A stretch of 32,309 nt of DNA, from NCBI GenBank assembly GCA_013216195.1, contig JABSOQ010000004.1:1-32309 (forward strand). Direction: 5' to 3'. Each line of letters begins with the position of its first letter. Positions within the stretch are counted from its first letter, which is position 1. The notes under the pieces were generated by a model. The model saw only the letters and a program-made list of their open reading frames with translations, was not told the DNA's origin and searched no databases. Position numbers and translations under genes: made by a program. Origin of the DNA: Bdellovibrionales bacterium. GTDB taxonomy: Bacteria; Bdellovibrionota; Bdellovibrionia; Bdellovibrionales; UBA1609. Below, piece by piece: positions 1 to 32,309 of this stretch.

Positions 1-1
1 C

Positions 2-526
2 TTACTTCACATACTGGGAACTTTAGATAAGCCCACTGCTGGCGAGGTCTCCTTTCGTGGTAAAAATTTGTATCAGCTTTCAGACTCAGAGTTGGCAAAA
101 TTTCGAAACGAAAATGTGGGTTTCGTTTTTCAATTTCATCACCTGCTCGGTGAGTTCAAAGCTTTTGACAATGTGATGATGCCTGGGCGGTTAGCGGGTT
201 GGTCATACTCTGATTGCCGCAAAAGGGCAGATGAGCTGTTTGCACTCATGGGTCTGAGCCATAGAAAGAACCACTACCCATCCGAGTTAAGTGGTGGAGA
301 GCAGCAAAGATTGGCGATTGCTCGAGCACTTTTTCTGCGCCCCGCCATGGTGCTGGCTGATGAGCCTACAGGCAATCTCGACTCTAAAAATAGCCTAAAG
401 ATTCAGCAGCTCTTCTTTGACCTTATGGCTGAGCTCGACATCACATTCATTGTGGTGACCCATGATACTGATTTTGCAAGCCAATTTCGAAGACAGCTAA
501 CTATGGCAGATGGCCATTGGGTATGA
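2..526 (+). CDS. lolD: Lipoprotein-releasing ABC transporter ATPase LolD (5' truncated)
   Basis: This is the ATP-binding subunit of the LolCDE complex, which extracts lipoproteins from the inner membrane for LolA-dependent transfer to the outer membrane. The frame is open from base 2, giving 174 residues. The first visible residues, LLHILGTLDKPTAG, directly follow where the Walker A motif lies in this family, so the start and P-loop are outside the window. Visible motifs are the Q-loop region (VGFVFQFHHLL), the ABC signature LSGGEQQR, Walker B with its catalytic Glu (MVLADEPTGNLD) and the switch histidine (VVTHD). The FQFHHLL stretch and short C-terminus fit LolD better than other MacB/FtsE-type ATPases. 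lolC/lolE presumably lies upstream. A weak hairpin and a new promoter candidate separate it from bamA. Confidence 0.9.
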   Translation, partial: LLHILGTLDKPTAGEVSFRGKNLYQLSDSELAKFRNENVGFVFQFHHLLGEFKAFDNVMMPGRLAGWSYSDCRKRADELFALMGLSHRKNHYPSELSGGEQQRLAIARALFLRPAMVLADEPTGNLDSKNSLKIQQLFFDLMAELDITFIVVTHDTDFASQFRRQLTMADGHWV

Positions 527-547
527 CATTGGGGGCCATAGGCTTTG

Positions 548-577
548 AGGCTTTTTTAAAGCCTGCTTTCATTTTTT
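548..577 (+). terminator. Weak hairpin terminator after lolD
   Basis: A perfect 7-bp stem AGGCTTT/AAAGCCT with a TTT loop (548-564) is followed by TTTTTT at 572-577. The T run is seven bases away from the stem, so termination may be partial. A second AGGCTTT copy at 540-546 could pair instead. Confidence 0.4.
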
Positions 578-605
578 GACAACGCCACCGGCTTCGGGCT
601 AGTCT
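576..605 (+). promoter_or_regulatory. Candidate sigma-70 promoter for bamA
   Basis: A consensus -35 box TTGACA lies at 576-581. After 18 bases comes TAGTCT at 600-605, a poor -10. The predicted transcript start near 611 lies downstream of the leftmost possible bamA start (606), which supports a start at 651 or later. Confidence 0.35.
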
Positions 606-650
606 TTGGCCTTGTTTTTGGTAAGTTATTGGAAAAATTCAGGATTTTCA

Positions 651-2978
651 TTGCAGCAAGCTTTCCTCCAAAACTTTTTTTCTGTTCGAATTTTCGCACT
701 CGTGATGAGCTTGTTGTGCCTGACTTGCACGTCAGCTTTTGCCCAGACACTCGTCGATCAAGTCACTGTTAAAGGTAACAAGAAGATCGAAAAAGAAGCG
801 ATTCTTTCGAAGATCAATTTGAACTCTGGTGAAGAGTTCTCGATTGAGAAAGTTCGCGAAGACGTGAAAACACTCTTTGAGACGGGCTACTTCTTTGACA
901 TCAAGGTTTTCAAAACCGGTAAAGACAAAGTTTCGCTAACTTTTGAGTTCCAAGAAAAGCCCTCGGTAGAAGTTATTGAATTTATCGGCAACGATGAGGT
1001 ACCCGACGACGAGATCAGCGAGATTGCTGCCCTAAAGCCTTATGAGATTCTCGATTACGGAAAGATCAAAGAAGCCCAAGATAAAATTTTGAAGATGTAC
1101 GAAGACAAAGGCTTCTTTTTGGCGCGAGTGACTTATGATCTAGAACCGATCGAGAAAACTGGCAACGTCAAGTTGAAGATCATCGTTACAGAGAAACAAA
1201 AAGTCGAAGTCAAGAAGATCACGTTTCTTGGCAACAAGCAGATCCCTTCAAGTGATTTGAAGAAAGTGATGATCACTAAAGAGGGTGGAGCTTTTAGCTT
1301 TATTTCGGGCTCAGGCGCGTACAAGCAAGAGGCCTTTGATCGAGATGTGCAGATTCTTAACTTTTTGTACTTCAACAAAGGTTATGTGCAGGTCAAAATT
1401 GATCGACCACAGGTCTATGTGACGCCTGATAAGAAGAGTATTTTCGTCACCATTCGAATCGATGAGGGTCAGCAGTTTAATGTTGGAAATGTCGACTTCA
1501 CCGGTGCTCTGCTTTTCGATAAAGACGAGCTTTTCGAAGCCGTGACTATCGATGAATCAGACCTTTTTGTTTTTGAAACCATACAAAGAGATGTTCAAGA
1601 GCTTCAGAAGAAGTACGGTGATTTGGGCTACGCTTACGCAAACATCATCCGACGTACAAAGATCAGAGAGAAAGAGAAACTGGTCGATATCACTTTTGAG
1701 ATCGACAAAGGCACTAAAGTTTACATAGGTCAGATCAACGTTATCGGTAACAGCAAAACCCGCGACAAAGTTCTACGCCGAGAAATGCGTCTGCGAGAGG
1801 GTGAACTCTACAATGAGACCAAGAAGCGTGAGTCGTTGGCTAACATTCAACGTCTTGGTTTCTTTGAAGAGGTGAATTTTAATACGAAGTCGCCTAGAGG
1901 TCGAAACGACCTTATGGATATCGATATCATCGTCAAAGAGAGAAATACAGGTACCATACAGGTCGGGGCAGGCTACTCTAGCTTTGCGGGTTTTGTATTT
2001 AATGGTCAGATCAACCAAATCAACTTTCTTGGGCGTGGTCAGAGCTTGGGTGCCTCTGTCGACATCAGTGATTTGCAGTCACTCTTCAGGTTGAACTTTA
2101 CGGATCCTTACTTTTTAGACACTCGTTGGGTTTTTGGTTTTGACGCCTATCAAAGTCGGCGATTCTTAACGCAGTTCTCAGAAGTTAAGCGTGGTGGAGC
2201 AGTTCGAGTCGGGCACCCTCTTGCGCCTTATTTGAATGGTTTCATCAGGTACAAATTCGATGAGACTGATTTGCAGTTAGACTCGCGTGGAGACCCAGAC
2301 TTGTTCCCTGTTGAAACAGCAGAAGGGGTAACTTCGTCTCTGACTCTCACTATCGAGTATGACAAGAGAAATGATAGGTTTGCTCCGACAAAGGGCATCT
2401 ACAGTTCATTCTCTCTCGAATATGCTGGCTTAGGGGGAGACCTTAGCTACACGAAAGGGCTCGGGACTTTCAGGTACTACAAGAGGCTGTTCTGGGATGT
2501 GGTTTGGCGTAACAACATTAACTATGGTTATGTGACCGCGAACAACCCTGGTGAAGAGCCCCCATTTAACGAGTTGTTCTTGCTCGGTGGTGCGAACAGT
2601 TTGAGAGGTTACGAGTGGTTTACGGTCGGAAAGAGGAAGCGCTCAAACAAGGCACTTGCTGAGGCGATCGCGAATGGCGATCCAGATGCTGAAAGAACAG
2701 CATTGAAGCCATTTGGTGGAGAGCAGCAGTTCTTCTATAACCTTGAATTTCAGTTTCCGTTAATTGGTGAAGCTGGCATCAACGGTGTTGTCTTCTATGA
2801 TATCGGTAATGCCGACGATACCATTGAGATTGATGAATTGAAGCAGGCGGTTGGAGCGGGTTTTAGGTGGTTTTCGCCAATTGGCCCTCTGCGATTTGAG
2901 TGGGGCTTCCCGGTGGGGCCACAAGAGTTTGATATTGACCCGGTCAATTTCCAGTTTGCGATTGGCGCCCCATTCTAA
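651..2978 (+). CDS. bamA: Outer membrane protein assembly factor BamA
   Basis: BamA is the central Omp85 protein of the BAM complex, which folds beta-barrel proteins into the outer membrane. The N-terminus is a signal peptide ending in TSAFAQ, followed by five POTRA-like domains over roughly the first half and a 16-strand barrel. The barrel carries the conserved loop-6 motif LRGY (in GGANSLRGYEW) and ends in Phe (FAIGAPF), as a beta-signal should. The frame is open from a TTG at 606. I chose the TTG at 651 because AGGA lies just upstream, it leaves a compact signal peptide with one Arg, and it lies downstream of the promoter candidate; an ATG at 705 is a third option. Loop 6 carries an extra charged stretch of about 20 residues after RGYEWFTVGKRK. 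The length of 775 residues is normal for the family. Confidence 0.95.
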   Translation: MQQAFLQNFFSVRIFALVMSLLCLTCTSAFAQTLVDQVTVKGNKKIEKEAILSKINLNSGEEFSIEKVREDVKTLFETGYFFDIKVFKTGKDKVSLTFEFQEKPSVEVIEFIGNDEVPDDEISEIAALKPYEILDYGKIKEAQDKILKMYEDKGFFLARVTYDLEPIEKTGNVKLKIIVTEKQKVEVKKITFLGNKQIPSSDLKKVMITKEGGAFSFISGSGAYKQEAFDRDVQILNFLYFNKGYVQVKIDRPQVYVTPDKKSIFVTIRIDEGQQFNVGNVDFTGALLFDKDELFEAVTIDESDLFVFETIQRDVQELQKKYGDLGYAYANIIRRTKIREKEKLVDITFEIDKGTKVYIGQINVIGNSKTRDKVLRREMRLREGELYNETKKRESLANIQRLGFFEEVNFNTKSPRGRNDLMDIDIIVKERNTGTIQVGAGYSSFAGFVFNGQINQINFLGRGQSLGASVDISDLQSLFRLNFTDPYFLDTRWVFGFDAYQSRRFLTQFSEVKRGGAVRVGHPLAPYLNGFIRYKFDETDLQLDSRGDPDLFPVETAEGVTSSLTLTIEYDKRNDRFAPTKGIYSSFSLEYAGLGGDLSYTKGLGTFRYYKRLFWDVVWRNNINYGYVTANNPGEEPPFNELFLLGGANSLRGYEWFTVGKRKRSNKALAEAIANGDPDAERTALKPFGGEQQFFYNLEFQFPLIGEAGINGVVFYDIGNADDTIEIDELKQAVGAGFRWFSPIGPLRFEWGFPVGPQEFDIDPVNFQFAIGAPF

Positions 2979-3035
2979 AGATTCTTTAATCTGGGTGTTT
3001 GCCATCTAAAGCAGGTGCTTTGCGGGGATAAAAAA

Positions 3036-3062
3036 TTGTATTTTGAAAATCGGTCTTATAAT
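3036..3062 (+). promoter_or_regulatory. Candidate sigma-70 promoter for ompH
   Basis: A perfect -10 TATAAT lies at 3057-3062, with TTGTAT at 3036-3041 and a short 15-bp spacer. It lies in the bamA-ompH gap, 32 bases upstream of the ompH start, so ompH can probably be transcribed independently of bamA. Confidence 0.5.
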
Positions 3063-3094
3063 ATAGAGCGATCTAAGCGAAAGGATTTAGAGTC

Positions 3095-3610
3095 ATGAGT
3101 CGTATTCAAGCCCTTATTTTGTCGGTTTTGGCAATTGCATTCGTAAGCGGAGCCGCCGTAGCTGAGGTTAAGATCGGTTACATCGATATGCAAAAGGCTA
3201 TTCAGTCTACTAGCAAAGGTAAAAAGGCCAAGAAGAGTCTTGAGAAAGACTTCAAGGCTAAGAAAAAAGAACTTGAGAAAATGGAAGCTGATCTTAAGAA
3301 AATGTCTGAAGATCTTGAGAAGAAAGCTATGCTGCTTTCAGATGATGTGCGCGGTAAGAAACAAGCTGAGCTTCAAAAAGAAATGTTGAAGTACCAAAAA
3401 ACGGTCAGCCAGTCTCAACTTGAAATTCAAAAGAAAGAGCGAGAGCTTACACTTCCGATAGTGAAGAAGTTGCGAGAGGTCATCGAGGCTATGGCTAAAG
3501 ATGAGGGCTACACAATGATTCTCGAGAAGTCAGAGCAAGGTGTCTTGTGGGCCAAGAAAGATGCCGACCTTACAGATAAGGTTGTTAAGGCTTACGAAAA
3601 GAGCAAATAA
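3095..3610 (+). CDS. ompH: OmpH/Skp-family periplasmic chaperone
   Basis: This is a Skp-like holdase that keeps unfolded outer-membrane proteins soluble in the periplasm and delivers them to BAM. The sequence shows a signal peptide (residues 1-23, ending VSGAAVAEV), the typical start of the mature protein (VKIGYIDMQKAIQST), and a long Lys/Glu-rich helical hairpin (about residues 45-125) that would form the trimer's coiled-coil tentacles. The 171-residue length is normal. AAGGAT before the ATG serves as ribosome binding site. It directly follows bamA, as in many Proteobacteria. It has its own promoter candidate and a strong terminator, so it is probably made in excess over the neighbouring enzymes. 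Confidence 0.92.
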   Translation: MSRIQALILSVLAIAFVSGAAVAEVKIGYIDMQKAIQSTSKGKKAKKSLEKDFKAKKKELEKMEADLKKMSEDLEKKAMLLSDDVRGKKQAELQKEMLKYQKTVSQSQLEIQKKERELTLPIVKKLREVIEAMAKDEGYTMILEKSEQGVLWAKKDADLTDKVVKAYEKSK

Positions 3611-3618
3611 GAGCTGTG

Positions 3619-3646
3619 GCACCAATATTTAAGTGGTGCATTTTTT
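3619..3646 (+). terminator. Intrinsic terminator after ompH
   Basis: A 6-bp stem GCACCA/TGGTGC (3619-3624 with 3634-3639) with a 9-base loop is followed after one base by TTTTTT (3641-3646). It separates ompH from the lipid A genes or attenuates read-through into them. Confidence 0.7.
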
Positions 3647-3672
3647 AGCTAAAACTTTTTTAGGGAAGTCAG

Positions 3673-4152
3673 ATGGAAACTGGTTCAGTTTTAATGGATA
3701 TTGAAAAAATTCAGAAGGTACTTCCCCATGCGTATCCCTTTTTATTGATCGACAAGGTGGTTGGTGCTGAAGAGGGCCCCAACCCGCCTAAGAGGCAAGG
3801 TCGCAAGATTCATGCAATCAAATGTGTGACCTTTAATGAGCCTCACTTTCAAGGGCACTTTCCCGTACGGAGCCTTATGCCGGGGGTGCTCCTTATTGAA
3901 ACAATCGCGCAGGCTGGAGGTCTGGCTTACTTTCTACATGATGAGGGAGTCGGCGAGCTGATGATTGCTTCTGTTCTCGGTGCTAAATTTCGCAAGCCTG
4001 TAGTGCCAGGTGATCAGCTTAACATCCATGTTGAGGTCACTCGTGAGAGAAAGACTATGATTGTTCTGTCTGGCTACATTGAGGTCGATGGCGAGAAAGT
4101 TTGTGAGGCTGAAGTTATGGCCTTTGCTCGTAGCTACCCGGGTTCTAACTGA
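3673..4152 (+). CDS. fabZ: 3-hydroxyacyl-ACP dehydratase FabZ
   Basis: FabZ dehydrates 3-hydroxyacyl-ACP in fatty acid elongation and so competes with LpxA for 3-hydroxyacyl-ACP, which explains its place in lipid A operons. The hot-dog fold signature is clear: PHAYPFLLIDKV near the N-terminus, catalytic His62 in HFQGHFP, and Glu76 in PGVLLIETIAQAGG. The length is 159 residues. The ATG at 3673 has AGGGAAG seven bases upstream and is preferred over an ATG at 3694 that has no ribosome binding site. The next gene, lpxA, starts 12 bases after the stop. lpxD, which usually sits between ompH and fabZ, is not present. Confidence 0.95.
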   Translation: METGSVLMDIEKIQKVLPHAYPFLLIDKVVGAEEGPNPPKRQGRKIHAIKCVTFNEPHFQGHFPVRSLMPGVLLIETIAQAGGLAYFLHDEGVGELMIASVLGAKFRKPVVPGDQLNIHVEVTRERKTMIVLSGYIEVDGEKVCEAEVMAFARSYPGSN

Positions 4153-4164
4153 GGAGTAAGGGTT

Positions 4165-4947
4165 TTGAGTGTTCACCCAACTGCAATAGTTTCAGAAAAA
4201 GCAAAGTTACATGAGACAGTTACTGTCGGCCCCTATGCCATTATAAAAGGTGCCGTTGATTTAGGTGCGAATTGTGAAGTGCACGCGCATGCAATTTTGG
4301 GCTCTGAGTACGGCAGGTTTGTCGCCGGAGAAGGTAACATATTTCATTCAGGGGCTGCAGTTGGTGGCTCTCCTCAAGATCTGAAATATGCAAACGAAGA
4401 AACCACTTTAGAAATTGGTGACAAAAACACGTTTCGTGAATTCACCACTGTAAATATAGGAACTCCATCTGGAGGCGGTAAGACCACTATCGGCAGCAAT
4501 TGCTTGTTTATGGCCTATGTTCACGTGGCGCATGACTGCCACCTCGGTAATCACGTCATAATTGCGAACTCGTCTAACCTCGCTGGTCACGTTACCATTG
4601 AAGATGGCGTGGGTGTCGGTGGAGTTTGTCAGTTTAATCAGTTTGTACGACTCGGCCGCTATAGCTACATTGCTGGTGACAGTGCGGTTAATAAAGATGT
4701 GACTCCTTTTGCAATTGCCCAAGGCAAGTACGCTGTGATTAGGGCAACAAATAAAATAAAACTTGAGAGAATGGGCTTCGAGAAGCCCGAGATTGATAAT
4801 ATCCACAAAGCCATTCGCTTTTTGAGCAAGGGCAACCGTTCAATTGATGAAGCATTAAAAGCCATCGCTGAAGAGTGTATTGATTCAGAAAATATTCAGC
4901 ACCTGACTAGCTTCGTGAAAAACTCAGAGAGAGGGATCGCTTTATGA
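4165..4947 (+). CDS. lpxA: UDP-sugar O/N-acyltransferase LpxA
   Basis: LpxA catalyses the first step of lipid A synthesis, transferring a 3-hydroxyacyl chain from ACP to the 3-position of UDP-GlcNAc or its 3-amino analogue. Hexapeptide repeats forming a left-handed beta-helix run from residue 2 to about 185, followed by a helical C-terminus; 260 residues is normal. The catalytic His is His123 in HVAHDCHLGNH. Gly171 aligns with the E. coli Gly173 'hydrocarbon ruler', compatible with a long acyl chain. Deviations seen by eye are Asn158 where E. coli has His160, and ATNKIKLERMGF in place of the usual GLN..GL(K/R)R.GF segment near the nucleotide site. The start is TTG, with GGAG before it overlapping the fabZ stop. 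The 3' end overlaps the next gene by four bases (ATGA). Confidence 0.93.
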   Translation: MSVHPTAIVSEKAKLHETVTVGPYAIIKGAVDLGANCEVHAHAILGSEYGRFVAGEGNIFHSGAAVGGSPQDLKYANEETTLEIGDKNTFREFTTVNIGTPSGGGKTTIGSNCLFMAYVHVAHDCHLGNHVIIANSSNLAGHVTIEDGVGVGGVCQFNQFVRLGRYSYIAGDSAVNKDVTPFAIAQGKYAVIRATNKIKLERMGFEKPEIDNIHKAIRFLSKGNRSIDEALKAIAEECIDSENIQHLTSFVKNSERGIAL

Positions 4948-5900
4948 GCGACAACATTCGCGCTGCCGTAGTAGGGGTTGGCCACTTGGGTAAATGGCAT
5001 GCTCAGAAGTATGCGGCACTTGAGCAAAGTGAGCTCGTCGGTCTTGTAGATTCAAGTGCCGATCGGCTTAAAGAAATGACAGACGAGATGGGTGTGCAAG
5101 GCTTCACGGATGTGAAAGATTTGGTTGGCAAAGTTGACGCTGTCACTATTGCTACAAACACGCCATCGCATTTTGAGCTGAGTTCGTTCTTCTTAGAAAA
5201 TGGCATACATGTGAATGTTGAAAAGCCAATGACAACCACTGTGACAGAAGCAGAAAAGCTTTGCGCGTTGGCCGAAAAGCAAGGCCTTGTGCTGCAGGTT
5301 GGTCATGTTGAGAGGTTTAATCCAGCTCTTGTCGCAGCCAGAGAGAAGCTGAAGTCTCCTTTGTTTATTGAGTGTCACAGATTGGCCCCTTTTAAGCCAA
5401 GAAGTACAGATGTCTCAGTGGTGCTCGATCTGATGATTCACGATTTAGATGTCATTATGTCGCTTGTGAAGAGTAAGCCAGTTTCAGTCAGTGCAATCGG
5501 TACCCCTGTTTTGACATCGCTACCTGATATTGCCAATGCCCGCATCGAGTTTGAGTCGGGTTGTGTTGCCAATGTTACAGCATCTCGAGTTTCGCAGAGA
5601 AGCGAGCGCAAGTTTAGGGTCTTTCAACCTAGCCAATACTTATCAATTGATTTTGGCACAGGCGAGGTGAACCTGCTTACAAAAACAGGTGAGTTTAAAG
5701 ACGACGAGCTACCATTAGAGGCCGAGGCCTGGAGCCTCGAAAAGGGAGACGCGCTACTTGAGGAAACTTCAGCATTTTTGGACTCAATTATTCATAGCAA
5801 ACCTGCTGTAGTCACTGGCGAAGATGGTCTGCAGGCCTTGAAGCTAGCTGAAATGATAAGTACGGACCTCGAGAAAAGACTCGAGAAGCGAAGTGACTGA
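4944..5900 (+). CDS. Gfo/Idh/MocA-family NAD(P)-dependent oxidoreductase (GnnA-like context)
   Basis: The N-terminal Rossmann fold carries the dinucleotide motif VVGVGHLGKWHAQKY (residues 9-23), and the family's EKP motif (residues 93-95, VEKPMTTT) places the conserved Lys. The C-terminal half is the alpha/beta substrate domain; total length is 318 residues. Members oxidise or reduce sugar hydroxyls. Its position between lpxA and lpxB, coupled to lpxA by an ATGA overlap, suggests a nucleotide-sugar substrate in lipid A synthesis. In Acidithiobacillus ferrooxidans, GnnA of this family oxidises the 3-hydroxyl of UDP-GlcNAc and the aminotransferase GnnB makes the 3-amino sugar. No GnnB-like gene lies in this window, so GnnA function is an inference only. 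Confidence 0.85.
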   Translation: MSDNIRAAVVGVGHLGKWHAQKYAALEQSELVGLVDSSADRLKEMTDEMGVQGFTDVKDLVGKVDAVTIATNTPSHFELSSFFLENGIHVNVEKPMTTTVTEAEKLCALAEKQGLVLQVGHVERFNPALVAAREKLKSPLFIECHRLAPFKPRSTDVSVVLDLMIHDLDVIMSLVKSKPVSVSAIGTPVLTSLPDIANARIEFESGCVANVTASRVSQRSERKFRVFQPSQYLSIDFGTGEVNLLTKTGEFKDDELPLEAEAWSLEKGDALLEETSAFLDSIIHSKPAVVTGEDGLQALKLAEMISTDLEKRLEKRSD

Positions 5901-7065
5901 ATCTACACGTTCATCGCGAGTTCTGGTGGTCGCCGCTGAGGCGTCGAGTACATTGTATGCGAAACGACTTCTCGAGCATTGGAAGTCTGTAGAAGGGCGA
6001 GAGGTCGATGCCTTCGGTATTGGCAGCGAAGACATGGTCGATCAGGGCTTTCATGCCTTAGGTCGATCAGAGGATTTAGCCGTCGTGGGTGTGCAAGAGG
6101 TGCTCAAGCATTTTCCACTGATTCGGCGAACCTTTCACGCGATATTAGACGAGGTCGATCGTGAACCTCCAGATTTTGCACTGTTACTCGATTACCCTGA
6201 CTTCAACTTGAGACTTGCTAAAAAGCTAAAGCAGCGTGGGGTCAAGGTCGTTTACTACATTTCACCTCAAGTATGGGCTTGGCGAACCCACCGAGTTGAG
6301 AAGATGAAGCCTTTGATCGACAAGATGTTGGTTTTGTTTCCGTTTGAAAAGGCATTCTATGACAAGCATCAAATTGATTGTGATTTTGTCGGGCACCCTT
6401 TGCTTGATGAAATATCTAACGATCTTTTAGATCAAAAGAGTATTGAGGTGGAGCGAAGCAAATTTGGTGTGGTGGGGCAGAGCCTGTTAGTGGGCCTTAT
6501 GCCTGGCTCGAGAAACTCGGAGTTGAAGCATCATCTTCAGACTCAGCTTGAAGTTGCCAAAGCGATGTATTCAGAAAACTCCAATCTGCAGTTTGCCTTG
6601 CTGGTAGCTCCGACTTTTGAAAAAGAACAGATACAAGATCTTTTACCTGGTATTGATCTGCCAATGATCTTACTGAAGGATGAGCCGTTTAAGATGATCA
6701 GATTGTGCGATGTCATTTTGACAGCATCAGGTACTGCCACGTTGCTGGTGGGTTTGATGGCAAAGCCAATGGTGATCATGTACAAAATGAATGCCTTAAC
6801 TGCTTTGATCGCCAAGCGTTTTGTTACCCATACTAAGTACTTCGGAATGATAAATTTGATCTTCGACAAGTTGGTCGTTCCAGAGCTATTTCAAGAGCAA
6901 GCTAGTGTTCAAAACCTAAAAGAGCATATGTTGAAGTACGCCCGAAAAGGCGATTTGTGGCAGGCGACTCATCAAGAATTGTTGAAGGCCCAAGAGAGAT
7001 TGGGCGACAAAGGTGCGACACTGCGAGTGGCCAAGGCCTTGGCGCCATTTTGGAAGAACGGATGA
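5893..7065 (+). CDS. lpxB: Lipid-A-disaccharide synthase LpxB
   Basis: LpxB is the GT19 enzyme that joins UDP-diacyl-glucosamine and lipid X into the lipid A disaccharide at the inner membrane. Recognisable motifs are LLLDYPDFNLRLAKKL (the conserved D.PDFN), YYISPQVWAWR, GHPLLDE, LMPGSRNSELKHH, and the nucleotide-site segment TASGTATLLVGLMAKPMV. The length is 390 residues. The GTG start at 5893 lies inside the preceding gene (8-base overlap). One oddity is the N-terminal loop: it reads AAEASSTLYAKRLL where most homologues have GE.SGD..GA, so the usual Gly-Asp pair is replaced by Ser-Thr while the Glu is kept. Confidence 0.93.
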   Translation: MTESTRSSRVLVVAAEASSTLYAKRLLEHWKSVEGREVDAFGIGSEDMVDQGFHALGRSEDLAVVGVQEVLKHFPLIRRTFHAILDEVDREPPDFALLLDYPDFNLRLAKKLKQRGVKVVYYISPQVWAWRTHRVEKMKPLIDKMLVLFPFEKAFYDKHQIDCDFVGHPLLDEISNDLLDQKSIEVERSKFGVVGQSLLVGLMPGSRNSELKHHLQTQLEVAKAMYSENSNLQFALLVAPTFEKEQIQDLLPGIDLPMILLKDEPFKMIRLCDVILTASGTATLLVGLMAKPMVIMYKMNALTALIAKRFVTHTKYFGMINLIFDKLVVPELFQEQASVQNLKEHMLKYARKGDLWQATHQELLKAQERLGDKGATLRVAKALAPFWKNG

Positions 7066-7071
7066 CAACTG

Positions 7072-8100
7072 ATGAATCCTCTTCTGCTGCCACCGGCGAT
7101 GGTCTTTCAGAGTTTAGTTGGTCTTAAAAATCTGGCCTACAACTTGAAATTCAAAGCGGTTTACAAGCTACCAGTGCCTGTTGTCAGTGTTGGCAATCTG
7201 ACTGTGGGTGGTACTGGCAAGACACCTCTCATACTTGAGTTGCTTCACGAGTTACGCAAAAACGAGATCGAGGTTGGCGTTATATCGAGGGGCTATAAGA
7301 GCGGTGTTCGTGACTTTGCTGAGGTCGAGCTAAATTCTGAAGGTTTTTTTGGTGACGAGCCGACTTTAGTGAAGAGCCAGTTCCCTGAGGTTCCGTTTTT
7401 TATTTCTGCAGACCGCATGAAAGCGGGGTCTAAGCTTTTAGAAAAGTACCCTGACACTCGGCTTTTGCTAGCAGACGACGCTTTTCAGCACCGAAGACTT
7501 CATCGCGATTTCGATATCGTTGTGTTGGATGCCACTCGCCCAAAGGGTGAGTATCAATTGTTGCCAGCAGGTAGAGCAAGGGAGGGCTTCGGGGCTCTAC
7601 AAAGAGCAGATGCTATTGTGTTAAGCAAGCTATACATGCCCGGCGCTGTTACACCAAATGTGCTTTACTCCTGGATCGAGGAGAAGTTCGAGATGTCTCC
7701 TGATATTTTGAAAGTTGAAACTCAAGTTGAGCTCGGTCGACCCGAACATGTGATAACAGGTCAGCAGGTTGATGATTTCACTTTGAGGCGTAAAAGGTGG
7801 ATTTTGCTGTCGGCGATAGGGAACCCAGATGCTTTTGAGGCCTCTGTTAAGAATAGCCTGAAATTAAGGGTCGACCGCCATAAACGTTTTGCTGATCACC
7901 ATGACTACACAAAGGATGATTTGAAAGGTCTTCTAGGTAAAGATGCCCTGGTTTTGACGACTTCAAAAGATGCGATCAAGTTGAAGGCGCTCTTGGGCCC
8001 TGAGCATGCAGTTTACGAGACCAAAATGGATTTTGATTTTTTAAGCGGGAAGGAGGACTTGCTTGCAAAGATTAGCGGGTTGGTTGCTCCGGCAAATTAG
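7072..8100 (+). CDS. lpxK: Tetraacyldisaccharide 4'-kinase LpxK
   Basis: LpxK phosphorylates the 4' position of the tetraacyl disaccharide to give lipid IVA on the cytoplasmic face of the inner membrane. It has the distinctive P-loop VVSVGNLTVGGTGKTP (around residues 37-52), VISRGYKS, FFGDEP, and the DD.FQH..L.RD motif (LLLADDAFQHRRLHRD, around residue 140), followed by PAGRARE. The length is 342 residues. It starts 6 bases after the lpxB stop. The last 38 bases overlap the next gene, and the ribosome binding site of that gene (AGGAGG at 8051-8056) lies within lpxK. Confidence 0.94.
   Translation: MNPLLLPPAMVFQSLVGLKNLAYNLKFKAVYKLPVPVVSVGNLTVGGTGKTPLILELLHELRKNEIEVGVISRGYKSGVRDFAEVELNSEGFFGDEPTLVKSQFPEVPFFISADRMKAGSKLLEKYPDTRLLLADDAFQHRRLHRDFDIVVLDATRPKGEYQLLPAGRAREGFGALQRADAIVLSKLYMPGAVTPNVLYSWIEEKFEMSPDILKVETQVELGRPEHVITGQQVDDFTLRRKRWILLSAIGNPDAFEASVKNSLKLRVDRHKRFADHHDYTKDDLKGLLGKDALVLTTSKDAIKLKALLGPEHAVYETKMDFDFLSGKEDLLAKISGLVAPAN
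8051..8065 (+). promoter_or_regulatory. Consensus Shine-Dalgarno inside lpxK that fixes the acyltransferase start
   Basis: A full AGGAGG lies at 8051-8056, six bases before a TTG at 8063 in the frame of the acyltransferase. This decides a non-ATG start that overlaps lpxK by 38 bases and suggests that the acyltransferase is translated efficiently on its own. Confidence 0.75.
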
Positions 8101-8953
8101 TTTTGTTCTCATTCACTTGCCAAAGCCTTTGTTTTACTTCTTTGGCGATGTCTTAGGGGTTCTTTGGTTTGATGTCTTGAGAATTCGGCGGCGGGTTGTA
8201 ACTGATAATTTGAAGATTGCCTTTCCAGATATGCCGCTAGCCAGGCGAAAGAGCTTAGGTAGGGCCTCTCTGAGAAATATGGGTAGAGATCTTATGGAGT
8301 ACTGCTACCTCCCTTTTATGAATCGGCAGTTGGCCGAGCGACTCTTTGAGCTCGAAGGCGTCGAAATTTTGGATAAAGCGCTGCAGTCAGATCGTCCAGT
8401 TTGTTTGCTCACTCTGCATATGGGTAATGGCGATCTCGCCAGCGCAGGCCTCTCTGCATTCGGATATCCGATGGTTTTGATCTCAAAAGAGTTCAAAATG
8501 AAATGGGTCAATCAAATGTGGTTTGGCATGAGGGAAAGAGCGGGAACCGAGTTTATTCCTCCTCGCAATTCAACGTATGCCGTTCTTAAGAGTCTGAAAC
8601 GAAAGAAGTTTGTGATATTCGTGCTCGATCAATTCACTGGCCCGCCAATTGGTTTAAGAACTCATTTCTTTGGTAAAGAGACTGGCACGGGCTATGGTCT
8701 AGCTACAATGGCTCAACGAACTGGTGCACAGGTGATTCCCATCTATACTGTTAGAAAAAAGAGCGGAAAGCACTTGATTCGCGTTTTTCCTGAAATAGAA
8801 TTTAAAGAGGAAAGTGACAAAACTGAGTCACTGCGGGCGACAACTCAGCGATACAATGATTTCATAGAGAAGGTCGTCTCAGATCACCCTGAGCAGTGGA
8901 TGTGGGTGCATAAAAGGTGGAAAACATTTCGTGAGCCCAAAAAGGCTAAGTAA
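8063..8953 (+). CDS. Lipid A late acyltransferase (LpxL/LpxM/HtrB family)
   Basis: This belongs to the lysophospholipid-acyltransferase superfamily (LpxL/HtrB), which adds secondary acyl chains to lipid A at the inner membrane. An N-terminal hydrophobic anchor (about residues 8-32, ending in the basic RIRRR stretch) is followed by the HX4D catalytic motif HMGNGD, then KSLKRKKFVIFVLDQ and the C-terminal PEQWMWVHKRWKT that is typical of the family. The length is 296 residues. The TTG start is well supported by AGGAGG. Position after lpxK fits an acyltransferase acting on lipid IVA-like substrate, with or without Kdo. Acyl-chain position and length cannot be read from the sequence. Confidence 0.88.
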   Translation: MQRLAGWLLRQISFVLIHLPKPLFYFFGDVLGVLWFDVLRIRRRVVTDNLKIAFPDMPLARRKSLGRASLRNMGRDLMEYCYLPFMNRQLAERLFELEGVEILDKALQSDRPVCLLTLHMGNGDLASAGLSAFGYPMVLISKEFKMKWVNQMWFGMRERAGTEFIPPRNSTYAVLKSLKRKKFVIFVLDQFTGPPIGLRTHFFGKETGTGYGLATMAQRTGAQVIPIYTVRKKSGKHLIRVFPEIEFKEESDKTESLRATTQRYNDFIEKVVSDHPEQWMWVHKRWKTFREPKKAK

Positions 8954-10094
8954 AGCAAAACGATTCTTAATTTCAGGTGTAGCCATTCTGGGTGCAAGCT
9001 CTTGCGCATCTAAAATTCTAGAGTACAAAAATGTTGAGAAGCTTGAAGAAAACGTAGAGTACGAAGAGCTAATACAGGTCAAAGAGATACCCGGTCAGAC
9101 AGCCGGCAAGTCTGAAGATTCTGAAAAGAGCGAAACTTCGAACACGAGTGCCGAGGCTTCAAAAGAAGACGGCAAAAAGGCGATTAAGCCTAAAGGTAAA
9201 GATAAACCAGCAGATAAAAAAGCAGTAAAAAACCAATCGGACAAAAAAAAGCCAAAAGCAGCCGGAAAGCCGAAGCCAGTTGTTCAGCTTCAGCCGAAAC
9301 AGCAACAAGCAGGTGCAAAGATGGGCGAAGAAAAGCCAAGACAGCCTGATTATGAAGATTCAGAAGGCTTTGTTGGTCGAAGGCCAGAGAGCGACCCTTT
9401 TCGAGTGGGCGAGAAAGTGCGCTTGCAGGTAAGTTATTTCAAGATGACGGCTGGCTACATGGACCTTAAGGTCATGCCATTTGTAGAGGTGAATGGGGAG
9501 AAGTCTTACTCGTTTGAGGTCGACTTAAAGACTAGTAGTTTCTTTAGTCGCATCTACACAGTCGACGATATGGCTCAGACATTTTTAGATTTCAACACTC
9601 TTTTGCCTTACAACCTAACAATGAAGATTCGTGAGAGTAAGCAGATAAAAGAAATTCGCTCGGTCTTTAATCACAACGACTTGAGTGCTTCGTATTGGTC
9701 TAAAAAGGTTAATAAAGACGGTAAAGAAAAAGAAAAAAAGGTGAAATGGGAGATCAAGCCTTACAGTCAAAATGTTGTAAGTGCGCTCTATTACCTGAGA
9801 ACATTTAACCTCACTCCAGGTAAAAAGCTGCAGTTTCGTGTCGCTGACGACGGTAAGAACTTCATGTTCACTGGCGAAGTGGTGAGAAAAGAGAAGTTGA
9901 CCACAGATATTGGAACCTTCGACACCGTTGTTGTAAAGCCCAGAATCACCGTTAATGGTATGTTTAAGCAGATGGGTGACATCTTGATTTGGTTAACTGA
10001 TGATGAGCGTAAGTTTCCAGTGCGAATTGAGTCAGAGATCAAAATCGGGACTCTTGTCGCCAAGCTCAAGTCTATAGAAAAGGGCCAGCCCTGA
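8931..10094 (+). CDS. DUF3108-domain lipoprotein with charged linker
   Basis: The N-terminus is a signal sequence with a possible lipobox ASSC (Cys25), so the product is probably an outer-membrane or periplasmic lipoprotein. Residues ~45-130 are a low-complexity Lys/Pro/Glu/Gln-rich linker. The rest, starting at FRVGEKVRLQVSYFKMTAGYMDLKV, matches the DUF3108 pattern (a beta-rich periplasmic domain beginning with a GE.L.Y.V.....AG motif). Biochemical function is unknown. It starts at a GTG inside the acyltransferase gene (23-base overlap), is the last gene before a strong terminator, and is therefore probably co-expressed with the lipid A genes, suggesting a role in envelope or LPS assembly (inference). 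The length is 387 residues. Confidence 0.8.
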   Translation: MSPKRLSKAKRFLISGVAILGASSCASKILEYKNVEKLEENVEYEELIQVKEIPGQTAGKSEDSEKSETSNTSAEASKEDGKKAIKPKGKDKPADKKAVKNQSDKKKPKAAGKPKPVVQLQPKQQQAGAKMGEEKPRQPDYEDSEGFVGRRPESDPFRVGEKVRLQVSYFKMTAGYMDLKVMPFVEVNGEKSYSFEVDLKTSSFFSRIYTVDDMAQTFLDFNTLLPYNLTMKIRESKQIKEIRSVFNHNDLSASYWSKKVNKDGKEKEKKVKWEIKPYSQNVVSALYYLRTFNLTPGKKLQFRVADDGKNFMFTGEVVRKEKLTTDIGTFDTVVVKPRITVNGMFKQMGDILIWLTDDERKFPVRIESEIKIGTLVAKLKSIEKGQP

Positions 10095-10110
10095 CACTTT
10101 TGATAAAAAA

Positions 10111-10135
10111 AGCCCGCTTATTTGAAAAGCGGGCT
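10111..10135. terminator. Bidirectional intrinsic terminator between convergent genes
   Basis: A 9-bp GC-rich stem AGCCCGCTT/AAGCGGGCT (10111-10119 with 10127-10135) is flanked by A7 on the left (a T run for the minus strand) and ATTTGTTT on the right. It ends both the lipid A operon and the minus-strand repeat lipoprotein gene. Confidence 0.9.
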
Positions 10136-10166
10136 ATTTGTTTCATTCAATTTTAATTCAAACAGA

Positions 10167-12041
10167 TTAACGAACTCTTGCTTTGAAGATCTTAACTGTT
10201 ACTTCAAAACCAGAGTGCTTACAATCGCTGTTGTCATTGTCACCTGTGACATGAAGCTCAAGTGTTTGCTTGTTCGAGGTGTTGATATGATCAATCAACT
10301 GAGCCTTAGAGAGCTCGCCAAGAGTAATGCTCAAAGGCTGGTTTTTGTTGTGACCAGGGATCTCACACGAGCCATCAAGCTCTGAGGCAAAACAGTAACC
10401 ACTTTCACTTCCGAACCGCATGCCTTTTACAGCTTCAAAATCAAAAGTCTTACCGTTAGAGCTATTGGTCAGCATAAACTCAGCGTTCGATGCTAGCACT
10501 TTGTTGTTCCACTCAATTGCAAAGTGGTCATCCGCTTTAAACTGAGAGGCACCAATATCGAGCTCCGTTTCACAGACTTCAAAGCGATTGCCAATTTTGA
10601 AGTCAACAGCCTGGGTTCTGACGGCCTGCAAGTAGGCATTTCTCTTCTCGAGGTTGGCGCCAACGCCAAACTCACATGTTTCAGTGCTAGCTGGTATTGA
10701 AAAGGTGACCTCTTGAACGCGGCGGCTGGTGCCGTCGCAGCCTCGAAAGACTCTCTCTTTCACTGTCCACTGGTACTGAGCTGAGCTAATGCGGCCTATG
10801 ACATCGACAACAGTCACATTGAAAACATGGGTTCCAACCGACAGTTGTTTAAGAGTCAAGATAGTATCAGCATCACATGCGGTAAGCTCATTGCCGTCAA
10901 GGTGACACTGAACAGAGTCAATCTTGCTGCTATCTTCGACAGTGAACTCGAATTTAGCTTTCTTAGACTTCGTGTTGTTACGAGGAGCTTTTAAGAACCT
11001 CACAGTCATTTTTTCGAAGTCATCTGCTTGATCAAGTGGGTCTTGACCACGAGTGATCTCTTCGCCGTCATTAACGGAGCCGCCGTCAGTGTCCTCGTTG
11101 AGAGGGTCAGTGTTATGGGTTAGTACCTCAGCACCATCATTTAGCCCATCTTCATCAGAGTCAGGGTTATTTCTATCTGTACCGATCGCAGCCTCTTGAA
11201 CATCAGTTAATCCATCGAGATCAGTGTCAATGCCATCAGAGTTATCATCAGTGTCGTTCAGAGGATCAGTGCCTTGGTTCACTTCATCGCCGTCGTTTAC
11301 GCCGCCAGTGTCAGTGTCAGCAACGTTGGGGTCTGTGCCGAGATCATTGACTTCTTGACCGTCAGATAGACCATCATCGTCAGAGTCGCTATCGTTAGGG
11401 TCAGTACCATATGTGGCCTCGTCTTCATCACTTAAACCATCGCCATCTGTGTCGTTGGCGACTGCAGAGTCATCACCAGGATTGCTTCGTGGGTCTGTGC
11501 CCGCGGCAACTTCATCGCCATCATTTACTCCGCCATTGTCCGTGTCAGCCTCATTCGGGTTCGTTAAGTAGGTGTTGACCTCTGCGCCATCGGTTAAGCC
11601 ATCGTCATCTGAGTCTGAATCTTCAGGGTCGGTGCCAGCAGTTTCTTCTTCGGCATCTGTGAGGCCGTCATTATCGGTATCGTAGTCATCTGAAATGTCA
11701 TCAGAGCTAGTTCGTGGGTCTGTACCTCTGTTAACTTCAGCTCCATCAGAAATGCCACCACCATCTGTGTCAGCAAGCTTAGGGTCTGTGTTATGAGTTG
11801 CGACCTCTTCACCATCAGTAAGACCGTCTCCGTCAGTATCGGCAGACCTTGGGTCGGTTCCGATAACCTGTTCTTGCTCGTCGGTAAGACCATCTCCATC
11901 GCTGTCTCTAGGTACGTCAATCAACGGCTGATTGTTATCACTAGATTTAGATGCTGGTTTGTCGACAGTTTTCTCTGTCAAGATACAACCACTTGTAGAA
12001 ATTAGTGTTGCAAGAAAAAAAATAACAAAGACTATTCTCAT
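10167..12041 (-). CDS. Thrombospondin type-3 repeat (calcium-binding) lipoprotein
   Basis: This is a 624-residue exported protein. The ATG at 12041 is chosen because GGGGAG precedes it by six bases; an upstream in-frame ATG at 12065 would place that site inside the gene. A signal peptide with lipobox STSGC makes Cys19 the likely lipidated residue. Residues 46 to ~345 form four super-repeats of about 75 residues, each with three Asp-rich loops of the type DxDxDGLxD, DxDxDGLxDG and DTDxGGVNDG spaced 22, 23 and 30 residues apart. Such loops bind calcium in thrombospondin type-3 and OprF-linker proteins. After this come an Ig-like beta domain (about 350-440) and a C-terminal domain I do not recognise, with several Cys. 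A stalk holding a C-terminal domain away from the outer membrane is a reasonable model. It faces divergently from the OmpA-like gene. Confidence 0.85.
   Translation of the reverse strand: MRIVFVIFFLATLISTSGCILTEKTVDKPASKSSDNNQPLIDVPRDSDGDGLTDEQEQVIGTDPRSADTDGDGLTDGEEVATHNTDPKLADTDGGGISDGAEVNRGTDPRTSSDDISDDYDTDNDGLTDAEEETAGTDPEDSDSDDDGLTDGAEVNTYLTNPNEADTDNGGVNDGDEVAAGTDPRSNPGDDSAVANDTDGDGLSDEDEATYGTDPNDSDSDDDGLSDGQEVNDLGTDPNVADTDTGGVNDGDEVNQGTDPLNDTDDNSDGIDTDLDGLTDVQEAAIGTDRNNPDSDEDGLNDGAEVLTHNTDPLNEDTDGGSVNDGEEITRGQDPLDQADDFEKMTVRFLKAPRNNTKSKKAKFEFTVEDSSKIDSVQCHLDGNELTACDADTILTLKQLSVGTHVFNVTVVDVIGRISSAQYQWTVKERVFRGCDGTSRRVQEVTFSIPASTETCEFGVGANLEKRNAYLQAVRTQAVDFKIGNRFEVCETELDIGASQFKADDHFAIEWNNKVLASNAEFMLTNSSNGKTFDFEAVKGMRFGSESGYCFASELDGSCEIPGHNKNQPLSITLGELSKAQLIDHINTSNKQTLELHVTGDNDNSDCKHSGFEVTVKIFKARVR
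11007..11906 (-). repeat. Four tandem ~225-bp coding super-repeats (TSP3 type)
   Basis: Protein-level units begin at residues 46, 121, 197 and 272 of the lipoprotein. Each consists of a 22-residue, a 23-residue and a ~30-residue sub-repeat. The order of sub-repeats is kept in all four copies, so the array grew by duplication of the 75-residue block, not of single loops. Codons differ between copies, so the duplication is not recent. Confidence 0.85.
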
Positions 12042-12325
12042 GATTTGCTCCCCTGATACCGGCATGAGGTTGCAAGAACTGATCTCTGTCTCAATTGAAG
12101 AAGAGACTCTCTAATACGACTCAGTTGGACTTCAGGCTGGTTAACAGTTCGACGAAGTTCAAGAAATTGACTGCTGACAACAAAAAAATGGCATCAGATG
12201 AAACACATTAGGGGTGTATCAATTTAGTTCCCGCGACCAAAGGGTGTGTTGGGTAGAGAGATGCTGCGAGATTGTTGCCAAGCTTTTCTCATTTTTAGAT
12301 GATGTTAAAGACACCAGGAGTTGCC
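12042..12325. other. Divergent intergenic region
   Basis: This 284-base gap separates the divergent lipoprotein and OmpA-like genes and should contain both promoters. I found no convincing consensus pair. TTGCCA at 12275-12280 is a possible -35 box for the rightward gene, but nothing good follows it at the right distance. AGGAG at 12316-12320 is the ribosome binding site for the OmpA-like gene. Confidence 0.4.
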
Positions 12326-13354
12326 ATGAAATACGTATTTTTCGCACTGTTAGTCTTTACATCTACCGCTCACGCAGATGGCAGTTGGCAAGCTTTCTAT
12401 CTAGGCCTAGAGGGCGGATTGATAGAGAAAAAAAGTGTGCAAGCGCCAGAGATTGAGAACTCAGGCGAGCAATTTGGTGTTAAGGGCGGATGGGCTCTGT
12501 ATCGAGATCAATGGCAGGGAGATCTTGGTTTGGGGTACCGAGCTGACGAGATGGAGAACAAAGGGGTCAAGGTAAAGACCAATGCTTTCTTTCTCGAGGC
12601 TGGTGCCCGGGTGAGTCTCGCTTCAACAAACTGGAGCTTCGGGCCTCAGCTTCACCTTCTTTTTGGCCAAGACGTGAGTTTTTCAGATACGGGTACAAAC
12701 TCGGATGACCGGCAAGTTTCAGTTTTAGGCGGTGGTCGCTTGTTTTATGACTTTCGAAAGGCTGGAGAGCCTACCAAATTCAGAACAGGTCTGCAGATTC
12801 TTACAGACCTTGATATTCCAGATCGTCAGGTGACCTCTGCATTGCTGGTTTTTGAGTGGATGTGGCCAGGTGAACGGAGGGGAGCACAACAGGTTGTGAA
12901 CACAAATGTTGTGATTAATGTGCCAGAGGCCAAGCCTGTGGCGACAGGGCCTCGTCTTAAAGTTGATCTTAAGTCAGTTGGTGTGACATTTGAGTCAGGC
13001 AGTGATGAATTGAGCCCTCGAGCTCGTCAGATACTTGAAAAGATGGCCTCTGTGTTGATCGAATACAATGGTCAGTGGCAATTGATTAAGATTGATGGGC
13101 ACACTGACAAGACCGGCAATTATCAGAATAACATTTCACTGTCCCGGCGACGTGCAGTTGCTGTGCGAGAAGTGTTCGTGGCCTCAGGTGTAAAAGCTGA
13201 TCGTATTGTCGCACGAGGCTTTGGACCAGACCTTCCGCTGGTTGCTGAAGACACCAAAGAGGCTTACTCGCGCAATCGTCGAGTTGAGTTGAACCTGATA
13301 AGCGAAAATGCCACAGAAGAGTTTGTCGAAAAGCTCAAAGCCACAACACCATAG
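12326..13354 (+). CDS. OmpA-family outer membrane protein
   Basis: The protein has 342 residues. The start at 12326 has AGGAG six bases upstream and gives a clean signal peptide (cleavage after STAHA); an in-frame ATG at 12299 has no such site. Residues ~20-185 alternate polar and hydrophobic residues as in a small eight-strand barrel. The C-terminal ~115 residues are the OmpA peptidoglycan-binding domain, with VTFESGSDELSPRAR, IDGHTDKTGN, NNISLSRRRAVAV and YSRNRRVEL, including the Asp and Arg that contact diaminopimelate. It probably tethers the outer membrane to the cell wall. No calcium-repeat linker lies between barrel and OmpA domain, whereas its divergent neighbour is made of such repeats. 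Confidence 0.88.
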   Translation: MKYVFFALLVFTSTAHADGSWQAFYLGLEGGLIEKKSVQAPEIENSGEQFGVKGGWALYRDQWQGDLGLGYRADEMENKGVKVKTNAFFLEAGARVSLASTNWSFGPQLHLLFGQDVSFSDTGTNSDDRQVSVLGGGRLFYDFRKAGEPTKFRTGLQILTDLDIPDRQVTSALLVFEWMWPGERRGAQQVVNTNVVINVPEAKPVATGPRLKVDLKSVGVTFESGSDELSPRARQILEKMASVLIEYNGQWQLIKIDGHTDKTGNYQNNISLSRRRAVAVREVFVASGVKADRIVARGFGPDLPLVAEDTKEAYSRNRRVELNLISENATEEFVEKLKATTP

Positions 13355-13399
13355 TCGAGTCTCGTCGCTTTGCTTGCAAAAATGCCTTAAAATTAGGGC

Positions 13400-14554
13400 A
13401 TGGCAGAGCTTTCATGTCGTCATTTCAATGGATACAAACCCTGTGGTCGTTCGCTAGATTGCAGAGCTTCTCACTGTAAGGCTTATGAGCCTATTGGTTG
13501 CAAGGTTTTGGTGGTTGGGCTCGGTGCTATGGGAGCTGTTCTAAGGGCAACGAGCGTGTTACCCGGAATTGTCCGAAAGCACCCAGGTGCTCATATCACT
13601 TGGCTCACAGAGAAGATCTCTTCAGCACTTTTATTAGAGAACCCATTGATCGACCGTGTAGCCATGCTTGATTTTTCGAGCCTTCTGAAAATTTCAGGCG
13701 AGCAGTTCGATCTTGTTTTTGTTATGGACAAAGACCAGCGTATCGGAGGAATTCTCCACCAGGTGAAAGCCAAGAAAGTGATGGGTTTTAAGAAAGATTC
13801 AGCAGGATTAGGTATTGTGCCCGCGAACCCGGAGGCCGAAGAGCTTTGGCAATTAGGCTTGAGTGACCAGAAGAAATTTTTTGAAAATACGAAGCCTGAA
13901 ACTCAGTTGTTGTACGAAGCATTCGGTTTGGGTGAGTTTCAGCGAGATCCCTATGTTTTGAAGCTAACAGACTACGAGATAGCTGAGGCAAGTAGAAGAC
14001 GTGGCAAGTGGCTCAGTGGAAAGCGCTTTGTAGTTGGTCTTAACACCGGCTGTAGTGCGCTCTATCCAAACAAAAAGCTAAGGGTTGCTACTCAAAGAGA
14101 GCTCATTGTAAGGCTTCAACGCAGATTCTCGGATGTTTCAATTGTTTTGCTTGGTGGCCCCGAGGATTCACAGAGAAACGCCGAAATTTCTAAGGGTCTA
14201 AAAGTCATCTGTTCTCCTACAGATAGAGGTTTGAGGGATGGCTTGATTTCAACTCAGGCCACAGATCTGTTGATCAGTGGAGACAGTCTTGGGCTACATA
14301 TGGGTATTGCACTTAGAAAGTGGTGCATTGCTTGGTTTGGCCCTACCTGCGCCCAAGAGATTGACCTTTACGATCGAGGCCAAAAAGTTTTGAGCCAAGC
14401 GACCTGCCAACCTTGCTGGAAAAAGGTGTGTCATAAAGATGTGATGTGTTACGATCTGGTCGAACTTTCGCAAATTCTTGATGCCGTAGAAAGAGGTCTC
14501 AGCCAATGCGAGTTGCCGTCGTCCAAACAGCCTTCCTCGGAGATCTGCTCCTAA
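13400..14554 (+). CDS. GT9 (heptosyltransferase-like) glycosyltransferase with N-terminal Cys cluster
   Basis: GT-B fold glycosyltransferase of family 9 (ADP-heptose:LPS heptosyltransferase type), 384 residues. Seen are the first Rossmann strand KVLVVGLGAMGAVLRATSVLP, the C-terminal donor-site segment IVLLGGPEDSQRN, and LLISGDSLGLHMGIALRKWCIAWFGPT, where GDS(x)GLHM replaces the common NDSGpMH. A C-terminal CQPCWKKVCHKDVMC cluster is usual in GT9. Unusual is the N-terminal extension with Cys6, Cys15, Cys21, Cys26 and Cys34, which could bind a metal. The ATG is the only possible start, because an in-frame TAG sits at 13394. It overlaps the next GT9 gene by 49 bases. The likely role is LPS core or another surface glycan; donor and acceptor are unknown. 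Confidence 0.8.
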   Translation: MAELSCRHFNGYKPCGRSLDCRASHCKAYEPIGCKVLVVGLGAMGAVLRATSVLPGIVRKHPGAHITWLTEKISSALLLENPLIDRVAMLDFSSLLKISGEQFDLVFVMDKDQRIGGILHQVKAKKVMGFKKDSAGLGIVPANPEAEELWQLGLSDQKKFFENTKPETQLLYEAFGLGEFQRDPYVLKLTDYEIAEASRRRGKWLSGKRFVVGLNTGCSALYPNKKLRVATQRELIVRLQRRFSDVSIVLLGGPEDSQRNAEISKGLKVICSPTDRGLRDGLISTQATDLLISGDSLGLHMGIALRKWCIAWFGPTCAQEIDLYDRGQKVLSQATCQPCWKKVCHKDVMCYDLVELSQILDAVERGLSQCELPSSKQPSSEICS

Positions 14555-15594
14555 GCATACCTTTGCTAAAGCAATTGCGAGCTGAATTGAATTGTGAAAT
14601 CAGTCTTGTCTGTCGCAAAGGCTTTGGTGGTCTCTTACTTGAGCTCGGGATCGTAGACTCTTTGCACGAGGTTGAAAAGGGTAATCGCGATAGCTACTCT
14701 CAAGCAGCCATAGCCTTGAATTCGCAGAGCCTGACTCATCTCATTTGCCCGCATCAGAGTTTTCGAACAGGTTTGTTTGCTGCCAAAGTGCGCGTCAGTG
14801 GATTGAAGGTTTCATTTTCTTCATGGTGGGGCAGGGCCTTTTTTAGCCGCACGCTTAACAAGCCGATGCAGCTACCCGATGCCCTAAGGCAATTGTCACT
14901 TTTAAAGCTGCTGAGCCAAGAGTTTTCTAAGAAATGGGACTCTCACGATTGGGAAGGGCTAGTGAACTCTGCCGAGGTTGATGAGAATGTGGACTACCGC
15001 GATCGAAAGATCCCGGAGTGGGCTACCATGAGGGTCGAAAGCACAAAACTGAATTCTAAAAGGCAAGAGAGTTTCAAAACAATTCTGGTGGCACCAGGCT
15101 CTGTGTGGGCTACGAAAAAATGGACCGAAACTGGGTTCGCTGAGGTTGTTGCAGGCATTGCCGATAGAGGCGACAGAGTGGTTTTGATTGGGAGCCCAGC
15201 AGAGATCGAAGTTTGTGACAGGGTTGTGAGTGAAGCTTTGAGTCTATTGGGCAAAGGGGTTGCAAAAGACATGATTGTGAGCCGGGCAGGGCAAGATAGC
15301 CTGCTGCAGTCACTGCAACTTATGGCAAATTCAAACCTGCTGTTGTCTAACGATAGTGGAGCTATGCATTTGGCTGCAATCAGCGGGCTTCCTACGGTCT
15401 CTGTTTTTGGACCAACTGTTTTGAGCTTTGGCTATAGGCCTTGGAATCAACAGTCGATTGTAGTTCAGAAAGGTCTGGAATGCAGACCCTGTGGGAAGCA
15501 TGGGCACAAGGTTTGCCCAATTGCGACCCACGAATGTATGAAAAGCATTAAGTCTTCAATGGTGACAAAAGCTGCTCAGCAGCTTCTGTCATAA
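14506..15594 (+). CDS. GT9 heptosyltransferase-family glycosyltransferase
   Basis: This 362-residue GT9 protein resembles WaaF/WaaC. It begins with the classic MRVAVVQTAFLGDLLLSIPLL (acceptor-side loop GDLLLS). It contains APGSVWATKKW, VVLIGSPAEIEVC and the ADP-sugar binding segment LLSNDSGAMHLAAISGLPTVSVFGPT, and a Cys-rich end (CRPCGKHGHKVCP). These features are closer to authentic heptosyltransferases than those of the preceding gene. The ATG at 14506 lies within the upstream GT9 gene and has GAGGT upstream, so the two are translationally coupled and may act in sequence on LPS core. It converges with the minus-strand response-regulator gene, 15 bases apart. Confidence 0.88.
   Translation: MRVAVVQTAFLGDLLLSIPLLKQLRAELNCEISLVCRKGFGGLLLELGIVDSLHEVEKGNRDSYSQAAIALNSQSLTHLICPHQSFRTGLFAAKVRVSGLKVSFSSWWGRAFFSRTLNKPMQLPDALRQLSLLKLLSQEFSKKWDSHDWEGLVNSAEVDENVDYRDRKIPEWATMRVESTKLNSKRQESFKTILVAPGSVWATKKWTETGFAEVVAGIADRGDRVVLIGSPAEIEVCDRVVSEALSLLGKGVAKDMIVSRAGQDSLLQSLQLMANSNLLLSNDSGAMHLAAISGLPTVSVFGPTVLSFGYRPWNQQSIVVQKGLECRPCGKHGHKVCPIATHECMKSIKSSMVTKAAQQLLS
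15566..15585 (-). terminator. Possible terminator of the CHASE2/NtrC operon
   Basis: Read on the minus strand, the symmetrical element AAGCTGCT-G-AGCAGCTT (15585-15569) can fold into a hairpin and is followed by TTTT. It lies about 25 bases past the response-regulator stop, inside the end of the GT9 gene. A further inverted repeat GTGAT-C-ATCAC sits at 15597-15607. Confidence 0.35.
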
Positions 15595-15609
15595 TTGTGA
15601 TCATCACGG

Positions 15610-17043
15610 TCAGAGATTCTTAGAGTCGTCAGCCAGGGCTTTCACGTCGATAAAGTACTTTTTGATCTTTCGCAGAAGAGTGTTCTTTGGAATATTAGCC
15701 TGAGCCACAGTTTTATTGATGCGACCTTTGTTAGCTTTAAGAGCCTGAATGATAAACTCTTTTTCAGTTTCTTCTTTGAAGCGATCAAAATCGAGCGGGC
15801 CAGAGTAGTGAGTCGGAAAGTCAATCTCTACATCTTTGCCTTGAGCGTTCTTGATGTTCTCCGGAATACTGGCCGCTGTAATACTGTCGCTTTGTTCTAA
15901 AATGAAAGATCTTTCAATCACGTTTTCAAGCTCGCGAATGTTGCCTGGCCATCTGTAGTTCTTCAAAAGCTCAAGGGCTTCTGAAGAGATGCTGTTCAGG
16001 TTGCGGTTGTGTGTCTTGTTGAATTTCTTTATGAAGTGAACCGTCAAGCCCTGCATGTCTTCAATGCGTTCTCGTAAAGGCGGCATAAAGATCGGCATAA
16101 CATTGAGTCGGTAGAAAAGATCTTCTCGAAACAGCCCTTCTTCAATCATCTTTTCGAGGTTGCGGTTTGTAGCTGCCACGATGCGAGCGTTCGTTTTGAC
16201 TTCGCGGGTGCCCCCAACAGGAACAAAAGTTTTCTCTTGCAAGATTCGAAGTAACTTCACCTGCATGTCTGGTTTTAGCTCAGCAACCTCGTCTAAAAAG
16301 ATTGTTCCTTTAGAAGCCAATTGAAATTTGCCGATTTTTCTTTCGATAGCACCGGTAAAGGCACCTTTCTCGTGACCAAAAAGCTCGCTCTCCATAAGGC
16401 TCTCTGGTATTGCTCCGCAGTTGATTGCTACGAACTCACCATGTTTTCGAGACGAGTTCTCATGGATGGCATTGGCCACAAGTTCTTTACCAGTTCCATT
16501 TTCACCACGGATCAAGACCGTAGTGTCAACTTGAGAAAGGCGATGAATAAGGTCGTACACTTCGTTCATCTTCTGACTAGATCCGACAAATTCAGTTTCA
16601 ACATCTTCATCGAAGATAGGTGTTGATACGGCCAAGCTGTCGACGAGTTCTCTGGCCGCCATTGCCTTTTTGATCATCTCAGAAAGTTTGTCTGGTTGAA
16701 CAGGCTTTTCGACGTAATCGTAAGCTCCAAGCTTGATGGCTTTTACAGCGTCTTCAAGATTAGAATGAGCTGTCATAATCAGAACAAAGGTTTTAGAGCT
16801 ATGGGCTTTGATTTTCTCTAGTGCTTCGAGCCCATCCATTTCAGGCATACGAACATCCATCAGCACTAGGTCGAAGCCTTCACTTTGCACCATGTTTAGG
16901 GCTGATAAACCATTGTCAGCTTCTTGAATTTGAAAATCATATTCAGGCACCGATGAAGTGAGCACCGAAGCTACGGATTTGCGCAGTTCACTCTCGTCAT
17001 CGACAATCAATACCTTCAGCGATTCTTTTATAGAATTGCTCAC
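15610..17043 (-). CDS. NtrC-family sigma-54-dependent response regulator
   Basis: The 477-residue protein has three domains. The receiver (residues ~9-125) has the phospho-acceptor Asp63 in LVLMDVRMPEMDG and the Lys in VEKPV. The AAA+ sigma-54 interaction domain (~152-390) has Walker A GENGTGKE (180-187), GAFTGA (227-232), Walker B IFLDEVAEL and the arginine-finger region LFREDLFYRLNV. A Fis-type helix-turn-helix lies at the C-terminus (ALKANKGRINKTVAQANIPKNTLLRKIKKYF). All residues needed for sigma-54 activation are present. It overlaps the upstream kinase gene by four bases, so that kinase is its obvious partner. Its targets are not known; no convincing sigma-54 promoter was seen near it. 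Confidence 0.93.
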   Translation of the reverse strand: MSNSIKESLKVLIVDDESELRKSVASVLTSSVPEYDFQIQEADNGLSALNMVQSEGFDLVLMDVRMPEMDGLEALEKIKAHSSKTFVLIMTAHSNLEDAVKAIKLGAYDYVEKPVQPDKLSEMIKKAMAARELVDSLAVSTPIFDEDVETEFVGSSQKMNEVYDLIHRLSQVDTTVLIRGENGTGKELVANAIHENSSRKHGEFVAINCGAIPESLMESELFGHEKGAFTGAIERKIGKFQLASKGTIFLDEVAELKPDMQVKLLRILQEKTFVPVGGTREVKTNARIVAATNRNLEKMIEEGLFREDLFYRLNVMPIFMPPLRERIEDMQGLTVHFIKKFNKTHNRNLNSISSEALELLKNYRWPGNIRELENVIERSFILEQSDSITAASIPENIKNAQGKDVEIDFPTHYSGPLDFDRFKEETEKEFIIQALKANKGRINKTVAQANIPKNTLLRKIKKYFIDVKALADDSKNL

Positions 17044-18932
17044 AGACTTCCTCCTAGTGTGGCCTCTTTGGGCTGGGCGATACTCTCATCCATTACAGGC
17101 AAGGTAAACCCAATTTTTGCGCCTTGCCCGAGCTCACTTTCAACGAAGACTCGTCCCCCGTGTAGCTCAATGAAATACTTAACAAGATACAAGCCAATGC
17201 CTGAGCCTTTCTGTTTGGCCTCGTTTGCATTCACTCGGTAAAACTTACTAAAAATCTTCTTCTGGTCGTCACTGCTGACCCCAGGGCCATTGTCTTTCAC
17301 AGAGAAGATCACTTCATCATCAATTTCTTTACTTGAGACCGTTATCTCTCCACCCTCGGGTGTGTACTTGATGGCATTCTCTACGAGGTTGAGAATGACC
17401 TCTTGAATGAGAACGCTATCGAGCTCAACAGAGAACATGGGCTCTAGGTTGCTCTTCAAGTTCTGTGATTTGTCTTTAGCTAGCGGGCGAAGCTGCTCAA
17501 GAACCTTAAAGATGATTTCATTGATGTCTGCTGCATCTTTGCTGATTCTGAAATCTCGAGATTCGACCCTGCTTATTTTCAGAATTGATTGAATGTAGCG
17601 ATTCAGCTCCGTGTTTTCGCGGCGAAGGCTCTTCAGGCCTTCTGAAACTTCAGGGTCAAGCTCTTGCTGGGCCATAAGCCGGTCACAAATTGCCTGAATT
17701 TTGGCAATCGGCGTTTTGAGGTCGTGACTGATCAGAGAGACGAAGTTGTGCTTAAGCTGTTCAACTTCGAAATTGTACTTCTGCTCTTGCTGTAGGCGCC
17801 AGTTGATGTTGTCTTTTTGAGTCAGTTGGTACCCTAGAAACAGTATGTAGGTGAAGCTCATCATCGAAAGGGGTGCTAACAATGGCAGCCAGACATAAAA
17901 AGCATCAAAGATCCAGAGTGAGAGTGCTCCAATTCCTAAGCCAATCCAGATGAGAAGTACAAAAGCCACTGATTGCGGGTAAGAAAAGAGCAGCCACACA
18001 GTGAGAGAAAGCAAGATCAGCAGGTAAAGAATGAGCACGATCGTCGACGGATAATGAAACCACCTTCGGTTTAAGAAGTTGTCGACAATGTTCGCTGTGA
18101 CTTCAGAGCGAGTCATCACTCCAAGGGGGGTGTTGAGAAGGTGAGAGTCGAGGTCTTCTGAGCCAATAATCACGATCTTGTTTTTCAATTCATCGTCTGC
18201 CGCTCCAGACATCACGTCACGTAGGCTGTAAGAATTGAAAGTTCCTCTGCGGCCTCGATAGTTTATTGTCTTCCAGACTCCAGGCATCGGATAGAGGCTG
18301 TCTTCATAGAAGGTCCATGAGTCTGAGAATTGAGCTAGCCGAATTGCCAGATGGGGTACAGAAACATAGGGTTGAGCGAACCTGCGTACTGCTTTGTCGT
18401 TGTCGAAAGAAAAGTCGAGAACGCCGACGTTGCTACCATAATCGAGGGAGAGAGCCGGTAGCACAGGCTGCTTTTGAAGGTTAAGCCTCGAGCCCCACAC
18501 CACATTGGGCCGGTTCAAGGGCTTTTGAATGACATAGCGGCTGCGAGTCTTCTTGAAAAAGAAGGTCACTCCGATAGCTTTAGGTCCTGAAGATTGTATT
18601 TTTTCTAACAGCTGGCTGAGGTGTGGAGGGCTCCAATAGTACTGGTCTCCCACGGGAGTGAACTCTCCCAGGGCCTTCATGTTGCCCGGAGTAACACCAA
18701 TAAAGTCAGCCCACTCTGCCACGCCTAAATTCACAACCACGATGTCATCACCCACTTGCTGCTCGCCTCGTAGATGAAAGCGCCCGTCAAAGCTTTGAAA
18801 ATCCTCAAGAAATAAGATTCCGATACCTAGAAATAGGCAAAGGCCAGCCCTCAGCCACACGCCTTTTGTATCCCACAGGCGTCGGGCCAGTAAGAGTGTG
18901 TAATATCGCAATGTTCGCATTAACTTGGGCAT
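17040..18932 (-). CDS. CHASE2-domain sensor histidine kinase
   Basis: This is a 630-residue membrane sensor kinase. The layout is an N-terminal transmembrane helix (~28-43), a periplasmic CHASE2 domain (~45-290; typical start FDGRFHLRGEQQVGDDIVVV and the end segment DELKNKIVIIGSEDLDSHLLNTPLG), then three transmembrane helices (~297-370), a short coiled coil and the kinase core. H-box His ~403 lies in SLISHDLKTPIAKI; N-box is NLVENAIKYTP, G1 is DNGPGV and G2 is GSGIGLYLVKYF. I chose the ATG at 18932. A TTG at 18935 and an ATG at 18920 are alternatives, and none has a clear ribosome binding site. It lies divergent from ribF with a gap of about 77 bases. The ligand of CHASE2 domains is generally unknown. 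Confidence 0.9.
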   Translation of the reverse strand: MPKLMRTLRYYTLLLARRLWDTKGVWLRAGLCLFLGIGILFLEDFQSFDGRFHLRGEQQVGDDIVVVNLGVAEWADFIGVTPGNMKALGEFTPVGDQYYWSPPHLSQLLEKIQSSGPKAIGVTFFFKKTRSRYVIQKPLNRPNVVWGSRLNLQKQPVLPALSLDYGSNVGVLDFSFDNDKAVRRFAQPYVSVPHLAIRLAQFSDSWTFYEDSLYPMPGVWKTINYRGRRGTFNSYSLRDVMSGAADDELKNKIVIIGSEDLDSHLLNTPLGVMTRSEVTANIVDNFLNRRWFHYPSTIVLILYLLILLSLTVWLLFSYPQSVAFVLLIWIGLGIGALSLWIFDAFYVWLPLLAPLSMMSFTYILFLGYQLTQKDNINWRLQQEQKYNFEVEQLKHNFVSLISHDLKTPIAKIQAICDRLMAQQELDPEVSEGLKSLRRENTELNRYIQSILKISRVESRDFRISKDAADINEIIFKVLEQLRPLAKDKSQNLKSNLEPMFSVELDSVLIQEVILNLVENAIKYTPEGGEITVSSKEIDDEVIFSVKDNGPGVSSDDQKKIFSKFYRVNANEAKQKGSGIGLYLVKYFIELHGGRVFVESELGQGAKIGFTLPVMDESIAQPKEATLGGSL

Positions 18933-18974
18933 CAACGCTGTGTATCAAAAATGGCCTTTGTTTTCAACCTGAGC

Positions 18975-19003
18975 CTTACAAAAACCAGTCATCTTGGTAT
19001 TTT
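18975..19003 (+). promoter_or_regulatory. Candidate promoter giving a leaderless ribF mRNA
   Basis: CTTACA (18975-18980), a 17-base spacer and TATTTT (18998-19003) form a fair sigma-70 match. The expected transcript start about seven bases after the -10 box falls on the ribF ATG at 19010, and no Shine-Dalgarno sequence precedes that ATG. Confidence 0.3.
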
Positions 19004-19009
19004 AGCTCT

Positions 19010-19957
19010 ATGGAACTGATTCATGGGGTGGAAGCCCTAAAGACCCCTTTTCAGCAGTCGGCGGTATCAATCGGCAACTTTGATGGCCTTCACAAAGGCC
19101 ACCGCGTGCTTATCAAGCAGCTTCTTGATCGAAGTCAAAGTATCGGTGTGCCTTCGGTTGTCTTTACCTTTCACCCGCACCCGCTAACGGTTTTGGCCCC
19201 GGAGAGAGACTTAAGACGGCTGTTTCCTGTTGATGACTTAGTCGAGCAGCTCGAGCAAGAAGGGGTAGATGCTTTAGTTCTGCAGCCTTTTTCTCGACAG
19301 TTCTCAGAGGTCAGCCCCGAGGAGTACTTGCAGACCTACTTGGTCAAACCTCTCAATCCAAAAGCCATTGTAGTTGGGCACGATTTTGGTTTTGGAGCCA
19401 AGCGAGCTGGTAAAGTCTCAACTCTAGAAGACTTTTGTCATCAGCAGAGTATTGAGTTGAATGTGATTGCACCTGTTTCATTTACTGAGCAGACGGTTTC
19501 TAGTTCGCGAATTAGAAAAGAGATTGCAGAGGGGCATGTTGAAGAAGCCGCAGATCTCTTGGGTCGTGACTTTTATGTCAAGGGAGTCGTTGAGCATGGC
19601 GATGGGCGAGGGGCTAAAATTGGTTTTCCGACTGCTAACGTGAGGCTTTACTCTGAGACTTTGCCAAAGGCAGGAGTTTACATAACGTCGACTCTGGTAG
19701 ATGGAAAACTCGAACCTTCAGTTACGAACGTGGGGAAGAACCCGACATTTTTAGAGCACAAAACAAAGACTCCGATGCGAGTAGAGAGCCATCTACTGAA
19801 CTTTGAGAAGAGCATTTACGGCCATGAGGTTCGCGTTGTATTTCATGAGTTTCTTCGTGATGAGAAGAAATTTGGCTCTGTGGATGAGCTCGTAGCCCAA
19901 ATCGGCAAAGACGCTCAAAAAGCAAGAGACTATCATGCCAAGCAGGCTGGTGCTTGA
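19010..19957 (+). CDS. ribF: Bifunctional riboflavin kinase / FAD synthetase RibF
   Basis: RibF converts riboflavin to FMN and then FAD in the cytoplasm. The N-terminal FAD synthetase domain shows the nucleotidyltransferase motif SIGNFDGLHKGHRVLI (residues 20-35), TFHPHP, VVGHDFGFGAKRAG and SSSRIRKEIAEG. The C-terminal riboflavin kinase domain has GRGAKIGFPTANV (the FPTAN motif at ~207-210) and TNVGKNPTF. The 315-residue length is normal. I chose the ATG at 19010 because the conserved domain begins just after it; the frame is open further upstream but that part overlaps the divergent kinase gene. The stop overlaps the next start by one base (TGATG), indicating coupling. Confidence 0.95.
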   Translation: MELIHGVEALKTPFQQSAVSIGNFDGLHKGHRVLIKQLLDRSQSIGVPSVVFTFHPHPLTVLAPERDLRRLFPVDDLVEQLEQEGVDALVLQPFSRQFSEVSPEEYLQTYLVKPLNPKAIVVGHDFGFGAKRAGKVSTLEDFCHQQSIELNVIAPVSFTEQTVSSSRIRKEIAEGHVEEAADLLGRDFYVKGVVEHGDGRGAKIGFPTANVRLYSETLPKAGVYITSTLVDGKLEPSVTNVGKNPTFLEHKTKTPMRVESHLLNFEKSIYGHEVRVVFHEFLRDEKKFGSVDELVAQIGKDAQKARDYHAKQAGA

Positions 19958-20859
19958 TGCTGAATTGGGCAACTTTTCATTTTGGTGGAGACTTAAAGCG
20001 CTACGAATTGCTATCAAGTTTTTTGAATTCTCAAGGGATCGAAAACAAATGGACAGACATCGAAATTAGCCCTACCGAATTTCACGATAAGTTTGCAGAT
20101 GAGATGAAAGCCTTCGACCAAGTTCGGGTAGATTCTCCATTTCGGCACACGAGCTTTTTAGCGATGAAAAAGCACGAGGCTGAGATGTTAGTGCTTCGAT
20201 CGGGAGATACCTACTTCAAAGACAAGTTTGGTGTGTATTGGCTGCGCTCTGCCACTTACTACGGTATGGAGGCTATTCTTAATGGTCTCGATTCTCCAAT
20301 CGATGTAGAAGGTGCTGCTTTGATTGTTGGTGCCGGTGGGGGCGCTCGAGCGGCAATTTCAGCTTTGGTGAAAGCGGGGATGAAGACTTTCAATTTGACA
20401 AATGCCTACGATGATCAAGTCATTGATCTGATAGCCGAGCTGAAGAAAGTTTACTTTGGTATCGAGTTTAATTTCGTATCTCAGGGTCAGTTGGTGTTGC
20501 TACCCGGCTCAAATTCAGTTGTGGTGAACTCAACGCCTTACACTGCGACCAATGAGATTGTGAAAGAACTGGCTTATTTTAATTTTCTGAAGGCTCCAGG
20601 TATGATCTGGGAGCTCTCTCTTAGCCCGATTGAAACTGACCTTGTTATAGAATCTGGTCAAATCGGTGCAAGAGCTATCAAGGGACACGAGTTTGCAGCC
20701 TTGACTGATCGTAAATGGGTTGAGTGGGTTGCTCCAGACAAAGCTGGAGGTGTTGATTTTGAAAAGTACAAAACCTTGCTTTACGATACTTTTCAGAAAG
20801 ATCAGCCCACAGATTCAAAGACTGACAGTCCTGCGTCATCCAGCTCGAGCGAGATCTAG
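19957..20859 (+). CDS. Shikimate dehydrogenase-like protein lacking the catalytic Lys/Asp
   Basis: The 300-residue protein has the AroE two-domain layout: an N-terminal substrate-like domain and a C-terminal Rossmann domain with the NAD(P) motif ALIVGAGGGARAAISAL (~121-137), then a late VVVNSTPY resembling the AroE N.TP. segment. The catalytic Lys region (normally V(T)IP.K) reads VDSPFRH, putting Arg63 in the Lys place, and the NTD..G motif reads SATYYG (98-103), putting Thr100 in the place of the catalytic Asp. It is therefore unlikely to be an ordinary shikimate dehydrogenase; another redox activity or a non-enzymatic role is possible. ATG at 19957 overlaps the ribF stop. The tail is Ser/Asp-rich and looks disordered. 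Confidence 0.65.
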   Translation: MLNWATFHFGGDLKRYELLSSFLNSQGIENKWTDIEISPTEFHDKFADEMKAFDQVRVDSPFRHTSFLAMKKHEAEMLVLRSGDTYFKDKFGVYWLRSATYYGMEAILNGLDSPIDVEGAALIVGAGGGARAAISALVKAGMKTFNLTNAYDDQVIDLIAELKKVYFGIEFNFVSQGQLVLLPGSNSVVVNSTPYTATNEIVKELAYFNFLKAPGMIWELSLSPIETDLVIESGQIGARAIKGHEFAALTDRKWVEWVAPDKAGGVDFEKYKTLLYDTFQKDQPTDSKTDSPASSSSSEI

Positions 20860-21076
20860 GTTTCAATTAATTGGAGAGCTTTTTTTAGGGTTCCTGTCTA
20901 CACTTTGGTCAGACTTTGTGGTCCAAAATCAGGCACTTAAGCTCAACAATGGACGATCGTCCAGTTACAAAGTTTGTCACCTCAAGGTAATCTAACAAGG
21001 TGGGTATACATGTCCCTAAACAGGGAAGTAGTGCCCTGACAAGAATCACGAGCAAAGGATTTGCGAGGAAGGTCAT
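20860..21076 (+). promoter_or_regulatory. pilB upstream region with palindrome and hairpin-rich leader
   Basis: No gene lies in this gap. It holds the perfect 14-bp palindrome TGGACGATCGTCCA (20950-20963) and a CACCT/AGGTG stem (20978-20982 with 20998-21002). It also has two mutually exclusive hairpins: TCCCT/AGGGA (21013-21017 with 21022-21026) and CAGGG/CCCTG (21021-21025 with 21034-21038). A possible 9-codon reading frame (21010-21039) preceded by AAGGTGG overlaps them. I see no convincing -35/-10 pair. Confidence 0.45.
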
Positions 21077-22795
21077 ATGGCTGCAAAAAAAGGAATTGGT
21101 GAACTTCTTGTAAGAGAAAACCTCATTGAAATAGATCAGCTAGAAGAAGCAAGAAAAGATCAAAAACGAAATGGCGGTCGCCTAACGAGTGCCCTAGTCA
21201 GAATGGGTTACGTTAAGGACGCCGACTTGGTTGAGTTCTTGGGTGCGCAATACAATGTGCCGACAATTGATCTCAGACATTTTGAGATCGACCCTGAGGC
21301 GATCAAATTGGTCAGCAAACAAATCTGTGAAAAGCATTCGATCATTCCCGTTTCGAAAGCTGGTAAGAGTTTGGTTGTGGCCTTCTCTGATTTGACCAAT
21401 ATGATCTATGTCAAAGATGATCTGTCTTTGATTACCAGGTGTAAAATTGAAGTCGTTGTTGCTTCGGATGTTGCAATCGCCACTGCAATTGAGAAGTACT
21501 ACGACTCAGGCGCCAAATTCGACAATATCATGCACGAGATGGAAGACTCTGAAGAGGCTTTCGAAGTTGCACCGGGCTCACAAGCTGAAATCGTCGATAA
21601 CGAAACTGGCGCTGATGACGGGCCAATCATTAAGTTTGTGAACATGATGTTGGCGGAGGCAATTAAAACTAAAACTTCTGATATTCATGTTGAGCCTTAC
21701 GAGAAGCGTTTTCGAGTTCGTTTTCGAATTGATGGTCGGCTAGTAGAGAAGGTTCAGCCGCCCCCAGGCACGGCAAATGCCATTACCTCTCGATTGAAAA
21801 TTTTGAGCAAGATGGACATCAGTGAGCGGCGTAAGCCTCAAGATGGTCGACTCAAGGTTCGCTTGAAGAGCGGTAAAGAGGTCGACTTTCGGGTCAACTG
21901 CACCCCAGTCATGTTTGGTGAGAAGGTCGTACTTCGACTTTTGGACAAATCGAATCTTCAAGTTGACCTTACTAAGCTTGGTTTTGATGAGTCGCAGATG
22001 AAGATGTTTACTGAAGCCCTAAAGACTCCGCAAGGTATGATTTTGATCACGGGGCCGACTGGTTCAGGAAAGACCACTACGATCTACTCTGGGCTAGCAG
22101 AGTTGAACAACCCAGGCAAAAACGTATCGACTGCGGAAGATCCAGTAGAATTTAATTTAGATGGCATCAACCAGGTTCAAGTGAACCCTTTAATCGGCTT
22201 CACTTTTGCTGATGCCCTAAGGGCCTTTCTTCGTCAGGATCCAGAGGCCATTATGGTCGGGGAGATTCGAGACCTAGAAACAGCATCCGTAGCCTACAAA
22301 GCGGCTTCAACTGGTCACTTGGTTGTTTCAACATTGCACACAAACGATGCATCTGCGACTGTTGCTCGTTTAGTTGACATGGGTGTTGAGCCCTATGTCG
22401 TTGCAGAGGGTACCACTCTCATCATTGCACAGAGGTTGATTCGAAAAGTTTGCCCAACTTGTATCACTGACCATAAAGTTCCCGATGAGGTTTTACTTGA
22501 TATGGGCGTGGCAGAGGATAAACTACACGAATATACCAATATAAAAAGGGGCGAAGGGTGCAACGACTGCCAAGGAACGGGCACAAGAGGTCGAGTGGCA
22601 ATTTTTGAAGTGATGCCATTTAATGCCAAAGTGCGAGAGTCGATCATCAGAGGTGCGACGCCACTTGAGATGAAGAGAGCTGCGGTGTTTGAGGCGGGAA
22701 TGATTACTCTAAGACAGTCGGCTCTACTGAAGCTTCGAGATGGGCAAACGACTGCTGAAGAAGTTATGCACGGGTCTATTAAGGATGATCTATGA
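21077..22795 (+). CDS. pilB: Type IV pilus extension ATPase PilB
   Basis: PilB is the cytoplasmic hexameric motor that drives pilin polymerisation. An N-terminal GspE/PilB domain (~1-140) precedes the ATPase core. The core has Walker A GPTGSGKT (326-333), the Asp box STAEDPVEF (351-359), Walker B MVGEIRDLETA (393-403), the His box STLHTND and a zinc-binding tetracysteine (Cys459, Cys462, Cys495, Cys498), which is typical of PilB/GspE and absent from PilT. The length of 572 residues is normal. The ATG has GAGGAAGG upstream. It overlaps pilT by four bases and is the first gene of pilBTCSR; type II secretion GspE is less likely because of the pilT neighbour. Confidence 0.95.
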   Translation: MAAKKGIGELLVRENLIEIDQLEEARKDQKRNGGRLTSALVRMGYVKDADLVEFLGAQYNVPTIDLRHFEIDPEAIKLVSKQICEKHSIIPVSKAGKSLVVAFSDLTNMIYVKDDLSLITRCKIEVVVASDVAIATAIEKYYDSGAKFDNIMHEMEDSEEAFEVAPGSQAEIVDNETGADDGPIIKFVNMMLAEAIKTKTSDIHVEPYEKRFRVRFRIDGRLVEKVQPPPGTANAITSRLKILSKMDISERRKPQDGRLKVRLKSGKEVDFRVNCTPVMFGEKVVLRLLDKSNLQVDLTKLGFDESQMKMFTEALKTPQGMILITGPTGSGKTTTIYSGLAELNNPGKNVSTAEDPVEFNLDGINQVQVNPLIGFTFADALRAFLRQDPEAIMVGEIRDLETASVAYKAASTGHLVVSTLHTNDASATVARLVDMGVEPYVVAEGTTLIIAQRLIRKVCPTCITDHKVPDEVLLDMGVAEDKLHEYTNIKRGEGCNDCQGTGTRGRVAIFEVMPFNAKVRESIIRGATPLEMKRAAVFEAGMITLRQSALLKLRDGQTTAEEVMHGSIKDDL

Positions 22796-23859
22796 TATCT
22801 CTTCATCAACTTCTGAAGTCTGCGGTGAAGCAAGACGCTTCTGACTTGCACATAGTCTCAGGATCACCCCCTGTGTTAAGGGTCTCCGGGAGAATCGTGC
22901 GAGTAAAGGCTCCAGAGTTGACGGGAGAGCAAACGAAAGATCTCTGTTATTCGATTCTGACTGGTTCTCAGAAGAGTCGTTTTGAAGCCACGAAAGAATT
23001 AGATTTTAGTTTTGGTGTTAAGGGGCTATCGAGATTTAGAGCCAACCTTTTTATTCAAAAAGGTGACGTTTCAGGGGTTTTTAGAAGAATCCCGATGCGA
23101 GTGCCAACTGTTGAGAGTTTGATGCTGCCAGCAGCAATTGCCAATCTGGTAACCTTCCCGACGGGGCTGGTCTTAGTCACGGGACCAACAGGTTCTGGTA
23201 AGACCACCACGATTGCAGCGCTTATAGACAAGCTGAACAATGAGCGGCGTGGACATATCATCACTCTTGAAGATCCGATAGAATATGTACACAAGCACAA
23301 GAACTGTATCGTCAATCAGCGAGAAGTCGGCAGTGACACTGTTAACTACAAAACTGCACTCAAGCATGTTCTAAGACAAGATCCTGATATCTGTTTGATG
23401 GGTGAGTTACGAGATATCGAGACCATCGAAGCCGCTCTCACCATTGCTGAAACAGGGCATTTGGTTTTTGCGACTTTGCATACAAACTCGGCGATTCAAA
23501 CCATTAACCGTATTGTTTCTGTGTTTCCTGCCGATCAGCAAGACCGAATTCGAGCGCAGCTGGCCTTTACTTTGAATGCCATTGTTAGTCAGCGTCTCAT
23601 ACCGGGATTACGCGGAGGTTTGTGTCTCGGTTTGGAGCTATTGGCAATGAACTCGAACATTCGAAACTTAGTGAGAGATAACAAGTTGCACCAGATTTAT
23701 GGTATGATGCAGGTTGGGCAAGATCGAAGTCAGATGACTACGATGAACCAGTCTCTCACAAACTTGGTTATGAAGAGGCGGATTGATGTGCGGCAAGCTT
23801 TTTCTTTTAGTAGTGATCCTGAAGAGCTGGATAAGCTGCTAAAGAAAGCCGGAGTCTAA
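22792..23859 (+). CDS. pilT: Type IV pilus retraction ATPase PilT
   Basis: PilT powers pilus retraction and twitching. Walker A GPTGSGKT lies at 131-138, the Asp box ITLEDPIEYVH after it, Walker B CLMGELRDIETI, the His box TGHLVFATLHTNSA, and the PilT-specific C-terminal motif NIRNLVRDNKLHQIYGMMQVG. The tetracysteine seen in PilB is absent, as expected. The 355-residue length is typical. The start overlaps the pilB stop (ATGA), so both motors are translated from one message. Confidence 0.95.
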   Translation: MISLHQLLKSAVKQDASDLHIVSGSPPVLRVSGRIVRVKAPELTGEQTKDLCYSILTGSQKSRFEATKELDFSFGVKGLSRFRANLFIQKGDVSGVFRRIPMRVPTVESLMLPAAIANLVTFPTGLVLVTGPTGSGKTTTIAALIDKLNNERRGHIITLEDPIEYVHKHKNCIVNQREVGSDTVNYKTALKHVLRQDPDICLMGELRDIETIEAALTIAETGHLVFATLHTNSAIQTINRIVSVFPADQQDRIRAQLAFTLNAIVSQRLIPGLRGGLCLGLELLAMNSNIRNLVRDNKLHQIYGMMQVGQDRSQMTTMNQSLTNLVMKRRIDVRQAFSFSSDPEELDKLLKKAGV

Positions 23860-23875
23860 GAGAGGAATCGAATAG

Positions 23876-25117
23876 ATGCCAACTTACACGTTTACTGCAA
23901 AGCAAGTCGGGGGCAAAGTCGTTTCAGGTGAGCTAGACGCGGCTAACGATGTCGAAGCACGTGTGAAGCTGAGAAGCCAGCGGCTTATGCCTGTTAAGGT
24001 GCGCCCAAAGTCTGCAGCAAAAGGTGGCGGCGGACAGTCTCTGAGTATTCCTTTTTTAAACCCCGACCCAGCAAACCAAGGTGTTAAGGCCAAAGACCTT
24101 CAGGTGTTCACTCGCCAATTTGCCGTTTTGGTCAATGCAGGTGTTCCAGTTATGCAGAGTCTTGAGTCTATGTCGCAAGGGGGTCGAAGCCCTGCTTTGA
24201 CGAATGCCCTGCAGGTTGTGACAGCTGAAGTTGGTAAGGGTAAGCGTCTGGCTGAAGCGATGGCAATGAGGCCAAAAGTGTTTGATGATATGTACCGAAA
24301 CCTTGTTCGAGCTGGCGAAGAGGGTGGTGTTCTGGATGAAGTTTTAGATCGCCTGGCAGAGTATATTGAAAAGGCTGCGGCTCTAAGAGGTAAGGTTACT
24401 GGCGCGCTCTGGTACCCGGCTGCGATCATTCTTGTGGCCTTTGCTGTGATTGCCGCAATTATGACTTTTGTGATTCCTCAGTTTGTTGAGATGTTTGGTA
24501 GTATGGACCAAGAGCTGCCGGGTCAAACAGTGATGGTTATTGATCTGAGTAATTTCTTTGTTGATTTTTGGTGGGCAATCATAGCGGTATTGGTTGCCGT
24601 GCCCTCTTTGTTCAAAGGCTACTACAACACTGAAGATGGTCGAAAAGTTCTCGATGAGATCTTTTTGAAGCTCCCCTTGTTTGGCGGGCTCATTCAAAAA
24701 GGTGGTATTGCCAAGATGTGCCGGACGCTTTCAACACTTTTGGGAGCTGGTGTTCGTATTATGGACTCGATCGATATCGCAGCCACTACAGCTGGTAACT
24801 GGTGCTTAGAGAGAGATCTGCTGAAAGCCAAAGATGCCGTTGCAAAGGGTAAGAATTTGGCTGACCCATTAACAGCCAGCCCTCACTTTCCGCAGATGGT
24901 TTGCCAAATGATTCGGGTCGGAGAAGATACAGGGAACCTCGATGCGATGTTAGGTAAAATTGCAGACTTCTATGAAGATGAAGTCGAGGCAACAGCTGAA
25001 GCGATGACGAGTTTGATTGAGCCGCTTTTGATGGTTGGTCTTGGTGGAATTATTGCCGTGATTGTGATTGCGATGTACTTGCCAATTTTCAACTTGGCAG
25101 GGGCCGTCGGCGGATAA
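23876..25117 (+). CDS. pilC: Type IV pilus inner-membrane platform protein PilC
   Basis: PilC is the polytopic inner-membrane protein that couples PilB/PilT to the growing pilus. The 413 residues contain two GspF domains: the first begins FTRQFAVLVNAGVPVMQSLESM (~79-100) and the second MCRTLSTLLGAGVRIMDSIDI (~281-301). Transmembrane helices lie at about 178-203, 228-248 and 380-405, and the last ends in MYLPIFNLAGAVGG, the classic family ending. The N-terminus YTFTAKQVGGKVVSGELDA is also typical. It starts 16 bases after the pilT stop. Confidence 0.95.
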   Translation: MPTYTFTAKQVGGKVVSGELDAANDVEARVKLRSQRLMPVKVRPKSAAKGGGGQSLSIPFLNPDPANQGVKAKDLQVFTRQFAVLVNAGVPVMQSLESMSQGGRSPALTNALQVVTAEVGKGKRLAEAMAMRPKVFDDMYRNLVRAGEEGGVLDEVLDRLAEYIEKAAALRGKVTGALWYPAAIILVAFAVIAAIMTFVIPQFVEMFGSMDQELPGQTVMVIDLSNFFVDFWWAIIAVLVAVPSLFKGYYNTEDGRKVLDEIFLKLPLFGGLIQKGGIAKMCRTLSTLLGAGVRIMDSIDIAATTAGNWCLERDLLKAKDAVAKGKNLADPLTASPHFPQMVCQMIRVGEDTGNLDAMLGKIADFYEDEVEATAEAMTSLIEPLLMVGLGGIIAVIVIAMYLPIFNLAGAVGG

Positions 25118-25167
25118 TTAGAAAGAAAAAAAGTTTACGAACTTGCTGAATGTAGGATAGAGCAACA

Positions 25168-26853
25168 ATGGATAGCACACAGGTTTTCGGCCAGCAAGGT
25201 CTTAGACTGATTCAACATCGGTCTGATATTCAAAAAGATTCTATACTGACATTTGTTCATGGTGCGAGAGCGATACTGCTCTTTGCTGTGCTTACCTTTA
25301 TAGTCATGTTTCAGCTATTTCAGATCGAGTTTATCAATGTCTCGGTTTGGCTACCTGTATATATCAGTCTGTTTCCTGTATTTTTGGTAAACAGTATTTT
25401 CTTTTTAAAGTTTGAGTCTTGGAGCGGCAATCAGTGGATGGATTGGGCTCTTTTGGCTCTAGACGTGATGGCCTTGAGTCTCATTGTACACTTCACGGGT
25501 ACTGATCGGTCGATCTTTGTTGTGCCTCTTCTGATTGTGATCTCTATGTCAGGCTTAATTTTGCCGAAGTGGTTGCTGTTTGGGTTGTTATCATTGGCCT
25601 CAGCTTTTTACTCGATGAGCCTTTTAGCCGATGTGAATCTTAACGGGGGGACACTCTACACAGATTTGTTCTTCAATAATATGGCGATCTTAGGCATAGG
25701 CTTTTTGAGTCATGTCGTGGGGCAAGAGATTTTTCAGCTTGGCTCAGAAGTCACCAGCTCGAGAGCCAAGATTGAGACGTTAGAAACTTTGAATACACTG
25801 GTTGTAAACAACATAGCGTCGGGCTTAGTCACGGTAAACTCTAGCAATGTCGTAACCACAAGCAATTCTGCGGCAAGCCGCATTCTCGAGCAAGACGATA
25901 TGATGAATAGGCACCTTTCCAATGTTTTCCCAGAGGTCTACAGGCAAATCATGGGCCTTGAGTCACCCCTGGCAAAAGGGCAAGTGCTCAGGCTTGAAAT
26001 TGAAATTGAGCGTGACGATTCTGTTAAGATTGTCGAAGGCCTAGTGAGCCCATTGGTCGATGTGAATGGTGAGCGAAAAGGTCTGCTCTTTTTGTTTCAA
26101 GATTTGACTGACTTGAAGCAGATGGAGAAGCAGGTTCGCCAACAAGACAAGCTAGCTGCGGTCGGTCAACTTGCTGCTGGTATTGCTCATGAAATTCGTA
26201 ACCCACTAGCTTCAATTAGCGGGAGTATTCAGCTACTGGTTGGCGCTCCAGAGAACCTAAAAGATGAAGATCTCAAACTAATGAGAATTGTTCTGCGTGA
26301 GATTGACCGGCTGAATGAGCTTATCTCTGAGTTTCTAGAGTTTGTGCGGCCAGAAACTATGGGCTCAGACCTAGTTGATCTCAATGGCTTGCTCACAGAG
26401 GTTATGGAAATGGTAAGGTTCAACAAATCTTTGCCAGACGGCGTGAACCATGAATTGGCTCATGCCCACAATGGTTCAGTCTTGGGCAATCGAGACAAGT
26501 TGAAGCAAGCATTTCTCAATATCGTTATCAACTCTTATCAAGCCATGTCGGACTCTGAGACAAAGAACCTACATGTGGGCATCGAAAATCGTGAAGATAA
26601 AATTATCGTTACAGTGTCAGACACAGGTTGCGGGATGGAGAAAAAGACTCTGAACAGAATTTTTGAACCATTTTTAACAACAAAGCCAAAAGGCACTGGT
26701 CTTGGTCTTGCCATTACTCATAAAATTTTAGAGTCACATGGTGCAAAAGTGGATGTGTTCTCTGAGGTGAACCAGGGAACCCGTTTTATTATCGAGTTTG
26801 ATGCCAGAATGGGCGATTTGCCCAAAGAGGATATGCAAGAAAAGCAAGCCTAA
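25168..26853 (+). CDS. pilS: Sensor histidine kinase PilS
   Basis: PilS is the membrane sensor that controls PilR and pilin expression; in Pseudomonas it senses the pilin pool in the membrane. About six transmembrane helices fill residues ~30-190, followed by a short coiled coil, a PAS-like domain (~205-310), the H-box with His341 ([18 protein letters not shown]), N-box [11 protein letters not shown]1 DTGCGM and G2 [12 protein letters not shown]. The 561 residues match the PilS family. The gene lies 50 bases after pilC and 70 bases before pilR, which supports the name over a generic NtrB-type kinase. Confidence 0.92.
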
Positions 26854-26923
26854 AGGTGGGTGCAGTGATTGATCTCGTTTCAATTCCATCTGACAATAAG
26901 AAAAGACCTTCATGGGGTGATAG

Positions 26924-28333
26924 ATGAAAGCAAGAATATTAGTAGTTGATGATGAAGAGAGCATACGCGAGTTTCTTGAGATCATGCTCAAGAAAGAGGG
27001 CTATGAAGTCAGTTGCGTAGAAGATGGCCAGAAGGCTTTAGACTTTTTGAAAAAGAAGTCTGTCGACATGGTGATCTCAGATCTTCAAATGCCAAATGTG
27101 ACAGGTATCGAGCTTTTAAAGCAGGTGAAAGATCAGTACCCAGACATGCTCTTTATGATGATCACAGCCTTCGGTACAACTGAAACTGCTGTAGAGGCCA
27201 TGAAGCTTGGCGCTTACGATTACATCACCAAGCCTTTTAAGATTGATGAAGTTCGAATCAACATAGCAAATGCACTTCGCAGTCAGAACTTAGAGGTCGA
27301 GAACCGTACCTTAAAGAAAGAGCTGAAGCAAGAGTACACCTTTCAGAGCTTGGTTGGAAACTCTGAGCCCATGCATCGTATTTTTGAGATGATCAAAAGA
27401 GTGTCTCAAACTCCAACAAACATTCTGGTTACTGGAGAAAGTGGTACCGGTAAAGAGATGATCGCAAAGGCGATTCATTACAACGGGCCATTGAAAGACA
27501 AGCCTTTTGTGACAGTCAACTGCGGAGCTATCCCAGAGTCGCTAATGGAATCTGAGATGTTTGGTCACAAGAAAGGCTCGTTTACCGGTGCCGTGGCAGA
27601 TAAGTCTGGTTTGTTTGAAGTGGCTGATGGTGGCTCACTCTTTTTGGATGAGGTGGGTGAATTACCTGTTACCATTCAGGTAAAGCTTTTAAGAGCCATT
27701 CAAGAGCGTGTGATTAGACGGGTTGGTGGAACTGATGATGTCAAAGTCGATGTTCGAATTATTGCAGCTACAAATCGAAATCTATCAGATATGGTAGACA
27801 AAGGTGATTTTAGACAAGATTTATTCTATCGGTTGAACGTCATCAATATTGAATCACCGCCACTTCGGGATCGAAGAGATGATATCCCTTCATTGGCGAA
27901 TCACTTTTTAAAGAAGTACAACGACAGACTTGCTAAGACTGTAAATGGTATCTCTGAAGAGGCGATGCAGAAGCTTCAAAAGTACGATTACCCAGGAAAC
28001 GTAAGAGAGCTAGAGAATGTTATTGAGCGAACAGTCGCTCTTGAGGGTGGCTCAACGATTCTTCCTGAGAGTTTACCTCCTTTTGTGAATACAGCTCAGG
28101 GCCGCAAGCTTGCTTCAAGCCATGAGATTGAAATTACCGACGAGGGCATTGATCTTGACCGAGTTATTGGTCAGATAGAAAAAGAGCTTCTGGTTAAGGC
28201 GATTCATATGTCAGACGGGGTCAAGAAAAGGGCTGCGAAGTTACTTCAGATCTCGTTTCGATCTATGCGTTATCGTTGCGAAAAGTACTCGTTAGGTTCT
28301 GTGCGAGACGACGAGGGTGATGACGAAGAATAG
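26924..28333 (+). CDS. pilR: Sigma-54-dependent response regulator PilR
   Basis: PilR is the NtrC-type activator paired with PilS. Its receiver has Asp53 in MVISDLQMPN and Lys in ITKPF. The AAA+ domain has Walker A GESGTGKE (171-178), GSFTGA (218-223; the Ser variant of GAFTGA common in PilR proteins), Walker B LFLDEVGEL and LFYRLNVINIESPPLR. The C-terminal Fis-type helix-turn-helix is in KKRAAKLLQISFRSMRYRCEKY. The 469-residue length is normal. pilA itself is not in the window. The nearest sigma-54 promoter candidate lies just downstream at 28494, so this neighbourhood may include a direct target. Confidence 0.94.
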   Translation: MKARILVVDDEESIREFLEIMLKKEGYEVSCVEDGQKALDFLKKKSVDMVISDLQMPNVTGIELLKQVKDQYPDMLFMMITAFGTTETAVEAMKLGAYDYITKPFKIDEVRINIANALRSQNLEVENRTLKKELKQEYTFQSLVGNSEPMHRIFEMIKRVSQTPTNILVTGESGTGKEMIAKAIHYNGPLKDKPFVTVNCGAIPESLMESEMFGHKKGSFTGAVADKSGLFEVADGGSLFLDEVGELPVTIQVKLLRAIQERVIRRVGGTDDVKVDVRIIAATNRNLSDMVDKGDFRQDLFYRLNVINIESPPLRDRRDDIPSLANHFLKKYNDRLAKTVNGISEEAMQKLQKYDYPGNVRELENVIERTVALEGGSTILPESLPPFVNTAQGRKLASSHEIEITDEGIDLDRVIGQIEKELLVKAIHMSDGVKKRAAKLLQISFRSMRYRCEKYSLGSVRDDEGDDEE

Positions 28334-28361
28334 TTGCAACTGTTTCGAAATAAGTTTGTTG

Positions 28362-28388
28362 AGCCTCCAGAGATGGAGGCTTTTTTTT
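28362..28388 (+). terminator. Intrinsic terminator of the pil operon
   Basis: An 8-bp stem AGCCTCCA/TGGAGGCT with a GAGA tetraloop (28362-28381) runs directly into a T tract to 28388. It begins 28 bases after the pilR stop and isolates the following gene from pil transcription. Confidence 0.92.
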
Positions 28389-28422
28389 GTACCCTAGTGC
28401 AGATTCAAATGTTGCCTGTGTA

Positions 28423-28431
28423 GACAGTGTC
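28423..28431. promoter_or_regulatory. Possible activator-binding inverted repeat GACA-G-TGTC
   Basis: A perfect inverted repeat of TGTC lies about 90-100 bases upstream of the predicted sigma-54 transcript start, a normal distance for an enhancer site. TGTC elements are reported in the PilR binding region of the Pseudomonas pilA promoter; assignment here is inference. Confidence 0.35.
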
Positions 28432-28493
28432 ATCGAACTAAACAGACCAAGACGCTGAGGGCTGATCTGTTGGCAGCTGGGCTCACAAAATGC

Positions 28494-28509
28494 TGGCAAT
28501 TTGCTTGCA
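28494..28509 (+). promoter_or_regulatory. Sigma-54 (-24/-12) promoter candidate
   Basis: The sequence TGGCAATTTGCTTGCA has GG and GC exactly 10 bases apart, as sigma-54 RNA polymerase requires, and matches TGGCAC-N5-TTGCW in all but one of the specified bases (A for the last C of TGGCAC). The GC of the -12 box is at 28507-28508, so transcription should start near 28520, about 50 bases upstream of the small exported-protein gene. It lies right after pilR, which encodes a sigma-54 activator. Confidence 0.65.
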
Positions 28510-28568
28510 TTCAGCTGAGCTGGGGATTGGCTTCACTTAAACACTCTATCTAACAAATGGGGGTTCCA

Positions 28569-28763
28569 ATGCGAATTCTAATGGGCATGATTATTACGTT
28601 TGCAATGGCGTCAGCAGTTCAGGCATTTGCCGATTACCACGAAGATGGCAAAAAGCACAAAAAAGAAATGAAAGCAGAAATGACAGAGAACAAAGATGGT
28701 GAAAAAGATAAAGCCATGGCTAAAACAGAAGAGAAGAAAGAAGAGAAAAAGAAAACTGAGTGA
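28569..28763 (+). CDS. Small exported Lys/Glu-rich protein under a sigma-54 promoter
   Basis: The 64-residue product has a signal peptide (MRILMGMIITFAMASAVQA, cleavage near residue 19-21), and the mature part is a strongly charged Lys/Glu/Asp/Met sequence (ADYHEDGKKHKKEMKAEM and onward) that should be disordered or helical. It has no pilin prepilin-peptidase motif. The start at 28569 has GGGGG five bases upstream; an ATG at 28557 has no site. It has its own sigma-54 promoter candidate and a terminator, so it is a single-gene unit. I do not recognise a family. Its position right after pilR is where pilA lies in some related genomes. Export and short length support a periplasmic or surface role; a function in pilus biology is inference. 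Confidence 0.7.
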   Translation: MRILMGMIITFAMASAVQAFADYHEDGKKHKKEMKAEMTENKDGEKDKAMAKTEEKKEEKKKTE

Positions 28764-28840
28764 GGTTTAGTCTTGAGCCTCAGCTGTGATAAACGTGTCA
28801 CAGCCGGGCTTGAAAATGATAGTCAGAATTTGAATCAAAG

Positions 28841-28863
28841 AGAGCCCGAGAGGCTCTTTTTTT
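28841..28863 (+). terminator. Intrinsic terminator after the small exported-protein gene
   Basis: A 6-bp stem AGAGCC/GGCTCT with a CGAGA loop (28841-28857) is followed by TTTTTT. A second hairpin GCTGTGA/TCACAGC (28782-28803) lies between the stop and the terminator and would protect the 3' end of the message. Confidence 0.88.
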
Positions 28864-29006
28864 GTTTTTGCTTGACCCATACTCGTCTTGTAGTCCTGAC
28901 TCCGCTCAGGAACGAAACCTGCAATTTGTATAGGGCATTAACTGTGGAATTGCCCTGTAAAAGCCTCAGCTCTATCTGGGCAAAATGACTTGGAGTATGA
29001 AAACCC

Positions 29007-29153
29007 ATGAGTGCCCTTTCTCGGTCCTTAGCTATCGTTATATGGCTGTATTTTGGCTTGTCTTGGAGCTCTGTATCCCAGGCCTCAGAGCCTGCTAGAG
29101 CCTTTGTGAAGGATCCGCTGTGCTTTCACAGTCGAGTCTCGGTGAGGCTCTAG
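29007..29153 (+). CDS. Signal-peptide fragment of the split repeat protein
   Basis: ATG at 29007 has GGAG eleven bases upstream and encodes 48 residues. MSALSRSLAIVIWLYFGLS is a normal n- and h-region, and a cleavage site follows SVSQA. After about residue 38 the frame runs into a stop at 29151-29153, while the downstream frame continues with LSQSSLGEALEGQW. On its own it would be a useless secreted stub, which supports a frameshift. Confidence 0.45.
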   Translation: MSALSRSLAIVIWLYFGLSWSSVSQASEPARAFVKDPLCFHSRVSVRL

Positions 29154-30247
29154 AGGGACAGTGGCTCACATTTAATGCTGAGAGAGCTGACCAGCTTGAG
29201 GCTTTAGCTCTCGCCTCTGATGGCAAAGACTGGGGAGAGACATCCCAGCTAGAATGGGGCAGCTATGAATTGCTCTACGCTAAGAAGTTTTTGTCTGGTT
29301 TTGTTGACGGTCACGAGCAAGAATATTCGCCTGGGAGCATCCGCGTATTTGTGACGAGAGAGGGCGAGCAGGTGAAACCTCGCGTCGCTTTGTTTTACCG
29401 TGATGATGAGCTAGTCGAGATCAGAGGCTTTGCAGAACATCAGCAGCTTGATCTCGAGCTCGCAGCTTCATCTGTCTTGCGGCAAGAGCTAGCGGCAGTG
29501 TTTCCTAAAGATCATTACCTTGTCGAAATGGCCGTAGACGCACAGGCGCTGGTAGTCGTATATCAGCGAACCCTGGCCAAAGAGGAGCTCACTTTGTCTG
29601 AGCTTAGTTTTCTGTATGAAGTTTTCGAACCTATCAAATTGGGTTTTGGCTACCGCAGGTCTGTCGACGAAGATGGCATGCGTGAAATGAAGGTTGAGTT
29701 TTCTGGGCAAAATCTTGATTATCACCAGAACCCAATCCTCGGAGAAGTGCTTGGCCTTCGAGATGTAAAATCTGATCTCTCAAGACTATTTGAAGTCGAG
29801 CCGAGCGAAGTGGCCATTGTTGATTCAGATTCGTCGGCTCAGCAAGTGAGACCTGAGCACAAAGTGGTTTTTGGTGATTACACTATTGAGTCATTAGAGA
29901 CTGATCACATACCGAGCACGATCGTTGGAGATCTTTATGTTAAGGCTGCAGAAGTACGCGATCGCTCTCTCGCAAAATTGGTGACAGGTGATCTCTTTTT
30001 TCGGGAGACTCAAAAAATAAAGGGTGTGGCAATGCCTTTGTCAGTTCGAGGCATTCACTGGAGTGAATCACAGCCTTTGAGTATTGAAAACTCGGTCATG
30101 CCCAATAAGGCGAGAAGACTGAAGTTCAGAGGCAATGTTAAAGTAACAAATGTCACTATGCCGAGTACTCTAGAGGAGCTTTGGGTTGCTGAGGTTCACT
30201 TCCATAGCTTTCTAGATTCTATTCAGAGAGAGGATGAGAATCACTGA
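29120..30247 (+). CDS. Hypothetical repeat protein, main part
   Basis: This 375-residue frame opens with GTG at 29120, which has no ribosome binding site; the true start is probably the signal-peptide frame at 29007. The first ~240 residues are acidic alpha/beta sequence that I do not recognise. From about residue 245 (FGDYTIESLETDHIPSTIVGDLYV) the sequence becomes a solenoid-like array of ~20-residue units with the pattern MP..V.GDL. The array stops abruptly at EDENH and continues in another frame. The nearby minus-strand genes show no obvious functional link. Confidence 0.6.
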   Translation: MLSQSSLGEALEGQWLTFNAERADQLEALALASDGKDWGETSQLEWGSYELLYAKKFLSGFVDGHEQEYSPGSIRVFVTREGEQVKPRVALFYRDDELVEIRGFAEHQQLDLELAASSVLRQELAAVFPKDHYLVEMAVDAQALVVVYQRTLAKEELTLSELSFLYEVFEPIKLGFGYRRSVDEDGMREMKVEFSGQNLDYHQNPILGEVLGLRDVKSDLSRLFEVEPSEVAIVDSDSSAQQVRPEHKVVFGDYTIESLETDHIPSTIVGDLYVKAAEVRDRSLAKLVTGDLFFRETQKIKGVAMPLSVRGIHWSESQPLSIENSVMPNKARRLKFRGNVKVTNVTMPSTLEELWVAEVHFHSFLDSIQREDENH

Positions 30248-30677
30248 AGAGCTTTCGATTCTTGAGACTACACAAGGGCAAAACAGGTCTGGTACTGTAG
30301 AGGGCTCAGTGCTTGAGAATGTTGCGATACCTCAGATTGAGGGAGGCAAATACTCTGTGCATACGACGATATTGAGAAATGTGAATTTTCCAGCTAGGGC
30401 AAAAGAAGTGGTGGCATCGGCTAAAATTATCGAAAGGGTATCCTTCCCTGATCAAGTGGAGGGTGACTTCTTAGTTGAGTTAATGAAGTCAGCTATCACG
30501 GTCGATCAACCCGCTCGAGTTGGTGGAGATGCAGCGCTGGGTACAGTTGCCGTTCATAACTTTTGGCCACTTGCGATCGAAGACACCGAGCCGCTCGGGC
30601 ATGTTGAGGGAGTTTATGAGGGCATCTCTGAGCTGAAGCCCGTGCCTCCCGTTGGTGGTAAATCTGGTTCCAACTAA
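30234..30677 (+). CDS. Hypothetical repeat protein, C-terminal part
   Basis: The 147-residue frame carries further units of the same repeat (VLENVAIPQIEGG, ILRNVNFPARAKEV, IIERVSFPDQVEGDFLV) and ends in a Pro/Gly/Ser-rich tail (PPVGGKSGSN). The purine run GAGAGAGG abuts the ATG, which is too close for a normal ribosome binding site. It is more likely the C-terminus of the preceding frame than an independent gene. The stop is only three bases from the stop of the convergent gene. Confidence 0.55.
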   Translation: MRITEELSILETTQGQNRSGTVEGSVLENVAIPQIEGGKYSVHTTILRNVNFPARAKEVVASAKIIERVSFPDQVEGDFLVELMKSAITVDQPARVGGDAALGTVAVHNFWPLAIEDTEPLGHVEGVYEGISELKPVPPVGGKSGSN

Positions 30678-30680
30678 TAT

Positions 30681-31535
30681 TTAGTCTTCACGGTGAGCAA
30701 AGATGATGTCTTTAAGGTCTTGCTCGATTAAACTTTCATCAATTTGGGTGATTCCAATTTTGTCGAGTAGGCATGAGAGTTCTGCCGCAATAGGCTGATC
30801 ACTGTGAATTTTAAGCTTCTCTTTGAAAGCCATGGCCTCAGCAGAAGACAGACTATTGTTGAGCACTTTTTTGAAATAGTCTCCAAGAAGAGGGTCAATT
30901 TCGGGAAGGCGAGTCATGCAAGATTCTTGATAGCTTGGTGAGAATCGCAAAAAGTCAAAAATGATCTCTCTGTATTTGCCGCAATCAAGAACCTCGTTGC
31001 CCACTAATTTGAAGTTTTGAAATGCATTAGATAGGGCTGACTTGAGCACTCGAATATTTGAGGTGCCTAGGTGAATGGCCTTCAGCTCATCACCGTACAT
31101 TTGCTCACAGTACTCAATTCGCATCACCAGCATAGGTGTGTACAGGCGATTGTTGCGGTAAGCCCTTCTTATGTAGCAGCGGCTAAGAACGGGAAAGCCC
31201 TTGTACTGAAAGCTGTTGCAAATCGACTCCGCGATAGTGGCAGCTCCCATTAGAGAGGCCTGATTACCCTTTTGGGCGTAGAAAAAGAAAAACTGAGTTG
31301 GCCTTTTCTTGTTCTCTTCACTGATGACATTGGCAAGGTTTCCGATGTCGAGAAGAGGGTACTTCTTCCAGGTGTGGCCTATTTTCTCTTGGTGAAGTTC
31401 TTCGAAAAGTTGACGGAATTCAGGCTCACCTGCAGAAGGGCGGCTAAAGATATAGTCGGCACCGATTCGGTTGAGCGTCTCTTGATCGACTTCAAGAGTT
31501 TGATCCCTTTGTAACTCTTCTTTGAGTAACTTCAT
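30681..31535 (-). CDS. Unknown protein with GNAT-like central region
   Basis: The 284-residue protein has no signal peptide or membrane segment. The middle part (~80-180) has a strand-helix layout reminiscent of GNAT N-acyltransferases: FFFFYAQKG, then a strand-rich GFPVLSRCYIRRAYRNNRLYTPMLVMRI, then AIHLGTSNIRVLKSAL, where the R.NN...T..L region would be the acyl-CoA loop. This is weak and the family is not recognised. The C-terminal ~100 residues are helical and polar. The ATG at 31535 has only weak AGG/GGGG before it. The upstream intergenic region carries two matching inverted repeats, so it may be tightly regulated. The adjacent upstream gene on the same strand encodes an RsbW-type ATPase, suggesting a signalling context. 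Confidence 0.55.
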   Translation of the reverse strand: MKLLKEELQRDQTLEVDQETLNRIGADYIFSRPSAGEPEFRQLFEELHQEKIGHTWKKYPLLDIGNLANVISEENKKRPTQFFFFYAQKGNQASLMGAATIAESICNSFQYKGFPVLSRCYIRRAYRNNRLYTPMLVMRIEYCEQMYGDELKAIHLGTSNIRVLKSALSNAFQNFKLVGNEVLDCGKYREIIFDFLRFSPSYQESCMTRLPEIDPLLGDYFKKVLNNSLSSAEAMAFKEKLKIHSDQPIAAELSCLLDKIGITQIDESLIEQDLKDIIFAHRED

Positions 31536-31709
31536 CCTGAAACCCCATAATCCTTAACGGGCAAAAGTGTTCAATTAATAAGCATTTTTTGCTAATTTAT
31601 TGAAACTTCTCATAGTGAGAAGGCTAGACCTAAGTCTTTGCTTAAAATCTCAGCCTGAGATTCAACATAATTATTGTGTGAAAGTGCGTTGGGCTTGTCT
31701 AGTACAAAA
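31536..31709. promoter_or_regulatory. Intergenic region with twin inverted repeats and a long hairpin
   Basis: The region contains CTTCTCA-TAG-TGAGAAG (31606-31622) and AATCTCA-GCC-TGAGATT (31646-31662), which share TCTCA-N3-TGAGA with centres exactly 40 bp apart. It also contains an imperfect 15-bp stem with a T5 loop (31570-31604; TTCAAT pairing with ATTGAA at the base and AGCA with TGCT at the top). The 31646-31662 element followed by TTTT on the minus strand could also serve as a weak terminator for the ATPase gene. Confidence 0.5.
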
Positions 31710-32309
31710 TTATAAAGATTCGGTTTCGAGCTCATTTTGAGTGCGATTAAAAATGACCATTGAAGCTCGTTTGTCGCTTCGGCTTCTGCCAAAATGACCC
31801 TTATTCAGATTCATGAACAGCCTGACTTCAGTTCTGTGGCCAGGGGCTAGATGAAACTCTATGTGATCAATAAAGTTAACAGCTGTTAAAACGCCGAGTC
31901 CGGCAGTTGGTCTTTCTAAGATCTCTTCTGCGGTTTTCGATGTCTTCTGCCGGTCGATGAAGCTGATGGGATCGAACACCCCGCTCCAGTCAATGATTTT
32001 TACAACCAGGCTAACGTTATCAACTCCCCATAAGACATCGACTTTACCAGGGTTGTCGCCGACAAGCTCCTCTGGAGCGATGCCGTAGCCATGAATGTAG
32101 CTATTCAGCAAAAACTCATCAAGAATGGTCATCATAATGCGGAAGAAGTCGCGCCTGACAGTCTTGATCTTGTCTTTGAGGTCTTTATCGAAAGTGGTTA
32201 GGCATTCTTGCTTCTGGCTGAGGTTACTCATCTCAAACTTTGTTAGCTTTGAGTCTTCGAGCCCTAGGGCTATGGGAGTCATTGGCATGTCGAGCAACAT
32301 GGCTTCCAT
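31710..32309 (-). CDS. RsbW-type histidine-kinase-like ATPase domain protein (partial)
   Basis: At least 199 residues; the frame reaches the right window edge, so the Met at 32309 may be internal. A GHKL/HATPase fold of the anti-sigma (RsbW/SpoIIAB) type is visible: N-box ILDEFLLNSYIHGYG (Glu65, Asn69, His73 counted from the edge), G1-like IIDWSGVFDPISF (Asp107) and G2-like PTAGLGVLTAVNFID (136-140), ending with strand EVRLFMNL. No H-box for autophosphorylation is visible in this part. It may be a serine kinase/anti-sigma factor or the output ATPase of a larger protein whose N-terminus is outside the window. It reads in the same direction as the GNAT-like gene, 174 bases upstream of it. Confidence 0.65.
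   Translation of the reverse strand: MEAMLLDMPMTPIALGLEDSKLTKFEMSNLSQKQECLTTFDKDLKDKIKTVRRDFFRIMMTILDEFLLNSYIHGYGIAPEELVGDNPGKVDVLWGVDNVSLVVKIIDWSGVFDPISFIDRQKTSKTAEEILERPTAGLGVLTAVNFIDHIEFHLAPGHRTEVRLFMNLNKGHFGRSRSDKRASMVIFNRTQNELETESL

Follow-up and report, generated by a model that had tools for sequence, protein, structure and literature searches.

The gene that directly follows pilR in the DNA analyzed here is best read as a lineage-specific, monocistronic, probably sigma-54-transcribed gene for an exported charged peptide, likely a shortened copy of a gene type (C238 type) that is present intact elsewhere in the same genome, and we hold this reading with moderate confidence. The first-pass annotation had described a complete stand-alone unit consisting of a sigma-54 element, a TGTC inverted repeat at enhancer distance, a small exported Lys/Glu-rich protein, and a terminator, and had suggested that the product may be a PilR-controlled envelope or pilus-associated peptide. 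The anatomy is confirmed as described, and the interpretation as a whole is partly supported; promoter activity, export, family relationship, and function are what we infer for the unit. On its own the unit is a modest addition: a further small exported protein that is specific to its lineage and probably under sigma-54 control.

The window, which is the whole 32,309-nucleotide stretch that was analyzed, is the first part of a 61-kb contig in a 4.1-Mb MAG (G000). PilR is 73–88% identical in most relatives; here it shares 87–88% identity with the PilR of Bdellovibrionia bacterium Co_bin.56, a MAG of the same genus, and 81% with that of Bdellovibrio bacteriovorus, and we therefore judge the source organism to be Bdellovibrionaceae-like. 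Upstream of pilR lie pilB, pilT, pilC, and pilS, and the resulting order, pilB, pilT, pilC, pilS, pilR, is the one reported for B. bacteriovorus (PMC4237445). The pilR product has Pfam matches to Response_reg, Sigma54_activat, AAA_lid, and HTH_8. The features of pilR and the small unit are as follows.

26924–28333, + strand: pilR, NtrC-type response regulator and sigma-54 activator with a GSFTGA motif
28361–28382, + strand: pilR terminator, a 9-pair stem and T-run, separating pilR from the small unit
28417–28431, no strand assigned: TGTGTAGACAGTGTC, proposed enhancer with a GACA-G-TGTC inverted repeat; present as sequence, not supported as a specific site
28494–28509, + strand: sigma-54-type -24/-12 element TGGCAATTTGCTTGCA, predicted transcription start near 28520
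28559–28563, + strand: Shine-Dalgarno-like GGGGG, 5 bases upstream of the ATG at 28569
28569–28763, + strand: small ORF of 64 codons, from the ATG at 28569 to the TGA end at 28763
28837–28861, + strand: intrinsic terminator of the small unit, a 10-pair stem and T-run

When the coordinates were re-read, the GG-N10-GC element was found with GG at 28495–96 and GC at 28507–08 and exactly 10 bases between them (TGGCA-N6-TTGCA), in intergenic DNA about 75 nt upstream of the ORF start. Because there are terminators on both sides, the small unit stands alone, as had been proposed. A RyhB match over the pilR terminator is below threshold (20 bits vs 55) and was taken as chance rather than as a structured RNA. 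Beyond the unit, at 29008–30677, a signal-peptide ORF (∼29008–29153) and the ORFs 29120–30247 and 30234–30677 overlap in different frames; these are perhaps one exported-protein gene with two frameshifts, which may reflect decay or assembly error.

The small ORF has the codon use of a gene. Its codon score is 36.3, compared with 17.2 ± 7.5 for 64-codon coding chunks and -2.9 ± 5.4 off frame, so that it resembles the neighboring genes and not shifted frames, with a value partly inflated by Lys/Glu codons. The product carries a predicted signal peptide with cleavage after AFA, leaving a mature part of 43 residues (DYHEDGKK...KKTE) that contains 14 Lys and 14 Asp+Glu for a net charge of 0; these features and the Shine-Dalgarno-like sequence bear out the 64-residue exported charged protein that had been noted. 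The protein is modeled as a single helix with modest confidence. It was also correctly said not to be a pilin: the type IV pilin motif recognized by prepilin peptidase, GF(S/T)LIE, is absent from the 64 residues, which likewise have no Pfam match. Neither Pfam nor NCBIfam contains a family matching this protein or the paralogue described below, and PDB profile matches, at E 0.03 or worse, were taken as coiled-coil noise.

That paralogue lies in the same genome (G000:C238:13594-13932) and is found at E 0.003, a homology based on ∼55 low-complexity residues. The word FADYHE, which spans the cleavage site, is identical in the two proteins, and among 2000 shuffled versions of the mature part only 1 aligns with as high a score. 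In the prediction for the C238 paralogue, the signal peptide is followed by a helix, a turn with the Cys pair at its flanks, and a second, basic helix, and its structure prediction is a two-helix hairpin (pLDDT 80, pTM 0.48). Relatives of it are scattered through the order (best E 9e-11), in G058, G051, G036, G039, G045, G046, and G002, and the Cys are conserved among intact family members. The small protein is probably a shortened, diverged relative of this patchy Bdellovibrionota family, to judge from the alignment; we do not assign it full membership because it lacks the family's diagnostic Cys-pair segment.

A -24/-12 promoter class is truly in use in this genome, where our genome-wide statements are based on pattern searches and on fetched stretches. 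The window element TGGCAATTTGCTTGCA agrees with 10 of 11 consensus positions at exact spacing and is the sole window match with fewer than two mismatches to TGGCAY-N5-TTGCW. Site counts alone were dropped as proof: there are 40 occurrences of TGGCA-N6-TTGCW and 202 for all spacings from N4 to N8 together, so the correct spacing is no commoner than the others, and for this reason we used context. Intergenic positions with an ORF start 20–250 nt downstream are held by 16/29 correctly spaced sites vs 1/25 mis-spaced ones. Among sites ending in TTGCW, 16 of the 18 with TGGCAC/T are promoter-like but only 4 of the 22 with TGGCAA/G, the window site being one of the 4; for the window's own variant, TGGCAA, the count is 2 of 12. 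The genes downstream of -24/-12 sites mostly encode exported proteins, lipoproteins, or flagellar proteins, including a FlgF/FlgG-like gene, and all 30 of the 30 TGGCAY-N5-TTGCW sites examined in three relatives (G002, G008, G026) are intergenic. Across this genome and the three relatives, the -24/-12 promoter class thus goes with genes for exported proteins and lipoproteins and with flagellar genes. Since TGGCAA/G sites are rarely promoter-like, we put the probability that TGGCAATTTGCTTGCA is a working sigma-54 promoter above even and no higher. What stands of the proposal that the unit is sigma-54-driven is a plausible promoter of a class that the genome uses; the TGGCAA sub-type adds little to it.

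Conservation of the unit after pilR was rejected. None of the 76 named pilR loci with enough sequence shows, in the 500 nt that follow pilR, either a sigma-54 site (threshold, at least 9/11) or a small ORF rich in K/E, and the sister species, whose PilR is 87% identical, has a different gene there, which goes against the expectation of a conserved ORF in relatives that keep pilSR. Nor does the position prove to be one where pilA is to be expected, with a pilin within 500 nt in only 6 of the 76 loci. Among the relatives' genomes listed, the gene after pilR varies, and being so variable it makes a place beside pilR poor evidence for PilR control in this group. The small protein has no convincing match in two same-genus genomes or in the other 56 relatives searched, and a contig scan of 84,980 species genomes, which reaches close relatives only, found no relative; at the sensitivity used, the small ORF is unique to the MAG studied.

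The proposed enhancer fared no better. The inverted repeat GACAGTGTC is indeed present at 28423–28431, within TGTGTAGACAGTGTC, but its enhancer role is not borne out by TGTGTAGACA, the 10-mer around it, which occurs 8 times in 4.1 Mb vs 12 times for the reversed control and so shows no enrichment. Upstream of the 21 promoter-like sites, TAGACA ranks first among non-repetitive hexamers (9 vs 1.7 expected), a weak excess that is not significant after correction for ∼2,000 hexamers, and the hexamer is not enriched in G002, G008, or G026. Neither word is supported as a common enhancer, being either not significant or not replicated in the three relatives. This genome's pilA-like gene (C231) has no recognizable sigma-54 site upstream. 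An activator search found many NtrC-type activator genes in the genome; in the window, 15610–18935 holds a second such gene besides pilR together with the CHASE2 histidine kinase gene that precedes it, oriented opposite to the pil genes, and its product, too, could be the activator of nearby sigma-54 promoters.

These results bear on several other explanations. The -24/-12 match may be a chance word, with transcription from some other promoter that we do not recognize (housekeeping or other sigma factor); the scarcity of promoter-like TGGCAA/G sites and the frequency of wrongly spaced words speak for this, but the element has the right position and orientation, would leave a leader of ∼50 nt, and occupies a place where a promoter scan found no sigma-70-like site, in a gap before the ORF that contains no FliA-type CCGATA. 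We consider this account possible but doubtful. A lower probability still goes to the idea that the ORF is a decaying fragment, a degenerate, nonfunctional C238-type duplicate that has lost its Cys-pair half. That the Cys segment and basic tail typical of the family are gone, that the ORF is absent from two same-genus genomes, and that the next downstream gene looks frameshifted are all in keeping with decay; the open frame, intact ribosome site, signal peptide, coding-like codon use, and clean terminators on either side are not, and we regard it as unlikely.

The remaining explanation is the one offered at the outset, in which binding of PilR to the TGTC-type repeat would switch on the sigma-54 promoter of a gene for an envelope or pilus-associated peptide. 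Genes for EBPs often lie beside their targets. In Geobacter, PilR drives an RpoN-dependent pilA just downstream of pilR (PMC2725144), and GACA/TGTC tetramers exceed expectation upstream of the sigma-54-like sites of the present genome (50 vs 30 expected). Against this, no examined relative that retains pilSR has the unit, no enhancer is common to it and the sigma-54 promoters of relatives or this genome's own pilA-like gene, and a palindrome that precedes pilA in two relatives with pilA after pilR has no significant match at the small unit (best 11/16, P ∼0.16). Adjacency is the sole evidence, PilR being only a neighbor of the small unit, and we find PilR control or a pilus role quite improbable. 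The narrower form of this explanation, in which a recently acquired, PilR-activated sigma-54 gene supplies an exported polyampholyte peptide that acts at the envelope or pilus in this lineage related to predators, is very improbable; if true, it would be a use of PilSR not described before.

We thus return to the lineage-specific gene for an exported peptide. In it, sigma-54 RNA polymerase with some activator would probably transcribe from 28494–28509, producing a leader of ∼50 nt, and the signal peptide suggests that the small protein is exported by the general secretion route. The mature product would be a net-neutral chain of 43 residues, rich in Lys and Glu and either helical or disordered, that resides in the periplasm or extracellularly. 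Its origin would most likely be a shortened, diverged copy of a C238-type gene, with the intact paralogue remaining elsewhere in the genome, and its most likely function would be that of a soluble charged helix in the envelope, for example, as a binding or chaperone-like helper.

The palindrome just mentioned, TGTCTCA-N3-TGAGACA (17 bp), first drew attention ahead of several sigma-54-type promoters. The genome has 33 places that match TGTYTCATNATGARACA with ≤2 mismatches; at 3 mismatches, with each site counted on both strands, there are 292 rows vs 130 for the reversed control. Of the copies examined, 25/27 are intergenic, many of them ahead of exported proteins and FxNC lipoproteins (examples in this genome are L302:1501-1517, L304:1501-1517, L316:1501-1517, and L335:1497-1513), and two or three copies of related sequences precede pilA in two relatives with pilA after pilR (L268, L269). 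The FliA-type word CCGATA, which is known in B. bacteriovorus from promoters of the attack phase (PMC3627812), lies within 100 nt downstream of the palindrome 9 times vs 0.8 expected. A role as a pure PilR/sigma-54 enhancer, suspected at first, is weakened by these observations, as the majority of copies lack a sigma-54 site and several stand ahead of CCGATA; the palindrome is possibly the binding site (operator) for a regulator that controls surface or attack-phase genes. It is absent from the small unit of the window, and we judge it more interesting than that unit and deserving of its own study.

Two further recurrences concern sigma-54-type promoters elsewhere. Such promoters recur ahead of lipoproteins with an F(Q/N)NC lipobox, at L035 and L121 in this genome and at L195 and L213 in G002; in one case, L121 (seen again in L102), a pilin-like gene with the same orientation comes next. 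The word CCTGTCAAAAT stands 75–140 nt upstream of sigma-54-type sites at L182 (G000), L206 (G026), and L220 (G008), and also at L115, L210, and L219. It is exact and accompanies short membrane-protein genes that look alike in three genera, and is thus a candidate activator site, perhaps flagellar.

Compared with RpoN promoters of the GG-N10-GC type, the window site has no replicated enhancer and carries A rather than C/T after TGGCA, a sub-type that lies mostly inside genes here, whereas its exact spacing, its TGGCA and TTGCA halves, and its intergenic position ∼75 nt before an ORF are those of the class. The pilR-pilA arrangement of Geobacter and some Bdellovibrionota differs in that the window product is not a pilin and the unit is absent in relatives; in common with it, the window gene follows pilR immediately and has a promoter and a terminator to itself. 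Relative to the C238-type family, the small protein is half as long and is without the Cys-pair turn and the basic second helix, but it has in common with that family a signal peptide, a DYHE-like mature start, and a Lys/Glu-rich helix.
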